Of a stretch of DNA of 64,000 bases, positions 1-64,000 are shown piece by piece. How positions within the stretch are numbered: the stretch's first letter is position 1; the number at the start of each line of letters is the position of its first letter. The DNA lies in NCBI RefSeq assembly GCF_019720895.1, contig NZ_JAHKSH010000003.1:594148-658147 (forward strand). Direction: 5' to 3'. This DNA comes from Microbacterium salitolerans (lineage in GTDB: Bacteria > Actinomycetota > Actinomycetes > Actinomycetales > Microbacteriaceae). The translations under genes and the position numbers were made by a program. The notes below the pieces were generated by a model. The model was given only the letters and a program-made list of their open reading frames with translations. It ran no database searches and was not told the origin of the DNA.

Positions 1-414
1 GAGCAGGGCGTCCTCACGCCGGAGGCGGCCCGCCGGGATCAGCGTCGCAACGTCGTCACGCGCGCGCTCGGCGCATCGAGCAACGGCGTGGCCGACACGT
101 GGATGCTGCCCGCGCACCGCGGCGACCGCATCCTCGTGTGCTCGGACGGGCTCTCCGATGAGCTCACGCACGAACGGATCGAGCAGATCCTTCTCACGGA
201 GCGGGATCCGCAGGTCGCGGCGACGCTGCTCGTGCACGAGGCGCACCACACGGGCGGTCGCGACAACATCACGGCCATCGTCGTCGACGCCGTCGACGTG
301 ACCCATGCCGCGCCGACGGGGGACGACGACGTCGAGATCGCGACGCTCGACCGCGGTGCCGATGGATCCGTCGACACCAGGCCGCGCTCCGCCGTCACGG
401 GGAGCGGCTCGTGA
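1..414 (+). CDS. PP2C-family Ser/Thr protein phosphatase, 3' end (5' truncated by window)
   Basis: C-terminal 137 residues of a PPM/PP2C phosphatase that removes phosphate from phospho-Ser/Thr proteins. The open frame runs in from base 1, so the true start is outside. Visible are an RNVVTRALG segment, the CSDGLSDEL motif and GRDNITAIVVD near the end; the Asp residues in DG and DN are metal ligands in this family. About 35 acidic residues after the domain look like a disordered tail. Its TGA overlaps the GTG of the FHA gene (GTGA), which in turn overlaps the kinase gene, so phosphatase, FHA reader and kinase form one operon. The natural substrate is probably the kinase or the FHA protein (inference). 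Confidence 0.9.
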   Translation, partial: EQGVLTPEAARRDQRRNVVTRALGASSNGVADTWMLPAHRGDRILVCSDGLSDELTHERIEQILLTERDPQVAATLLVHEAHHTGGRDNITAIVVDAVDVTHAAPTGDDDVEIATLDRGADGSVDTRPRSAVTGSGS

Positions 415-1280
415 CCGCCGAGATCGCGGTCGTCACCGCCGCCCAGCGCGTCGCCGTCGTGCCGGCGGCATGCGACGTCGACGCGGTGCGCGCGGCGCTC
501 GCCGAGTCCGTCGCGGCCGCACGGGAGGTGCTGACAGGGGCGGCGTGGTACGCGGTCGTCGACCAGTCCGAGACCCCGTCGCGGGTCGTTCGCCACGGGG
601 AGATGCCCGCGGTGCTCGTCGCCGCGGACGACGCGATCAGCGAGACGCTCGTCGACGCGCAGGACACCTCGGACCCCCCGGCGTCGGACGAGCCGGACGC
701 CGCCGCGGCGTCCGTTTCTGAGCCGGTCGACGGCGCAGGCTCCGAGACCGCTCCCGTCGCCGACGACGTGGCAGGGACCCCCGTCGTCCGACCCGGCGAT
801 CACGACGGCGCCACGATGACGCTGGCGCAGCTGCGCGCGTTGCGAACTCGACGCGGGGCGTCCGCCGGCGACCACGACGGCGCGACGCTCTCGCGCGACG
901 AGCTGCGCGCCCGCCGCGTGGCGGCCCAGCCCGTCCGCGCGACCGGCCGGATCCGCCTCTCGACCGGGGAGGTGCACGATCTCGATCGCCCGATCGTCAT
1001 CGGACGGAGCCCACGGGCGACGCGCGTCGCGATCGACGAGGCGCCGCTGCTGCTCGCGGTGCGGAGTCCCGAATTCGACATCTCGCGCAACCATGTCGAG
1101 ATCATCCCCGAGCCCGATGCCGTCGTCGTCACGGACCTGCGCACGACCAACGGCACCCAGCTCCGGCGTGCGGGGGCGGATCCGGTGCGACTGCGTCCCA
1201 GCGAGCGCACGGTGGTCGTGTCGGGCGACGTGCTCGATCTCGGCGACGGCGTCACGGTCGCGTTCGAGGAGCTGCCGTGA
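411..1280 (+). CDS. FHA-domain phosphopeptide-binding protein
   Basis: 289-residue protein with a C-terminal FHA domain (about 180-289) that recognises phosphothreonine. Core residues are visible: GRS at 198-200, SRNH at 225-228 and TNGT at 246-249. The N-terminal 120 residues match no domain I know and end in an acidic Ala/Pro-rich stretch. Two copies of a GDHDGAT motif followed by a Leu/Arg helix occur at 129-145 and 153-169; their Thr residues could be phosphorylation sites. The GTG start overlaps the phosphatase stop by 4 bp, and the stop overlaps the kinase start by 4 bp. Probable reader or substrate of the kinase next door. No membrane segment is seen, so it is cytoplasmic. Confidence 0.9.
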   Translation: MTAEIAVVTAAQRVAVVPAACDVDAVRAALAESVAAAREVLTGAAWYAVVDQSETPSRVVRHGEMPAVLVAADDAISETLVDAQDTSDPPASDEPDAAAASVSEPVDGAGSETAPVADDVAGTPVVRPGDHDGATMTLAQLRALRTRRGASAGDHDGATLSRDELRARRVAAQPVRATGRIRLSTGEVHDLDRPIVIGRSPRATRVAIDEAPLLLAVRSPEFDISRNHVEIIPEPDAVVVTDLRTTNGTQLRRAGADPVRLRPSERTVVVSGDVLDLGDGVTVAFEELP

Positions 1281-3400
1281 GCAGACGCACCGCGTCTGAG
1301 CCTCCCGAGATCCCCGGATTCACCTACCTGGAGCTGCTGGGGTCGGGCGGCTTCGCCGACGTCTTCCTGTACGAGCAGAAGATGCCGCGCCGTCGCGTCG
1401 CGATCAAGGTGCTCCTGCCGGATCGCATCTCGACGTCGGCTGCGCAGTTCACGGCCGAGGCGAATGTCATGGCGATGCTGTCGACGCATCCCGCGATCGC
1501 CGCCGTCTACCAGGCCGGCGTCGCCGACGACGGGCGTCCGTACCTCGTCATGGAGTACTGCCCGCGCCCGAATCTGCAGGTGCGGTATCGGCGCGAGCGC
1601 TTCTCGGTCGGCGAGGCCCTCCACACGGGGATCCCCGTCGCGGCGGCCGTCGAGACGGCCCATCGTGCCAATGTCCTGCACCGCGACATCAAGCCCGCGA
1701 ACATCCTCGTCACCGAGTACAACCGGCCCGCGCTCACCGACTTCGGCATCGCCTCGTCATCGGCGGATCCCGATGAGAGCCTGGGCGTCTCCGTCCCGTG
1801 GTCGCCGCCCGAGGCGTTCGCCGAGCCGCCGCGCAGCGATCCCCGCAGCGACGTCTACCAGCTGGGCGCGACCGTCTACACGCTCCTCGCGGGCCGGTCG
1901 CCGTTCGAGGTCGCGGGCGAGAGCAACACCAGCACGGCGCTGATCGATCGCATCGAGACGATGCCCCTGCCGCCGCTCGGACGCTCGGACGTGCCGCGCT
2001 CGCTCGTGGCGGTGCTTGAGAAGGCCATGGCCAAGGATCCCGATGAGCGCTTCCGCACCGCGGCGGCGTTCGCGCGCGCCCTCCAGAAGGTGCAGATCGA
2101 ACGCGGGGATCCGGTCACCCAGATCGACATCCTCGACGACGGATACGAGCACGACGAGGGCTTCGAGGACGACGAGATCGACGAGCTCGGGTCCACGCAG
2201 ATCCGTCGCATCCCGGGCAGCACGACCGTCCTCCCGGGAGACCACGCCGGTGGTGGCTCCTTCGCGCCGCCATCGCCCGGCCCGGCGGATCCGTTCGAGA
2301 TCCCGGCGCAGGAGACGCAGGCGGATCATTCGGCGTTCGCCCCTCCGTCCGCTGGCGGCGACGCGGGGGCGCTGCCGGCGTGGGCCGACGAGCTGCCCGC
2401 CGTGCCGGAGCCCCAGGAGGTCAGCGAGGAGGCGGCCGCAGCGCAGAGCGGCGCGCCGGAACACGGCCCGTCCGACGCCGATGCCACCGTCGCGCGTCCC
2501 TCGCGCGACGACGACGAGGCAGCACTCGACGGGGCGCCCGATGACGCGACGCGAGCCCGCGCACCGCGCGCCGACTCACCGGTTCGAGAGGACTCGCCGC
2601 GCGCGGAGCCGCCGGCCGACGACGAGACCGCCGTCCGTCCGCCGCGCACCGTCGAGCCGGCCGACGACGAGACCGCCGTCCGTCCGCCGCGCACCGTCGA
2701 GCCGGCCGACGACGAGACCGCCATCCGTTCGTCACGCACCGCGGCTGCGGCCGACGACGTCACGCGGGCGCGTCCCCCGGCATCGTCTGCTCCGGCGGAC
2801 GACACGACGGCTGCCCGCCCCCGTCGGGCGGCGTCGCAGGCTCCCGCCGCCTACACGTTCGATTCGCGCGTCGAGTTCGGCGCGGGCAGCGTGCCGAAGG
2901 CGGATCCGTCGCAGTTCCGCGTCGTGAGCCGCATCCCCTCGGGGGGAGCGGTGGGTCCCGCCGTGACGAAGTCGACGCCGACGGTCGTCGATCGGCGCTC
3001 GCGGCGGCGCCTCGTGATCGGCATCATCATCGCCGGGCTCGCGGTTCTCGGGGGCGTCGCGGCGCTCGCTGTCTTCCTCGTGACGCAGACCGGCGGCGCT
3101 CCGAACGACGAGATCCCCGACGAAGACGTGGCGGCCGTCACCGACCTGCAGGGGAGAGCCGAGGCGACAGGCGAGCAGGTCACGTTCACCTGGAACAACC
3201 CGGATCCCTCCGCCGGCGACACCTACGAGTACGGCGTCATCGTCGAGGACCAGCTCGGATCCTTCGAGAACTCGACGAGCGAGGCGACCGCGACGGTCGA
3301 CCTTGAGTCGGGCGCGGAGACCTGCATCCAGGTGCGGATCGTGCGCGCCAACGGAGCGCCGTCGCTCCCGGAATCGGCGTGCGTCTCCCACTCCGACTGA
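1277..3400 (+). CDS. Membrane Ser/Thr protein kinase (Hanks type) with extracellular FN3-like domain
   Basis: 707 residues. Kinase domain about 15-275: Gly-loop GSGGFADV at 22-29, VAIK lysine K44, catalytic HRD 135-137 with K139 and N142, DFG 155-157, and SPPEA in place of the usual APE. A long acidic Pro/Ala linker (about 280-575) contains a 15-residue tandem repeat. One transmembrane segment lies near 577-601, followed by an FN3-like domain (about 619-707) outside the cell. There are no PASTA repeats, so this is not the PknB/StkP type that binds peptidoglycan. The GTG start overlaps the FHA stop. The outer domain is presumably the sensor; its ligand is unknown. Confidence 0.93.
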   Translation: MSRRTASEPPEIPGFTYLELLGSGGFADVFLYEQKMPRRRVAIKVLLPDRISTSAAQFTAEANVMAMLSTHPAIAAVYQAGVADDGRPYLVMEYCPRPNLQVRYRRERFSVGEALHTGIPVAAAVETAHRANVLHRDIKPANILVTEYNRPALTDFGIASSSADPDESLGVSVPWSPPEAFAEPPRSDPRSDVYQLGATVYTLLAGRSPFEVAGESNTSTALIDRIETMPLPPLGRSDVPRSLVAVLEKAMAKDPDERFRTAAAFARALQKVQIERGDPVTQIDILDDGYEHDEGFEDDEIDELGSTQIRRIPGSTTVLPGDHAGGGSFAPPSPGPADPFEIPAQETQADHSAFAPPSAGGDAGALPAWADELPAVPEPQEVSEEAAAAQSGAPEHGPSDADATVARPSRDDDEAALDGAPDDATRARAPRADSPVREDSPRAEPPADDETAVRPPRTVEPADDETAVRPPRTVEPADDETAIRSSRTAAAADDVTRARPPASSAPADDTTAARPRRAASQAPAAYTFDSRVEFGAGSVPKADPSQFRVVSRIPSGGAVGPAVTKSTPTVVDRRSRRRLVIGIIIAGLAVLGGVAALAVFLVTQTGGAPNDEIPDEDVAAVTDLQGRAEATGEQVTFTWNNPDPSAGDTYEYGVIVEDQLGSFENSTSEATATVDLESGAETCIQVRIVRANGAPSLPESACVSHSD
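2611..2745 (+). repeat. 45-bp tandem repeat in kinase linker
   Basis: Units begin at 2611, 2656 and 2701. The first two are identical over 45 bp and the third diverges in its second half; a decayed fourth begins at 2746. Each unit encodes a 15-residue PADDETAVRPPRTVE-type block in the juxtamembrane linker. Each block has a Thr in an acidic context (DDET) and one before a basic residue. Confidence 0.9.
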
Positions 3401-3406
3401 GAAGGA

Positions 3407-3433
3407 GCCCCGCTCACGTGGCGTGAGCGGGGC
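3407..3433. terminator. Bidirectional terminator between convergent genes
   Basis: Perfect 12-bp stem (3407-3418 with 3422-3433) and a 3-base loop, between the kinase gene (+) and the resolvase-like gene (-). No U-run follows on either strand. Confidence 0.8.
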
Positions 3434-3439
3434 GTCACC

Positions 3440-3808
3440 TCACGGCGCGGGTTCGCTGTGCGCCAGGACCTTGATCATGATGCCGCGGCGGCCGAGCTCG
3501 GCGATCGTCTGGGCTTCCTCGGTCGCGTCGCGTCCGAAGACGCGGGCGCTGACCACGACGACCACATCACCGCGGTCGAGCCGGCCGAACAGGCGGTTGA
3601 GGCGCTCCTCCCACGTCTCGATGACGTTGGGTGCCGGGTGGCGGAAGCCGCCGATCGGGACGCCGAAGCTCGTGAGCTGCCGGCGCTGCTCGACGATCGA
3701 CGGCATGCCTGCGCGCGCGACGACGATGCCGACGAGTCGGGAGCCGATCGGGCGAGCGCGCCAGATGTCGCCCGGAGTGCTGACCTCTTCGACATGCTCG
3801 GTGCTCAC
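3440..3808 (-). CDS. Resolvase-fold protein lacking the catalytic serine
   Basis: 122 residues from a GTG at 3808. The pattern follows the serine-recombinase N-terminal domain: a beta-strand LVGIVVAR, EQRRQL, then RLDRGDVVVVVSARVFGRD, which matches the usual GDxLVVxxLDRLGR region. The position that normally reads RVS is R32-A33-G34, so the nucleophilic serine is missing. There is no HTH or zinc-ribbon part, and nothing mobile lies nearby. It is therefore unlikely to recombine DNA and may be a regulatory or binding relative of the fold. The longer reading frame upstream of 3808 has no resolvase similarity, which supports this start. Function unknown. Confidence 0.7.
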   Translation of the reverse strand: MSTEHVEEVSTPGDIWRARPIGSRLVGIVVARAGMPSIVEQRRQLTSFGVPIGGFRHPAPNVIETWEERLNRLFGRLDRGDVVVVVSARVFGRDATEEAQTIAELGRRGIMIKVLAHSEPAP

Positions 3809-3858
3809 TCGACCATTCTGCCGCACGGCGCCGAGAATGTACGGCGCCGCACAGTCCG

Positions 3859-4122
3859 TCAGAGAAGGGCGAGCTCGCGCAGCTTCGTCTCGACGTCGGC
3901 GTTCGACGGCTCGACCTGGTGGCTCGCGTCCGGGTAGAGCACGACGGGGATGTTCGTGCGTCCCGAGATGTCCTTGGCGACGTCGGCGGCGGTCGGGTCG
4001 GTCTCGAGATCGACATAGGTGTACTCGATGCCGAGTCCGTCGAGCTGCGCCTTCGTGCGGCGGCAGTCGCGGCACCACTCGGCGCCGAACAGGGTGATGG
4101 TGTCGTTCGCGGGAGTCGTCAT
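3859..4122 (-). CDS. Glutaredoxin-like / mycoredoxin-like protein
   Basis: 87-residue thioredoxin-fold protein with the redox pair C17-R-D-C20 after FGAEW, the cis-Pro segment TNIPVVLYPD, and a C-terminal helix. Size and motif order match actinobacterial mycoredoxins, which reduce mycothiol mixed disulfides, but the centre is CRDC where Mrx1 proteins usually carry CGYC. The ATG at 4122 is the only sensible start. It is divergent from the glycosyltransferase gene at 4229. Cytoplasmic thiol-disulfide exchange is well supported; the exact thiol partner is inferred. Confidence 0.85.
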   Translation of the reverse strand: MTTPANDTITLFGAEWCRDCRRTKAQLDGLGIEYTYVDLETDPTAADVAKDISGRTNIPVVLYPDASHQVEPSNADVETKLRELALL

Positions 4123-4228
4123 GGTCCCAGAATATGTCCGCTCGGAGCGGGGTGGATCCGCTTTCGGGGACCGCTCAGGCGCCCGCTCTCGTGCGAATGG
4201 CGGCGTATGCGCGTGCGACGATGGACCC

Positions 4229-5356
4229 GTGACAGCAGGGGAAGAGGAGCGCGCCGTCGACCTGACGGTGATCGTTCCGACGTTCAACGAGGCGGGCAAC
4301 GTCGAGGAGCTCGTGCGACGCGTCACCGCGTCGGTCGGCGCGCATCGCGCGGAGATCCTCTTCGTCGACGACTCGTCGGACGGCACAGAGCTCGAGGTCG
4401 CGCGCGTGGCGCTGACGGCGATGCTGCCCGTGCGGGTCATCCATCGTGACGTGCCGGAGGGGGGCCTCGGCGGCGCCGTCCTGCTGGGCATGCGCGAGGC
4501 GCGCGCCGACACGTGCGTCGTGATGGACGGCGACCTGCAGCACCCGCCCGAGAAGATCCCCGAGATCGTCGAGCGCCTGCACCAGGGCGACGTGCAGATC
4601 GTCGTCGCGTCGCGGTACGTCGGGTCCGGCACGTCGGCCGGCCTCGCCGATGCGACGCGCCGCATGATCTCGCGCGGATCCAACCTGGTCACGCGGGCCA
4701 TGTTCCCGGTCCGCCTGCGCCGTGTCACGGATCCCATGACGGGGTTCTTCGGCATCGACCGATCGCGCCTCGACCTGGAGACGCTGCGTCCCCGCGGGTT
4801 CAAGATCCTGCTCGAGATCATCGTGCGCACGCCCCTGCGTGTCGCCGAGGTCCCATTCGACTTCGCCGATCGGTTCGCCGGCGCGTCCAAGGCGAGCCTG
4901 CGTCAGGGCGTCTGGTTCCTGCAGCAGCTCACGATGCTGCGGTTCGGCAAGATGAGCGCGTACGCGCTGATCGGCGCCGTGGGGGCGGTGGCCAACGTCG
5001 CCATCGTGTGGGCGCTCACCGCGCTCGGCATGGGCTATCTGTGGGCGGCGATCGTGGCGGCCGAGGTCACGATCGTCGGCAACTTCCTGCTCGCCGAGCA
5101 CTTCGTGTTCCGCGATCTCAGAGGGCAGGCGCGCGCGTTCTGGCGGCGCTTCGCGATCTCGTTCACGTTCAACAACGTCGAGTCGGCCGTGCGGATCCCG
5201 ATCATGGCGGTCATGGTCGAGCGGCTGGGCATGGCGAGTCCCGTCGCGACGGCCATCACGCTCGCGGTGGCGTTCCTGGTCCGCTTCACGTTCCATTCAC
5301 TCGTCGTCTACGCGCCGCGCAACGATGTGCGCGAGACGCGGTCGGTCCGCACATGA
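4229..5356 (+). CDS. Fused GtrB-type GT2 glycosyltransferase and GtrA-type flippase
   Basis: 375 residues from GTG 4229. The N-terminal part (to about 230) is a dolichol/undecaprenyl-phosphate sugar transferase: TVIVPTFNEAGNVEELVRR, FVDDSSDGT, and a VVMDGDLQHPP metal-binding motif, ending in the KASLRQG region typical of this family. The C-terminal 130 residues carry four hydrophobic segments of the GtrA family, whose members are thought to flip the lipid-linked sugar. Together they would charge and flip a polyprenyl-phosphate monosaccharide. Two membrane proteins follow, the second GT-C-like, so the group may be a compact glycan-decorating system. Confidence 0.9.
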   Translation: MTAGEEERAVDLTVIVPTFNEAGNVEELVRRVTASVGAHRAEILFVDDSSDGTELEVARVALTAMLPVRVIHRDVPEGGLGGAVLLGMREARADTCVVMDGDLQHPPEKIPEIVERLHQGDVQIVVASRYVGSGTSAGLADATRRMISRGSNLVTRAMFPVRLRRVTDPMTGFFGIDRSRLDLETLRPRGFKILLEIIVRTPLRVAEVPFDFADRFAGASKASLRQGVWFLQQLTMLRFGKMSAYALIGAVGAVANVAIVWALTALGMGYLWAAIVAAEVTIVGNFLLAEHFVFRDLRGQARAFWRRFAISFTFNNVESAVRIPIMAVMVERLGMASPVATAITLAVAFLVRFTFHSLVVYAPRNDVRETRSVRT

Positions 5357-5425
5357 CGGCCTGCGCGCGACGGCCCCTCGCAGCCGATTTATCGTCGTCT
5401 TAGAGAGACCCGGGAAGATATCGGT

Positions 5426-6193
5426 GTGCTGAACTCCGCCGCCGCCGTGCGACCGTCTCGTCGGGACGCGATCGCCGCGTTCTTCGGCCTCGACGCCCGT
5501 CCGGTGCGCGTGCTTCTCGTCGTCCTCCTGGCGCTCGATGCCGTGCTCCTCGTCGCGCACGTCTCCCACTGGGCGTTCGGCGAACCGAGCGACCCGCTCC
5601 TGAACCTCGACCTCGAGCGCGGCTACGGCGAGCAGCTGTTCACCTTCACGATGTTCGGCGTCTGCGTGCTGCTGCTCTGGGCGGCGCGGCGATTCCGGGC
5701 GCCCGTCCTCGTCGGGTGGCTCGCGCTGTTCGCCTTCATCGTGCTCGACGACTGGTTCCTGGTGCACGAGCGCATGGGGGAGCACGTCGCCGAGACCTTC
5801 GCGGCCGTTTCTCATCGCATGATCGGCGAGCTGATCTACCTCGCCGCCGCCGGCCTCGTCCTGGCCATCGTGATCGCCGTCCTGCACGTTCTCACGCGAG
5901 GCATCGGCCGGGCGATCTCCGCGAACCTCCTCGTGCTGTTCCTCTGGCTCGTCGTTCTGAGCGTCGGAGTGGATCCGCTCCACGAGCTCCTGCACGAGAT
6001 CCCGGTCATGGACGCCTCGCTGGCGCTGATCGAGGACGGCGGCGAGATCGTCATGGCGAGCCTCCTGTTCGTCTCCCTGTTCGCGCTCGTGGCGTGCGAT
6101 CACGTGCCGGTCGTCGGCGCGCGTCTCGGGCGGCTTCTGGGCGTCGCGGAGGACTGGCGCGTCGCCGGGCGGACGCGCCTGGCGAGCGTGTGA
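5426..6193 (+). CDS. Polytopic membrane protein of unknown function
   Basis: 255 residues with about six hydrophobic segments (near 28-47, 72-88, 95-112, 130-158, 165-187 and 210-228). GTG start, preceded by a GGGAAG ribosome site. Several His/Asp/Glu residues lie at membrane borders (LDDWFLVHE and VDPLHELLHE), reminiscent of metal-dependent membrane enzymes, but I recognise no family. The stop overlaps the GTG of the next gene by 4 bp, so the two are co-translated. Confidence 0.85.
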   Translation: MLNSAAAVRPSRRDAIAAFFGLDARPVRVLLVVLLALDAVLLVAHVSHWAFGEPSDPLLNLDLERGYGEQLFTFTMFGVCVLLLWAARRFRAPVLVGWLALFAFIVLDDWFLVHERMGEHVAETFAAVSHRMIGELIYLAAAGLVLAIVIAVLHVLTRGIGRAISANLLVLFLWLVVLSVGVDPLHELLHEIPVMDASLALIEDGGEIVMASLLFVSLFALVACDHVPVVGARLGRLLGVAEDWRVAGRTRLASV

Positions 6194-7725
6194 CCGCCGA
6201 CGCCCACGAGACGCGCCCGGCCTCGGCCGCGCGGCGGCGCGGGGGAGAGCTCGCCGCCTGGCTCATCGCCGCCGGCCTCGCGACGGCGACGACGGCATGG
6301 CTGGCGACGCCGCGTGCCGACATGATGTTCCTCGACGCCGACTCGCTCGCGACCGCACTCATCTCGTCGTCGCTCCACGCGGGCCACGTACAGCACTGGG
6401 CGATGTCGCCCGTGCTGTTCCTCCCGGAGGCGGCGCTGTTCCACCTGCTGTCGTTCCTCGGCGCGGGGGTGCGCGGGACGCTCATCCTCAGCGCGATCGC
6501 GAACCTCCTGCTGATGTACGGCGCGATCCGGGTTCTCGCGGGATCCTCGCAGCGGCACCCGCACGCCGCTCGCGGCGCGCTCGCGGCGTTCACGGTCCTG
6601 TGCGCACTGGCGGCGCTCGAGGGTCCCGGCTCCCGCTTCTTCATGTGGGCGTCGCTCAATGTGCTCACGACGTACTACGTGGCGACGATCGTGGCGACCA
6701 TCATGGTCGTCGGGCTCGTCCGGAGGTACGTCGAGGAGGTGCGGGCCGGCGCGGATCCGCGGGGGATCCCTCCGCTGATCGCGGCGATCACCCTGCTGTC
6801 GCTGCTCACGAATCCGATCTTCGCGGGGTGGTGCCTCGCGCCGCTGGGCATCATGATCCTCGTCGTGTGCGGCCGCGAGAGACGTCTGCCCTGGCGTCTG
6901 CTGATCTGGATCGGCGCGGGCGCGGCCTCGGGCCTCGTCGTCCGCGCGGTGGTGTCGCACTGGTTCGTGATGGCGGTCGGGCAGGACTACGTGCGCGTCG
7001 ACCAGGTGGCGGGGGCCACAGCCTTCTACGCTCGCGCCGCGGCAGCGCTGCCGCGGGAGCCGTTCGGCCTGCTCTGGATCGCGGTCGTCGTGACGATCGG
7101 GGCGGCCGTCGTCGCGGCGGGCGTCTCGGCCTGGCGGCGTCGCGACGCGGGCGGCGCCATCGTCGCCGGCACCGCGCTTCTCTCGGGGCCGCTGATGCTC
7201 GCCGTCGCGATCGCGACGGGTTCCGAGGCGCTGCGCTATCTCCAGCCGCTCGTCGTGTTCCCGATCGCCGCGCTCGTGCTCGTCGCGGGCCGCGCGTGGC
7301 CGGCATCTCTCCCGCGAGCGGCCGTCGCGGGGATGGTGGCGGCCTGCGTCGGGCTCGGGATCGTCGCGACTCCGAGCCTCGTCCGCGCCGCGCAGGTCAC
7401 CGATGCCGATATCGCCTGCGTCGGCGCCTGGATCGACGAGTCGGGGCAGAGCGGGGTCGGCGACTTCTGGACGGTCCGCCCGGTGAAGGCGTACCTCGCC
7501 GATCCGTCGCCCCTCATCCAGATCACGGATGACTTCATCGTCTGGCCGTGGGTCATGAACAGGTCCGACTACCTCGATGCCGAGGCGACCTTCGTCCTGC
7601 TCGACGAGAAGTCGCCGGAGTTCCGGTATCCACCCGGGTTCGAGCCCGAGACCGCCGAGGCGATCTCCTGCGGGCGCTACACGATCCTCGACTACGGGGA
7701 GCGAGTGATCCCGCTCGAGTCGTGA
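6190..7725 (+). CDS. GT-C-like polytopic membrane protein
   Basis: 511 residues from GTG 6190, overlapping the previous stop. About eleven hydrophobic segments. The first extracytoplasmic loop contains FLDADSLATALI; an acidic pair here is the hallmark of GT-C glycosyltransferases that use polyprenyl-phosphate sugars. A soluble C-terminal part of about 100 residues holds two Cys (DIACVGAW and AISCGRY). With the fused GtrB-GtrA protein upstream this is the natural candidate for the final transferase, by analogy with phage-type Gtr systems. The fold call is inference and no family is recognised. Confidence 0.8.
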   Translation: MTADAHETRPASAARRRGGELAAWLIAAGLATATTAWLATPRADMMFLDADSLATALISSSLHAGHVQHWAMSPVLFLPEAALFHLLSFLGAGVRGTLILSAIANLLLMYGAIRVLAGSSQRHPHAARGALAAFTVLCALAALEGPGSRFFMWASLNVLTTYYVATIVATIMVVGLVRRYVEEVRAGADPRGIPPLIAAITLLSLLTNPIFAGWCLAPLGIMILVVCGRERRLPWRLLIWIGAGAASGLVVRAVVSHWFVMAVGQDYVRVDQVAGATAFYARAAAALPREPFGLLWIAVVVTIGAAVVAAGVSAWRRRDAGGAIVAGTALLSGPLMLAVAIATGSEALRYLQPLVVFPIAALVLVAGRAWPASLPRAAVAGMVAACVGLGIVATPSLVRAAQVTDADIACVGAWIDESGQSGVGDFWTVRPVKAYLADPSPLIQITDDFIVWPWVMNRSDYLDAEATFVLLDEKSPEFRYPPGFEPETAEAISCGRYTILDYGERVIPLES

Positions 7726-7803
7726 CGACCAGGGTTTTCTTGTCGAGAGCCCTTGTCAGCAGCCGCGCGGACCGCGAGGATGGCTCGCGGGGGAGGATCT
7801 TCG

Positions 7804-9045
7804 ATGACGACACCGCGGTGGAAGAGGCGCGTTCGGCCTCCGCGCATCGCGGGTGCGGCCGTGGCGGTCGGCACGGTCGTGGCGGTCTGCAGCGCGTCTC
7901 TGCTGGGGGCGGCCTTCTTGTCCGATCCGGCCCCGCAGAAGGCGGCGCCGGCAGAGGTCACCACCCTCGCGTCCGGTCCGAGCGTCGCGGGCGCGCCGGC
8001 GCCCGGCGCGAGCGACCACGCGCACGGCGGCGTCACCGAGGAGGACGTGGCCGCGAGCGCCGCGCAGCTCATGCACAGCGAGTACGCGGCCTCGACGAAG
8101 AAGGAGCTCGAGCAGCTCCGTCGCGAGGCGCGCGAGAAGCTCATCGCCGAGGCGAAAGCCTCCGGTCTGCCCATCGACCTCGACGATCTCCCCGCTCTCG
8201 GGGATCTCCGCACGGGCGGCCGTCTCGCGTGGCCGCTCGCGAACTACTGGATCAGCGACGTCTTCGGTACGCGGGGCGGTCATCACATGGGCATCGACCT
8301 CGCGGCGGCGGGTGGCGAGCCGATCGGCGCCGCCGCGCCCGGCGTGGTGGTCGTCTCGAGCGAAGGGCACTTCGGCTACGGCGTCGCCGTCATCATCCAG
8401 CACATCGACGGCCTGCAGACCGTATACGGCCACCTGACGCACGGCAGCCGCACGGTGGAGGTCGGCGACTGGGTCGAGACGGGCGATCACATCGGCGCCG
8501 TGGGCAACACAGGTCGCAGCTTCGGCAATCATCTGCACTTCGAGCTGCGTCGGCACGGCGTGCCCATCGACCCCTATCCGCTCCTCACGGGCGGGTCCGC
8601 GGCACCCGACGAGCTGCGTCCGTCCGTCCCCGCGCCTCCCGTTCCGGCACCCGTGCCGGCGACGCCGGAGAAGCCGTCCCCCGAGTCGCCGAAGACGCCC
8701 GATCCGAAGCCCTCCCCGAAGCCGTCCCCGTCGCCCGATCCGACGCCCACGAAGGATCCGCAGCCGACTCCGACGAAGAAGCCCACGCCGACTCCGACGA
8801 AGACGCCGAAGCCGACCCCGACGGAGGAGCCGCCGAAGCCGACGCCGACGGCCACACCGAAACCGACTCCGCCGGCCCCGACGCCGGATCCTGAGGTGCC
8901 GACGCCGGACCCCGAGGAGCCGACCACGACACCGGAGCCCGAGGCGCCGTCGCCGTCGCCTTCGCAGGCCCCGCAGCAGACGCCGCCAGCGGAGCCGAGC
9001 CAGGCGCCGACGGAGCCCGAGGCGTCAGAGACTCCGGCGGCGTAG
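7804..9045 (+). CDS. Exported M23 (LytM) peptidase with Pro-rich tail
   Basis: 413 residues. ATG at 7804 follows a GGGGGAGGA ribosome site. An N-terminal signal/anchor lies at about 12-38, then a short helical stretch. The M23 domain (about 138-262) has HMGID with H161/D165 and the HLHF motif with H243 and H245, which together bind the catalytic zinc. The last 150 residues are Pro/Thr/Lys/Glu-rich low-complexity sequence, probably spanning the cell wall. It likely cuts peptidoglycan crosslinks, or activates other hydrolases. It is convergent with trhO. The earlier in-frame start at 7753 lacks a ribosome site. Confidence 0.92.
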   Translation: MTTPRWKRRVRPPRIAGAAVAVGTVVAVCSASLLGAAFLSDPAPQKAAPAEVTTLASGPSVAGAPAPGASDHAHGGVTEEDVAASAAQLMHSEYAASTKKELEQLRREAREKLIAEAKASGLPIDLDDLPALGDLRTGGRLAWPLANYWISDVFGTRGGHHMGIDLAAAGGEPIGAAAPGVVVVSSEGHFGYGVAVIIQHIDGLQTVYGHLTHGSRTVEVGDWVETGDHIGAVGNTGRSFGNHLHFELRRHGVPIDPYPLLTGGSAAPDELRPSVPAPPVPAPVPATPEKPSPESPKTPDPKPSPKPSPSPDPTPTKDPQPTPTKKPTPTPTKTPKPTPTEEPPKPTPTATPKPTPPAPTPDPEVPTPDPEEPTTTPEPEAPSPSPSQAPQQTPPAEPSQAPTEPEASETPAA

Positions 9046-9066
9046 CACGCCGGGCGCGGCGCGCGG

Positions 9067-9966
9067 TCAGGCCTCGGCGGGAGCGTGGCGACGGCACACG
9101 GCCGTCTCACCGCAGGCGGCGCAGAGCACAGTGCGGGCGCGGCAGTCGTCGTCGGCGCAATTGACCATCCGGTCGCTCGATGCGCCGCACGAGACGCAGC
9201 GCCCGATGATCGTGGCGTCGTCGCCGAAGGTGGTCGTCTCACGCCCGTCGAACACGTAGAGGGATCCCTCCCACAGGCCCGTGTTGCCGAACGTCTCGCC
9301 GTAGCGGACGATGCCGCCCTCGAGCTGGTACACCTCGCCGAAGCCGCGCGAGGTCATCAGGCTCGAGAGCACCTCGCAGCGCACCCCGCCCGTGCAGTAG
9401 GTGACGACGGGCTTGTCCTTGAGGTGGTCGTAGCGGCCGGAGTCGAGCTCGGCGATGAAGTCGCGCGTGGTCTCGGTGTTCGGTACGACGGCGTTCTTGA
9501 ACCGGCCGATCTCTGCTTCGAAGGCGTTGCGGCCGTCGAAGAAGGTCACGTCGTCACCTCGCTCCGCGACGAGTCTGTGCAGCTCACCGGGCTTGAGATG
9601 CGTGCCGCCGCCGACGACGCCGTTCTCGTCGATGCGCAGCTCGTCGGGCGTTCCGAACGACACGATCTCGTCGCGCACCTTCACCGTGAGCCGCGGGAAA
9701 TCGAGGCTGAACCCGTCGTCGTCGAGGCCCGTTCCCGGTGACCACTTCATGTCGACGCCCCGGAAGGGCGCGTACTGCTTGGTCTTGCGCACGTAGGTCT
9801 TGAGTGCGTCCATGTCGCCGCCGACCGTGCCGTTGATCCCGTGCTCCGAGATGAGGATCCGCCCCCGCAGCCCGAGCAGCTCGCACAGGTCGCGCTGCCA
9901 CAGCCGGATCGCGTCGGGGTCGGCGATCGGTGTGAACACGTAGTAGAGCAGGATCTTCGCAGGCAC
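9067..9966 (-). CDS. trhO: tRNA uridine(34) hydroxylase (rhodanese-like)
   Basis: 299 residues from GTG 9966. N-terminal acylphosphatase-like part ([31 protein letters not shown]), then a rhodanese domain with the active-site loop YCTGGVRC. The C-terminus has two Cys-rich pairs (CVSCG, CAACG) plus CxxH, as in other long TrhO proteins, probably a zinc site. The family hydroxylates U34 of certain tRNAs with oxygen, the first step to 5-(carboxy)methoxyuridine. Convergent with the M23 gene, 21 bp away, with no clear hairpin between. Confidence 0.93.
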
Positions 9967-10046
9967 GTGACCAGGGTAATTCGAGCGACTGAGCGGATCC
10001 CCACTCCACCGCCCCGGTGAGCACTCGGGCACGATACCGTCGCCGC

Positions 10047-10460
10047 ATGGCAACCGATCATGTGGTGAAGCTGCTGGACGAGACGAAGGTCGTCGCGATC
10101 GTGACGACGCGCCAGAAGGGGGAGCCCGCGGCGACCGCGATCTGGTCGATGGTCGTCGACGGCGTCCCCTATGTGCGCTCCGCGTACGGCGGCGGATCCT
10201 GGTGGTACCGGCACGTGATGGCGGGCCGACCCGTGTCGTTCGTCGACGGCGACGGCAGCATCGCCGAGCGCGACCGCGCGGCGGCGCTCGAGCTCCCGCG
10301 CGTCGACGTCTCGCTCGTCGAGGTGCCGCAGGACGATCCGATCCACCCGGCGCTCGATGCCGAGATCGAGCGCAAGTACGAGGGTTCCCCCGCGTCGTCG
10401 ATCGGCGCCATGCTCAGCCCGGAGGCGATCGCCTGCACGTTCCGGGTCGAACGAGCCTGA
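10047..10460 (+). CDS. DUF2255 family protein (flavin/F420-type binding fold)
   Basis: 137 residues. The pattern [18 protein letters not shown], then [18 protein letters not shown] and a closing EIERKYEG, fits DUF2255, which is built like the pyridoxamine-phosphate-oxidase/nitroreductase split barrel. The GGSWWYRH part is where cofactor phosphate is normally held. ATG 10047 sits 6 nt after a TACCGT -10-like element, so the mRNA may be leaderless. Substrate unknown. Stands alone, divergent from trhO. Confidence 0.8.
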
Positions 10461-10522
10461 GATCGCTTGTGTGCTGAGCCCTCTTCCTTTTCGGGGGAGA
10501 GGTGCGGGATGATACCGCCGAG

Positions 10523-10544
10523 CAGGTAGTACCCGGACTACCTG
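10523..10544. promoter_or_regulatory. Inverted repeat, possible operator of the S8-CHAT operon
   Basis: CAGGTAGT, a six-base spacer and ACTACCTG form a perfect 8-bp inverted repeat ending 21 bp before the ATG of the S8 protease gene. It could be a regulator binding site or an mRNA hairpin. No similar element is seen elsewhere in the window. Confidence 0.5.
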
Positions 10545-10565
10545 GGCACCCGGGGAGTTGCATCC

Positions 10566-12197
10566 ATGGCGACCGATCACCACAGCATCCCCCAGCCCGA
10601 GGGCTGGACCTGGCGCGACCGCGCACGCGGCACGATCCCCGTCGGCCGCGTGCTCGACCCGATCGAAGACGCGTCGCCCGGTGACAACGTCTTCCCGACC
10701 GTGTACGTCCCCGATCGTCTGCTCGTGAGCCGTCGGAACGAGAAGACCACGGCCGACGACGACCTCGATGTCCTGCGCGAGGCGGCAGAGAGCTTCGGGT
10801 GGACGATCGTGCCCGAGACGCTCGCGGGTGAGCGCCTCGCGGAGGGCGAAGAGCCGGATCCGCTCGTCGAGGGAATCCCCGGCGTCCTGCGTGCCCGACT
10901 CACGACGCCCGACGAGCGCGTACGCGGCGAGTCGCCGGTCGCCGCCGACGCGTGGCGCGTGCTGCAGAAGGCGCGTCAGCTCGCCAAGGATCCGCTGGCC
11001 GATGTTGGGCTGGATCACGTGCTGGCCGTCGACCCGATCGGCGTCAATCCGTTCACGCGGACGAACCCGTTCACCAGGACCAACCCGTTCACGCGCACCA
11101 ATCCCTTCACGCGCACCAACCCGTTCGGAACCGAGCAGTACGCGGAAGCGGGGCTCGGCGGACGGCAGCCGATCGCGCGCCTCGGGGCGGGGCCGGTCCG
11201 GAGCGCGAATCCGCGCAAGAGCGAACGCCGTGCCGTCGTTGCGTATCTCGACACCGGGTGCGGCGAGCACACGTGGCTCCCGGACAGCATCGTCACGCGC
11301 CAGCTCGAGATCGACGGGCGTCCGATCGGTTTGACCGACGATGCGGATCCTGAGCGCTATCCGGATCTGTACGGCCCGCTCGACGGCGAGATCGACGCGG
11401 TGTCGGGGCACGGCACGTTCATCGCCGGAGTCCTCCGGCAGCTCGCGCCCGACGCCGACATCGTCTCGGTGCGCGTCGCCGACGCTCGCGGCATCGTCTC
11501 CGAGAGCGCACTGCTCGCGTCGCTCGGCGACGTGGTCGAGCTCATGGTGCGTGCGGCCGCGGGGAAGGCCGACGGCCAGCCGATCGACGTGCTGAACCTG
11601 TCGCTCGGCTACTACCACGAGACGCCGGAGGACGGATTCTTCACGACCGTGCTCTTCGAGCTCCTGCGTGCCGCACGTGGGCTGGGCTGCGCTGTCGTGT
11701 GCTCGGTCGGCAACGACACGACCGATCGGCCGACGTTCCCCGCGTCTCTCTGGCCGTGGGACGGAGCGCACAACGGCATCGAGGGCGACGACGCCGCGCC
11801 GCACGTCTCGATCGGGGCGCTGAACCCGGCGTGCTCGTCGCTCGCGCTGTTCTCGAACATCGGCCCGTGGGTGCAGGCGTACGCGCCCGGAGCGTCCGTC
11901 GTCAGCACCATGCCCGCTTTCGACGGCGGGCGGCAGGCCTCGTCGCGCGACGACCAGTACGACCACCGTCGCGAGACGATCGCGCCCGACGCGTACGTGG
12001 GCGGATTCGCCGCCTGGAGCGGCACGTCGTTCGCGGCCCCGTACGCGGCGGGGCTGATCGCGGCGAACCTCGGCATGGTCCCTGCTCGCCCGCGATCCCG
12101 TCGTGCGGCCTGCGAGCGGGTCACGCGAGCCGCCGGTGCCGCGATCGATGCGCTGCACGCCATCGATCATTCGCCGACGGCAGCTCCCGGCTCATGA
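10566..12197 (+). CDS. Subtilisin-family (S8) serine protease, cytoplasmic type, with NPFTRT repeats
   Basis: 543 residues. Catalytic triad: D229 in VAYLDTGCG, H282 in SGHGTFIAG and S488 in SGTSFAAP; oxyanion-hole N383 in SVGND. The N-terminal 220 residues are not a signal peptide; no hydrophobic leader is visible, so the enzyme should act inside the cell. Just before the catalytic domain, residues 161-187 contain four NPFTRT repeats and a final NPF, perhaps a docking or autocleavage segment. ATG 10566 follows GGGGAG. The stop overlaps the start of the CHAT gene (ATGA). The partner is a caspase-like CHAT protein, which suggests a proteolytic cascade (inference). Confidence 0.92.
   Translation: MATDHHSIPQPEGWTWRDRARGTIPVGRVLDPIEDASPGDNVFPTVYVPDRLLVSRRNEKTTADDDLDVLREAAESFGWTIVPETLAGERLAEGEEPDPLVEGIPGVLRARLTTPDERVRGESPVAADAWRVLQKARQLAKDPLADVGLDHVLAVDPIGVNPFTRTNPFTRTNPFTRTNPFTRTNPFGTEQYAEAGLGGRQPIARLGAGPVRSANPRKSERRAVVAYLDTGCGEHTWLPDSIVTRQLEIDGRPIGLTDDADPERYPDLYGPLDGEIDAVSGHGTFIAGVLRQLAPDADIVSVRVADARGIVSESALLASLGDVVELMVRAAAGKADGQPIDVLNLSLGYYHETPEDGFFTTVLFELLRAARGLGCAVVCSVGNDTTDRPTFPASLWPWDGAHNGIEGDDAAPHVSIGALNPACSSLALFSNIGPWVQAYAPGASVVSTMPAFDGGRQASSRDDQYDHRRETIAPDAYVGGFAAWSGTSFAAPYAAGLIAANLGMVPARPRSRRAACERVTRAAGAAIDALHAIDHSPTAAPGS
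11046..11126 (+). repeat. 18-bp repeats encoding NPFTRT
   Basis: Four 18-bp units (11046-11117) and a partial fifth (NPF). DNA copies differ at synonymous positions while the peptide is exactly kept, which suggests selection on the peptide. NPF is a short motif known in other systems as a protein-docking signal; its role here is unknown. Confidence 0.9.
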
Positions 12198-14680
12198 AGC
12201 TCACCGCGGAAGAGCTCCATCAGCGGGCCATCGACGACGTCAACGGCCGCCGTCTCAGCGCGGGGGAGCACAATCTCGACAGGGCCGAGGCGCGCGCGCA
12301 GACGAACGACGTCCGCGCGCGGATCGCGGCGACTCGGTCGTACGCGCTCTCGCTCCGAGGCGCGCACGCCGAGGCCGAGCGCGCGAGCCGCGCAGCTCTG
12401 CGCCTGCGCGATCTCGGAGAGCAGACGCGCGCGATCCTCCACGGTGAGCTGGGAGCTGTCCTCCTCACGGCGGGACGCTGGAAGGCCGCGATCTCGTCGC
12501 TCGACATCGCGCTCGCGATGCTCGACGATTCTCCGCAGGAGCGCGCGAACCTCCTCATGAATCGGGCCACGGCGAACATGGATCTCGGCGCACTCGACGA
12601 CGCGATGCGCGACTGCGCGGAGGCGGTGGCGACGTTCACGGCCGACGGTGACACCATCGGCGCCGCCCAGGCGCGCCACAACCTCGGGTACGTGGCCATG
12701 CTGCGGGGCGACCTGGCCCTCGCCCTGCGGGAGATGTCGGCGGTGCGCGACGAGCTCGAACGGGAGTCGCCCGCTCTCGCGGCGATCGCGGGTCTCGACC
12801 GCGCGGAGGTGCTGCGGGAGGCCGGTCAGCTGCGCGAGGCGGAAGCGCTCTTCGAGCGCGTCGCCCGCACCTTCGGCGCGCAGCGCATGCGTCAGTCCCG
12901 CGCCGAGGCCGAGTTCCGGCTCGCGCAGACGCTGCTCGCCCACGACCCCGGCCGCGCGGCGGGCGTGGCGAAGCTCGCGGCGAAGCGGTTCCGTGCACAG
13001 GGCAGCACGCCGTGGGCCCTGCGGGCGGATGGAGTGCGCCTGCGCGCCCTGCTTGCGCCCTCGCGCCGCCGGTTCGCCCAGACGGTCTCCGACGAGGTGC
13101 GCGCGAGCTGCGTGACGACGGCCCGTGCGCTCCTGCGCCTCGGATTCCGCAGCGAGTCGCGCGCGTTGCGGTTCGCGCGCGACGCCGCCCTTGCGCGCGC
13201 GGGTTCGCCGCCGCGCGTCACCCCACGCGCAGACGACACGGCCCCGCTGAACGTGCGCCTGCTCGCGTTCGAGGCGCAGGCGGCGCAGGCCGCGGCACGC
13301 GGCGACGACGCGGGTGCGCGGCGCGCCGCATACGAGGGCATCGCGCAGCTGGCGGGCTGGCAGCGCACGTTCGGCTCAATCGAGATGCTGTCCTCCGCCG
13401 CGATGCACGGCACCGGTGTCTTCCTCGAGGGCATCGACGCCGCGGTGCGCTCGGGGGATCCGGAGATCGTGTTCGAATGGTCGGAGATCACGCGGCATTT
13501 CAGCCAACAGGTCACTCCCGTGCGTCCTCCGCGAGACGACGAGCACGCCGCCGATCTCAGCCGGCTGCGGTCGCTGCGCGCCGAGCTGGATGACGCCGCA
13601 TGGGACACGGATCCGCGCGTCATCGGCCTGCGCCAGCGCGTCAGCGAGCGACGGTGGATGGATACCCAGGGCCAGGAAGGGCCGGCGCACGTCACCCTCG
13701 GCGCGCTGCGAGCCGCGCTCGACGAGGAGACGGCGCTGATGTCGTTCGTCTATGTGCGAGAACGACTCCTCTGCCTCGTCGTGCCGCACACCGCGCCCCC
13801 GAGGATCGTCGATCTGTCGTGGCGTCGGGTCCGGGCTCTGCGCGATGGTCTCTTCCCCGACCTGAATGCGGCGGCCGAGACGCACGGGACGCCGACGGGG
13901 GCGCTCGTGCGCGACGCGCTGGACGTACGTCTCGCCGACCTGTCCGACGCCCTGCTCGTCGATGCGCTCCGTGTCGCCGGCGACCCGCGGCGCGTGATCA
14001 TCACGGCGCCGGGGGAGCTGCAGGGCACGCCGTGGAGCATTCTCCCGGCGATGCGGGGTCGGGTCATGACGCTGAGCAGATCGGCGTCGAGGTGGGTCAA
14101 CACCTGTCGCGCCGCCCGTCCGATCGAGCGGGTCGGCTTCGCCGTCGGCCCTGACGTGCCGCGCGGAGGAGAGGAGGCGCGTGATGCCGCGGACATCTGG
14201 CGGCGGGCGCTTCCGCATCACGATGCTGCTCGGGTGCTCGACGGCGCCACGGCGACGGTCGACGCCGTCTCGCGTCTCGCGCGCGACGTCGATGTCCTGC
14301 ACATCGTCGCGCACGGTCACCACTCGATCGACTCGCCGATGCTGTCCGCGTGCGCCCTCGCGGACGGCTCGCTGTTCGGCTACGACGTCGACGAGATCCC
14401 CTCACCGCCGGAGATCGTGCTGCTCTCCGCCTGCGAGCTCGGTCGATCGAGCGTGCAGTGGGGGGAGGAGGCGGTCGGCATGACGCGCGCGTGGCTGCAT
14501 TCGGGAGTGCGCACCGTCATCGCGTCGCCGGTCGTCGTCGCGGACGACGTCGCCTGCGATCTGCTCTGCGCGCTGCACGAGCACCTGGCGGACGGGGCCG
14601 GGCCGGCGGAAGCGCTCGCGCTCGCCGCGGAGGAGACGGGGCACCTCGCGCCCTTCCTCTGCTACGGCTCCGGCTTCTGA
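12194..14680 (+). CDS. TPR-CHAT protein (caspase-like protease)
   Basis: 828 residues. Residues about 10-330 are all-helical with TPR-like repeats (EAERASRAALRL, DLGALDDAMRDCAEAV, GQLREAEALFERVA). The C-terminal CHAT domain (about 500-828) has the catalytic pair: H707 in HIVAHGHH and C747 in LLSACELG, both intact, and ends in the expected AWLHSGVRTVIAS strand-helix. CHAT proteases are clan CD caspase relatives often released by a partner sensed through the TPRs. The ATG overlaps the S8 protease stop by 4 bp. No signal or membrane segment. The S8 enzyme, the small acidic protein or the sigma factor across the junction are possible substrates (inference). Confidence 0.92.
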   Translation: MKLTAEELHQRAIDDVNGRRLSAGEHNLDRAEARAQTNDVRARIAATRSYALSLRGAHAEAERASRAALRLRDLGEQTRAILHGELGAVLLTAGRWKAAISSLDIALAMLDDSPQERANLLMNRATANMDLGALDDAMRDCAEAVATFTADGDTIGAAQARHNLGYVAMLRGDLALALREMSAVRDELERESPALAAIAGLDRAEVLREAGQLREAEALFERVARTFGAQRMRQSRAEAEFRLAQTLLAHDPGRAAGVAKLAAKRFRAQGSTPWALRADGVRLRALLAPSRRRFAQTVSDEVRASCVTTARALLRLGFRSESRALRFARDAALARAGSPPRVTPRADDTAPLNVRLLAFEAQAAQAAARGDDAGARRAAYEGIAQLAGWQRTFGSIEMLSSAAMHGTGVFLEGIDAAVRSGDPEIVFEWSEITRHFSQQVTPVRPPRDDEHAADLSRLRSLRAELDDAAWDTDPRVIGLRQRVSERRWMDTQGQEGPAHVTLGALRAALDEETALMSFVYVRERLLCLVVPHTAPPRIVDLSWRRVRALRDGLFPDLNAAAETHGTPTGALVRDALDVRLADLSDALLVDALRVAGDPRRVIITAPGELQGTPWSILPAMRGRVMTLSRSASRWVNTCRAARPIERVGFAVGPDVPRGGEEARDAADIWRRALPHHDAARVLDGATATVDAVSRLARDVDVLHIVAHGHHSIDSPMLSACALADGSLFGYDVDEIPSPPEIVLLSACELGRSSVQWGEEAVGMTRAWLHSGVRTVIASPVVVADDVACDLLCALHEHLADGAGPAEALALAAEETGHLAPFLCYGSGF

Positions 14681-14708
14681 GAATCGTTCCCCGCGTGAGT
14701 GTGCCTCT

Positions 14709-15179
14709 TCACACCTCGAACCACTGTGTCATGACCTCACGCAGGTTCTCGTCCTGCTTGACGACCATGCGCATGTGAGACGGCCCCGGTGGGACCTCGT
14801 CGAACGTGAAGCGCCCGTCGCCCGCAGTATCGGCCTTCCTCTCCACCTCCGGCTGGGCCAGTCGCGCGGCGAGAACCGCGGGCCTCGACCAGCCGTCGAC
14901 CCGGCGCGTTCCGTTCCTCTCGGCCGAGACTCGGATGAGCACCTCCGCATCGTCGTCCGCGAAGTGCACCGTGCGCGGGGCGCTCCCTCGGCGCACGGAT
15001 CCGGTCTTGTCGCCTTCAACGATCGTGAGGAGTTCGAACTCCCGGTTGAGGTCATCGACCGCTGCGGCCGCGACCATGCGATCGGCGAGGCCGCTGGGAG
15101 CCGGATCTTCGGCGTCCCAGACCATGCGCAGTTCGCCGAGGAGCTCCTCGTCTTCCTTCGGCTCATCGATGTCAGGCAT
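14709..15179 (-). CDS. Small acidic protein coupled to the sigma factor, possible regulator
   Basis: 156 residues. ATG 15179 has a strong GAGGAGG site inside the 3' end of the sigma gene and overlaps it by 8 bp. The N-terminus (10-40) is an acidic helix pattern, ELLGELRMVWDAEDPAPSG then LADRMVAA. Residues 45-156 look like a beta-sandwich with the GRFTFDEVPPGP turn seen in carboxypeptidase-regulatory-like domains. Coupling to the sigma gene suggests an anti-sigma or adaptor role, but no zinc-binding anti-sigma motif and no membrane helix are seen. It could equally be a protease substrate. Convergent with the CHAT gene, 28 bp apart. Confidence 0.8.
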   Translation of the reverse strand: MPDIDEPKEDEELLGELRMVWDAEDPAPSGLADRMVAAAAVDDLNREFELLTIVEGDKTGSVRRGSAPRTVHFADDDAEVLIRVSAERNGTRRVDGWSRPAVLAARLAQPEVERKADTAGDGRFTFDEVPPGPSHMRMVVKQDENLREVMTQWFEV

Positions 15180-15861
15180 TGTCTCCTCCTCTTCGCACAT
15201 CATTCATTCCAGCATCCAGGAAATTCCGCAGCTTCGCCAGACACCTGCTGCGTGTGGGTCCGATGCTTCCGACGGGCATGTGCAGCGCCTTCGAGATCTC
15301 CGCGTAGTCCGGCCGCTCGTCGAATGCGATGATGCGCAGCAGTCGCTGGCAACGGGGATCGAGCCGTGCGACGGCGTTCCACAGATGTTGCCGCTCGTCG
15401 GACTCGGACACGTCGTGGTCGACTCCACGCCGCGCGGGCGCGAGGCGCTCGAGGCGCTCGTCCTCGGTGTCGTCGTCGCGCCCGTCGCGCTTCGAGGCGC
15501 GCCAGGCTTCGCGGCGGGCCGTGATCGTCAGCCACGCGGACACCGCCTGCGGCTCATCGATCGATTCATGCTTGCGCACGAGCGTGAGCCATGTCGTCTG
15601 AATCACGTCCTCCGCCACGGACGTGCGCAGTCCATAGGCGCGGACGACGTGCCACAGCACCGGCGTCATGAGTCGCACCAGATCGTCGATGGCCCGCGGA
15701 TCCCCGCCGCGCCAGCGCACGAAGAGAGCCGCGGCCCTGGCCCAGCGCTCGCCCGAGCGCCCGAGCGCGTCGGCAGTCCCGTCCGCAGCACGCTCGGGAG
15801 GCGAGGCGGAAGAATCGGCGGGCTGGCCGCCAGAAGGTGCCGATCGGGAATCGTCCTCCAT
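15172..15861 (-). CDS. ECF-type sigma-70 family RNA polymerase sigma factor
   Basis: 229 residues. Region 2 at about 42-124 (DLVRLMTPVLWHVVRAYGL, AEDVIQTTWLTLV, then AWLTITARREAW); region 4 at about 160-216 with the HTH PDYAEISKALHMPVGSIGPT followed by RSRCLAKL. Regions 1 and 3 are absent, as in ECF factors. ATG 15861 chosen because the frame upstream has no sigma similarity; the ribosome site is weak. The stop lies inside the next gene. Likely switches on its own operon and perhaps the S8-CHAT operon (inference). Upstream, 15862-15970 holds no gene. Confidence 0.92.
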   Translation of the reverse strand: MEDDSRSAPSGGQPADSSASPPERAADGTADALGRSGERWARAAALFVRWRGGDPRAIDDLVRLMTPVLWHVVRAYGLRTSVAEDVIQTTWLTLVRKHESIDEPQAVSAWLTITARREAWRASKRDGRDDDTEDERLERLAPARRGVDHDVSESDERQHLWNAVARLDPRCQRLLRIIAFDERPDYAEISKALHMPVGSIGPTRSRCLAKLRNFLDAGMNDVRRGGDNA

Positions 15862-15970
15862 ATTGTTCTCATTGTGCCCATACCAGTGAAGAGCGGCGCA
15901 ACCCCCTGGTGATACGGCGTTCAGACGACATCGAGCATTCGTCGAGGTGAACTCCAGCGGAACCGTTCGG

Positions 15971-16414
15971 TCAGACGGCCGCGCGGACGGCACCTGCCGT
16001 CGTCAGGGCGTCGAGGGCGTGACGCAGGCGTGTGCTCGAGGTATGGGCCGTGTAGGGGAAGTAGACGACCTCGACGCCCACGGCTCCGAGCTCGCGCTCG
16101 AGGCGGATCCCCTTGTCGGTCCCGCGCCAGTCGTCGCCCTTGAAGAAGTGCGTGAAGCCCACGTCGCGCCAGGCGTCGATCTTGTCGGGGGTCGTCTCGA
16201 CGTGCACGGCGTCGACGCACGCGAGGCTCCCGACGATCTCGGCCCGCTCGACTGCCGGGATCACGGGGGCGATGCCCTTCACAGCGCGGAGCATCTCATC
16301 GCTGACGACGCCTGCGACGAGGACGTCGCAGCGTTCCTTCGCGTGCCGCAGCAGGTTGAGGTGGCCGATGTGGAAGAGGTCGAACGCCCCGGCGGCGTAC
16401 CCGATGCGAGTCAC
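15971..16414 (-). CDS. Cytidylyltransferase-like enzyme (glycerol-3-phosphate cytidylyltransferase type)
   Basis: 147 residues. Nucleotidyltransferase fold with HIGH in GAFDLFHIGHLNLL, the KGDDW loop, and a C-terminal RTSST-like YTAHTSSTRLR segment. Length and order match TagD/GCT enzymes that make CDP-glycerol from glycerol-3-phosphate and CTP. It is the last gene of the exopolysaccharide operon, and its start overlaps the acetyltransferase stop by 4 bp. It probably makes a CDP-activated alcohol for the CDP-alcohol phosphotransferase at 21578 in the same operon. The exact alcohol is not knowable from sequence. Confidence 0.85.
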   Translation of the reverse strand: MTRIGYAAGAFDLFHIGHLNLLRHAKERCDVLVAGVVSDEMLRAVKGIAPVIPAVERAEIVGSLACVDAVHVETTPDKIDAWRDVGFTHFFKGDDWRGTDKGIRLERELGAVGVEVVYFPYTAHTSSTRLRHALDALTTAGAVRAAV

Positions 16415-16959
16415 GCGGAGATTCCCATCTGTCGCGATGCCCGTCGTCTGCCGGGTGAGAGGATATCGGCACCGGGCGAGAGCACGGTCGCGCCCGGCGG
16501 AACGTCGCGCACGACGACGGCGTTCGGGCCGATGCGCGCCCCGCGCCCGACGGTGATGGCGCCGATGATGACGGCGCCGACGCCGATCTCGACATCGGCT
16601 TCGATGACGGGGCAGTCGTCGCGTTCGCGCCGGTTGCCGAGCGTCACGCCGTGGCGGAGCATGACCCCGGATCCGATGACCGTGTGCGGATTGACGACGA
16701 TCCCGATCCCGTGCCGCAGGCGCAGGCCCGGTCCGACCGAGGTCGACGTGGGCAGCTCGATGCCGAGGAACCCCTCCGTCACGAGGCGATACGGCACCGC
16801 GTAGACGAGGAAGAGCGCACGCCCCAGCCGTCCCGGCGTCTCACGCCAGCGCTGACAGCGGCGGAACCACGCGAGCACCAACCGGCTCTTCGGATAGGCC
16901 GCGTTCGCCGCGCGGTCCGCCGCACACGCGGCGCGCATGCGGTCGCGGGGGGCGCTCAT
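16411..16959 (-). CDS. Hexapeptide acetyltransferase (serine acetyltransferase-like)
   Basis: 182 residues with a left-handed beta-helix built of hexapeptides (GLRLRHGIGIVVN, TVIGSGVMLRHGVTLGNR, ADVEIGVGAVIIGAITVG). It resembles CysE/WcaB-type acetyltransferases in polysaccharide loci; catalytic His candidates are in LRHG. Probably O-acetylates a sugar or polymer unit with acetyl-CoA, though true serine acetyltransferase activity cannot be excluded. Start ATG 16959 overlaps the glycosyltransferase stop by 4 bp. Confidence 0.85.
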   Translation of the reverse strand: MSAPRDRMRAACAADRAANAAYPKSRLVLAWFRRCQRWRETPGRLGRALFLVYAVPYRLVTEGFLGIELPTSTSVGPGLRLRHGIGIVVNPHTVIGSGVMLRHGVTLGNRRERDDCPVIEADVEIGVGAVIIGAITVGRGARIGPNAVVVRDVPPGATVLSPGADILSPGRRRASRQMGISA

Positions 16960-17891
16960 CGTGCCGGCCCTGCCAGAGCCGTCGCGGAATCGAACGGCAG
17001 CGTCGGCGGTGAGGAGAGGATCCGCTCCCACAGCCACGCGCAGCGACGGTCGAGCACCCCGATGAGGCGGCGCCGCGCCGGGAACGGCAGGGGCGAGACG
17101 GCCGCACGGACGTCGCGTTCGAACGCCGCGAAGCGCTCGAACGCCTCGGCGCGCGGCAGAGGCGCGACCGCGAGGGTCGTGATGCGCGTGTGCGGGCGGC
17201 CGAGAAGTCGCACTGAGAGCCGTTCGAACGCCTCCTGCGTCTCCGGATCCTGCCAGGAGCGTCGGCGCCAGGCGTCGGCGGCCGTCACCTGGTCGTCGTG
17301 TGTGCGGTAGAGGACCGCCGGCGCCGCGAGGCGCCGCATCGACGTGCCGCGATGCGCGAGCCGAAGCCAGAGGTCGTAGTCCTCGCTGGGGACGACACGG
17401 TATCCGTCGCAGGCGGCGAGCGAAGCGCGCCGTGCCGCCATCGTCGAGTGGGCGACGGGGTTCGTCAGCAGCAGGTGGAACGGGAACGCGGCGGATCCGA
17501 TCGGCGGCGAGAACGACGGACGCGGGGCGCCCCGGCCCGTCCACGCGGCGACCGAGGAGAAGACGACGTCCGCGGACTGCAGCGCGCGCAGCTGGTGGCG
17601 GAACCGGCCGGGCAGCGTGACGTCGTCGGCGTCCATGCGCGCGATGAACTCGCTGTCGGTGGCCTCGAGGAGTCCGTTGAGGGTGCGGGCGACGCCGCGA
17701 TTCGGCCCGGAGATGACGCGCAGGCGCCGGTCATCGATTGCGGCGAGGACGTCGGCCGTGCCGTCGCGCGATCCGTCGTCGGCAACGACGAGCTCGGCGT
17801 CGCGGGGCAGCGCGCGGAGCGTCGACCGCACGGCGAGATCGATTGTTCCGGCGGCGTCGAAGGCGGGCAGCAGAACGCTGAGACGAGGCAT
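16956..17891 (-). CDS. GT2 glycosyltransferase
   Basis: 311 residues, GT-A fold: LSVLLPAFDAAGTIDLAVRS, VADDGSRDGT, and the metal-binding MDADD in FIARMDADDVTLPGR. PSEDYDLWLRLA supplies the acceptor-side acidic motif. It adds one sugar to the lipid-linked repeat unit of the exopolysaccharide at the inner face of the membrane; donor sugar unknown. ATG 17891 follows GGAAGGGGC. One of two adjacent GT2 genes with little mutual identity. Confidence 0.9.
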   Translation of the reverse strand: MPRLSVLLPAFDAAGTIDLAVRSTLRALPRDAELVVADDGSRDGTADVLAAIDDRRLRVISGPNRGVARTLNGLLEATDSEFIARMDADDVTLPGRFRHQLRALQSADVVFSSVAAWTGRGAPRPSFSPPIGSAAFPFHLLLTNPVAHSTMAARRASLAACDGYRVVPSEDYDLWLRLAHRGTSMRRLAAPAVLYRTHDDQVTAADAWRRRSWQDPETQEAFERLSVRLLGRPHTRITTLAVAPLPRAEAFERFAAFERDVRAAVSPLPFPARRRLIGVLDRRCAWLWERILSSPPTLPFDSATALAGPAR

Positions 17892-17892
17892 G

Positions 17893-18798
17893 TCACACGC
17901 CCCTTCCCCGGGCGTTGAGCGCCCGGACGATGCGCGGACCGGAGACGAGCCGCAGGCCGACGCACAGCGCGAGGTACGCCCGTGCCTGTCGCCGGTCGTC
18001 GCGCAGGGCGCGGCCCGCCCAGTGGCGCGCGTCGGCGAGCGACCCGAGGGCGCCGTGGGCGAAGGCGATCTGGCCCTCGACCCGTGCGCGGCCTGTCGCG
18101 GATCCCGCGAACTCCGGATGCTTGTCGAGCAGGTAGCCGAGCCCGTCGACGATCCCCTGCCAGCGCTCGGTGAAGAACGAGGCGCGATCCCAGTGGACGA
18201 TCGTGAGCGGATCCGGGACGGCGGCGACGGCGCCGATCCGTGCGGCCCGGAGCAGCAGATCGTAGTCCTCGCCGTAGCCCGTCGGGAGCTCCTCGTCGAC
18301 CAGACCGAGCCTGCCGCGCAGATCGTGCGTGCGGAGCAGGAACGACGAGGGGTGCAGCTCGGTGATCCGCGAGCGCACGAGATCGTCGAGTCGCGTCGTC
18401 GCCGGCGGCGTGCGCACATGCGACCCACCGCTCGAGAGGATCCGGATCCCCGTGGCGGCGAGCACGACGTCCGGATCCTCGAGGAGCGGCAGCTGCGACG
18501 CGAGCTTGCCCGGTTCCCATTCGTCGTCGTCATCGCAGAACGCGACGGCCTCGGCCCTCGCGGCGAGGATCCCGGTGTTGCGCGCGCCGGCGAGACCCGG
18601 TGTGCGCGTGTTGGCGACGGTGCGGAGCATGTGCCGCCCCGGGCCGACGTCGTCGAGCGGGTCCACCGGAGAGCCGTCGAACACGACGACGATCTCGAGG
18701 AACCCCGCGACATCCTGCGCGAGGACGGAGCGGATCGCGCGCCGCAGCAGCTCTGCGCGATCGCGCGTCGCGATGACGACCGTGACGAGGGGACTCAT
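17893..18798 (-). CDS. GT2 glycosyltransferase
   Basis: 301 residues. GT-A signatures: VTVVIATRDRAELLRRAIRS, VVFDGSP, and the acidic cluster CDDDDEWEPGKL in place of DXD. A long C-terminal helical part (about 230-301) follows. Second GT2 of the operon; start ATG 18798 overlaps the upstream ligase-like gene by 4 bp and its stop is 1 bp from the next start. Donor and acceptor unknown. Confidence 0.9.
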   Translation of the reverse strand: MSPLVTVVIATRDRAELLRRAIRSVLAQDVAGFLEIVVVFDGSPVDPLDDVGPGRHMLRTVANTRTPGLAGARNTGILAARAEAVAFCDDDDEWEPGKLASQLPLLEDPDVVLAATGIRILSSGGSHVRTPPATTRLDDLVRSRITELHPSSFLLRTHDLRGRLGLVDEELPTGYGEDYDLLLRAARIGAVAAVPDPLTIVHWDRASFFTERWQGIVDGLGYLLDKHPEFAGSATGRARVEGQIAFAHGALGSLADARHWAGRALRDDRRQARAYLALCVGLRLVSGPRIVRALNARGRGV

Positions 18799-20096
18799 GA
18801 GGACCTCCGGGGGTGTGGGACGACGGATGGATGTGACGATTCCGAGTACGGGATGACGGTCGCCGCGGGGAGGAGCGCGAGCGCGAGCCCGTGCGGCAGG
18901 ACGCCGTAGTAGAAGACCTCCACGAACAGGACGACCTGGATCACGTGGATGGGCATCGCCAGGGGTCCGCGATGGCGCGAGGTGGCCCAGGCGAGCCAGA
19001 GGATCGCCGCGAGGAAGAGGAACAGGGCCGGGAATCCGTGGGAGAACAGGACCATCCAGACGTGTCCCTGCGTTCCTGCCGAGGGCGCCCCGGGCGTCCA
19101 CGACGGGCGGGGCGCTCCGTAGCCGAACAGAGGAGACTCGAGCGTTCGGGCGAACGTCTCCTGGTACAGGTCGGCGCGGTTCTCAGTCGATGAGCTGTTC
19201 TCCATGCGTCCTGTCAGGCGGTCCCACACGTCCAGCGCCGTCGCGGCGATGAGTCCCGCGGCGCAGGCGCCCGCGAGCCCCGCGAGGGCGCGCATCCGTC
19301 CGGAACCGAGCGCGAGCAGCCCGCTGTATACGACGGCGATGCCGAGCCCGATGAACATTCCGCGATTGAGCGTGAGGAACGCCGGGACGAGAGACGCCGC
19401 GATGGCGACGACGAGCCCGAGGAACCGGAGGTCGCGGGGCATGCGCGTCAGCCGCGCGATCACGAGCGGGAGCAGCAGGGAGTACGCGTTGCCCCATCCG
19501 TTCGTGTACAGGAACGGCGCCGACGGGCGCGGATCGAGCGCGGCCCATGCGTCGGGATTCCACTGCGTGGCTCGGCGCTCGACCATCTCGCCGACGAGCT
19601 CGTTGGCCTGGAGGGAGGCAGGCAGCACGTACCCCAGGGGCGTGCGGAAAGAGAACTCCGGTGCGAGGATGCCGAGCCAGCCGCCGGCTACGACGAAGAG
19701 CCAGAACACGGTGAGGATCCCGAGCATCCGGTCGGGCGTCAGCGTGCGCCGTGCGTTGTAGACGTAGACGAACGCGATCGTGAGCGCGAGGTACTGCGCG
19801 GCGCGATAGACGAATCCGATGAGTCGTCCCGACGAGTCGATGCCGATCACCGAGACGGCGACGCACGCGAGGAAGAGCAGCCAGATGCCGAGTCCGCGCG
19901 GCGCGCGGATGTCGCCCCGCCGCGCCATGAGGATCGCCATGGCGCCCGCCAGGGGGAGCCAGGCCATCTCCCCGACGCCGAGCAGCCACCACAGGGGGAA
20001 GGCCGCGAACATGGCGGTCACGGGCCAGCTGGGCAGCTCGGTGCGGACGAGGAGCGCCGGGCCCGATGCGGTGCGCGCGAGCGTGTCAGACCGCAT
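18795..20096 (-). CDS. O-antigen ligase / Wzy-like polymerase
   Basis: 433-residue integral membrane protein with about eleven hydrophobic segments and the long periplasm-side loop of the Wzy_C/O-antigen ligase family (about 290-360, with GYGAPRPSWTPG and TQGHVWM). In a Wzx/Wzy operon in a Gram-positive, this protein most likely polymerises repeat units after flipping. Overlaps the Wzz-like gene by 11 bp upstream and the GT2 gene by 4 bp downstream. Confidence 0.85.
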   Translation of the reverse strand: MRSDTLARTASGPALLVRTELPSWPVTAMFAAFPLWWLLGVGEMAWLPLAGAMAILMARRGDIRAPRGLGIWLLFLACVAVSVIGIDSSGRLIGFVYRAAQYLALTIAFVYVYNARRTLTPDRMLGILTVFWLFVVAGGWLGILAPEFSFRTPLGYVLPASLQANELVGEMVERRATQWNPDAWAALDPRPSAPFLYTNGWGNAYSLLLPLVIARLTRMPRDLRFLGLVVAIAASLVPAFLTLNRGMFIGLGIAVVYSGLLALGSGRMRALAGLAGACAAGLIAATALDVWDRLTGRMENSSSTENRADLYQETFARTLESPLFGYGAPRPSWTPGAPSAGTQGHVWMVLFSHGFPALFLFLAAILWLAWATSRHRGPLAMPIHVIQVVLFVEVFYYGVLPHGLALALLPAATVIPYSESSHPSVVPHPRRSS

Positions 20097-21555
20097 CGGC
20101 GAGCTCCGTCATCCTGTCGTCGGCGCGCGGCGCGCGTCCGACCGGGAGGGAGCGCCGGCTCGCGGCGCCGGGCCGTGGGGCCCGCGGCAGCACGATCGTT
20201 CCGAGCAGGGGGCGATCCAGCTGCTCGGTCGCCTCGCGGATCCTGTCGACCGTCGTCGTGGTCACGTCGCCCTCGCGCACGACGGCGACAGCGACGTCGG
20301 CGCACCGCAGGACGGCCAGCATGTCCGCCTCGTCGTGAGCGGAGACCGCGACCAGCACGATCGCGCCCGCCGGCGCGGAGGCGACGGCATCGCGGACCTG
20401 GGCGGCGGGACTCGTCGCGGGGGACGGCGCGATGCACGTGCGGACGGTGAGGCCCGGCACGCCCTCGCGGTCGTCGGGGCGCGCCGAGGGGGCGCCGCGC
20501 AGGGCCGTGACACGCGGGCGGCTCTCGGGCGGCAGAAGCAGGAGCGTCTCCTGACCGCTGTCAGCGAGTGCGTGCGCGAGGCCTCGGGCGGTCGCGCCGG
20601 GCTGCTCCGTGTCATCGATCACCCCGATCGTCGACGCTCCGAGGGGCAGGTCGCCGAGCAGTCGCTCGCGGGCGATGTCGAACTCCGCGCCGCCGTGCGC
20701 GGCAGGGCGCGCCGTTCGCAGGTGCGCGAGGATCCTCCGACCCGAACGGCGCTCGATCTCGGCGGGTGTGCGCAGGCGGCGGTCGAACGGATCGCGCACG
20801 AATGCGAACACGATGCCGAGCAGGAGCCCGGCCGCGCCGCCCGTCGCCAGCACCATCGTGCGCGAGGGCGCGGACACGAGGGGGCTGTCGGCGGCACGCG
20901 TGAGCACGCTTCCGCCCGTCGTGTCGACGCTCTGCAGGGTGTTGCGCTGCGTCGTGAGCCCCGTGAGCTCGGCGAGGATCTGCTCGCGCTCGCTGGCGGC
21001 CTGGACGCTCTGGGGATCCGCCGCGATGGTCGCGTTCGCCTCGCTGAGGTCGGCGCGCAGGTCGCCCACGCGGTCATCGATGCGCGTGATCATGACGTCG
21101 AGGCGCTCCTGCGCCGTCTCGCTGCGGTAGGCGAGGTACGCGGCGGCGACGGCGTCCGCACGGGCGATCGCCTCCGTGCTCGACGCGCCCACGGCGGCGA
21201 TGCCCGCGACGGTTCCGCCATCGGAGACCGTCACCTCGACGCCATCGTGGAGCTCGGGTGCCGCGACCTCGCCCCCCAACAGGAGCGCGGCACGGTCGGC
21301 GACCGCGAACGATTCGGCGATCGCCGTCTCGGTGGCGGTGTCGACGAGGCCCGACGCCGAACGCTGGGCGCCGAACGGATCCGTTGTGATGACCGACAGG
21401 TTCACGTGCGTCGTCGCCGTGATGCGGGCGGGCATGACGAGCAGAGCGGCGCAGGCGGTGGCGACTCCCAGCGCCGTCGTGAGGCAGATGATCACCCAGT
21501 GCCGAGCGATCACGCGGGCGTAGTGCTCGAGTCCGAGCGTCGTGGTGCGGTCCAT
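20086..21555 (-). CDS. Wzz-like chain-length protein fused to a degenerate tyrosine-kinase-type ATPase
   Basis: 489 residues. Wzz topology: transmembrane helices at about 20-42 and 232-253 around an extracytoplasmic part with a coiled coil (about 145-210). The cytoplasmic part resembles BY-kinase/ParA proteins, but the P-loop region (313-325, VIDDTEQPGATAR) lacks the Lys and GKS/T, and no Tyr cluster is at the end. It may therefore control chain length without kinase activity. ATG 21555 preferred over ATG 21570, because a GGAGG sits 8 nt upstream of it, inside the longer reading. Confidence 0.87.
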   Translation of the reverse strand: MDRTTTLGLEHYARVIARHWVIICLTTALGVATACAALLVMPARITATTHVNLSVITTDPFGAQRSASGLVDTATETAIAESFAVADRAALLLGGEVAAPELHDGVEVTVSDGGTVAGIAAVGASSTEAIARADAVAAAYLAYRSETAQERLDVMITRIDDRVGDLRADLSEANATIAADPQSVQAASEREQILAELTGLTTQRNTLQSVDTTGGSVLTRAADSPLVSAPSRTMVLATGGAAGLLLGIVFAFVRDPFDRRLRTPAEIERRSGRRILAHLRTARPAAHGGAEFDIARERLLGDLPLGASTIGVIDDTEQPGATARGLAHALADSGQETLLLLPPESRPRVTALRGAPSARPDDREGVPGLTVRTCIAPSPATSPAAQVRDAVASAPAGAIVLVAVSAHDEADMLAVLRCADVAVAVVREGDVTTTTVDRIREATEQLDRPLLGTIVLPRAPRPGAASRRSLPVGRAPRADDRMTELADAV

Positions 21556-21577
21556 CGGAGCGTCCTCCATCGGGTGG

Positions 21578-22297
21578 TCAGCGGGCGAGCAGGCGGTGCT
21601 TGCGGCGCATCGAAGCGGCGGTGTGGATGAGGTTCGCGACGAAGAGCGCCGCGTAGACGAGGCCGAACGCCGTCGGGGCGGCCCAGAGCAGGAAGGCCCA
21701 GCAGAGGGCGCCGGGGTCGGTGGGGAGAAGGGCGATCGACTTCGCGATGCCCGGCCCCTCGGAGCGATCGCGGCCGTGACGGGTGGCGAGCTGCTCGGCG
21801 AGGATCTGGCTCATGAACTGACCGGAGCTGAGCACCGCGTACGAGAGCGCGACGATCATGAGCCACTCCTCGTCGGGGCGGTGGAGGAAGACGGCGATCG
21901 CGACGGCCGTGTGGATGAGCGGCGTGCGGATGGCGTCGACGACGTGATCGAGCCATTCGCCCGCTGGACCGGCGCGCCCCGTGAGACGTGCGACCTGGCC
22001 GTCGGCGGAGTCGAGCACGTACCCGGCGGCGAGCAGGACGGCGGCGACGACCGCGCTCGGGAGAGACGCGGGTGCGGCGACGAGGACGACGAGACCCGCG
22101 ACCGAGAGGCCCGCGCTGGCCAGGGTGACCGCGTTCGGCCCGAGCCCCGCGCTCGCCGCGGCGGCCGCGACGCCGCGCGCGAGGCGGCGGTTGATCCAGC
22201 GCGTGTAGGCAGGCACTCCTGCGCCCGACTTCTGCGCGCTCCGCAGGGCCTGGAGGCGGTCGCGAAGGGTCGCGGAGTCCGCGAATCCCACGGTCAC
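21578..22297 (-). CDS. CDP-alcohol phosphatidyltransferase family enzyme
   Basis: 239 residues, about five transmembrane helices. Complete CDP-OH-P motif: D-x2-DG-x2-AR-x8-G-x3-D-x3-D, seen in DSADGQVARL followed by GEWLDHVVD. Family members transfer a phospho-alcohol or phosphatidyl group from a CDP-linked donor. Its place inside an exopolysaccharide operon with a cytidylyltransferase suggests polymer or lipid-carrier decoration with a phosphodiester, not bulk phospholipid synthesis (inference). GTG 22297 overlaps the previous stop (GTGA). Confidence 0.88.
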   Translation of the reverse strand: MTVGFADSATLRDRLQALRSAQKSGAGVPAYTRWINRRLARGVAAAAASAGLGPNAVTLASAGLSVAGLVVLVAAPASLPSAVVAAVLLAAGYVLDSADGQVARLTGRAGPAGEWLDHVVDAIRTPLIHTAVAIAVFLHRPDEEWLMIVALSYAVLSSGQFMSQILAEQLATRHGRDRSEGPGIAKSIALLPTDPGALCWAFLLWAAPTAFGLVYAALFVANLIHTAASMRRKHRLLAR

Positions 22298-25209
22298 GAT
22301 GTCGCCTCCGCCGTGAGCTCGAAGCTGTGGGACTTCGCCGAGCGGTAGTTCGAGTGCACCTCGACGGCGATCGTGTTCGCGCCGGCGACCAGGAGGTCGG
22401 TCGGAACCGCGACGGTGACGGGGTTCGCGACCGCCGCACCGCCCGAGACGCCGGCGTTCGCGAAGGTCCCCGCCGTGAGGGGGCCGTCGTCGAGGTTCTC
22501 GCGCAGCACCTCCGTGCCGTTCACGTACACGACGATGCCGTCGTCGACACGCACGCTCAGGTCGAGCGCGGCGGGGACCTCGGCCAGGTCGAAGCCGTGC
22601 CGGTAGTAGCTCGTCACAGGGCGCGGCGAGAGCGATATGTCGAGCGGCGTCGCGATATCGCTCGTGCCCCAGCCGATCGGGGCGGGCGCGGCGGCCCACG
22701 TCGCGTCGTCGAAGTCCGGGGACCCCCAGCCCTCCGCGGCGCCGTCGATCGACCACAGGTGGCGCCAGTCGGATCCGCCCGCGATGACCAGACCGATCGC
22801 GGGACCGGGGTCGGGATCCGGATCCGGGTCCGGTTCGGGATCCGGGTCCGGTTCGGGGTCGGGGTCCGGTTCGGGATCCGGCTCCGTCGGCGCAGCAGCG
22901 GCGATCGGGTCGGAGCTCGCGGAGACGTTGCCGGCGGCGTCGGAGGCCCGGACGGCGTAGGTCGTGTCACCAGGCGCGAGCGGCAGCTCCAGCGAGCGGG
23001 CGTCGGTCGACGCGGCGACGCGTCCGTTCCGGATCACCTGATAGGCCGTCACACCTCTGTCATCCGTCGCCTCCTCCCAGGAGAGGTCGACGCCGTCGGC
23101 GGTCCGCTGCGCTTGCAGGCCGGCCGGTGTGCTCGGCGCGGTGACGTCTGCGGCGGCGTGCCGCACGAACCCGCCCGACCACTGCCGGGTGTATCCCTCG
23201 CGCGTCGAGTGCGTGAAGTCCCCGCCCTGCCAGAGCGACCCGGCGGAGTCGACGAAGAGCGCCCAGGTGCCCGCGCCGCCGCGCGTGTTGAACGCGCCGT
23301 TGAATGACGGCCGGTATTCGCCCGTCGCGGCATCCCACGCCCCGCTGCCGTAGATGGCGTGCGAGCCGCTCCACCCGGTCCCGACCGAGGGCCACCGCGT
23401 GGCGCCCTCGTAGACGGTTTCGAAGCAGTGGCACCCCCCGTACACCGTCGTGCCGTCGGAGGCGATCGCCTGGAAGTCGCCGCCCCGCAGCGTGATGGCG
23501 GCGCTGAGCACGTCCAGCGTGTCGCGTGAGTAGCTCATGAGCGAGTGCTCGGATCCGCCGAGCCATACGCGGTCTCCGACCTCGCGAACGGCCTGCTGAT
23601 ACCCGGTTCGTCCTCCGGAGCGGTTCGAGAACACCGGCTCCCACGGGAAGAGCGTCTCGTCGGCGGACGCGAGCGCGGCGGCGTGATCGGCGGTCCGTCC
23701 GCGCGACTGCGAGAAGAACCCTGCGGCGTACACGCGGTCGCCCTGCTCCGAGGCGTCGAGACTCATCACGGTGCCGTTGAACTCGGGGTTCCACGTGCCC
23801 GGGAGTCCGGTCGAGAGGGAGAAGCGCGCCGCGCCGCGGGCGTAGGCCTGCCCGGATCCCTCGGCGGTGGCGTGGGTGAAGGTCCCGGCGACGTAGAGCC
23901 AGTCGTCCTGCACATCCATCGAACGCACGGAGGGCACGCCGCCCGAGAGGTAGTTGATCAGGGCGCCCGTGAAGGATGCGTCGACGGCCCCCGTCGCGGC
24001 ATCGAGCACGACGAGGCCGGCGTGCGGCTCGTCGTTGACGGTGGAGAAGAATCCGCCCACCGCGATGCGTCCGTCGCCGAGCCCCACGACCGCCTTCACC
24101 TGATTGTCGAAGACGGGACGAAAGGCCGGATTCCAGTCGCCGGAGTCGCGGTCGAACGACGCGAGATACGACTGCTGTACCGCGCCAGCGCCGGACGACG
24201 AGCGCTGCACGGTGGTGAAGTTGCCGCCGACGAAGACGCGACCGCCCTCTTCGCCGAACGCCGACACCTCGTTGCTGCCCTCGGTCGTGGTGGGGCCGGC
24301 GCCGAGGCCCGTGACGCCCCAGGTCTGCCGCCGAGCGAAGGCCTCGGCGACCGGCTCGCGCGTCGCCGCCGGGAGCGCCTCGGCGGCGGGCGTCTCGGGA
24401 GTGGTGAGCTGCGGGCGCAGGAGCACCTGGGTGAAGGGGCGTGCGTAGCCCGACGACGGCGTACGCGACCAGAGGTGGCTCGAGGCCGCGGTCGAGCCCG
24501 AGATGTCGGCGCCGTAGCCGAACCCCATCGCCCATCCCTCTGCGGCGCCCGTGATCGTGCGCACGCGACTCGTGCCGTTGCCGGAGCCGAAGTTGCTCGT
24601 GAAGCCACCCGAATAGCTGCTGCCGTCGATCGTGAACGCGCCGACGCGCTGCTCGCTGTTGAACTGCCATGTCCATTCGTCGCGCGGGCTCGTCAGGTGG
24701 AATCGCACGTCCTGGTGGGCGGTGCCGGCCGCGTTCGTGGCGCGCACGAGCCGGATCCCGTCCTCGAGATCCGTGATCGGCTGGTGGCCGACGAGGTCGT
24801 CGATGATCGCGCCGGACAGCTGACGCGGCTGGAAGGCCGCGGCGCCCGTGACGACGTCGCGGACCTGCGCGGGGGTGCCCGACCCGAGGATCGACTCCGA
24901 CCAGCGCTCGCGTCCGCGCCCGACGAGTACCCATCCGCCGCCATCGGTCTCCTGATCGCAGTGGAAGCGCTCCGGGGACACCATCGCGGGAGTGAGAAGC
25001 CAGTACACGCCGCTCGGGGCGTCCGGATCCGTCTGCGCGATCTCCCAGCACGAGGCGGCTGCCGTCTGCTCGGTGAGCCCGTCGGGAGCCGGAATCGCCG
25101 GTTCGTCGGCTGCCGCGCCCGTTGGGACGAGCAGGGCGACCGCGAGGCCGAGGAGTGCGGGACCGGCGGCAGAGGCGCCGCGCCGAGCGGCGGGGGTGAA
25201 AAGAGTCAT
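22294..25209 (-). CDS. Large secreted protein: fibrinogen-like domain, beta-propeller-like repeats, FN3, Pro-Asp linker, C-terminal jelly-roll
   Basis: 971 residues. Signal peptide at 1-34, ending AAADEP. Residues about 54-270 form a fibrinogen/ficolin-like domain (SCWEIAQTDPDAPSGVYW, CDQETDGGGWVLVG). From about 310 to 680 there are repeats of the type VFVGGNFTTV..DAATGAVDASF, as in delta-60/WD-like propellers. FN3 at 685-771, a PD/PE linker at 772-802, and a beta-rich C-terminal domain (803-971). No LPXTG or other anchor. Probably a cell-surface carbohydrate-binding protein that travels with the polysaccharide. ATG 25209; the stop overlaps the next gene. Confidence 0.88.
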   Translation of the reverse strand: MTLFTPAARRGASAAGPALLGLAVALLVPTGAAADEPAIPAPDGLTEQTAAASCWEIAQTDPDAPSGVYWLLTPAMVSPERFHCDQETDGGGWVLVGRGRERWSESILGSGTPAQVRDVVTGAAAFQPRQLSGAIIDDLVGHQPITDLEDGIRLVRATNAAGTAHQDVRFHLTSPRDEWTWQFNSEQRVGAFTIDGSSYSGGFTSNFGSGNGTSRVRTITGAAEGWAMGFGYGADISGSTAASSHLWSRTPSSGYARPFTQVLLRPQLTTPETPAAEALPAATREPVAEAFARRQTWGVTGLGAGPTTTEGSNEVSAFGEEGGRVFVGGNFTTVQRSSSGAGAVQQSYLASFDRDSGDWNPAFRPVFDNQVKAVVGLGDGRIAVGGFFSTVNDEPHAGLVVLDAATGAVDASFTGALINYLSGGVPSVRSMDVQDDWLYVAGTFTHATAEGSGQAYARGAARFSLSTGLPGTWNPEFNGTVMSLDASEQGDRVYAAGFFSQSRGRTADHAAALASADETLFPWEPVFSNRSGGRTGYQQAVREVGDRVWLGGSEHSLMSYSRDTLDVLSAAITLRGGDFQAIASDGTTVYGGCHCFETVYEGATRWPSVGTGWSGSHAIYGSGAWDAATGEYRPSFNGAFNTRGGAGTWALFVDSAGSLWQGGDFTHSTREGYTRQWSGGFVRHAAADVTAPSTPAGLQAQRTADGVDLSWEEATDDRGVTAYQVIRNGRVAASTDARSLELPLAPGDTTYAVRASDAAGNVSASSDPIAAAAPTEPDPEPDPDPEPDPDPEPDPDPDPDPGPAIGLVIAGGSDWRHLWSIDGAAEGWGSPDFDDATWAAAPAPIGWGTSDIATPLDISLSPRPVTSYYRHGFDLAEVPAALDLSVRVDDGIVVYVNGTEVLRENLDDGPLTAGTFANAGVSGGAAVANPVTVAVPTDLLVAGANTIAVEVHSNYRSAKSHSFELTAEATS
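22797..22890 (-). repeat. Low-complexity GGATCCGG-type repeat encoding the PD/PE linker
   Basis: Short 6- and 12-bp units encoding alternating Pro-Asp and Pro-Glu. A likely site of slipped-strand length variation, all inside the coding frame of the secreted protein. Confidence 0.85.
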
Positions 25210-25226
25210 TCGATGCTCCGGTCGCG

Positions 25227-25931
25227 TCAGCAGGTCGGGTCGTCGGGAAAGGATCGAGCGGTGATGCGCCAGACGCCCTTTTCGCGTACGAAATCGAAGA
25301 CGCTCGCCGCGCGGACGCTCCGCGCGTCGAGCGAGCCCACCGGGTCGCCGGCGTCGTCGCGCATCACGACATCGCTCGAGTCGATGCAGGCGCGCACGCT
25401 CGCATCGCGGCCGTGGTGAGAGAGGATCTCGACGCTTTCGACGACGGGATCGCCCTCGAGGGTCCACCCGTTCTCGGCGAGCTCGGCATCCTGCGCCTCG
25501 AGCTCGGCGAGGTACGATCCGGCCACGGCATCCGAGAGCTGGCGGATGAGGCCGACCCTGTTTCCTTTGTCCCCACGCGTCGAGGGGAGGAGCGCGCTGT
25601 CGATGAGATCGCGCACGGCGTCCTCTTCGAGGTCGCCGGTCACCGGCGCGGCCGTCGGCTCGGGGGTCGGTGGGGCCGTCCGCGGCGCCGCGGTGGGAGA
25701 CGGCCCCGGCGTGGCGACGGGAGTCGCCGCCGGGGCCGCGGGAGGCGCAGAGGCGCTCTCCCTCACCTCGGCCGTCGCCGAGGGCACCGGGTCGGACGCT
25801 GCCGGGGAGAGCGCAGCGTCGTCGCCGGAGACTGGGGGCGCCACGCTGCCGAAGGCGATCGCGGCGCCCGTCACCGCGAGGATCGCGACGCAGGCGGCGC
25901 CGATCACGACGGATCGGGGAGTGAAGGTCAT
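25227..25931 (-). CDS. Exported protein with Pro/Ala-rich linker and NTF2-like C-terminal domain
   Basis: 234 residues. N-terminal signal/anchor at about 8-30 with no lipobox, a Pro/Ala/Thr linker (about 40-95), then a globular part (about 98-234) with the helix-and-sheet order of NTF2-like export-associated proteins (VESVEILSHHGRDASVRACI, VFDFVREKGVWRITARSF). Two Cys remain, at the DASVRAC strand and the last residue, perhaps a disulfide. ATG 25931 overlaps the flippase stop by 4 bp. Function unknown; a place between flippase and adhesin-like protein suggests an accessory role in export. Confidence 0.8.
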   Translation of the reverse strand: MTFTPRSVVIGAACVAILAVTGAAIAFGSVAPPVSGDDAALSPAASDPVPSATAEVRESASAPPAAPAATPVATPGPSPTAAPRTAPPTPEPTAAPVTGDLEEDAVRDLIDSALLPSTRGDKGNRVGLIRQLSDAVAGSYLAELEAQDAELAENGWTLEGDPVVESVEILSHHGRDASVRACIDSSDVVMRDDAGDPVGSLDARSVRAASVFDFVREKGVWRITARSFPDDPTC

Positions 25932-27418
25932 GAGGGCGCTCCGGTCGTGGTGCGGCGCAGAAGCGCTGTGAAGTGGTCGAGATGGAGAAGCCGCGGTGCT
26001 CGCGCCGCGCAGATGGTGAGACAGATCCCACCCAGGGCGGCGCCGATGAGCAGTCCCTCCCACGTGGCGCCGAACACGGCGCGGCTGACGGCGGCGGGCA
26101 GACCGACGCAGCCGATGGCGATCGCAAGCGGCACGAAGCCGGCCGACAGGGGGAGCGGGAGACGGAGGATCCGCCTCACCTGGAAGGTCGCGAGTGCCGC
26201 GTCGACGAGGATCGCGACGGCCCACGCGACGGCCGCGCCCGTGATCCCCCAGAGGGGCACGAGGACGAGGAGCAGGAGGACGTCGACGGCGACCGCGACG
26301 ATCTTGTTCAGGGCGGCGAGACCGCTTCGGCCGCTCATGAGGAGAACCGAGTGCACGTTTCCGGCGAGGAAGGTGACGATCGCCGCCGCGCTGAGCATCG
26401 CGAGCGCCGGCGCGCCGATGGCGAAATCTCGCCCGAGGATCCCGAGCCAGACGGGAGCGAAGATCGCCAGCAGCAGGTAGATGGGCGCGCTGAAGAGCAC
26501 GAGCCAGCAGGTCGCGGTGCGGAAGAGCGCGCGGATGCCGTCGTGGTCGTTGCGGTGGAGCAGGCCGCTGAAGCGGGGAGCGACGACGACGCGCAGGGCC
26601 GAGTCGACGAGCGTGCCGGCGGCCGCGATGCGCGTCGCGGCGCCGTAGATCCCGGCGGCGGCCGGTCCGGCGATCGCCCCGACCAGGACGACGTCGAGCC
26701 AGGCGAGCGCCTGCGAGAGCGTCTCGGAGGCGACGCGCGGGGCGGCGTAGCGCGCGAGGCGAGGCGCGGATCCGACCGGTGCGGCGCCGTGCGGAGGCGC
26801 GTCCGCGAGTCGGAGGCGCAGCGCGAGCAGCCACAGCGCGGCGGCGCAGGCGAGTGCCGCGGGAGCCGCCCACGCGGCCGCGACGCCCGCGACGCCGGCG
26901 CCGACGGCGACGGCCGCGATGACGGCGAGCACTCGTGCGAGAGGAAGCCCGACGTTCCCGATCCCGACGTAGGCGCCGAGATCTCCCAGCGCCCGGGAAG
27001 CGGCGAGGGCGACCGCGAGGACCGCAGCGAAGGGCAGCACCCAGGCGGAGGCGACGACGGCCTCGGCGACCGGCCCGACCAGAAGTGCGGATGCGATCGT
27101 GAGGATCACCGCGACGAGGGTCCCGGCCGCGGCGGCGGTCGCGACGAGCCGGCCCGTGGTGCCACGGAGTCCGGCGGTGCCGTCGATCGCGAGCCGGGGG
27201 AGGATCCACAGGGCCGTCGAGTCCATGCCGGCGCGGGCGACCGCGAGGGCGATGGTGAGCACCGCGATCGCCTGCAGGACGACACCGGCGCCGGCGTCGC
27301 CGAGGAGCCGACCGAGGACGACGATGAGGGCGAGTCCGAGGGCGGATCCGGCCGCGGCGCCGCCGAAGCTCACGAGGCCGCCTCGTGCGAGCGTGGCCTG
27401 CGGGGCGACGGCCGTCAT
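25928..27418 (-). CDS. Wzx-type polysaccharide flippase (MOP/MATE-like)
   Basis: 496 residues with 12-14 hydrophobic segments and a central basic loop; matches the polysaccharide-transporter/MurJ-like family in size and topology. It flips undecaprenyl-pyrophosphate-linked repeat units across the membrane before polymerisation. Starts at ATG 27418 within the previous stop (ATGA) and ends over the next start. Confidence 0.88.
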   Translation of the reverse strand: MTAVAPQATLARGGLVSFGGAAAGSALGLALIVVLGRLLGDAGAGVVLQAIAVLTIALAVARAGMDSTALWILPRLAIDGTAGLRGTTGRLVATAAAAGTLVAVILTIASALLVGPVAEAVVASAWVLPFAAVLAVALAASRALGDLGAYVGIGNVGLPLARVLAVIAAVAVGAGVAGVAAAWAAPAALACAAALWLLALRLRLADAPPHGAAPVGSAPRLARYAAPRVASETLSQALAWLDVVLVGAIAGPAAAGIYGAATRIAAAGTLVDSALRVVVAPRFSGLLHRNDHDGIRALFRTATCWLVLFSAPIYLLLAIFAPVWLGILGRDFAIGAPALAMLSAAAIVTFLAGNVHSVLLMSGRSGLAALNKIVAVAVDVLLLLVLVPLWGITGAAVAWAVAILVDAALATFQVRRILRLPLPLSAGFVPLAIAIGCVGLPAAVSRAVFGATWEGLLIGAALGGICLTICAARAPRLLHLDHFTALLRRTTTGAPS

Positions 27419-28275
27419 GCGGAGCGTCCCGTGAGAGACGCCGAGGCAGTGCGGCGGGAGAAGCGCTGGCGCAGGACGGCGCCGATGAACGACGGGTTGC
27501 CGAGCAGGTAGCGGCGCGCGAGACGACGCGGCTCGATGAGGAGCCGCCAGGCCCACTCGAGACCCGCCTGCATCATCCAGCGCGGTGCGCGCCTGTGCGC
27601 TCCGCTCAGCCAGTCGAAGAGACCGCCGCAGGTGAGGACGACGGGAGGGAGCTCGTCGCGGTGCGCCTGCACCCAGCGCTCCTGGAGAGGATCCCCGAGG
27701 CCCACGAACAGGATGCGTGTGTCGTGCGCGCGGATGTCATCGAGCAGCGCGGGGACATCGTCATCGGCGACGAAGCCGTGCGAGGTGCGGATCCGCAGAC
27801 CCGGGACGTGCTCGACCATCTTCTCGGCCGCACGGGCGGCGACGCCCTCGGCCCCTCCGAAGAAGTAGACGGGGAGGTCGGCGTCGGCGGCGGCACGCAG
27901 AACCGGCTCGGCGAGGTCGGTCGTGGCGACGCGCTCGGGGACGGATCCCCCGAGGAGCGAGCCCGCCCAGACGACCGACTTTCCGTCGGCGTAGTTCGTG
28001 GCGGCGTCGCGGAGGAAGTCCCGCAGGTCGGGGTCATGTCGCGCCAGGTTCACCACGTGGGCGTTGACGCCGACGAAGACCTCAGTTCCCGGCAGGAGAG
28101 TGCGGGAGATGATCGTCGTCGTGAGGGATCCCGTCGTCGCGGCGCAGATGGGCACGCCGTCGATGGGAGTGGTGGGGACGATGTCGGGCGCGCTCGGCTG
28201 AGCCGGCGCTGACGGTGCGGGGACTGCGGGGACTGCGGGGAGGACGTGCGCGCCCTCCGTGACGATGGCGGTCAT
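27415..28275 (-). CDS. WecG/TagA/CpsF family glycosyltransferase
   Basis: 286 residues. Family signatures: VGVNAHVVNLARHDPDLRDF, NYADGKSVVWA, PVYFFGGAEGVAA, LFVGLGDPLQERWV and the GGLFDWLSGAHRRAPRWM region. Members add N-acetylmannosamine-type or similar sugars to a lipid-PP-sugar, so this is likely the second step after the initiating transferase. ATG 28275 follows AAAGGAGCG. Its first 50 residues are a variable Pro/Ala-rich extension. Confidence 0.92.
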   Translation of the reverse strand: MTAIVTEGAHVLPAVPAVPAPSAPAQPSAPDIVPTTPIDGVPICAATTGSLTTTIISRTLLPGTEVFVGVNAHVVNLARHDPDLRDFLRDAATNYADGKSVVWAGSLLGGSVPERVATTDLAEPVLRAAADADLPVYFFGGAEGVAARAAEKMVEHVPGLRIRTSHGFVADDDVPALLDDIRAHDTRILFVGLGDPLQERWVQAHRDELPPVVLTCGGLFDWLSGAHRRAPRWMMQAGLEWAWRLLIEPRRLARRYLLGNPSFIGAVLRQRFSRRTASASLTGRSA

Positions 28276-28955
28276 CAGTACGCTCCTTTCGGCCGCACCA
28301 CGACGCCGACGGTGCGGCATATGAGAGCGAGATCGGTCGGGAGCGACCAGGTCTCGACGTAGCGGAGGTCGAGCCGGAGGCTCTCCTCCCAGGTGAGGTC
28401 GCTGCGGCCGCTGACCTGCCAGGGCCCCGTGATGCCGGGCTTGACGTCGAGGCGGCGGAAGGCGCCGGCCTCGTACGCCAGCACCTCCTCACGGAGCGGT
28501 GGGCGGGGGCCGACGATGCTCATGGCGCCCATGAGCACGTTCCAGAACTGCGGCAGCTCGTCGATCGAGTGGCGGCGCAGAAGACGCCCCACACGCGTGA
28601 CGCGCGGATCGTCGTGAAGCTTGAAGAGCGGCCCGGCGCCCTGATCGTCGCCGCGCATCTCGGCGCGCGCGATCTCGGCGTCCGCTCGCATCGTGCGGAA
28701 CTTCCACATCGCGAAGAGGCGACCGTCCTGCCCGACCCGGAGCTGCCGGAAGAAGACAGGGCCGGGAGAGTCGATCGCGATCGCGATCGCGATGACCGGG
28801 AGGAGGGCGGCGATGACGACGAGGGCGGCGCCGGCGAGGGAGACGTCGACGAGGCGCTTGGCCCGCCGTGCCGTCAGATCCCGCGCGTACGGCAGAGCGA
28901 TGAAGGGGGCGGCCTCGAAGGTCGCCGTACGGCGTGTGAGCGCGCCAGTCGTCAT
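28275..28955 (-). CDS. Initiating sugar-phosphate transferase (polyprenyl phosphate, WcaJ/PssA type)
   Basis: 226 residues. One hydrophobic segment (about 30-60), then the bacterial sugar transferase core: [61 protein letters not shown] and [14 protein letters not shown]. It transfers a sugar-1-phosphate to undecaprenyl phosphate, the committed first step of repeat-unit synthesis. First gene of the 12-gene operon; start ATG 28955 has GGGGAG 8 nt upstream. The long N-terminal sensor half of WcaJ is absent. Confidence 0.93.
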
Positions 28956-29040
28956 GGCATCTCCCCGGAAGATGGTCGACCGCGCTGCTCCCGCCGCGCG
29001 GATCGGAGCCGTCACGCGGATGCGCGCCGATCTCGATGCA

Positions 29041-29046
29041 TGTCAA
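29041..29046 (-). promoter_or_regulatory. Possible -35 (TTGACA) for the exopolysaccharide operon
   Basis: TTGACA on the - strand, 86 bp before the sugar transferase start. No good -10 follows at 17 bp, so this is tentative. The stretch 28956-29202 holds only promoter-type sequence. Confidence 0.25.
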
Positions 29047-29142
29047 GAGCGCGCGCGGACGCCCCTGATACATCGAGAGGGGAACTTCTTCTGGGGGTAC
29101 CCGGGCAGAGGCGCGACACGGGCGATCCATAGCCCGCACCGG

Positions 29143-29173
29143 TTGCGCACGGAGCCGACGTGTGTAGCGTCGG
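29143..29173 (+). promoter_or_regulatory. Promoter with overlapping inverted repeat, SurA-N lipoprotein gene
   Basis: TTGCGC (29143-29148), a 16-bp spacer and TAGCGT (29165-29170). CCGACG at 29155-29160 and CGTCGG at 29168-29173 form an inverted repeat over the -10, which could bind a repressor. Confidence 0.45.
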
Positions 29174-29202
29174 TCGGAATGTTCACACGTTCAGGAGACT
29201 CC

Positions 29203-29952
29203 ATGTCGATTACCCGTCCCCTTCTCGCCGTGTCCGCGGTCGCGATGCTCGCGCTCACCGGCTGCAGCGCGGCAGGCAGCGAAGACGGCGCGGAGAAGAC
29301 CCCCAGTGCCACAGAGAACCCCGACAGCGCGGCGCCGAAGGCCGACCTGAAGGGCGTTCCCGACGTCGTCGCCGAGGTCAACGGTGAAGAGGTCGGGCTC
29401 GAGGAGTTCACGACCGCGTACGAGGGTCAGCTCCAGCAGGCGGCCATGACGCAGCAGCAGACCGGGCAGGAGGTCGACCAGGAGGCCCTCAAGGGCCAGG
29501 TCGCCGACATGCTCGTCAACAACCTTCTCCTCACGCAGGCGGCAGCCGACGCCGGTATCGACGCGACCGACGAGGACATCGACGGGCAGCTTCAGGCGCT
29601 CGCCGAGCAGAACGGCCTCGAGTCGGTGGACGCGGTCATCTCCGCGTTCGACGACCAGGGCGTCTCGGAGAAGGAGGTCCGCGAGGACGCGGCCGTCCAG
29701 GCCGAGATCGACCAGTTCATCCAGGGCGAGACCGACATCGCGGAGCCGAGTGACGAGGAGCTGAAGAAGCAGTACGACGCGCTCGTCGAGCAGACGAAGG
29801 CTCAGGGCGAGGAAGCGGCGGCGCAGATTCCGCCGTTCAAGGAGGTCCGCGACCAGATCGCCCAGCAGGCTGTCGCCGAGGAGGAGAACGCCGCCGTCGG
29901 CGAGATCCTCAAGGGGCTGAAGAAGGACGCCGACGTCAAGATCAACCTCTGA
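29203..29952 (+). CDS. SurA N-terminal-domain lipoprotein (chaperone type)
   Basis: 249 residues. Lipoprotein signal with lipobox LTGC, Cys19. A SurA-N-like helical domain follows (VVAEVNGEEVGLEEFTTAY, then repeated helices rich in Gln/Glu). No parvulin PPIase core is seen after it. It therefore resembles holding chaperones or PrsA/SurA relatives that assist secreted proteins at the outer membrane face. ATG 29203 with AGGAG 6 nt upstream. Ends in a strong hairpin; single-gene unit. Confidence 0.85.
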   Translation: MSITRPLLAVSAVAMLALTGCSAAGSEDGAEKTPSATENPDSAAPKADLKGVPDVVAEVNGEEVGLEEFTTAYEGQLQQAAMTQQQTGQEVDQEALKGQVADMLVNNLLLTQAAADAGIDATDEDIDGQLQALAEQNGLESVDAVISAFDDQGVSEKEVREDAAVQAEIDQFIQGETDIAEPSDEELKKQYDALVEQTKAQGEEAAAQIPPFKEVRDQIAQQAVAEEENAAVGEILKGLKKDADVKINL

Positions 29953-29960
29953 CCCACCCC

Positions 29961-30010
29961 GCAGACAGAGAGCCCCGGACGTCACGTGACGTCCGGGGGT
30001 CTCTGTCTGC
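29961..30010. terminator. Long terminator hairpin
   Basis: Near-perfect inverted repeat (GCAGACAGAGA ... TCTCTGTCTGC arms with an inner GC stem closing at CACG) downstream of the SurA-N gene and 22 bp from the YihY gene stop, so it can serve both convergent genes. Confidence 0.85.
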
Positions 30011-30031
30011 GCGGCGGTGCCGCCTCGTCCG

Positions 30032-31258
30032 TCAGGCGTCGGCGGTGAGCGCGTCGAGGTCGGCCTGCGCACGACGCACGGCCCGCGCCGCAGCGGCGCG
30101 GCGGAACCAGGACGCGGCATCCCGCGCCCTCTCGGCCTCGCGGAGCCGCACGCGCGCCGCCACGAGGAGGGCGGCGTGCTCGGCCGCGCGGCGATCGGCC
30201 TCGGAACGCGGTGCCAGCTCGATGTTCTCGTCGTTCGCTGAGACGGCGATCCACGCCGCCGCGACGAGGAGGACGACGCCCGCGACGCGGAACCAGAGCA
30301 GCAGCCCGATGAAGACGGCGAACGTCGCGAGCAGGGGGTTGGAGGGGGAGTAGCTCAGCAGGAATCCGGCGCCGAGCTGCAGCACCGCGACGGCGCCGCC
30401 CCCGAGCAGCGAGCCGGGCAGGATCATGTGCCAGCGCACCGCGGCGCCGGACAGGAACCGGAAGATGACGGCGAGGGCGAGGGCGTCGACGGCGAAGGAG
30501 ACGAGCACGGTCGCGGCTCCGACGAGCAGCTGGAACCACCCCGAATGCGTGTCCCATCCGAACAGCCGGAAGACCGCGCCGAACGTCCAGGTGCCGAGGA
30601 ACCCCACCACGCCGCCGACGATCAGGGCGCCGCCGAACAGCAGCGCGGCGAGGAAGTCGCGGACCTTCAGCAGCGCATAGCCGCGATCGTCCGGCGGCAG
30701 CCCGAAGATGTCTCGCACGGCGCGGCGCGCATACGTCACCCAGCCGATCATGGTCCAGATCAGCGTGCCCACGGCGATCAGCCCTGTGACGCTCAGAACG
30801 CCCGTCCCGCCCGTCGCCACCGCCTGCACCTGGGCGGGCGTGAAGACGCCGTCCTCGGAGATGAGCCCGGGGATGTAGCGGTTGATGAGGTCGATGAGCT
30901 CCTGGACGGCGACGGAGCTCGCGCCGAGCCACAGCCCGACGCTGGCGAAGGCGACGTAGACCGCCGCGAAGATCGCGAACAGCGCCTCGTAGCTCACCCC
31001 GGCGGCGAGCAGGAATCCGTTGTGCCGCAGGAAGTGCCGCCACACCCGCACGGGGAACCAGGCGAGCGTCCGGCGCGTGATCGCGGTCGCCCGCTCGATC
31101 GGCTCGTCGAAGCGGGTGCGCAGCGCGTCCTCCGCGGCGACCCAGCGCCCCGACAGGCCCGATCCGCCGGCCTCGCGCGCCGCCTCCGCGCCCGCGCCGT
31201 GTGCGGCGTCGTCGGCGTCTTCCGGGGGAGGCGCCTGACCGCCGTGGGGGTGACTCAC
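30032..31258 (-). CDS. YihY/virulence factor BrkB family membrane protein
   Basis: 408 residues from GTG 31258. Six hydrophobic segments between about 85 and 345 (FLRHNGFLLAAGVSYEALFA, LIWTMIGWVTYARRAV, LLLWFRVAGVVLLVAAAWIA), the family pattern. A basic/acidic helical tail of about 60 residues rich in Ala and Arg follows. The biochemical role is not settled for the family; the old RNase BN label for it is not supported. Confidence 0.9.
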   Translation of the reverse strand: MSHPHGGQAPPPEDADDAAHGAGAEAAREAGGSGLSGRWVAAEDALRTRFDEPIERATAITRRTLAWFPVRVWRHFLRHNGFLLAAGVSYEALFAIFAAVYVAFASVGLWLGASSVAVQELIDLINRYIPGLISEDGVFTPAQVQAVATGGTGVLSVTGLIAVGTLIWTMIGWVTYARRAVRDIFGLPPDDRGYALLKVRDFLAALLFGGALIVGGVVGFLGTWTFGAVFRLFGWDTHSGWFQLLVGAATVLVSFAVDALALAVIFRFLSGAAVRWHMILPGSLLGGGAVAVLQLGAGFLLSYSPSNPLLATFAVFIGLLLWFRVAGVVLLVAAAWIAVSANDENIELAPRSEADRRAAEHAALLVAARVRLREAERARDAASWFRRAAAARAVRRAQADLDALTADA

Positions 31259-31331
31259 CGTGCCAGGATAACGAGGCGCGTCATGCGCGTGTCGCGCGGG
31301 GTCCGCGACGGCCGGCGCGGGCTCTCGCCGT

Positions 31332-31371
31332 CGCGAATCGCTCCGAGATCGCGACCTCGGAGCGATTCGCG
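31332..31371 (-). terminator. Terminator hairpin after BCCT gene
   Basis: 16-bp perfect stem (31332-31347 with 31356-31371), 8-base loop, starting 20 bp downstream of the BCCT stop in its direction of transcription. No long U-run. Confidence 0.75.
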
Positions 31372-31390
31372 GCGGCTGTGCGACGCGGGG

Positions 31391-33283
31391 CTACTCGGAT
31401 CCGCTGGTGCCGCGGTTCTGCGGACGCCGCAGGCCGCGCGTGCGGGAGATCCGGTAGTCGATGCGGTCGTCGACGTAGTCCTGCAGCTCCTCGCTCCCGG
31501 ACAGGCTGCTCGTCATCTCCTCGGTCACGTATTCCGTGAAGCGCTCGAGGCGTTTCATCGACTGCGCATGCTCGATCTGCTTGAACTCGTATCGCAGTGC
31601 CTTCACGAGCGCGATCGCCATGAGGATCATGATGACGCTGAACGGCAGTGCCGTGAGGAGCGAACCGGCCTGCAGGGCGCTCAGCGCGTCGGATCCGCCC
31701 GCCAGGAGCAGCGCCATCGCGAGGACGCCTTCGAGCACGGCCCAGAGGATGCGCGACCACATGGGCGGGTTCGGGTGGCCACCGGACGCGAGCATGTCGA
31801 CGACGAGCGATCCCGAGTCCGACGACGTGATGAAGAAGATCGCGACGACGATGATCGCGAGGATCGAGAGGATGTTCCCGAGCGGCAGGTCGCCGAGCAC
31901 CGTGAACAGGGATCCCTCTGCGGAGACGGCGCCGTCCTGCACGAGATCGCCCTCGCCGAACATCTGACGGTAGATACCGGATCCGCCCATGACGGAGAAC
32001 CAGAAGAATCCGACGAGCGTGGGCACGAGCAGCACGCCGGCGACGAACTGGCGCACCGTGCGGCCGCGCGAGATGCGCGCGATGAACACGCCGACGAACG
32101 GCGCCCACGCGATCCACCAGCCCCAGTAGAACAGCGTCCAGCCGGAGAGCCATTCGTGCGTGTCCGATCCCGCGAAGGCTCCGACGTCGAGGGTCATGTG
32201 GAAGACGTTCGCGAAGTACACGCCGAGCGACTCGACGAAGGTGCGCAGCAGGAACAGCGTCGGCCCGAGGACGAGCATCGACACGAGCAGCACGCCGGCG
32301 AGCGACAGGTTGATGTTCGACAGCCACTTGATGCCTGCGCCGAGCCCGCTGACGACCGAGAGCGTCGCGAGGAAGGTGATCCCGGCGATGAGGGCGACGA
32401 GCAGCCACGTGTCGGTCGTCGAGACGAGGCCGATCGCCTGCATGCCGGAGGCGATCTGCTGCACGCCGAGGCCGAGCGAGGTCGCCACGCCGAACACGGT
32501 GCCGAAGATGGCCAGGATGTCGATGACGTCGCCGACCCATCCCTTCACGCGGTCGCCGAACAGGGGCTCGAGGGCCCAGCGGATGGAGACGGGCCGCCCG
32601 CGGCGGTGGATCGCGTAGGCGAGCGCGAGCCCGATCACGGCGTAGATGGCCCACGGGTGCAGTCCCCAGTGGACGAACGTCTGCGCCATGGCGAGGCCCG
32701 CGAGCTCGGTCTCCGTTCCGTCCCAGCTGGGGTTCCCGCCGATCGTCGCGTAGGTGACCGGCTCGCCGACGCCGTAGAAGATGAGGCCGATGCCCATGCC
32801 CGCGGAGAAGAGCATCGCGAACCAGGCCATGATGCCGAACTCCGGCTTGTCGCCGTCGCGTCCGAGCTTGATCGTGCCGAGCTTCGAGAACGCGATCACG
32901 ACCGCGAACACCACGAACGCGCCGATGATGAGCATGTAGTACCAGCCGAGCGTGTCGGCGATCCATGCCTTGCTCGAGTTGAACGCCGTGCCCATCGCGT
33001 CGGGGAACACGAGCGACAGCACCGTGACGAGCGCGATGATGAGGAACGCGGGCCAGAACACGCGCGGAGCGATCATGCCCTTGCCGATGCGCACGCCCTG
33101 GCGGCGGAGCTTCTGCGTGATCTCGTCGTCCGTGTCGTTCTCGGCGATGTGCATGCGCGAGGGCACGGCGGAGATCGCCGCATTCAGCTCGAACGTCTCG
33201 CCGTTCAGGGGGTTCTCGAGGGTCGGGGGGCGATTCTCATCGGGCTCGGGTGCGTCGCCCGAGGGGCCAGTCGTGTTCGTCAC
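31391..33283 (-). CDS. BCCT family transporter (glycine betaine/choline type)
   Basis: 630 residues, twelve predicted transmembrane segments. The signature glycine-rich segment GMGIGLIFYGVGEP is the Na+-coupled, BetP-like form, and WGLHPWAIYAV and SDSGSLVVDML are conserved. The long N-terminal (about 75 residues, acidic) and C-terminal (about 80 residues, basic/acidic helix) extensions are typical of osmosensing BetP-like carriers. Likely imports betaine for osmoprotection. GTG 33283 follows GGAGGCACGCGC. Stand-alone gene. Confidence 0.92.
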   Translation of the reverse strand: MTNTTGPSGDAPEPDENRPPTLENPLNGETFELNAAISAVPSRMHIAENDTDDEITQKLRRQGVRIGKGMIAPRVFWPAFLIIALVTVLSLVFPDAMGTAFNSSKAWIADTLGWYYMLIIGAFVVFAVVIAFSKLGTIKLGRDGDKPEFGIMAWFAMLFSAGMGIGLIFYGVGEPVTYATIGGNPSWDGTETELAGLAMAQTFVHWGLHPWAIYAVIGLALAYAIHRRGRPVSIRWALEPLFGDRVKGWVGDVIDILAIFGTVFGVATSLGLGVQQIASGMQAIGLVSTTDTWLLVALIAGITFLATLSVVSGLGAGIKWLSNINLSLAGVLLVSMLVLGPTLFLLRTFVESLGVYFANVFHMTLDVGAFAGSDTHEWLSGWTLFYWGWWIAWAPFVGVFIARISRGRTVRQFVAGVLLVPTLVGFFWFSVMGGSGIYRQMFGEGDLVQDGAVSAEGSLFTVLGDLPLGNILSILAIIVVAIFFITSSDSGSLVVDMLASGGHPNPPMWSRILWAVLEGVLAMALLLAGGSDALSALQAGSLLTALPFSVIMILMAIALVKALRYEFKQIEHAQSMKRLERFTEYVTEEMTSSLSGSEELQDYVDDRIDYRISRTRGLRRPQNRGTSGSE

Positions 33284-33399
33284 GCGCGTGCCTCCTTCGT
33301 CTGCGTCATTTCGTGGGGTTCATGCTTGCGCGGTATCGCCGCGTGCGCCACCGCAATCGCCGAGAAAAGTACGAGCGCTCGCTCACGTGCAGAATCCGC

Positions 33400-33432
33400 A
33401 CAAAACAAAACCCCCTCACGAGGAGGGGGTTT
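33400..33432 (-). terminator. Rho-independent terminator after tRNA-Phe
   Basis: On the - strand a 10-bp stem (33423-33432 with 33408-33417) is followed by TTTTGTTTTG, 8 bp beyond the tRNA-Phe 3' end; closes the Glu-Asp-Phe tRNA transcript. Confidence 0.88.
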
Positions 33433-33439
33433 CTGTCTG

Positions 33440-33512
33440 TGGCTCCGACCGGCGTCGATCCGGTGACCTTTCGATTTTCAGTCGAACGCTCTACCAACTG
33501 AGCTACAGAGCC
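33440..33512 (-). tRNA. tRNA-Phe(GAA)
   Basis: 73 nt. 7-bp acceptor stem (GGCTCTG with CGGAGCC, one G-U), T-arm GGATCGACGCC type, anticodon loop CTGAAAA giving GAA, discriminator A. CCA is not encoded. Confidence 0.95.
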
Positions 33513-33585
33513 TCACGGCTGCTGCCGCGTCCTACACGAAGAGCCTTCTCAACAGTGTTGATTTGAGAAGGCCCGACGTCTGGAG

Positions 33586-33659
33586 CGACCCTGACGGGAC
33601 TTGAACCCGCGACCTCCGCCGTGACAGGGCGGCACGCTAACCAACTGCGCTACAGGGCC
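33586..33659 (-). tRNA. tRNA-Asp(GTC)
   Basis: 74 nt. Acceptor GGCCCTG/CAGGGTC, anticodon loop CTGTCAC giving GTC, T-loop TTCAAGT, discriminator G. Second of three tandem tRNAs on the - strand. Confidence 0.95.
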
Positions 33660-33701
33660 AGATTGTGCTTGACGCACGATTTTCAATTGTATCAGCTTGC
33701 G

Positions 33702-33774
33702 TGACCCCAACGGGATTCGAACCCGTGCTACCGGCGTGAAAGGCCAGCGTCCTAGGCCGCTAAACGATGGGGCC
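33702..33774 (-). tRNA. tRNA-Glu(TTC)
   Basis: 73 nt. Acceptor GGCCCCA/TGGGGTC, anticodon loop CTTTCAC giving TTC, T-loop TTCGAAT, discriminator A. First tRNA of the Glu-Asp-Phe transcript. Confidence 0.95.
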
Positions 33775-33811
33775 GTGGGGCGAACCCGGGGGTTCACGTG
33801 CCAACTGTTCA

Positions 33812-33841
33812 ATCTTACGCACGGCCGGTTCGGATTCGCAA
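33812..33841 (-). promoter_or_regulatory. Promoter of the Glu-Asp-Phe tRNA operon
   Basis: On the - strand TTGCGA (33841-33836), an 18-bp spacer and TAAGAT (33817-33812), 38 bp before the tRNA-Glu 5' end. Confidence 0.65.
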
Positions 33842-33960
33842 AATCGTGGCGCGCCCTGCGCGTCTCGGGCGTGTCGCTGGGGCAGGATTTGCGCGGCACA
33901 CCGTTCCGTGGTCCGTCCGCGCGGGCGAATCCTGGTGCAGATGTGGAAGGTGTTGTTAGT

Positions 33961-35430
33961 GTGACCGATGTGAAACTTACCCCCGAGGCGCTCGAGCGTG
34001 CCCAGAACTCCGCGGAGGCGTGCGACTGCGCGCCCACGCCGGACGAGAAGCGCTCGTTCTGGGGGCCGGTCACGCGGCGCGGCGCGCTCGCCGTCGGCGC
34101 CCTCGGCGTCATCGGTCTCGGAGCCTTCGGCGCGATCCGCGGCGCATCGCCCGCGGCCGCGATCACGTACAACCCCGAGGACTACCCTTCGTGGGATGAC
34201 GTCGAGCGGGCGCGTCAGAACGAGAGCGCCAAGGCGTCCGAGGTCACGCGCATCGAAGGGCTCATCGAAGAGCTCAAGGCATCCGTCGCTGCGGCGCAGG
34301 AAGCCGCGCGCAAGGCCGCAGACGAGTACTACGCGGCCCAGCAGGAGTACTACGAGGCCGCGTATCGCGCCGAGGAGCTCCAGAAGCAGGCCGACGACCA
34401 GGCGAAGAAGGCCACGGAGGCCGCCGAGGCCGCCGCCAAGGTCGCCTCCCAGCTGTCGCGCTCGAGCGGCGAGAGCACGCCCTACGAACTGCTGTTCGCC
34501 GAATCCGCCGGCGACGCCGACGAGCTGCTGTCGAAGCTCGGGCAGATGGACAAGCTCGCTCAGCGCAACGACTCCATCTATGCCGGCGCGGTCGCCGCGC
34601 GCGACTCCGCGCAGCTGCTGAGCGACCAGGCCGAGGATGCCCGTACGGAGCGCGATCGCCTGCAGAAGGTCGCCGAAGAGAAGATGGTCGCGGCCCAGGA
34701 GGCGCAGCGGAAGGCCGAGCAGGTGCTCGCCGACCAGAAGAGCCACCTCATCACGCTCGAGGAGCAGCTCGCCGCGCTGAAGGACAACACGAGCAAGACG
34801 GTCTCCGACTACGAGAAGGGCGAGAAGCGCCGCAAGGCCTACGAGGAAGAGCAGCGCCGCCTCGAGGAGGAGCGCCGTCGCCGCGAAGAGGAAGAGCGTC
34901 GCCGCCGCGAAGAGGAAGAGCGCCGTCGCCGCGAGCAGGAGGAGCAGGACAACGGCGGGGGCGGCCAGCCCGCCGCGCCGGCACCGCCGCCCGCGCCCGA
35001 AGCGCCGACGTCGAGCGGCTGGGTCCGCCCTTCGAGCGGCATGCGCACCTCGGGCTACGGGTGGCGCGTCTCGCAGTGCGGCCCGTCCTACTGCTCGTCC
35101 TCGTTCCACGGCGGTGTCGACCTCGCCGCGGGCTGCGGAGCCGGCATCTACGCGGCGTCCTCCGGCACGGTGAGCTGGGCCGGATACAACGGCGGCTACG
35201 GCAACCACGTGCGGATCGAGCACGGCGGCGGGATCGCGACGAGCTACTCGCACATCGTCGACGGCGGCATCGTCGTCGGCAACGGCCAGTACGTCGAGGC
35301 CGGTCAGCTCATCGCCTACGAGGGCAACACCGGCAACTCGTTCGGCTGCCACCTGCACTTCGAGGTCTACGTCGGCGGTCCGACCGTCGACCCCGCCCCC
35401 TTCATGGCGAGCAAGGGCGTCAGCGTCTGA
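33961..35430 (+). CDS. Exported coiled-coil M23 peptidase (EnvC/RipA-partner like)
   Basis: 489 residues from GTG 33961. N-terminal export signal with a twin-arginine-like TRRGALAVG and hydrophobic stretch, ending near PAAAITYN. Residues about 75-330 are a long coiled coil that ends in Glu/Arg blocks (repeats of EERRRREE), then a Pro/Ala linker. The M23 domain (about 370-489) has H383/D387 in FHGGVD and H464/H466 in HLHFE, so the zinc site is complete. Like other coiled-coil LytM proteins it probably acts in septal or lateral wall remodelling. Terminates in a perfect hairpin shared with ppa. Confidence 0.9.
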   Translation: MTDVKLTPEALERAQNSAEACDCAPTPDEKRSFWGPVTRRGALAVGALGVIGLGAFGAIRGASPAAAITYNPEDYPSWDDVERARQNESAKASEVTRIEGLIEELKASVAAAQEAARKAADEYYAAQQEYYEAAYRAEELQKQADDQAKKATEAAEAAAKVASQLSRSSGESTPYELLFAESAGDADELLSKLGQMDKLAQRNDSIYAGAVAARDSAQLLSDQAEDARTERDRLQKVAEEKMVAAQEAQRKAEQVLADQKSHLITLEEQLAALKDNTSKTVSDYEKGEKRRKAYEEEQRRLEEERRRREEEERRRREEEERRRREQEEQDNGGGGQPAAPAPPPAPEAPTSSGWVRPSSGMRTSGYGWRVSQCGPSYCSSSFHGGVDLAAGCGAGIYAASSGTVSWAGYNGGYGNHVRIEHGGGIATSYSHIVDGGIVVGNGQYVEAGQLIAYEGNTGNSFGCHLHFEVYVGGPTVDPAPFMASKGVSV

Positions 35431-35440
35431 GCGTCGCCCG

Positions 35441-35488
35441 CACGAGAAAGGCTCCCGGATCCACATGGATCCGGGAGCCTTTCTCGTG
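35441..35488. terminator. Bidirectional terminator between M23 gene and ppa
   Basis: 22-bp perfect stem (35441-35462 with 35467-35488) and a 4-base loop. Arms carry AGAAAGG/CCTTTCT, so both strands have short U-rich ends. Confidence 0.9.
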
Positions 35489-35498
35489 ACGGCCGTCG

Positions 35499-36035
35499 TC
35501 AGTCGCGGGAGTCGGGGTACTCGCCCTCACCCTGCGTCTTGGTCTTGCCCTCTTCCTCCGCGAAGCGCTCCTGCGCCTCCTTCACGAGGCGCTCGGCCTC
35601 GGCGGCGTCGGCCCACTCGTCGACCTTGACCCACTTGTTCGGCTCGAGGTCCTTGTAGTGCTCGAAGAAGTGCGTGATCTCCTTGCGGGTGTACTCCTGG
35701 AGGTCGTCGACGTCCTGGATGTGCTCCCAGCGGGGATCCTTCGCGAGAACGGCGATGACCTTGTCGTCGCCGCCCGCCTCGTCGCTCATCTTCAGCACGC
35801 CGACGGGGCGCACGCTGGCGCCGACGCCGGGGAACACGGAGTGATCCATGACGACGAGCACGTCGAGCGGGTCGCCGTCCTCGCCCAGCGTGTTCTCGAA
35901 GAACCCGTAGTCGGTCGGGTAGCCGAAGGTCGTGTAGAGAACGCGGTCGAGGAACACGCGGCCCGTGCCGTGGTCGACCTCGTACTTCACGCGGCTGCCG
36001 CGCGGGATCTCGATGACTGCGTCGTACGCGCCCAT
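35499..36035 (-). CDS. ppa: Inorganic pyrophosphatase (family I)
   Basis: 178 residues. Signature DGDPLDVLV with the three metal-binding Asp, plus [27 protein letters not shown] and KDPRW. It hydrolyses pyrophosphate with Mg2+, pulling biosynthetic reactions forward. ATG 36035, with AGGAG 12 nt upstream. The last 20 residues are an acidic tail not needed for the fold. Divergent from tilS. Confidence 0.97.
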
Positions 36036-36137
36036 ACCTGTATCGCTCCTTGAGTGTCCGATGAGGGTCGCGCACAACCCTAATCTGTGCGGGTGACTTC
36101 GGAGTCACGCGCTCGACGCCGCGACTACGGTGGAAAC

Positions 36138-37130
36138 GTGCTCGATCCCGTCATCGCCGCCGTCCGCCGCGCCGTGCGCGAGAGCCTCACGCCGTTCGAG
36201 TCGTCGGGGGCGACCATCCTCGTTGCGCTCTCGGGCGGTGCCGACTCGCTGGCCCTCGCGGCCGCCGCCGCCTTCGAGGGCCCGCGCCTCGGCCTCGACG
36301 TGCGTGCGGTGACGGCGGATCACGGGCTGCAGAGCGGATCCGCCGAGGTCGCCGAACGCGCTGCTCGGCAGGCGAACGAGGTCGGCGTCCCCGACGCCCG
36401 CGTCGTGCGAGTCGACGTCGGCCGTGACGGCGGCCCCGAAGCCGCCGCCCGCGACGCGCGATACGCGGCGCTCCGGGCGGCCGCGTCCGACGCCGGGGCC
36501 GTCGCCGTCCTCGTCGGCCACACGCTCGACGACCAGGCCGAGACCGTGCTGCTCGGGCTCTCGCGCGGATCCGGCGCCGCCAGCCTGCAGGGCATGTCGC
36601 CGCATCTCATCGACGAGCGGGGACTCGCATGGATCCGCCCCCTCCTCGACATCCGCCGCGCCGAGACCCGCGCGTTCTGCACGGCCTCCGGTCTCGAGGC
36701 GTGGTCCGACCCCCACAACGGCGACGAGCGCTTCGCGCGCGTGCGGGTGCGTGAGCGCGTCCTGCCCGTGCTCGAGGCCGAGATCGGGCCCGGCATCGCG
36801 GAAGCCCTCGCCCGCACAGCGGAGCAGCTCCGCGAAGACAACGAGGCGTTCGCCGACATGATCGACGAGATCATCGAGGACATCGTCGAGCACGCGGAGG
36901 CGGGCATCGCCGTGTCGGCGGCCGCTCTTGCGGCGAACCCGCCGGCGCTCCGCGGCCGGATCATCCGCCACGTCGTCCAGAGTGAGTTCGGCGCGTCCCT
37001 CACACGCGTGCACACGCTCGAGGTCGCCCGGCTCGCGACCGACTGGCGCGGCCAGGGCCCCATCGACCTGCCCGGCTGCTCAGCCACCCGCGTCGGCGGC
37101 CGCATCGTGTTCACAGCGCGCGAGTCATAG
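36138..37130 (+). CDS. tilS: tRNA(Ile)-lysidine synthetase
   Basis: 330 residues from GTG 36138. PP-loop ATP-pyrophosphatase motif SGGADSLALAAA, then VTADHGLQ, VGHTLDDQAETVL and WIRPLLDIRR. The enzyme ligates lysine to C34 of tRNA-Ile(CAU) so that it reads AUA. The long C-terminal TilS_C half of the Gram-negative form is reduced, as usual in actinobacteria. hpt follows 10 bp later, the standard tilS-hpt-ftsH order. Confidence 0.95.
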   Translation: MLDPVIAAVRRAVRESLTPFESSGATILVALSGGADSLALAAAAAFEGPRLGLDVRAVTADHGLQSGSAEVAERAARQANEVGVPDARVVRVDVGRDGGPEAAARDARYAALRAAASDAGAVAVLVGHTLDDQAETVLLGLSRGSGAASLQGMSPHLIDERGLAWIRPLLDIRRAETRAFCTASGLEAWSDPHNGDERFARVRVRERVLPVLEAEIGPGIAEALARTAEQLREDNEAFADMIDEIIEDIVEHAEAGIAVSAAALAANPPALRGRIIRHVVQSEFGASLTRVHTLEVARLATDWRGQGPIDLPGCSATRVGGRIVFTARES

Positions 37131-37140
37131 GATCCTTCGT

Positions 37141-37692
37141 ATGCGCGCCGCAGACATCCAGGACGACCTCGAACGTGTTCTCGTGACAGACGAGGAGATC
37201 CAAGCGAAGCTCGCCGAGCTCGCCGCTCGCGTCGACGTCGACTACGCCGGCAAAGACCTGCTCCTCGTCGGCGTCCTCAAGGGCGCGATCATGGTCATGG
37301 CTGACTTCGCGAGGCACCTCACCATCGACGGCCCCATGGACTGGATGGCCGTCTCGAGCTACGGATCCTCCACGAAGTCGAGCGGCGTCGTCCAGATCCG
37401 CAAGGACCTCGACACGCCCCTCGAGGGCAAGCACGTCCTCGTCGTCGAGGACATCATCGACTCGGGACTCACCCTCCACTGGCTCCTCGAGCACTTCGCG
37501 ACCCGCGGCGCGGCGTCCATCGAGGTCCTCACAGCCTTCCGCAAGCCCGACGCGATGAAGGTCGAGATCGACGCGAAGTACGTCGGCTTCGACATCCCCA
37601 ACGACTTCGTCGTCGGCTACGGCCTCGACTACGCGGAGCGCTACCGCGGTCTCCGCGACGTCGCGGTCCTCGCGCCCCACGTCTACTCGTAG
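37141..37692 (+). CDS. hpt: Hypoxanthine phosphoribosyltransferase
   Basis: 183 residues. PRPP-binding loop VLVVEDIIDSGLTL with the two acidic residues, LVGVLKGAIMVMADF, and VVGYGLDYAERYR for base contact. Salvages hypoxanthine or guanine to nucleotides. ATG 37141, 10 bp after tilS; the two are surely cotranscribed. Confidence 0.96.
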   Translation: MRAADIQDDLERVLVTDEEIQAKLAELAARVDVDYAGKDLLLVGVLKGAIMVMADFARHLTIDGPMDWMAVSSYGSSTKSSGVVQIRKDLDTPLEGKHVLVVEDIIDSGLTLHWLLEHFATRGAASIEVLTAFRKPDAMKVEIDAKYVGFDIPNDFVVGYGLDYAERYRGLRDVAVLAPHVYS

Positions 37693-37841
37693 CGAACCGG
37701 ACGGCTGCCGCCGCGCAGACGCCGTTCCGCCGTGGGCGAATCCCAGAGCAGGCATAGATTCGGGCTTGTAGCCTGAGACCAACTGCGCTGGGCTGTGCCC
37801 GCGCGTCGGATCGTCAGGAGGAGTCGGGGCTTCCCCGCACC

Positions 37842-39851
<2,010 letters not shown>

Positions 39852-39865
39852 CCACAGGAGGGCGC

Positions 39866-40498
39866 ATGGCCGTCGACACCGAGCGTGTGGCTCAGCTCAC
39901 CCGCGAGCTGCTCATCGCCATCGGAGAGGATCCCGACCGTCCGGGCCTCCGCGAGACCCCGGCGCGGGTCGCCGAGGCGGCGCAGGAGCTCTACGCGGGC
40001 GTGGGTGCGGATCCGCGCGAGCCGCTCGCGAAGACGATCGACGTCTCGCAGGGGCCGGCTCCCGAGACGGTGCCCACGGGGGCGGTGCTCGTGCGCGACA
40101 TCCGCTTCCGCTCGATGTGCGAGCACCACCTGCTGCCGTTCACGGGACGCGCGCACATCGCGTATCTGCCCGGCGAGAAGGTCGTCGGCCTCGGAACGCT
40201 CGCGCGTGTGCTCGACATCGCCGCGGCGCGCCCGCAGGTGCAGGAGCGCCTGGGTGAGCAGGTCGCCGACGCGATCGAGCAGTCGCTCGGTGCGCGCGGG
40301 GTGTTCGTGATGCTCGACGCCGATCACGACTGCCTCCGCACCCGGGGTGAGAAGCGCGCCGACGCGTCAACCGTGACGGTCGCGGCGCGCGGTGAGCTCG
40401 CGACGCCGCCGGCGCGCGCCGAGATGGCGGCGTACGTCATCATCGGCGTCCAGAACGCCGCGACCGACGCTCCGAACGTGCAGGGGCGCTCGGAGTGA
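39866..40498 (+). CDS. folE: GTP cyclohydrolase I
   Basis: 210 residues. Zinc ligands in SMCEHHLLPF and the Cys of ADHDCLRTRG; family motifs RPGLRETPARVAEA and YLPGEKVVGLGTLARV. Converts GTP to dihydroneopterin triphosphate, first step of folate synthesis. ATG 39866 with CAGGAGGGCGC just upstream. First of four overlapping fol genes; stop overlaps the folP GTG by 4 bp. Confidence 0.97.
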   Translation: MAVDTERVAQLTRELLIAIGEDPDRPGLRETPARVAEAAQELYAGVGADPREPLAKTIDVSQGPAPETVPTGAVLVRDIRFRSMCEHHLLPFTGRAHIAYLPGEKVVGLGTLARVLDIAAARPQVQERLGEQVADAIEQSLGARGVFVMLDADHDCLRTRGEKRADASTVTVAARGELATPPARAEMAAYVIIGVQNAATDAPNVQGRSE

Positions 40499-41289
40499 TC
40501 GAGGTCATGGGCATCGTCAACGTGACGCCCGACTCGTTCAGCGACGGCGGCGAGCACTTCGGTCACGATGCCGCGGTCGCGCACGGCCTCCTCTTGGAGC
40601 GTCAGGGCGCGACGATCCTCGACGTCGGAGGCGAGTCCACACGACCCGGAGCCCAGCCGGTCGGATCGGCTGAGGAGCTGCGCCGCGTGCTGCCGGTCGT
40701 CGCGCAGCTGGCGAGCGGCGGGTCCGTCGTGAGCGTCGACACGTACCGCGCCGATGTCGCGGAGAAGGCGATCGACCACGGCGCGCGCATCATCAACGAC
40801 GTGTCGGGCGGCCTCGCCGACGACCGCATGCTGCGCGTCGCGGCAGACGCCGGCGTCGACATCGCGATCGGCCACTGGCGCGGTCCGTCCGCTGACATGT
40901 ACGCGGGCGCCGATTACGACGACATCGGCCGAGAGGTCGCCGCCGAGCTCTCGGCGCGCGTCGACGCGGCGCTCGCCGCGGGAGTCGACGCCGACCGCAT
41001 CATCCTCGACCCCGGGGTGGGCTTCGCGAAGTCGGGGGCGCAGAACTGGCGGCTCCTGCGCGAGCTCGGGCCGGTCGTGGGCCTCGGCTTCCGCGTGCTC
41101 GTCGGCACGTCGCGCAAGCGCTTCTTCGCGAGCGCCCTCGGCGAGGAGCCGTCGCGGGAGCGCAAGGACCTGGCGACCGCCGTCACGAGCGTGCTCGCGC
41201 AGCAGGCGGGCGCGTGGGGCGTGCGAGTGCATGAGGCGGCCGCGACGCGCGACGCGCTCGCGGTTCTCGACGATTGGGAGAGCGCATGA
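40495..41289 (+). CDS. folP: Dihydropteroate synthase
   Basis: 264 residues from GTG 40495. Motifs GIVNVTPDSFSDGG, LDVGGESTRPGA and LVGTSRKRFF, all conserved in DHPS. Condenses hydroxymethyldihydropterin pyrophosphate with p-aminobenzoate; target of sulfonamides. Overlaps folE and folB by 4 bp each. Confidence 0.97.
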   Translation: MIEVMGIVNVTPDSFSDGGEHFGHDAAVAHGLLLERQGATILDVGGESTRPGAQPVGSAEELRRVLPVVAQLASGGSVVSVDTYRADVAEKAIDHGARIINDVSGGLADDRMLRVAADAGVDIAIGHWRGPSADMYAGADYDDIGREVAAELSARVDAALAAGVDADRIILDPGVGFAKSGAQNWRLLRELGPVVGLGFRVLVGTSRKRFFASALGEEPSRERKDLATAVTSVLAQQAGAWGVRVHEAAATRDALAVLDDWESA

Positions 41290-41684
41290 CCCCCCTCGAC
41301 TCCATCGAGCTCACGGGCCTGACGGCATTCGGGTACCACGGCGTCTTCGACCACGAGCGGCGCGACGGGCAGGACTTCACGATCGACCTGCGACTGTCGC
41401 TGGACACGACGCGCGCGGCCGAGACCGATGACGTCGCCGACACCGTGCACTACGGCGAGCTCGCCGAGAAGGTCGTCGCCGTCATCGAGGGCGAGCCGGT
41501 CGACCTCATCGAGACGCTCGCGCACCGCATCGCCGACGTCGTGCTGTGTGACGACCGCATCTCGTTCCTCACCGTGACGGTGCACAAGCCGCACGCGCCA
41601 ATCCCCGCGCAGTTCCGCGATGTGTCCGTCTCGGTGCACCGCGGTCGACCGGAGGGCACGCGCCACGGGGAGCCGCGGGAATGA
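41286..41684 (+). CDS. folB: Dihydroneopterin aldolase
   Basis: 132 residues. IELTGLTAFGYHGVFDHER and the later ETLAHRIADVVL and VTVHKPHAPI are the family pattern. Cleaves dihydroneopterin to 6-hydroxymethyldihydropterin and glycolaldehyde. ATG 41286 inside the folP stop. Confidence 0.96.
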   Translation: MTPLDSIELTGLTAFGYHGVFDHERRDGQDFTIDLRLSLDTTRAAETDDVADTVHYGELAEKVVAVIEGEPVDLIETLAHRIADVVLCDDRISFLTVTVHKPHAPIPAQFRDVSVSVHRGRPEGTRHGEPRE

Positions 41685-42217
41685 GCAGGGAACTCGCCGA
41701 GCCGCTGCGGGGCGGGCCCGCGCGACGCGCGGCGGATCCCGTCACGGCCGTCATCGCGCTCGGCGCGAACCTCGGCGACACGTCCCGCACCCTCGCGGAG
41801 GCGACCTCCGAGCTCGCATCGATGCCGCTCACGTCGGAGGTCGTCTGCTCGGACGCGATCGCGTCCGTGGCGGTCACGCTCGACGGGCCGGATCCGTCGA
41901 AGCCCGGCTATCTCAATGCCGTCGCCCTCGTCACGACGCGCCTTGCGCCGTCGGTGCTCCTCGAGATGCTGCATGGCATCGAGGAGCGGCACGGACGACA
42001 GCGTCGTGAGCGCTGGGGCGACCGCACGCTCGACCTCGACCTGATCGCCTACGGTCACGTCGTGAGCGACGATCCCCGGCTTCTGCTGCCGCATCCGCGC
42101 GCGCACGAACGCGACTTCGTGCTCGCTCCGTGGGCGCAGGTGGATCCTCACGCGTCGATCCCCGGACGGGGCGCTGTCGTCGACCTGCTGGCGCGGCTGC
42201 GGACGGAGCGGGGATGA
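41681..42217 (+). CDS. folK: Hydroxymethyldihydropterin pyrophosphokinase
   Basis: 178 residues. HPPK signature RWGDRTLDLDLIAYG, and N-terminal VIALGANLGD. Uses ATP to pyrophosphorylate hydroxymethyldihydropterin for FolP. ATG overlaps the folB stop; its stop overlaps the next gene. Confidence 0.96.
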   Translation: MSRELAEPLRGGPARRAADPVTAVIALGANLGDTSRTLAEATSELASMPLTSEVVCSDAIASVAVTLDGPDPSKPGYLNAVALVTTRLAPSVLLEMLHGIEERHGRQRRERWGDRTLDLDLIAYGHVVSDDPRLLLPHPRAHERDFVLAPWAQVDPHASIPGRGAVVDLLARLRTERG

Positions 42218-42702
42218 AGCGCACAGCGGCCGTCACGCTCGTCATCTTCGGCATCGCGGGCGCCGTGGCGGGATTCCTCGCCGACCTCGTGCTCACCAGC
42301 ACCGGGCGGCCGACGTTCCAGCCGTCGGTGATGCTGCCGATCCTCCTCGTCGCGCTCGGCGTCTCGTGCGTCCTGTTCGCGTACCCGATCCGTCGCGCCG
42401 TGACGAACCCGCGTGCACCTCGTGTGGATCCGTTCCGCGCCGTCCGGATCGCCGTCCTGGCGAAGGCCTCGAGCCTCGTCGGCTGCCTCACGGGCGGCGC
42501 CGCCGTCGGCCTGCTCGTGTTCCAGGCGACACGTCCCGTCGTCCCGGGGCTAGGCTCGATGTCGACGGTGATCGCCACGGCGATCGGGGGAGTCGTTCTC
42601 GTGATCCTGGGGCTCATCGCCGAGCACCTGTGCACCCTGCCGAAGGATCCTGATGAGCGAGAGCCAGACGCCGCAGAACCCGGAACAGAACCCGAGTTCT
42701 GA
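42214..42702 (+). CDS. DUF3180 membrane protein
   Basis: 162 residues, four transmembrane segments (about 7-27, 38-58, 85-105, 112-135), short acidic tail. DUF3180 proteins regularly follow folK in actinobacteria; the function is unknown. Overlaps folK by 4 bp and the following gene by 50 bp, the largest overlap in the operon. Confidence 0.9.
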   Translation: MKRTAAVTLVIFGIAGAVAGFLADLVLTSTGRPTFQPSVMLPILLVALGVSCVLFAYPIRRAVTNPRAPRVDPFRAVRIAVLAKASSLVGCLTGGAAVGLLVFQATRPVVPGLGSMSTVIATAIGGVVLVILGLIAEHLCTLPKDPDEREPDAAEPGTEPEF

Positions 42703-43465
42703 GCCTCCCGTGAGCGCGCCTCCGGCGCCGCACGTCCCGCCGGCGTCGCCACTGCCGACGACGACCCCTCACGGAGCCCCTGTGCCGCATGAGGGGCAGC
42801 CGGTGCCTCCGCACGTCCCACCCGTGCCGCCGATTCCGCCGCGACCGGCGGACCCCGTTCCGCCCGTCGGCGAGCCGCAGGCGGTTCCGCTGCCGACCGA
42901 GCCCACGTTCCCGGAATCGCGCGAGCCGATCGCGTCGCCCGCGACCCTCGACGAGGGCACGTACACCGAGCTCCGCGAGCCACGCGGTCCGGGGCTCGCG
43001 CTCGACGGCGCCTGGCACCAGATCTCACCGAAGTACGTCGTCTCGCAGGTCGTGCAGGAGATTCTCGCTCTCGCCCTGGTGGTGGCGGCGGCACTCGTCG
43101 TCACGCTCGTCTTCGACCAGACCTGGGCGTGGATTCCTGCGGGAATCATCCTGGTCTTCCAGGTCGGCGGGCTCATCATCCTGCCGCGGCAGGCCAAGGC
43201 GCTCGGGTACATGCTGCGCGGCGATGACATCGTGTTCCGCAAGGGCATCCTGTGGCAGCGCATGGTCGCCGTGCCCTACGGGCGCATGCAGCTCATCGAC
43301 ATCACGCACGGTCCGCTCGACCGCGTCTTCGGCGTCGCCAAGCTCAAGATGGTGACCGCGGCCGCGTCGACCGGCGTCGAGATCCCCGGCCTGTCCCAGT
43401 CCGCTGCCGAGGCGCTGCGCGACACGCTCATCGAGGTGGCAGAGACGCGCAGGACCGGCCTGTGA
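42653..43465 (+). CDS. PH-domain membrane protein (YdbS-like)
   Basis: 270 residues. The N-terminal 110 residues are Pro-rich and acidic, then two membrane helices (about 132-150, 155-178), then a bacterial PH (bPH2/YdbS) domain with RKGILWQRMVAVPYGRMQLID and HGPLDRVFG. YdbS and YdbT form a membrane pair in Gram-positives; YdbT of Bacillus protects against amylocyclicin-type peptides. ATG 42653 with a GAAGGAT site. Coupled to the next gene by GTGA overlap. Confidence 0.88.
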   Translation: MSESQTPQNPEQNPSSEPPVSAPPAPHVPPASPLPTTTPHGAPVPHEGQPVPPHVPPVPPIPPRPADPVPPVGEPQAVPLPTEPTFPESREPIASPATLDEGTYTELREPRGPGLALDGAWHQISPKYVVSQVVQEILALALVVAAALVVTLVFDQTWAWIPAGIILVFQVGGLIILPRQAKALGYMLRGDDIVFRKGILWQRMVAVPYGRMQLIDITHGPLDRVFGVAKLKMVTAAASTGVEIPGLSQSAAEALRDTLIEVAETRRTGL

Positions 43466-45126
43466 GCACGCCGATCCCTCCGCAGCAGCCGGTGAGCGAC
43501 GAGGTGCTGCCCGACGGCGGATCCTCGTCCCTCGCCGACGGCGAGTGGCACCGCATGCACCCGCTTACGCCGCTGTTCAAGGGCGGCCTCGTGGTCGTGG
43601 TCGTGATCGGCATCCTCATCGCCAACATGCGCGATCGCCTGATCTACATCGGTATCAATCTCTTCGCTCCCGGCGAGCTGGACGATGACGAGTTCGACTA
43701 CGACAACGACCCGATCACGTGGGCGATCGACTGGATCTTCGTCAACAACGTGCTCCTGCTGGTGGCGGTGGGAATCATCGTCGTGATCGGGCTCATGGTG
43801 GTGGCGTACTGGGCCATCTGGCGGTTCCACCAGTTCCGGATCACCGACGAGAGCGTCGAGGTCAGGAAGGGCATCATCTTCCGCTCGCAGCGGCGTGCGC
43901 CGCTCGACCGCGTGCAGGGCGTGAACCTCACGCGGCCCTTCCCCGCTCGCCTCATCGGCATGGGAAAGCTCACGCTCGAGGGAGCCGGCACAGGCGCCGA
44001 CGTCGCGCTCGAGTTCCTCAGCACGTCACGTGCCGAGGACGTCCGACGCGACATCCTCCACCTCGCCTCGGGGCTGCGCCAGCAGAAGGCCGAGGCGCGC
44101 GAAGAGCAGGCGGCCCGCCGCGAGGGCCGCACGCGCATCGTCGAGACGGTCAGTCAGGGCGTCACGAACATCATCGAAGGCGTCGACGCCGATGACGTCG
44201 TGCCCGAGAGCGTGGTGAAGATCCCGCTGCCGCGTCTGATCGGGTCCCAGGCCATCATCGGGGCTCTCTGGCTCGTGTTCTTCTTCGTCCTTCTCGGAGC
44301 GTTCGTGATCACCCCGATCGTGCTGTTCGAGGACGGTCCGGGGAAGACGATCGCTCTCCTCGGGGCGGGCCTCGGCGCCGGCATCCCGATGCTGTTCGCC
44401 ACCGTCGCGGTCGTCTGGAACGCGCTGCAGAAGGGGTATCGCTATTCGATCGCGCCGACGCCCGATGGCGTGCGGGTCTCGAGCGGACTGCTGACGACCG
44501 TCACCCGCACGATCCCGCCGGGCCGCGTGCACGCGGTCGAGATCACGCAGAATCCGCTGTGGCGCCCGTTCGGCTGGTGGAGCGTGCGCATCAACCGCAT
44601 GGGCGGCGCGAGCGTCTCACAGCAGGGCAGCAGCCAGGCACAGGCCGCGGCTCTGGTGCTCCCCGTCGGCACGCGCGCCGACGTCGAGCGCGTCGTCGGT
44701 CTGCTGCTGCCCGGTGCGCCCGAGCGCGACGCTCTGTTCACTTGGGAGCACGGGATCCTGGGCCCGCAGGAGCACGACCCGTTCATCACGGCTCCCCGGA
44801 GGTCGCGATTCTGGCACCCGTTCGCCTGGCGCCGTCGCGGGGTGCGCGTGACGGCGTTCGCGATGCTCCTGCGTCGCGGACGTCTGCTGCGGCGTCTCGC
44901 GATCTTCCCCCTCGCGCGCCTGCAGGGCGCGTCGCTGCACCAGGGCCCCCTCGCGCGCCGGCAGAATCTCGCGGCGCTGCGAACGCACACGGTGCCCGGC
45001 CCGATCTCGGGGGCGATGACGTGTCTCGATCGCGACGAGGCGCAGCGCCTGGTCGACGTCGTCACGCGCGGAGCGATCGCGGCAGCCGCCGCCGATCAGT
45101 CGCACCGCTGGGCGGAGCAGGCCTGA
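43462..45126 (+). CDS. Multi-PH-domain membrane protein (YdbT-like)
   Basis: 554 residues from GTG 43462. Two pairs of transmembrane helices and three bPH2/YdbT units: FRITDESVEVRKGIIFRSQRR, YSIAPTPDGVRVSSGLLTT and the C-terminal VRVTAFAMLLRRGRLLRRLA with LARLQGASLHQGPLAR. Partner of the preceding YdbS-like protein. The role is probably membrane-stress or peptide resistance (family knowledge; not shown here). Last gene of the folE-started operon. Confidence 0.88.
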   Translation: MSTPIPPQQPVSDEVLPDGGSSSLADGEWHRMHPLTPLFKGGLVVVVVIGILIANMRDRLIYIGINLFAPGELDDDEFDYDNDPITWAIDWIFVNNVLLLVAVGIIVVIGLMVVAYWAIWRFHQFRITDESVEVRKGIIFRSQRRAPLDRVQGVNLTRPFPARLIGMGKLTLEGAGTGADVALEFLSTSRAEDVRRDILHLASGLRQQKAEAREEQAARREGRTRIVETVSQGVTNIIEGVDADDVVPESVVKIPLPRLIGSQAIIGALWLVFFFVLLGAFVITPIVLFEDGPGKTIALLGAGLGAGIPMLFATVAVVWNALQKGYRYSIAPTPDGVRVSSGLLTTVTRTIPPGRVHAVEITQNPLWRPFGWWSVRINRMGGASVSQQGSSQAQAAALVLPVGTRADVERVVGLLLPGAPERDALFTWEHGILGPQEHDPFITAPRRSRFWHPFAWRRRGVRVTAFAMLLRRGRLLRRLAIFPLARLQGASLHQGPLARRQNLAALRTHTVPGPISGAMTCLDRDEAQRLVDVVTRGAIAAAAADQSHRWAEQA

Positions 45127-45142
45127 CCCGGACGGGGCGCAT

Positions 45143-46543
45143 TCAGACCCGGGCCGCCTCCTCACGCACGGGGAGCTCGGGGCGCACGCGTCCGGCAGGT
45201 CGCACCAGCGCGGCGTATCCGATGAGGAGCGCGATCAGCCAGCTGCCGCCGACGATCAGCGCGGCGCGTCCGGACTCGGTCATCGCGAGGATGACGACGA
45301 CGAGCGCCAGGAAGGCGAGCGTCACGACGTTGAGAACGGGCCAGAACGGGCTCGCGAAGGTGCCCGGCTTCTCTCCTGATCGCGCCATCTCTCGGCGCAT
45401 GCCGTGGTGGGCGAGCAGGATCGACGCCCAGGTGAAGACCGTTGCGAACGTCGCGATCGAGGCGACGACGAGGAACAGCTGGTCGGGGATCCACAGATAG
45501 GCGAACAGACCCGCGACGAGGCAGAGGCCGATGATCGCGACGGGGACCATCGGCACGCCGGACGGAGACAGCCGCGTGAAGATCGCGGGGGCATGATGCT
45601 GCTGGGCGAGGCCGTACATCGTGCGCGACGCCGCGTACGTGATCGAGTTCATCGCCGACAGAGCAGCCGACAGGACGACCGCGTTCATGATGTGCGGAGC
45701 GGCGGGGATCCCGAGCTGGGAGAAGACCTGAACGAACGGCGACTCGCCGGACCCGATCTCCGTCCACGGGATCAGCATGAGCATGACGCCGATCGTGAGG
45801 ATGTAGAACACGAGGATCCGCAGCGGGACCGTGTTCACGGCGCGCGGGATCGCGCGGGCCGGGTCGTCGGCCTCTCCGGCCGTCATCCCGAGCGTCTCGA
45901 CGCCGCCGAAGGAGAAGACGACGATCCCGAGGCTCATCACGATGCCCCACACGCCGAAGGGAGCGAAGCCGCCCTCGAGCTCGAACAGGTTATGGGGCCC
46001 CGGCGTGAAGCCGCCGATGCTGATCCCGAACACGATGAGGGCGACGCCGCCGACGATCATTGCGACGATCGTCACGATCTTGATGAGCGTGAACCAGAAC
46101 TCGAGCTCGCCGAACACCTTGACCTGCATGAGATTGAGGCCGCAGATGAGTGCGAGTGCCGCGACCATCCACACCCAGCCCGGCGTCTCGGGGTACCACA
46201 TGCCCATGTAGGTCGCGGCGGCCGTCATGTCGGCGATCGCGACGATGATCATCTCGAACGCGAACGTCCACCCCGTCAGGAAGCCGGCGAGCGGACTGAT
46301 GTAGCGGCTCGAGTACTGGGCGAAGGATCCGGCGATCGGGTGGCGCACGGCCATCTCGCCGAGCGCGCGCATGACGGCGAAGACCGCGCAGCCGGCGACG
46401 AGATAGGCGACGAGCACGGCGGGCCCCGCGGCCTGCACGGTCTCGGCCGAGCCGTAGAACAGCCCGGTGCCGATGGCGGATCCGAGCGCGATGAACCGGA
46501 TATGGCGCAGCGAGAGCTTCCGGTCAAGGTGCGTGGAGGTCAT
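45143..46543 (-). CDS. Amino acid permease (APC superfamily)
   Basis: 466 residues, twelve transmembrane segments. LGSAIGTGLFYGSAETVQAAGP in helix 1 and GGVETLGMTAGEADDPARAIPRAV are the amino-acid/H+ symporter AAT family pattern, close to proline, aromatic or GABA permeases; substrate cannot be read from sequence. ATG 46543. It lies opposite in strand to its neighbours, in the middle of the folate/lysS region. Confidence 0.9.
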   Translation of the reverse strand: MTSTHLDRKLSLRHIRFIALGSAIGTGLFYGSAETVQAAGPAVLVAYLVAGCAVFAVMRALGEMAVRHPIAGSFAQYSSRYISPLAGFLTGWTFAFEMIIVAIADMTAAATYMGMWYPETPGWVWMVAALALICGLNLMQVKVFGELEFWFTLIKIVTIVAMIVGGVALIVFGISIGGFTPGPHNLFELEGGFAPFGVWGIVMSLGIVVFSFGGVETLGMTAGEADDPARAIPRAVNTVPLRILVFYILTIGVMLMLIPWTEIGSGESPFVQVFSQLGIPAAPHIMNAVVLSAALSAMNSITYAASRTMYGLAQQHHAPAIFTRLSPSGVPMVPVAIIGLCLVAGLFAYLWIPDQLFLVVASIATFATVFTWASILLAHHGMRREMARSGEKPGTFASPFWPVLNVVTLAFLALVVVILAMTESGRAALIVGGSWLIALLIGYAALVRPAGRVRPELPVREEAARV

Positions 46544-46638
46544 GGGGATCCATTGTCGTCGGACCCCGCTGGGACTCTCGCGAGTGCGCTTCCGGACCCG
46601 CGCCGGCGACCGCGGGCGCGTGTGGGACGCTGGTGGGC

Positions 46639-47349
46639 ATGCAGCGCGAAGGACGACTGGGCGTCGGGATCATCGGCGCCGGGCGGGTGGGGCCGGTCAT
46701 CGGGGCGGCGCTCGCCGGCGCCGGGCACGCGATCACGGGCATCACGACGGGATCTGACGACGACCGGGCCGCGGCCGTGCTGCCCGACGTGCCCGTTCTC
46801 GAGACGCCGGAGGTTCTGCGCCGGAGCGAGCTCGTGATCCTCGCCGTGCCGCGAGACGACCTGGCGCAGGTCGTCTCGGGGCTCGCCGAGGCGGGGCACT
46901 GGCAGATGGGGCAGCTCGTGCTGCACACCGACGCCGCCCATGGCATCGACGTGCTGCGCCCGGCCGCCGAGAAGGGCGCGATCCCGTTGGCCGTGCACCC
47001 GGCGATGACGTTCACCGGCACGTCGATCGATCTGCGTCAGCTCGCGGCGACCTACGCCGCCGTCACGGCACCTGCTCCTGTCCTGCCGATCGGGCAGGCG
47101 CTCGCGGTCGAGCTCGGGTGCGAGCCGGTCGTCGTCGATGAGGCGGATCGCGCGGCGTACGCGGAGGCGATCGACACGGCGACGGGGTTCTCTCGTCAGA
47201 TCGTGCAGCAGGCGACGGGGCTCCTCCGTGGGATCGGCGTCGCCGACCCCGGCGGGTTCCTCTCGTCTCTCGTGCGCTCGACGGTCGACCACGCGCTCGC
47301 CGAGGCGACCCCCGCGATCCCCGACCTCCCGTCCGACCTCGACGAGTAG
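46639..47349 (+). CDS. DUF2520 / Rossmann-like NAD(P)-binding protein
   Basis: 236 residues. Rossmann GxGxxG as GIIGAGRVGPVIGAAL at the N-terminus, and a C-terminal helical DUF2520 domain (AHPAMTFTG, SRQIVQQATGLLRGIGV), like ketopantoate reductase or prephenate dehydrogenase families in build. Usually encoded just before panC, where a role in pantothenate or cofactor metabolism has been suspected. An alternative GTG start is at 46633; both lie 6 nt apart and ATG is the commoner choice. Confidence 0.85.
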   Translation: MQREGRLGVGIIGAGRVGPVIGAALAGAGHAITGITTGSDDDRAAAVLPDVPVLETPEVLRRSELVILAVPRDDLAQVVSGLAEAGHWQMGQLVLHTDAAHGIDVLRPAAEKGAIPLAVHPAMTFTGTSIDLRQLAATYAAVTAPAPVLPIGQALAVELGCEPVVVDEADRAAYAEAIDTATGFSRQIVQQATGLLRGIGVADPGGFLSSLVRSTVDHALAEATPAIPDLPSDLDE

Positions 47350-47402
47350 GCACGCGCGTGCTCTGCTGAATGCCGGGTGAGCGGCGGATCCGCGCGGCTC
47401 AC

Positions 47403-47408
47403 TAGACT
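47403..47408 (+). promoter_or_regulatory. -10 element of lysS
   Basis: TAGACT, 52 bp before the lysS ATG, the same hexamer seen before serS, the 51239 gene and tRNA-Ser. A GC-rich hairpin (GGCGCCCGGAGGCGCC) lies in the leader. Confidence 0.5.
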
Positions 47409-47460
47409 TGGCGAGGCGCCCGGAGGCGCCGCATCTTCCCGACACCAGAGGATCCCGCGC

Positions 47461-48981
47461 ATGTCTGAGACGCCCGCACAGAACGCCGACGCCCAGCCCG
47501 AAGAGGACATCTTCGAGCAGAAGGCCGTGCGTCTGGCCAAGCGCGAGCGGCTCCTCGACGAGCGCACGTCGCCGGCGGACGGGCCCTATCCCGTCGTGCT
47601 CCCTGTCACGACGACGATCCCGGCGCTGCGAGCCGAGTACGGCGAACTCGAGGCGGGCGCCGAGACGGGTGTCACGGCGGGAGTCGCGGGGCGCATCGTG
47701 TTCAGTCGCAACACGGGCAAGCTCTGCTTCGCGTCGCTGCAGGCCGGTGACGGATCCCGGATCCAGGCGATGGTCTCGCTCGCGAAGGTCGGTGACGAGC
47801 AGCTCGCCCGGTGGAAGGAGCTGGTCGACCTCGGTGACCACGTCTTCGTCTCGGGTGAGGTCATCGCGAGCCGCCGCGGCGAGCTCTCGATCATGGTCGA
47901 CCAGTGGCAGATCGCGGCGAAGGCCGTCATGCCCCTGCCCAACCTCTACACCGAGCTGAGCGAGGAGTCGCGGGTCCGACAGCGCTACCTCGACCTGCTC
48001 GTGCGCGATCAGGCTCGTGACACCGTGCGCGCCCGGGCCGAGGTCATGAAGAGCCTGCGCCGGACCTTCGAGGGCGCCGATTTCCTCGAGGTCGAGACGC
48101 CGATGCTCCAGGTGCAGCCGGGCGGCGCGACCGCGCGTCCGTTCGTCACGCGCTCGAACGCGTTCGACACCGACCTCTTCCTGCGCATCGCGCCGGAGCT
48201 GTACCTCAAGCGCGCCGTGGTCGGCGGCATCGACCGCGTGTTCGAGATCAACCGCAACTTCCGCAACGAGGGCGCAGACTCGACGCACAGCCCCGAGTTC
48301 GCGATGCTCGAGGCCTACCAGGCGTACACCGACTACAACGGCATCGCCGATCTCACACAGCAGCTCATCCAGGAGGCCGCGGTCGCGGTGCACGGATCCA
48401 CGACGGTCACGTGGGCCGACGGCTCCGAGCACGACCTCGGCGGCGACTGGGCGCGCATCTCGATGTACCCGTCGCTCTCCGAGGCGTGCGGCATCGCGAT
48501 CACCCCCGAGACGCCGCTCGACGAGCTCGTCGCCCTCGCCGAGGAGAACGACGTGGAGGTCCCCTCGCACGCGACTCACGGCAAGCTCGTCGAAGAGCTT
48601 TGGGAGCACTTCGTCAAGGCCCACCTCACGGCGCCGACGTTCGTCATGGACTTCCCCGTCGACACGAGCCCGCTCACGCGCGAGCACCGCTCGATTCCGG
48701 GCGTCGTCGAGAAATGGGACCTCTATATCAACGGCTACGAGCAGGGCACGGGATACTCCGAGCTCGTCGACCCCGTCGTGCAGCGGGAGCGCTTCGTCGA
48801 GCAGGCGAAGCTCGCCGATCGCGGCGATGACGAGGCGATGCGCATCGACGAGGACTTCGTACGCGCACTCGAGCACGGCATGCCGCCCTCGGGCGGGATG
48901 GGCATGGGCATCGACCGCCTGCTCATGACGCTGACGGGTCTCGGCATCCGCGAGACGATCCTCTTCCCGCTCGTCAAGTAG
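47461..48981 (+). CDS. lysS: Lysyl-tRNA synthetase (class II)
   Basis: 506 residues. OB-fold anticodon-binding domain (about 75-180), then the class II core: VFEINRNFRNEGADSTHSPE (motif 2), GMGMGIDRLLMTLTG (motif 3), TFVMDFPVDTSPL. Charges tRNA-Lys. ATG 47461; the leader has a TAGACT -10. Upstream DUF2520 gene ends 111 bp earlier. panC, which normally lies here in relatives, is absent. Confidence 0.97.
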   Translation: MSETPAQNADAQPEEDIFEQKAVRLAKRERLLDERTSPADGPYPVVLPVTTTIPALRAEYGELEAGAETGVTAGVAGRIVFSRNTGKLCFASLQAGDGSRIQAMVSLAKVGDEQLARWKELVDLGDHVFVSGEVIASRRGELSIMVDQWQIAAKAVMPLPNLYTELSEESRVRQRYLDLLVRDQARDTVRARAEVMKSLRRTFEGADFLEVETPMLQVQPGGATARPFVTRSNAFDTDLFLRIAPELYLKRAVVGGIDRVFEINRNFRNEGADSTHSPEFAMLEAYQAYTDYNGIADLTQQLIQEAAVAVHGSTTVTWADGSEHDLGGDWARISMYPSLSEACGIAITPETPLDELVALAEENDVEVPSHATHGKLVEELWEHFVKAHLTAPTFVMDFPVDTSPLTREHRSIPGVVEKWDLYINGYEQGTGYSELVDPVVQRERFVEQAKLADRGDDEAMRIDEDFVRALEHGMPPSGGMGMGIDRLLMTLTGLGIRETILFPLVK

Positions 48982-49137
48982 TCGGTCACAGGCAGTGCTC
49001 AGCGCACCGTGACCTCCGCGCGATCGACCTGTGATGCGATCGCACCCTCGTCGTGACCTGATCTCGGGCCCCGAGACGTACATTCGTATCGGGCTGGCGG
49101 TTCCGCCAGCGGATCCGCGCTTCTCAAGGGGGAGATC

Positions 49138-49812
49138 ATGACGTGGCAACGCACGAAGACAGCTGTCGGCATCCTGTCGGGGACGATTCTCGTGGGCGCG
49201 CTCGCCGGGTGTGCGACGGGCACCACCTCGGGTGATGCGCCCGATCCCGAGGTGACGCTCACGGCGGGGCCTGCACCCGCGACCGATTCGCCGATGCCGC
49301 CGGCGGAGCCGAGCGATCCGCCCGATGACGACGAGACGGCCGATCCCTCGATGTGGGAGGTCGATGACGGCGAGGTCGGTCCGATCGAGGTCGGCGACGA
49401 CTTCCGCGACACGCTTGCGGAGCTCGGCGATGACTGGCAGAACGACGAGCAATGCGCCTACATGGCGTGGTGGAACGCGCCGGACGGCAGCTACCTCGTG
49501 AGCTTCCACCACGATGACGCAGCGGACGAGACGGGCATCATCGAGGTGTCTGTCGAGCTCACGGGAGACGCGGCCGACGGGCCGCGCACCGAGCACGGTG
49601 TGGGGCTCGGCTCGACGCGCGACGAGGTCATGGCCGCCTACCCCGACGCGATGGACGTGCCCGCCACGATCGGCGGCGGTTCCTATCTGAAGGTCGCCGA
49701 CGACGACGTGGACGACGGAGCGCTGTTCTTCGAGTTCGCGGAGGGCGCCGATACGGTCGGCGCGATGGCGGTCTCGGCCGCCGACGAGCCGGCGTACGAG
49801 GCCTGCGCCTGA
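49138..49812 (+). CDS. Lipoprotein of unknown function
   Basis: 224 residues. Lipobox LAGC, Cys25, after a clear signal peptide; a Pro/Asp-rich acidic linker (about 30-75), then a compact domain with two Cys and GVGLGSTRDEVMAAYPDA, a pattern seen in small extracytoplasmic actinobacterial lipoproteins. ATG with GGGGGAG upstream. No partner gene is evident; ends in a GC-rich hairpin. Confidence 0.82.
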   Translation: MTWQRTKTAVGILSGTILVGALAGCATGTTSGDAPDPEVTLTAGPAPATDSPMPPAEPSDPPDDDETADPSMWEVDDGEVGPIEVGDDFRDTLAELGDDWQNDEQCAYMAWWNAPDGSYLVSFHHDDAADETGIIEVSVELTGDAADGPRTEHGVGLGSTRDEVMAAYPDAMDVPATIGGGSYLKVADDDVDDGALFFEFAEGADTVGAMAVSAADEPAYEACA

Positions 49813-49825
49813 GGCGAGCCGTGCG

Positions 49826-49862
49826 GTCGGCCGCGCCGCCCGGGGGCGGTGGCGCGGCCGAC
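49826..49862. terminator. Terminator hairpin between lipoprotein and DUF4192 genes
   Basis: 12-bp perfect stem (49826-49837 with 49851-49862) around a GC-rich loop, between the converging genes ending at 49812 and 49889. Confidence 0.8.
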
Positions 49863-49888
49863 GCCTCTGCGGCGACGTCGGTGCCCGC

Positions 49889-51073
49889 CTACGCCGCATC
49901 GCGCGCTCTTCTCTTCGCGACGTCGCGGGCGGGCGCGTGCGACGCGTCACTGCCCACCGGGTCGTACGCCCACCCGGGAAGCGTTCCCTCGCCGACGAGA
50001 GCCCGCACGAGGAGAGCGAGCCCGAGGGGCGGATCCACCTCCAGCGCGCGCCGTGCGTAGGCGTCGGCGTGCGTCGAGCTGCCGAGGGCCCATGACAGCC
50101 ACGCGCAGGCGGCGAGGCACGGGCCCAGATGGCTCTGCGGTGCGTGGGCGGCGAGCGTGCGTGCGAACCTGCGCGCCGTTTCGAGTCGGACGGCGGAGGG
50201 GCGGCTGCCCTCGCCGCCGAGTCGAAGCGGGCCGTCCGGCTCCTCGCTGTCGCCGGCGTGCCACCGCGTCTGCCAGGCGAGCGCCTCTTCCGCCTCCGCC
50301 GCTCCTCCCGCCCACTGCGTCAGCGCGACGTCGCGCAGGGCCGGTGTCTGCAGGATCCACAGCCACTGCGCGGCGTATGCCGCGGACAGCGGGCGCGGGC
50401 CGTCGAGCGCGCTCTCGAAGAACGCGATCGGGGCCGTCTCGAATGCGGCGATGTCGAGGGCGCACGCGGTGTCGATGTCGGCGGATCCGCTGATGTGCGG
50501 GTGCCCGTGGGCGGCGTCGCGGGTGAGCCGGGCGACGGCTTCGCCTGTACGAGTGTATTCCTCGAGTTCGCGGGCGATGTCGAGGCGCAGGCCGGGATCG
50601 GCCTCCGGCAGCGCCGTGCCGGATTCCTGGCTCGGGTCGATGTCGGCGTCCGGCCGGGGATCGGCCTCCGCGATGTCCTCGAGTGGCCGAGGCACGGCGT
50701 CGTCGTAGGCGCACCACGCGTCGCTCGCTACGCACAGCTCGCCCCGCACGGCGAGGCCGCAGGCCTCGGCGCGTTCCGCGACGGCGGCGACGAGCGTCTC
50801 GTGCGTCACACCCGCCCCGTCGCGCGCGGGGCCGTCTGTGTAGACGACGGTCACGATGCCGTCGGCCTCGGGGAGGCGGCACACGGACCCGATCGCGGTC
50901 GCCGCCGTCGCCTCGAGTTCGCTCGAGCGGGGCAGGTCGATGCGCAGAAGGCCGCAGGACTCATTGCCCGAGAAGGGCACGAGTACGAGGCTCTCGCGCG
51001 GATGGAAGCCGGTCTGGTGGGGGAGAGCGGCGAGCAGGTGGGCGGCGGAGGACGTGCGGATCGTCGAGGTCAT
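49889..51073 (-). CDS. DUF4192 family protein
   Basis: 394 residues. N-terminal part matches DUF4192: SSAAHLLAALPHQTGFHPRESLVLVPF, then VTVVYTDG. The C-terminal half is helical (LAACAWLSWALGSSTHADAYARRALEVDPP), TPR-like. Common alone in actinobacterial genomes; function unknown. The ATG at 51073 fits the conserved N-terminus; the frame upstream has no similarity. Confidence 0.85.
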   Translation of the reverse strand: MTSTIRTSSAAHLLAALPHQTGFHPRESLVLVPFSGNESCGLLRIDLPRSSELEATAATAIGSVCRLPEADGIVTVVYTDGPARDGAGVTHETLVAAVAERAEACGLAVRGELCVASDAWCAYDDAVPRPLEDIAEADPRPDADIDPSQESGTALPEADPGLRLDIARELEEYTRTGEAVARLTRDAAHGHPHISGSADIDTACALDIAAFETAPIAFFESALDGPRPLSAAYAAQWLWILQTPALRDVALTQWAGGAAEAEEALAWQTRWHAGDSEEPDGPLRLGGEGSRPSAVRLETARRFARTLAAHAPQSHLGPCLAACAWLSWALGSSTHADAYARRALEVDPPLGLALLVRALVGEGTLPGWAYDPVGSDASHAPARDVAKRRARDAA

Positions 51074-51226
51074 GCCTCGATGTTCGTGCGATTCGACCGC
51101 GCGAACGCGGCTGTCCACAGCCTGATCACGAGAACCCGACCTGTGGACACGCTGTCCTCTCGCAACACGCCGCGGGGCCTCGTGCGGCCGTCCGTCGCGT
51201 GGGGCGCGCTCCAAGCTGCGGGCGCT

Positions 51227-51232
51227 TAGACT
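51227..51232 (+). promoter_or_regulatory. -10 element for a leaderless mRNA
   Basis: TAGACT, six bases before the GTG at 51239. The expected transcription start falls on the start codon. Same spacing as at serS. Confidence 0.6.
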
Positions 51233-51238
51233 GACGGC

Positions 51239-51430
51239 GTGGATGAGTACTGGATGGCCGCAGCATGGTCGCTCGCGCCGACCATCGTGATCACCGTGCT
51301 CTTCTTCTGGATCCTGCGCAGCATCGTGCGATTCGACCGCACCGAGCGCCGCGCCTACGCCGACATCGAGGCGGAGGAGCGGGCGAAGAGGGGCCTCGTC
51401 GCGAAGAGCGAGACCCCGGCCCAGAAGTAG
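51239..51430 (+). CDS. Small single-span membrane protein
   Basis: 63 residues: a transmembrane helix at about 10-30 (LAPTIVITVLFFWILRSIV), then a basic/acidic helix with FDRTERRAYADIEAEERAK. The GTG start is 6 nt after TAGACT, so probably leaderless. Conserved small proteins of this form accompany cardiolipin synthase in related actinobacteria; the function is unknown. Confidence 0.8.
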   Translation: MDEYWMAAAWSLAPTIVITVLFFWILRSIVRFDRTERRAYADIEAEERAKRGLVAKSETPAQK

Positions 51431-51559
51431 CTCGTCGCTCCGCGCGATCTCGCACGCGGCCCCGCCTGATCAGACAATCGATCCTCGGGGAGCCGTTTCT
51501 TCCGCCGAACCCCGCGACCACCCCATAAGGTGAGTCGAGCGCAAGGAGAAGGGGGAACG

Positions 51560-53020
51560 GTGGACTGGCTGTCATGGTCGACCGCGTGGGCGGTGTTCGT
51601 CGTGTCGGTGGACATCGCGATCCGCGTCGCCGCGGTCTTCTTCGTGCCGCCCGGACGTCGTCCGACGTCGGCGATGGCGTGGCTGCTGCTCATCTTCTTC
51701 CTGCCCATCCCCGGCGTCCTGTTCTTCCTCCTCATCGGAAATCCGCGTCTGCCGAAGAAGCGCCGCGATGTCCAGACCGAGATCAACGAGTTCCTGCGCG
51801 ACGCAAACGAGCACCTCGAGCTCGGGACCCTCCTGCCGAACCCGCCCGGCTGGTTCGAGCCGATCGTCGGTATGAACCGCGAGCTCGGCGCCCTGCCGCT
51901 CTCGGGCGACAACGGCGCACGTCTGATCTCGGGGTACCAGGAGAGCATCGACGAGATGGCGGCCGCGATCCGCCAGGCGAAGCGCTACGTGCACGTCGAG
52001 TTCTACATCCTCAAGTCCGACGCGGCGACTGAAGACTTCTTCGCCGCGCTCGAGGAGGTCATCGCTCGAGGCGTCGCCGTGCGCGTGCTCATGGACCACT
52101 GGGCGAACCTGTCGAAGCCGCTCCACGCGCAGACGAAGGCCCGCCTCACGGCGATGGGCGCCGACTGGCACTTCCTGCTCCCGCTCCAGCCGCTGGCCAA
52201 GAAGTTCCAGCGCCCCGATCTGCGCAATCACCGCAAGCTGGTCGTCATCGACGGCGACGTCGCGTTCGTCGGATCCCAGAACCTCACCGACCCGTCCTAC
52301 AACGTTCCGAGCAATATCCGCCGCGGGCTGCAGTGGGTCGACGTCATGGTGCGCCTCGACGGGCCGGTCGTGCGATCGGTCGACGCCGTCTTCCTCACCG
52401 ACTACTACTCCGAGACGGGGCAGGTCCCGGAGGGGATCGACCTGTCAGAGGAGAAGCCCGGATCCGATGACTTCGACTGTCAGGTGGTGCCATCGGGGCC
52501 GGGGTTCGAGAGCGAGAACAACCTTCTTCTGTTCCTGAGCCTGCTGTACGCGGCGCAGGACAAGGCGATCATGGTCAGTCCCTACTTCGTCCCGGACGAG
52601 GCCCTCCTCCGCGCGGTCGCCGCCGCCTGCGGGCGCGGCGTGGAGGTCGAGCTGTTCGTCAGCGAGATCAGCGATCAGGCGCTCGTCTACCACGCCCAGC
52701 GCAGCTACTACGAGGATCTGCTGCGCATGGGAGTCAAGATCTGGATGTACGAGGCGCCGCACATCCTGCACACGAAGTCGCTCACGATCGACAGCGAGAC
52801 CGCGGTCATCGGGTCCAGCAACATGGATATGCGCTCGTTCGGCCTGAACTTCGAGGTGTCGCTGCTCGTGCGAGGCGAGGAGTTCGTCGACCAGATGCGC
52901 CGTGTCGAGGATCATTACCGCGACCACAGCCGCCGGCTCACGCTCGAGGAGTGGCAGCAGCGGCCGCTTCGCTCGCGCGCGCTCGACAACCTCGCGCGCC
53001 TCACGAGCGCGCTGCAGTAG
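51560..53020 (+). CDS. cls: Cardiolipin synthase (phospholipase D type)
   Basis: 486 residues. Two N-terminal membrane helices (about 8-28 and 37-60), then two PLD HKD motifs: RNHRKLVVIDG and LHTKSLTIDS, each with the H-x-K-x4-D pattern. Joins two phosphatidylglycerols to cardiolipin. GTG 51560 chosen because GGGGGA lies right before it; an in-frame ATG-like start at 51530 gives 10 extra residues without family support. Confidence 0.94.
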   Translation: MDWLSWSTAWAVFVVSVDIAIRVAAVFFVPPGRRPTSAMAWLLLIFFLPIPGVLFFLLIGNPRLPKKRRDVQTEINEFLRDANEHLELGTLLPNPPGWFEPIVGMNRELGALPLSGDNGARLISGYQESIDEMAAAIRQAKRYVHVEFYILKSDAATEDFFAALEEVIARGVAVRVLMDHWANLSKPLHAQTKARLTAMGADWHFLLPLQPLAKKFQRPDLRNHRKLVVIDGDVAFVGSQNLTDPSYNVPSNIRRGLQWVDVMVRLDGPVVRSVDAVFLTDYYSETGQVPEGIDLSEEKPGSDDFDCQVVPSGPGFESENNLLLFLSLLYAAQDKAIMVSPYFVPDEALLRAVAAACGRGVEVELFVSEISDQALVYHAQRSYYEDLLRMGVKIWMYEAPHILHTKSLTIDSETAVIGSSNMDMRSFGLNFEVSLLVRGEEFVDQMRRVEDHYRDHSRRLTLEEWQQRPLRSRALDNLARLTSALQ

Positions 53021-53023
53021 CGG

Positions 53024-54052
53024 TCACCTGCCCGCAGGCAGCACCCGCGCGCGCCGCGACGACGTCAGCACATGGCCCTTCGGCACCGCGACGACGAGCC
53101 CGCCGCGATCGATCTCGCAGCGGATCCGCGCCGCCTCGCCGAACTCGTCCCCGTCGAGCTCGACGGGGTGCGGCTCGGACGCCGCCGCTTCGATGCGGTG
53201 TCCGGTGACGTAGCGGATCGACTGATTGCGGGTGCGCGAGACGACGCGTCGGCCGAGGCGGAAGCGGAGGAGGACGGAGTTGTCCCACCAGATCTTGCGC
53301 CAGACGCCGATCCAGCCGAGCGGACCCGCGGGCTGGATCAGCGCGACGTCGAGCAGCCCGTCGTCGACGCGGGCGTCGGGCACGAGCTCGATGCCGGCGG
53401 GCAGGGCGCCGCAGTTGGCGAACAGGATGCTCTGCACCTTCGCCGAGTGCAGACTGCGACCCTCGAACTGGTAGGCGATGCGGAACGGGGCGGCCCGCGC
53501 CAGAGACCTCGCGGCGCCGTCGACGTAGGCCACCCAGCCGACCTGCTTCTTCATGCGCGGGTTCGTGTTCGCGATCATGGCGGCGTCGAGTCCCATGCCG
53601 GCCATGACGACGAAGGCGTGCCGTTCCTTCTCGCCCGTCGAGCGCGTGAGCGTCGCGAGGCCGATGTCGACGGCGGCGGCATCGCCGTCGAATGCGGCTT
53701 GCACCATCGGCGCGACGTCGTCGAGCGGCAGCAGCAGGTTCCGCGCCAGCAGATTGCCCGTCCCGCTCGGCAGGATCGCGAGGGGCACTCCGGACCCGCG
53801 CATCGATTCCGCGACCGACCGCACCGTTCCGTCGCCGCCGGCGACGAGCACGACCGTCGCGCCCTCGTCGAGCGCTCTCCGCGTGACCTGCTGCCCGGGA
53901 TCCTCGATGCTGGTCTCGAGCAGGAGCGGCTCCTCCCAGCCCGCGCGCGCCGATCGATTCGAGACAGCGGCGGTGAGCGCGTTCACGCTGCGCACCTTCA
54001 CGGGGTTGTACACGAGTGCGGCGCGACCGTTCCCCTCGCGCGCGCGTCCCAT
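53024..54052 (-). CDS. Diacylglycerol kinase-type lipid kinase
   Basis: 342 residues. DAGK catalytic signature VVLVAGGDGTVRSVAE and LPSGTGNLLARNL, then the two-lobe fold ending DGDEFGEAARIR. Phosphorylates diacylglycerol or a related lipid, linking to cardiolipin synthase on the other strand (3 bp apart). The first 12 residues are basic. The start at 54052 is the only good one; it faces serS. Confidence 0.92.
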   Translation of the reverse strand: MGRAREGNGRAALVYNPVKVRSVNALTAAVSNRSARAGWEEPLLLETSIEDPGQQVTRRALDEGATVVLVAGGDGTVRSVAESMRGSGVPLAILPSGTGNLLARNLLLPLDDVAPMVQAAFDGDAAAVDIGLATLTRSTGEKERHAFVVMAGMGLDAAMIANTNPRMKKQVGWVAYVDGAARSLARAAPFRIAYQFEGRSLHSAKVQSILFANCGALPAGIELVPDARVDDGLLDVALIQPAGPLGWIGVWRKIWWDNSVLLRFRLGRRVVSRTRNQSIRYVTGHRIEAAASEPHPVELDGDEFGEAARIRCEIDRGGLVVAVPKGHVLTSSRRARVLPAGR

Positions 54053-54147
54053 GCGCTCACTCTAGGGTTCCTGCGGGCCACGCGCCGTTCTCTGCGGCAC
54101 ATCCAGCTCCCTCGATTCGCGGATCCCTGCGCACATCCGCGCGCGCA

Positions 54148-54153
54148 TAGACT
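54148..54153 (+). promoter_or_regulatory. -10 element of serS (leaderless)
   Basis: TAGACT followed by six bases and the GTG start, with no ribosome site between. The transcription start is expected at or next to the start codon. Confidence 0.65.
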
Positions 54154-54159
54154 TGACGC

Positions 54160-55431
54160 GTGATCGATCCCGCACTTCTCCGTGAGAACCCCGAGGCCGT
54201 CAAGCAGTCGCAGATCGCGCGCGGCAGCTCGCCCGACGCGGTCGACGCCGCGATCGCCGCCGAGGCGTCTCGCCGCTCGGCGCTCACCGCGTTCGAAGAG
54301 CTGCGCGCCGAGCAGAACGCGTTCGGTAAGACGGTGGCGAAGGCGCCGAAGGACGAGAAGGCGGCGCTCGTCGCGCAGGCGAAGGAGCTCGCCCAGCGCG
54401 TGAAGGATGCGCAGGCCGCGTCCACCGCGGCGGAGCAGGCGTACCGCTCGGCGATCGACCAGATCCAGAACGTCGTCATCGAGGGCGTCCCCGCCGGCGG
54501 CGAAGAGAACTTCGTCACCATGCGCGAGGTCGGCGACATCCCGACGTTCGACTTCGCGCCGCGCGACCATCTGGAACTCGGCGAGATGCTGGGTGCGATC
54601 GACATGGATCGCGGGGCGAAGGTCTCGGGCGCGCGCTTCTACTTCCTCAAGGGCGTCGGCGCCCGGCTCGAGATCGCGCTCATGAACTACGCGCTGAACA
54701 TGGCGCTCGAGAACGACTTCACGCCGATGATCACCCCGACGCTCGTGCGTCCCGAGGTCATGGCCGGCACGGGCTTCCTCGGTGCCCACGCCGACGAGAT
54801 CTACCACCTCGAGGAAGACGACCTCTACCTCGTGGGCACGAGCGAGGTGGCGCTCGCCGGGTACCACCAGAACGAGATCGTCACGTTCCCCGAGACCGGA
54901 TCCCTCAAGTACGCGGGCTGGTCGACCTGCTATCGCCGCGAGGCGGGCTCGCACGGCAAGGACACGCGGGGCATCATCCGCGTGCACCAGTTCAACAAGC
55001 TCGAGATGTTCCTCTACTGCCGCCCCGAGCAGGCCGAGGCCGAGCATGCGAAGCTGCTCGCGCTGGAAGAGGAGATGCTCACGTCGCTCGGCCTCGCGTA
55101 CCGCGTGATCGACGTCGCGGCGGGCGATCTCGGCTCGAGCGCCGCGCGCAAGTACGACACCGAGGCGTGGGTGCCGACGCAGGGCGCCTTCCGCGAGCTG
55201 ACGTCGACGTCCAACTGCACGACCTATCAGGCTCGTCGTCTCGACATCCGTCACCGTCCGGAAGGGGGCGGCAAGACGCAGCCGGTCGCGACGCTGAACG
55301 GCACTCTCGCGACGACCCGCTGGCTCGTGGCGCTTCTCGAGACGCATCAGCGCGCCGACGGATCCGTCGTGGTGCCCGAGCCGCTCCGGCCGTACATGGG
55401 CGGTCTCGAGGTTCTGGAGCCCATCGCATGA
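54160..55431 (+). CDS. serS: Seryl-tRNA synthetase
   Basis: 423 residues from GTG 54160. N-terminal coiled-coil arm that binds the tRNA-Ser variable arm (about 25-100), class II motif 2 in [13 protein letters not shown] then [12 protein letters not shown], motif 3 in [15 protein letters not shown]. Charges tRNA-Ser; two tRNA-Ser genes lie 1-2.5 kb downstream. No ribosome site but a TAGACT -10 six bases upstream, so leaderless. Confidence 0.97.
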
Positions 55432-56312
55432 CGCGAGCCGGAGCGCGCTCCGAATCGGATCCATCGAGGGGAGCACCGGCACCGGGCTCGCGTCCGGACT
55501 CCCTGCTCATCGCGCTCGACATCGACGGCACGGTGCTGCTCGAGGACGAATCCTTCAGCCCTGGCGCGCGCGAGGCCGTGCGCGGGGCGGTCCGCGGCGG
55601 GCACATCGTCACGCTCGCGACGGGACGCAGCTGGGAGGCGACGCACCCCGTGCTCGGCTGGCTCGGTCTCACTCCGGCGTACGTCGTCTGCGCCAACGGC
55701 GCGACGATCATGGAGCGCGACGTCACGCAGGAGACCGACTACCGCCGCCACACGATCGAGACGTTCGACGCGACGGCGGTCCTGTCGCACCTCGAGCAGC
55801 ACCTGCCCGACGCGAACTACATGGTCGAGCTCGGCGACGGCACACGGCTGTTCAACACCTTCATGGATGACTGGGATCTGTCGCGCCCGAACGCCCGCCG
55901 CGCCACGATCGCCGAGATGAAGGGGCTCCCGGTCACGCGCGTCGTGGTCGTCTCGCCCGAGCACGACAACGTCGAGTTCGTCGGCTTCGTCGAGCGCATG
56001 GGGCTGCAGCAGGTCTCGTACGCGGTCGGCTGGTCGGCGTGGCTCGACATCGCCCCGCAGGGCATCGACAAGTCGACGGCGCTCGAGCAGGTGCGCGAGA
56101 TGCTCGGCGTCGAGCGGGAGCGTGTGGTCGTCATGGGCGACGGACGCAACGACGTGCAGATGCTCGACTGGGCGCGTCGCGGCGGCGGAGCCGCGGTCGT
56201 GATGGGGCAGGCCGTGCCGGAAGTGCTCGAGCACGCCTCGCAGACGACGGGCACAGTGCACGAGGGCGGCGTGGCGCAGGCGCTGCGGGCCGTCGGCGCC
56301 GTGGGGGAGTGA
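55428..56312 (+). CDS. Cof-type HAD hydrolase
   Basis: 294 residues. HAD motifs: [10 protein letters not shown] (nucleophile Asp), [25 protein letters not shown], with a C2 cap between. Probably a sugar- or cofactor-phosphatase. ATG overlaps the serS stop by 4 bp, so cotranscribed with serS, a common pairing in actinobacteria. The first 25 residues are a disordered extension. Confidence 0.93.
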
Positions 56313-56383
56313 GCACACCTTCATCGGATTCGCATATGTGCCTCTCAGTGCGGTGCGTCACAATCGACGACACCAACCTCGGC

Positions 56384-56389
56384 TAGACT
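56384..56389 (+). promoter_or_regulatory. -10 element of tRNA-Ser(TGA)
   Basis: TAGACT, 30 bp before the tRNA 5' end. No good -35. Confidence 0.5.
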
Positions 56390-56419
56390 CGTGCGCTGTC
56401 GGCGGGCTCCCCCGTCGAA

Positions 56420-56504
56420 GGAGGGTTGTCCGAGCGGCCGAAGGAACTGGTCTTGAAAACCAGCAAGCAGAAATGCTTCGTGGGTTCGAATCCCACACCC
56501 TCCG
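56420..56504 (+). tRNA. tRNA-Ser(TGA)
   Basis: 85 nt, class II with a long variable arm (GCAAGCAGAAATGCTTC type hairpin). Acceptor GGAGGGT/ACCCTCC, anticodon loop CTTGAAA giving TGA, discriminator G; CCA not encoded. Confidence 0.96.
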
Positions 56505-56536
56505 CTGAGTAGGCCGGTCCGCCGGAAAGGACGCGT

Positions 56537-57787
56537 GTGAGCAGAACTCCGAACCATGGTGTGCGTGGGCCGATCGCGCGCCACACCAGACTGCGTTCGC
56601 CCGGTTTCCTCGCGCAGTCTCTGAAGGCGATCGCGTTCGTCGTCTCGGCGGCGTTCGTCGCCGTCGTCGGAGTCGGTGCGTACGCCTACACCGACCTCAC
56701 GAGCACACTGCAGGGCAATGCCGTCACGCTCGACGGGCAGGACACGGCGCCTCCCGAGGTCGACGTGCTGCCGAATCAGGCGGTCAACATTCTGCTCACA
56801 GGCGTCGACAAGTGCGAGTCCGACCTGCTCGACGATTTCGGCGGACGGTGCACCCCCGAGATGGCCGAGGCGCAGAAGGACTCCTACTCGGGCGTCCTCA
56901 ACGACGTCAACATGGTTCTGCACATCTCGCCGGAGCCGCGCCGCGTCACGGTGATCAGCATCCCGCGCGACATGATGACCGAGCGCCCGGCGTGCCAGGA
57001 CGCCGACGGCGAGCCGACGTATCCGGCGACCGCCGCGGCCTTCAACGAGTCGTACGGAACCGGCGGTCTCCCCTGTGTCGTGAACACGGCAGAGGAGCTC
57101 ACGGGGCTCGATATCGACCACGCCGCGATGATGACGTGGGGCGGCGTCATCGACATCACGAACGCCATCGGCGGCGTCGACGTCTGCGTCGCCGAGGCGA
57201 TCTCCGACCCGATCCACACGGGCCTCGAGCTCGATGCGGGCGAGCATACGCTCGAGGGCATGACCGCGCTGCAGTTCCTGCGCGTGCGCACGGGCGTGGG
57301 CGACGGATCCGACCTCTCCCGCATCAGCAATCAGCAGGTCTACATGGGCTCTCTCGTGCGCAAGCTCGTGAGCGAGGAGACGCTGACCGACGTCGGCGCT
57401 CTCGTGAGGCTCGCGAACGCGGTCGTCGACAACGCGACGGTGTCGACGGGCCTCACCGACCCGATGGCGATGGTGCAGATCGCGAGCGCCGCGTCGAGCG
57501 TGCCGCTCGCGGACTACGCGTTCATCCAGTTCCCGGCGATCGACTACGCGCCGGACCCCAACAAGGTCGCACCCGACGAGGCCGCGTGGGAGCAGGTGCG
57601 CGCCGCCCTCGAGGCGAACCAGCCGCTCGACCTCGGCACGCCCGAGCCGACGGAGACACCCGCTCCGACGGACGACGTCGCGCCGACGCCGACCCCCACG
57701 CCGACCACGGTCCCGCTTCCGAGCAACCTGAGCGGCTCCAATGCCGACCAGGCGACGTGCTCCAACCAGGAGTCGGCGCTCTTCTGA
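56537..57787 (+). CDS. LCP (LytR-CpsA-Psr) family wall-polymer transferase
   Basis: 416 residues. One membrane helix (about 30-52), then the LCP domain: LLTGVDK, the SIPRDMMTERP motif with conserved Arg, and FLRVRTGVGDGSDLSRISNQQ. Such enzymes attach lipid-linked polymers to peptidoglycan outside the cell. The C-terminal Pro/Thr tail (about 360-416) is low complexity. Unlike typical LCPs an insertion with two Cys (CESDLLDDFGGRC) follows the first strand. GTG 56537 with GGAAAGGA upstream. It may anchor the exopolysaccharide of the 16-29 kb operon (inference). Confidence 0.92.
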   Translation: MSRTPNHGVRGPIARHTRLRSPGFLAQSLKAIAFVVSAAFVAVVGVGAYAYTDLTSTLQGNAVTLDGQDTAPPEVDVLPNQAVNILLTGVDKCESDLLDDFGGRCTPEMAEAQKDSYSGVLNDVNMVLHISPEPRRVTVISIPRDMMTERPACQDADGEPTYPATAAAFNESYGTGGLPCVVNTAEELTGLDIDHAAMMTWGGVIDITNAIGGVDVCVAEAISDPIHTGLELDAGEHTLEGMTALQFLRVRTGVGDGSDLSRISNQQVYMGSLVRKLVSEETLTDVGALVRLANAVVDNATVSTGLTDPMAMVQIASAASSVPLADYAFIQFPAIDYAPDPNKVAPDEAAWEQVRAALEANQPLDLGTPEPTETPAPTDDVAPTPTPTPTTVPLPSNLSGSNADQATCSNQESALF

Positions 57788-57795
57788 CACGCCGT

Positions 57796-57825
57796 TTCGA
57801 CGTGAGGTCAGCGAACAGGTAACAT
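57796..57825 (+). promoter_or_regulatory. Promoter of tRNA-Ser(GCT)
   Basis: TTCGAC (57796-57801), 18-bp spacer, TAACAT (57820-57825); tRNA starts 30 bp later. Confidence 0.45.
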
Positions 57826-57855
57826 GGACGAACGTGCCTGCGGGAGCGGGTACCT

Positions 57856-57944
57856 GGAGACGTGCCGGAGCGGCCGAACGGACTTCACTGCTAATGAAGG
57901 GTCGGGCTAAAACTCGACCGGGGGTTCAAATCCCCCCGTCTCCG
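57856..57944 (+). tRNA. tRNA-Ser(GCT)
   Basis: 89 nt, class II. Acceptor GGAGACG/CGTCTCC, anticodon loop CTGCTAA giving GCT, long variable arm (GGGTCGGGC..CTCGACC), discriminator G. Confidence 0.96.
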
Positions 57945-57950
57945 CCGATC

Positions 57951-57985
57951 GAAAGCCCCCGGTTCACCGGGGGCTTTCTTCGTTC
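57951..57985 (+). terminator. Rho-independent terminator after tRNA-Ser(GCT)
   Basis: 12-bp GC stem GAAAGCCCCCGG/CCGGGGGCTTTC (57951-57978) with a TTCA loop, followed by TTCGTTCT. Confidence 0.9.
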
Positions 57986-58128
57986 TCGGCGTGCACGTGG
58001 TGTGCTCAGTTGCGCTCGTTATCCTCGTCTGCGGGCGCTCCGTGCGCCCACGAAAGGCTGTGCATCTACCGGCCGCCGGCACCTCCGGCGGACAGCGGCG
58101 GCACCCACCGCTCACCGTGGAGGTGTCC

Positions 58129-59376
58129 ATGTCACTCATCGATGTCGTCGAGACGCGGCCGGATCAGAGGGTCTCGCTTCTCCGATCCGTCGGGCTCGCG
58201 TACTTCCTCGTCGCGTTCGTCGCGCGCCTTCCCTACGCGATGATGGTCGTCGGCGTCCTCACGGTCGTCTCATCCGCACGGGGATCCATCTCCGAGGGCG
58301 GCCTGAGCTCGGCAGCCGTCGGCATCGGCACGGCGTGCTTCGGAGCACTGCTCGGTGCCGCGGCCGATCGCTTCGGGCAGCGTCGCGTGCTCCTGCTCCT
58401 CGCGTTTGCGAACTCTGCCCTGATGCTGCTGTTCGCGGCCGCGGTCTACAGCGATGCGTCCGTCGGCGTGGTGCTCGCCGCGGCGTTCGGCATCGGCGCG
58501 ACCGCGCCCCAGGTGGCACCCATGTCGCGCGCGCGGCTCGTCGGCGTCATCGCCGAGAAGATCGCCCCGAACCGTCGGGAGCGCACGGTCTCGTCGACCA
58601 TGGCCTACGAATCGGCCGCCGACGAGACCGTGTTCGTCCTCGGCCCGTTCCTCGTGGGGATCCTCGCGGCTGGAATCGCGCCGTGGGCGCCGCTCGTCGG
58701 CGCAGCCGTCCTGACACTCGCGTTCGTGAGCGCGTTCGCTCTGCACCCGACGGGCCGACGGGCTCGCGTGGATCACGCGGACGCGCGTCCGGCATCCTCC
58801 GTGCGCGACCTGTTCCGCGCACGGATTCTCGTGATCGTCGTCGGCATGTTCGGAGTGGGCGCCTTCTTCGGCACGACGCTCACGTCGCTCACCTCGTTCA
58901 TGACCGATCGCGGCGACGGCGAGAGCGCCGGCGTCCTGTACGGGATCATGGGGATCGGATCCGCCGTGCTGGCGCTCGGCGTCTCGATTCTTCCGCCGCG
59001 GTTCACGCCCCGCGCGAGGTGGATCGTGTTCGGCGCGATCATGGTCGCGGGAAGCGTGCTCGTCGCGGCGGCCGGCGATGTGGCCGCGATGGCGATCGCG
59101 CTCGGGCTCGTCGGCATCGGCGTCGGTCCGACGCTCGTCACCCAGTACAGCTTCGGCGCCGCGCACAGCCCGTCCGGGCGCTCGACGACGGTCATGACGA
59201 TGCTCGGGTCGAGCCTGATCGTCGGGCAGTCGCTGGGGTCCGCCGTCGCAGGGCAGGTGGCGGAGAGCGCTGGAACGGGATGGGCGGTGCTCCTTCCCGG
59301 CGTTGCGGCGGCGCTCGTCCTGGTGGCCGGCATCGTCAACGCATGGCTCGGCAGCGCGGCTCGCGTCGGCGCCTGA
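58129..59376 (+). CDS. MFS transporter
   Basis: 415 residues, twelve transmembrane helices in two halves. The inter-helix 2-3 motif GAAADRFGQRR is the MFS A-motif. No substrate signature; an efflux pump (DHA type) is the most usual form. ATG 58129 with GGAGGTGTCC just upstream; the longer frame to 57991 overlaps only non-coding sequence. It ends 71 bp before the iron operon and is not coupled to it. Confidence 0.88.
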   Translation: MSLIDVVETRPDQRVSLLRSVGLAYFLVAFVARLPYAMMVVGVLTVVSSARGSISEGGLSSAAVGIGTACFGALLGAAADRFGQRRVLLLLAFANSALMLLFAAAVYSDASVGVVLAAAFGIGATAPQVAPMSRARLVGVIAEKIAPNRRERTVSSTMAYESAADETVFVLGPFLVGILAAGIAPWAPLVGAAVLTLAFVSAFALHPTGRRARVDHADARPASSVRDLFRARILVIVVGMFGVGAFFGTTLTSLTSFMTDRGDGESAGVLYGIMGIGSAVLALGVSILPPRFTPRARWIVFGAIMVAGSVLVAAAGDVAAMAIALGLVGIGVGPTLVTQYSFGAAHSPSGRSTTVMTMLGSSLIVGQSLGSAVAGQVAESAGTGWAVLLPGVAAALVLVAGIVNAWLGSAARVGA

Positions 59377-59428
59377 TCGCCCGGAGCGCCGGCGCCGTGT
59401 GACGTCGGTGTTCTCACGCGTTCGCAGG

Positions 59429-59447
59429 TGAGGTTAGGCTTACCTTC
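59429..59447 (+). promoter_or_regulatory. DtxR/IdeR-type iron box, overlapping a leaderless promoter
   Basis: TGAGGTTAGGCTTACCTTC matches the DtxR consensus (TTAGGTTAGGCTAACCTAA) at 15 of 19 positions. It contains TAGGCT (59435-59440), a likely -10, and ends right before the ATG at 59448. Iron-loaded DtxR bound here would block transcription, so the ABC operon should be induced by iron starvation. Confidence 0.8.
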
Positions 59448-60296
59448 ATGACTGCCGATCGTGTCGCCCTCCGCGCGCACCGCGTGTGCATGGGGTATGG
59501 CCCCGTCGACGTCGTGCGCGACGCCGAGATCTCCCTCGAACCCGGCGCCGTCGTCGGTCTGGTGGGCCCGAACGGATCCGGCAAGTCGACGCTCCTGCGG
59601 GGCCTCGCCCGCCTGCAGGGGATCCGCGAAGGGGAGATGCTCGTCGACGGCGGCCGCGACGCGCTCGCCGTCACGTCGCGCGAGTTCGCCCGCATGGTCG
59701 CGATGCTCGCGCAGAGCAGGCCCGTGCCATCGGGCGTCACCGTCCGCGACGTCGTGGAGTTCGGCCGGCACCCGCATCGTCGAGGATGGCGTGGGCGAGA
59801 CGAGGACGGCGCCCGGTTCGTGGACCATGCACTCGACCTCACGGGGATGACGTCGCTCGCGGACGCGCTGGTCGACTCGCTCTCGGGCGGCCAGCTGCAG
59901 CGCGCCTGGTTCGCGAGCGCCCTGGCGCAGGACACGGGCGTCCTGCTGCTCGACGAGCCGACGAACCACCTCGACCTGCGCTACCAGATCGAGACGCTCG
60001 AGCTCATGCGATCGCTTGCGGACGACCACGGCGTCGCTGTCGGCGTCGTCCTGCACGACCTCGACCAGGCGGCCGCGATCGCCGATCAGCTCGTCGTGCT
60101 GTCGCGCGGGCGGGTGGTGGCGTCCGGCGATCCGGCCGACGTGCTGACGAGCGCCCTGCTGAGCGACGTCTACGAGATCGACATCGAGGTCGAACACGGC
60201 GCGGACGGTCGCGCCCCACGGATCCACGCGCCGCGCATGCGACTGCGGCGCACCACCGCGGCGGCGGGCGCCGCCGCGCACAAGGAGGACGCATGA
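59448..60296 (+). CDS. Iron-siderophore ABC transporter ATP-binding protein (FecE/FepC type)
   Basis: 282 residues. Walker A VGPNGSGKSTLLRGL, ABC signature LSGGQLQRAWFA, Walker B VLLLDEPTNHLDL and H-loop VVLHDLDQA. The motif set and the long C-terminus match FecE/FhuC. First gene of the iron operon. Probably leaderless; overlaps the next gene (ATGA). Confidence 0.93.
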   Translation: MTADRVALRAHRVCMGYGPVDVVRDAEISLEPGAVVGLVGPNGSGKSTLLRGLARLQGIREGEMLVDGGRDALAVTSREFARMVAMLAQSRPVPSGVTVRDVVEFGRHPHRRGWRGRDEDGARFVDHALDLTGMTSLADALVDSLSGGQLQRAWFASALAQDTGVLLLDEPTNHLDLRYQIETLELMRSLADDHGVAVGVVLHDLDQAAAIADQLVVLSRGRVVASGDPADVLTSALLSDVYEIDIEVEHGADGRAPRIHAPRMRLRRTTAAAGAAAHKEDA

Positions 60297-61288
60297 ACAG
60301 GACTGCCGTTGGAGCGATGGGAGCGATCGCGGTGTGCGCGCTCGCCCTGACCGGGTGCGGGGCGACCGAAGCTCCCGTCGAGGCGAGCGAGGGCGACGGA
60401 TCCGGAGGCGAGGCGATCACGATCGTCGATGCCCGCGGAGAAGAGGTCGTGCTGCCCGACGGCCCCGCGGAGACGGTGGTCGCGCTCGAGTGGAACCAGG
60501 CGGAGCTCGTCGTCACGCTTGGTGGCGAGCTCACGGGCCTCAGCGATGTCGACGGCTACACGAGCTGGGTCGGCGAGGCCGCTCCGCTGCCGAACGAGCC
60601 GACCGATGTCGGCGTGCGCTCCGAGCCGAGCATCGAGGCGGTGTCGGAGCTCGAGCCCGATCTCATCGTCGGCAGCATGCGGTCGATCCCCGACGAGGCG
60701 ATGGAGCAGATGGAGCGCATCGCGCCCGTCGCCCTCTTCACGGGGGCCGACGCCGCGGATCCGCTCGGCACGGTGCGCTCGGACTTCGAGACGATGGCGA
60801 CCCTCCTCGGGGAGGAGGAACGCGGCGCCGAGGTGCTCGCCGAGATGGACGAGACGCTCGCGGCGAACGCGACGCGGATCGAGGAGGCGGGCCTCGCCGG
60901 TACGCCGATCGTGTTCGCGTCGCCGTACGCGGACGGGGCGAACGTCACGATCCGCATGCACGGTCCGGGATCGTCGGCGCAGGCCGTCGCCGCGGAGCTC
61001 GGCCTCACCGCGGCCTGGGACGACGACGGGGATGAGGGATACGGGCTGTCGAACACCGATCTCGAGGGGCTCACGACGCTGCCCGATGACACCGAGTTCC
61101 TCTACTGGGACAACGCCGACGAGGAGGACGTCGTCGAGACATCGCTCGCGGGAAGTGCGGTGTGGGAGAGCCTCGCGTTCGTCGAAGACGGGCGTGTGCA
61201 CCCCGCCGCCGTTGGGATCTGGGCATACGGCGGACCGGAGTCGATGATGGCCTGGAGCGACGACATCGTCCGCATCCTCGGGGCCTGA
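60293..61288 (+). CDS. Siderophore-binding lipoprotein (FecB/FhuD type)
   Basis: 331 residues. Lipobox LTGC (Cys22). Cluster of TroA/FhuD fold: GPAETVVALEWNQAELVVTLGG, EPDLIVGSMRSIPDEAMEQME and DTEFLYWDNADEED. Catches ferric siderophore outside and hands it to the permease. ATG 60293 overlaps the ATPase stop; the permease starts 3 bp after its stop. Confidence 0.93.
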   Translation: MNRTAVGAMGAIAVCALALTGCGATEAPVEASEGDGSGGEAITIVDARGEEVVLPDGPAETVVALEWNQAELVVTLGGELTGLSDVDGYTSWVGEAAPLPNEPTDVGVRSEPSIEAVSELEPDLIVGSMRSIPDEAMEQMERIAPVALFTGADAADPLGTVRSDFETMATLLGEEERGAEVLAEMDETLAANATRIEEAGLAGTPIVFASPYADGANVTIRMHGPGSSAQAVAAELGLTAAWDDDGDEGYGLSNTDLEGLTTLPDDTEFLYWDNADEEDVVETSLAGSAVWESLAFVEDGRVHPAAVGIWAYGGPESMMAWSDDIVRILGA

Positions 61289-61291
61289 CCG

Positions 61292-63454
61292 GTGACGGGC
61301 GACACGGCGACGACGACTCCGCCGCGCACGGATTCGAGCCATCTCGCTCCGCCACGCGGGCGCGGCCTCCCCGTCGTCGCGGTGGCGGGTGAGGAGCCCG
61401 CCGTTCCGCGCGGGTGGTCGTCCGCGGCGATGATCGCCGCGGCGTCCCTCGTTCTGGTGTGGCTGCTCGTCGCCGTCGTCGCCCATCTCACGCAGGGCAC
61501 CGCGGATCTGGACCTCGCTGCGCTGTGGGGCATCGTGACGGGGGAGGGCACCTCGCAGGACGCCGCCGTGGTCGCGGAGTCGCGCGTGCCGCGACTGCTG
61601 GCGGCGCTCGCCGTCGGATCCGCGCTGGGCGCGTCGGGAGCCACGATGCAGGCCGTCGCCCGCAACCCGCTCGCCTCGCCCGACACGACGGCCGTCAACG
61701 CCGGCGCACATCTCGCGGTCACGATCGCGGCAGTGCTCGGCGCCACGCTCAGCCCGTTCGCGGGTGTGGGCGTGGCGTTCGTCGGGGGACTCACGGGCGC
61801 CGCCGTCGTCATCGCGCTGTCGTCGGGGAAGGACGCCTCGCCGATCAGGCTCGTGCTCGCCGGATCCGCGATCACTCTCGGGATCTCGTCGATCACGTCG
61901 GCGCTGCTGCTCGTGTTCCCCTGGCGCACGCAGAACCTCTTCTCCTGGGGCGCGGGATCCCTCGCGCAGAACGGCTCGCAGACGGTGCTCGCGCTCGCGC
62001 CGATCGTGATCGCCGGCATCGCGGCCATCATCGTGTTCGGTCGGCGACTCGACCTGCTCCAGCTCGGCGACGACGCGGCGCGTTCGCTCGGCGTCAACGT
62101 GTGGGCGACACGCGTGGTCTTCATCGTGCTGTCGGTCCTTCTCGCCGCCACGGCGGTGTCGATCACGGGGCCGATCGGCTTCATCGGCCTGTGCGCGCCT
62201 GTGCTCATGCGCGTGCTCGCCCGATGGGTGCGGCCGATGCGCCGCCACCGGATCCTCGTCGCGATGAGCGCCGTGGCGGGTGTCGCGCTCGTGCTCACAG
62301 CGGACGTCGTGCTGCGCGCCGTCGTGCCGGGCGGATCCCAGGTGACGATTCCGACGGGCGTCGTGACAGGGCTCATCGGCGCGGTCTTCCTCATCGCCCT
62401 CGCGCAGACCGTGCGCACTGGGGTCTCGTCGGAGGCGCTCGCGGCGATGCGCACGGGCACGCGAATCGGACGGCGCGCGCCGGGGATCGTCATCGCCGCA
62501 AGCGGCGTGGTGCTCGTCGCGGTGGTCGTCGCCGGCGCTCTGCTCGGCGACGCACCGCTCCTCCTCGGCGACGTCGCGCACTGGTTGCAGGGCGTCGCCT
62601 CCGTGCACGTGCAGATCGTGCTGGAGACCCGGGTCCCGCGCGTTCTCGCCGCGGCGCTCGCGGGCGCATGCCTGGCCGTGGCGGGCTGCCTTGTGCAGAC
62701 GGTCACACGCAACCCGCTCGCGGATCCCGGCGTCCTCGGCATCTCGGGAGCAGCGGGGCTGGGGGCCGTGGCGGTGATCGTGACCGCGCCCGAGGTGGGA
62801 TTCGCGCAGACGCTGCTCGGAGCGCTCGCGGGGGCGAGCGTGGCGGCGGTGGTCGTCTTCGTGCTCGGATCAGGCCGTCAGGCGGGCCCCGCGCGCACCG
62901 TTCTCGTCGGCGTCGGCACGGGGGCGGCCGCGGGCGCGCTCACGACGCTGCTCATCGTTCGCACGGATCCCTTCAACCAGACGATGGCGATCACCTGGCT
63001 CGGCGGATCCACGTACGGCGCGTTCCTCGAGCATCAGCTGCCGATGGTCGCGGCCCTCCTGGCGGCGGGCGTCGTGCTCTCGCGCTCGTCCCGCGACCTC
63101 GACCTCGTGCAGTTCGACGACACGACACCCCGCACGCTGGGGATCGATCTCGGGCGCACGCAGGTCCTGCACATCGCGATCGCGGTCGTGCTCACGGCGG
63201 TGGCGACGGCGTCGGTCGGCGTGATCTCGTTCGTCGGGCTCGTCGCCCCGCACGCGGCGCGGCTCATGATCGGGAAGCGGCACGCGACGGTGCTCCCGCT
63301 CGCGGCCGTGCTGGGCGCACTCCTCGTCGTGACAGCTGACCTGGTGGGCCGTACCGCGATCGCGCCGGCACAGCTGCCCGCGGGGCTCGTCACCGCGGTG
63401 ATCGGAACCCCGTACTTCGTCTGGCTGCTCTGGCGCATGCGCGCGGGGCGCTGA
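61292..63454 (+). CDS. FhuB-like fused siderophore ABC permease (two FecCD domains)
   Basis: 720 residues from GTG 61292, twice the usual permease length. Two FecCD repeats, about 45-385 and 400-715: each has ESRVPRLLAALAVGSALGASG or ETRVPRVLAAALAGACLAVAG, then ARNPLASPDTT / TRNPLADPGVLGI and VISFVGLVAPH-type sequence. One chain thus gives both halves of the membrane channel, as in FhuB. About 18-20 transmembrane segments. Last gene of the operon. Confidence 0.94.
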   Translation: MTGDTATTTPPRTDSSHLAPPRGRGLPVVAVAGEEPAVPRGWSSAAMIAAASLVLVWLLVAVVAHLTQGTADLDLAALWGIVTGEGTSQDAAVVAESRVPRLLAALAVGSALGASGATMQAVARNPLASPDTTAVNAGAHLAVTIAAVLGATLSPFAGVGVAFVGGLTGAAVVIALSSGKDASPIRLVLAGSAITLGISSITSALLLVFPWRTQNLFSWGAGSLAQNGSQTVLALAPIVIAGIAAIIVFGRRLDLLQLGDDAARSLGVNVWATRVVFIVLSVLLAATAVSITGPIGFIGLCAPVLMRVLARWVRPMRRHRILVAMSAVAGVALVLTADVVLRAVVPGGSQVTIPTGVVTGLIGAVFLIALAQTVRTGVSSEALAAMRTGTRIGRRAPGIVIAASGVVLVAVVVAGALLGDAPLLLGDVAHWLQGVASVHVQIVLETRVPRVLAAALAGACLAVAGCLVQTVTRNPLADPGVLGISGAAGLGAVAVIVTAPEVGFAQTLLGALAGASVAAVVVFVLGSGRQAGPARTVLVGVGTGAAAGALTTLLIVRTDPFNQTMAITWLGGSTYGAFLEHQLPMVAALLAAGVVLSRSSRDLDLVQFDDTTPRTLGIDLGRTQVLHIAIAVVLTAVATASVGVISFVGLVAPHAARLMIGKRHATVLPLAAVLGALLVVTADLVGRTAIAPAQLPAGLVTAVIGTPYFVWLLWRMRAGR

Positions 63455-63573
63455 CCAGACACGACACGCCCGGGGGTGGCCAGGAGTTGGCGTCGGGTTC
63501 ATCCCCGCGTAATGTAATCCCTTGTCGCCGCCAAGCGGTGAGGTTGAGTCGGAAGACTCCCCATCCCAGGCCG

Positions 63574-63589
63574 TGTGACACAAATCACA
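63574..63589 (+). promoter_or_regulatory. CRP/GlxR-type palindrome
   Basis: TGTGACACAAATCACA: both half-sites match TGTGA-N6-TCACA exactly. Lies 156 bp before the rRNA -35. No known gene of the CRP family is in the window. Confidence 0.55.
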
Positions 63590-63729
63590 AGTTCTTCAGT
63601 TCGGATCCCTGGCTTCCAGTTGGGACTCAGGTTCGGGTCTGTAGGTTTGTGGCTTGTCTTCCTCGTTTCGAGTTCGTGAAGATCTCGGCACGGTCGGATG
63701 GCTTCTTCGGGAGCTACGGCGTGTCGGAT

Positions 63730-63757
63730 TTGACAGCGAGAAACAGGGTGATAAGAT
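63730..63757 (+). promoter_or_regulatory. rRNA operon promoter
   Basis: TTGACA (63730-63735), 16-bp spacer, TAAGAT (63752-63757); the strongest sigma-70-like promoter in the window. Confidence 0.8.
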
Positions 63758-63813
63758 AGAGAAGTTGCCCCGGGGGGCTCAGCTGGAAGGCTGAGGGCCG
63801 GGTGCGTCTGATC

Positions 63814-63829
63814 CTTGAGAACTCAACAG
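63814..63829 (+). promoter_or_regulatory. boxA-like antitermination sequence
   Basis: CTTGAGAACTCAACAG, a conserved segment of actinobacterial rRNA leaders that resembles the NusB/S10 boxA. Confidence 0.5.
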
Positions 63830-63980
63830 CGTGCACTTGTCAAATGCCAAATTATCCTCGGCATCCATTTCGGTGGGTGTTTGAGAATTCCTTTGGATCA
63901 TTTGATGTCAGATGACATCATATTTGGTCAGTTTCAAACTCGCTGCGCACACGTTTTCCCGTGTGGGTATGCATCTTTTC

Positions 63981-64000
63981 TTTTTGGAGAGTTTGATCCT
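63981..64000 (+). rRNA. rrs: 16S rRNA, 5' end (truncated by window)
   Basis: TTTTTGGAGAGTTTGATCCT is the conserved start of actinobacterial 16S rRNA, including the 27F primer region. Only the first 20 bases are present; the exact 5' end is taken by family convention. Confidence 0.93.

Follow-up and report, generated by a model that had tools for sequence, protein, structure and literature searches.

A tandem peptide array in the linker of a subtilase as a probable docking ligand of the TPR-CHAT protease in an ECF-type sigma factor locus

What brings a caspase-like protease to its partners in a locus that also encodes a sigma factor? In ECF54-type loci and in Craspase, a caspase-like TPR-CHAT protease is paired with a sigma factor, and a locus of this kind, with four genes, lies in the window, i.e. 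the whole stretch of 64,000 nucleotides from Microbacterium salitolerans that was analysed here (Table 1). An earlier note, made from the sequence alone, had described a subtilase of the S8 family, a TPR-CHAT protein, a sigma factor and a small acidic protein; their positions and catalytic residues are confirmed by the open reading frames, by Pfam and by conservation across 126 distinct systems. The S8 protein matches Peptidase_S8 (PF00082, E 1.1e-19) and carries the D229/H282/S488 triad of a peptidase S8, the residues being kept in every one of the 126 systems that has a letter at the site (126 for Asp229, 126 for His282 and 125 for Ser488). Its lack of a signal peptide, also claimed before, agrees with our own reading, which was of the N terminus only. 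The TPR-CHAT protein matches CHAT (PF12770, E 1.3e-23) and has the H707/C747 dyad of a CHAT protease, again kept in every system with a letter there (122 for His707 and 122 for Cys747), and every Pfam TPR match to it is below the cut-off. Genome-wide, the CHAT family has one match and Peptidase_S8 three. The sigma factor consists of regions 2 and 4 only, as expected for an ECF protein, with a match to Sigma70_r2 (E 1.6e-9), a Sigma70_r4_2 match below the cut-off and 64.8 bits for TIGR02937 (sigma70-ECF) against a cut-off of 42.9. For the small protein, Pfam gives only CarboxypepD_reg, below the cut-off (0.026); searches of Pfam, NCBIfam and PADLOC with E up to 1 matched no anti-sigma family and no relative of solved structure has an E below 0.66, i.e. 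neither a recognisable anti-sigma domain nor a solved relative was found in these searches. The start of the TPR-CHAT gene overlaps the S8 stop by 4 nt, the sigma and small-protein genes overlap as well, and 28 nt separate the TPR-CHAT stop from the small-protein stop.

Table 1. Features of the locus, in window positions unless a locus of a relative is named
Feature	Position	Strand	Basis or remark
S8 (subtilase) protease, 543 aa	10566-12197	+	ORF; Pfam Peptidase_S8; conserved triad
S8 N-terminal domain, residues 45-154	10698-11027	+	AlphaFold2 model: predicted strand-helix-strand-strand-helix-strand
NPFTRT x4 array, S8 residues 161-184	11046-11117	+	predicted disordered; proposed docking ligand of TPR-CHAT
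S8 catalytic domain, residues 223-500	11232-12065	+	Pfam PF00082
TPR-CHAT caspase-like protease, 828 aa	12194-14680	+	ORF; Pfam; AlphaFold2 model
Helical TPR region, about residues 5-490	12206-13663	+	below-cut-off TPR matches; AlphaFold2 helices
Codon of TPR residue 126 (Thr in the window)	12569-12571	+	weaker covariation with unit residue 4, not significant family-wise
Codon of TPR residue 199 (Ala in the window)	12788-12790	+	covaries with array unit residue 3
CHAT domain, residues 595-811	13976-14626	+	Pfam PF12770
Small acidic protein, 156 aa	14709-15179	-	putative anti-sigma factor (inferred); longer start at 15203 possible
ECF-type sigma factor, 229 aa	15172-15861	-	Pfam Sigma70_r2; TIGR02937
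CGTATCA-N15-GCTCTT promoter-like site upstream of sigma	15889-15916	-	motif match
Candidate small RNA stretch, examples	L105:6333-6530, L117:6364-6560, L124:7826-8020		after the TPR-CHAT stop

A scan of a contig collection for TPR-CHAT gave 37 loci, mostly from Microbacterium. Sigma and small-protein genes are present in 34 of them and all 34 are co-directional, with sigma, small protein, S8 and TPR-CHAT following each other on one strand; the remaining three (L025, L026 and L038) are short contigs. The small protein was detected at E<=1e-15 in 137 of the 247 genomes of the genus, and the loci fetched from 120 of these 137, some of whose genomes are also in the 37-locus set, display exactly this order in 104 cases and an inverted one in none, with the small-protein gene directly adjoining sigma and often overlapping it. 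The other 16 include four with the order sigma, small protein, CHAT, S8, three with S8 absent from the stretch, one with CHAT absent, and for the rest loci with extra copies or, in one case, with the small protein first. Further away, in a phylum sample of 396 genomes, the small protein occurs in 21 (E<=0.001) and TPR-CHAT in 42 (E<=1e-20); around the 23 long TPR-CHAT places with available surroundings (24 at E<=1e-50), S8 was found in 20, sigma in 17 and the small protein in 15, in gene orders and on strands that vary. Judged by gene content and order, the genes for the sigma factor, the small protein, S8 and TPR-CHAT form a single conserved module. The neighbourhood search proposed in the earlier note therefore finds the sigma gene together with CHAT and S8, and the four genes are co-conserved instead of occurring apart, the outcome that was to speak against a linked island. 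The tail-to-tail layout on which that note remarked is present in the window but is unusual, and since the relatives share one co-directional order it is best seen as a local rearrangement. In two loci, L065 and L068, modules stand in tandem, with a pair each of S8 and TPR-CHAT genes and two or three genes for the small protein, and the two S8 proteins of one locus differ there in the unit of the linker array described below (PFTSGG versus HPLYDG or HPMYDG).

The array itself is a new element that the earlier note missed. In the window, four tandem copies of NPFTRT occupy the linker that joins the N-terminal domain of S8 to its catalytic domain, and a degenerate pattern for this peptide matched only the four array copies in the genome. 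In order to follow the linker across relatives, the window, the 37 and the 120 loci (158 in total) were reduced to the 151 with all four genes and, upon removal of identical S8 proteins, to 126 distinct systems, none of which was dropped for missing an array. All 126 have at least three units, the arrays running to 3-9 units of 5-8 residues, and they display 40 unit sequences with 51 parsimony changes of unit. Tandem identical units, a varying copy number and a unit that differs between species could point to a neutral minisatellite linker homogenised by DNA slippage, but this explanation was rejected as extremely improbable: all units are identical in protein in 111/126 systems, yet all are identical in DNA in 0/126. 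Between units pS is 0.476 while pN is 0.0137 (pN/pS 0.029), pN being somewhat lowered because the array ends were set by maximal self-similarity, and codon agreement, at 0.633, only slightly exceeds the 0.566 that codon usage would predict. Where the units differ within a close pair of systems, codon agreement is 0.857 at the same index (105 comparisons) versus 0.648 at different indices (210), a figure drawn from only 7 overlapping pairs, as if each unit had been changed in place. The codon data thus indicate that selection acting on the protein, rather than recent copying of DNA, keeps the units identical, and the array is a clear example of peptide repeats that stay the same in protein while the DNA drifts.

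Among the genus loci, 118 of 121 S8 reading frames contain the array and the three exceptions are fragments of 114, 154 and 178 aa; none was seen either in L025, a contig fragment. In the phylum loci it is present in 13 of 29 S8 proteins, from five families, and 16 of the 29 are without it, so that docking cannot depend on an array everywhere. The units of distant members are HPLYDG, HPMYDG, PFTSGG, GYGDGV, HPFWGG, HPFWVG, NPAYQG, NPAYQA, NPGYQG and TPYPGG. The longest array seen, of about 12 TPYPGG copies, belongs to the S8 protein at 6561-7529 of L092, and in four loci (L190, L195, L034 and L031) two unit types are arranged in blocks, as if caught between two units.

The third residue of the unit tracks residue 199 of TPR-CHAT, Tyr going with Gly, His with Asn, Phe with Ser or Cys and Val with Ile. 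Tyr units meet Gly199 in 23/24 systems, His units meet Asn199 in 11/11, Phe units meet Ser or Cys in 78 of the 87 having a letter there, and one Val unit is found with Ile. Along the tree, 16 changes of unit residue 3 and 28 changes of TPR199 fall together on 12 shared branches where 3.0 would be expected (z 5.60; family-wise P 0.0107 across 1299 columns). When CHAT is left out of the tree P is 0.0115, and when the tree is built from CHAT only it is 0.0285. With a tree built from sigma and the small protein, TPR199 is outside the top four columns and the top list is led by S8 columns; we suspect this short alignment to differ in its history from the S8-CHAT half. Simulation places TPR199 first of 1253 columns for unit residue 3 (z 8.98 versus 4.24 for the next), and the observed information between the two residues was reached in 0/5000 simulations. 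Of 14 independent pairs, 13 show a joint change, as against 7 of 50 controls (Fisher 7e-8), and 12 of the 14 obey the rule.

The rule is broken by 5 of the 123 systems with a letter at TPR199, namely L137, L146 and L151 (Phe with Asn), L169 (Tyr with Ser, in an array of mixed units) and L194 (Phe with Gly). In distant members a small unit residue meets a large residue 199 (Ala with Leu in L074 and L081, Gly with Ile in L079), L092 goes against the rule with a Tyr unit and Ile, and the Spearman coefficient of -0.75 over ten hand-entered pairs is only illustrative, because L092 and L067 (whose unit has no proline) were left out and one genus point was included. Because unit residue 3 covaries with TPR199, the array is very probably the docking ligand of TPR-CHAT. 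The earlier idea that the TPR part senses a signal is retained insofar as this part apparently reads a ligand, which by covariation would be the linker array of the S8 partner and not an outside signal. The proposed contact between unit residue 3 and TPR199 makes the recruitment question testable with short peptides, the species providing natural matched and mismatched pairs and, if binding is confirmed, the unit-TPR pairs might be used to recruit proteases, as tags in laboratory tools.

The AlphaFold2 model of TPR-CHAT has a mean pLDDT of 86.6 and places residues 126, 163 and 199 in predicted helices 114-130, 154-170 and 193-209, respectively, with residues 126 and 199 two repeats apart; of the 123 systems that have a letter at residue 163, 122 keep the Asn. 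Residue 126 is first by simulation for unit residue 4 (z 5.49), Gly being found with Leu in 31/31 and Ser with Ile or Met in 17/18; this pair failed the family-wise co-change test (P 0.764 and 0.3075) and is kept as a lead. When the TPR-CHAT profile was compared to PDB sequences, the best 60 of 77 matches were mainly TPR and designed helical proteins, and Csx29 was absent among these 60. The S8 model has a mean pLDDT of 75.2, with residues 162-204, array included, below 50, and its N-terminal domain has the order of secondary structure elements familiar from subtilisin propeptides, hence propeptide-like.

Changes of the whole unit, rather than of its third residue, show the largest co-change excess in the S8 catalytic domain (z 3.31), with the TPR region second (2.49) and a deficit in the CHAT domain (-3.06). 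The top column is S8 residue 449 (window 11910-11912; z 4.13, family-wise P 0.0385), which is presumably near the active-site cleft, going by alignment to subtilisin. This co-change of the S8 domain and of residue 449 raises the possibility that the S8 enzyme may also act on its own array. In its strict form, the array would be a processing or pseudo-substrate segment of S8 itself, its X-Pro-Phe/Tyr motifs being cut in the S8 active site and the catalytic domain thereby freed, and Pro-Phe is indeed a good P2-P1 pair for subtilisin. We find this reading unlikely, as the top column for unit residue 3 is TPR199 and not a residue of S8, and a TPR residue that follows the unit would be left unexplained. 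Self-processing by S8 and docking of TPR-CHAT can nevertheless hold together.

A TPR partner with lineage-specific units of 5-8 residues would equally suit a signal released by proteolysis of the array, short peptides being freed to bind the TPR domain as in RRNPP regulators, and the covariation at TPR199 is compatible with units of either kind, free or tethered. Inspection by eye revealed no export signal, however, and the retention of at least three units in 126/126 arrays suits tethered avidity at least as well, which makes a released peptide quite improbable when compared to docking on the intact array.

Upstream of sigma, [TC]GTATCA was found in 115 of 126 stretches and TGTATC[AT], whose background is 0.025 per 300 bp, in 109 of 126; the window has CGTATCA at 15916 on the minus strand and no plus-strand copy before S8. 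A first-guess -35/-10 pair (GTTGAA with GTATC) matched 0/121 upstream stretches and was abandoned. GTATCA-N15-17-GCTCTT has two matches in the genome, one before sigma and the other at 29046-29072 (minus strand) of the window, which is not significant because a reversed control also gave one match, so that one is expected by chance; it lies about 90 nt before an open reading frame whose product looks, by eye, like a sugar transferase. In relatives, the motif is found again 3' of the TPR-CHAT stop, within the first 600 nt in 129/152 loci and within the first 420 nt in 97/120, two sets that share genomes, and the next gene after TPR-CHAT is S8 in 6 of the 152 (the motif being present in 5 of these). 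In the other loci that were read, the motif precedes a non-coding stretch that has G-rich loops and ends in a conserved hairpin, 8 of whose 10 pairs have changes on both sides in 38 sequences chosen from 84 non-redundant ones (of 96). The stretch had no Rfam match in six loci, and we propose it as a candidate sigma-dependent small RNA. In the window its place is occupied by the sigma and small-protein genes.

Altogether, we consider it rather likely that docking of TPR-CHAT on the S8 array and control of the sigma factor act together. The system would then be a cytoplasmic sigma switch under protease control and of the ECF54 neighbourhood type, with the array as a multivalent ligand that lets one S8 assemble several TPR-CHAT molecules or retain a single one through avidity. 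Docking would put CHAT beside the S8 linker and the propeptide-like domain, where one protease could activate the other; the active protease or proteases would destroy the small protein, the presumed holder of sigma, and the freed sigma factor would transcribe its own operon from TGTATCA-N15-GCTC promoters and, in relatives, the small RNA gene as well. Within this scheme, the sequence of proteolytic steps and the view of the small protein as an anti-sigma factor are tentative, and both, like the effect of docking, are drawn by analogy with Craspase.

The array may also be an apoptosome-like scaffold, a speculative extension that we hold for somewhat less probable than not, in which identical peptides gather the caspase-like TPR-CHAT for activation by proximity and each lineage has its own peptide-TPR key; all array copies and the TPR pocket would then change in concert within each lineage. 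If this were true, a bacterial protease-recruitment code would be readable from sequence and would feed a sigma factor and a small RNA. For the sigma factor there is a published alternative, stated for ECF54 in the accessible part of PMC8999054, by which the system works without an anti-sigma factor and the proteases keep it off by degrading sigma. We consider this doubtful for the present module, in which the small-protein gene lies directly next to sigma, as that of a sigma partner would; the proposal for ECF54 is drawn purely from gene context, like the anti-sigma reading here.

The role in conflict or cell death that the earlier note had suggested did not find support, the PADLOC, plasmid and phage comparisons having yielded nothing for it. 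The PADLOC-DB models, which describe known anti-phage defence systems, matched neither CHAT nor sigma nor the small protein, and for S8 the matches were weak and generic (subtilase 5e-5, IetS 0.0013). A mobile origin was rejected as well: two records for the CHAT protein in the plasmid collection and three for the S8 protein in the phage collection include none covering 80%. The main text of a survey of conflict systems, in its accessible part, mentions subtilisin once and CHAT not at all (PMC7159879).

A TPR domain that reads a short, lineage-specific peptide is known from RRNPP receptors; unlike these, the peptide copies sit here in a protease linker and the receptor has a protease domain instead of a DNA-binding one. 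Our literature search, which covered titles and abstract openings and left most subscription papers outside, returned no S8 array or TPR-array code and no account of what, outside CRISPR, brings a TPR-CHAT protease of such loci to its partners. The four-gene neighbourhood as such is already known, since the accessible part of PMC8999054 describes ECF54 sigma factors with carboxypeptidase, subtilase and CHAT proteins in their context, perhaps controlled by proteolysis without an anti-sigma factor. The present module resembles it in having an ECF sigma factor with a subtilase and a CHAT protein, both clear, and a carboxypeptidase-like protein nearby, the latter likeness being the match of the small protein below the cut-off (0.026). 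In contrast, the array, the TPR recognition code and the small RNA are not mentioned in that part of the account (PMC8999054), which also assumes the absence of an anti-sigma factor where a putative one is proposed here. In Craspase, the type III-E CRISPR system, the TPR-CHAT protease Csx29 cuts Csx30, an inhibitor of CASP-sigma (PMC10028731, accessible part), and TPR-CHAT binds gRAMP mainly via a loop (PMC9729208, accessible part). The likeness to our locus lies in a TPR-CHAT protease combined with the removal of an ECF sigma inhibitor by proteolysis, described for Craspase in the accessible text of PMC10028731 and proposed here by analogy. Unlike in Craspase, the proposed docking partner is an S8 protease with a peptide array and not the RNA-guided gRAMP/Cas7-11, and the small protein has 156 aa, whereas Csx30 has 565.
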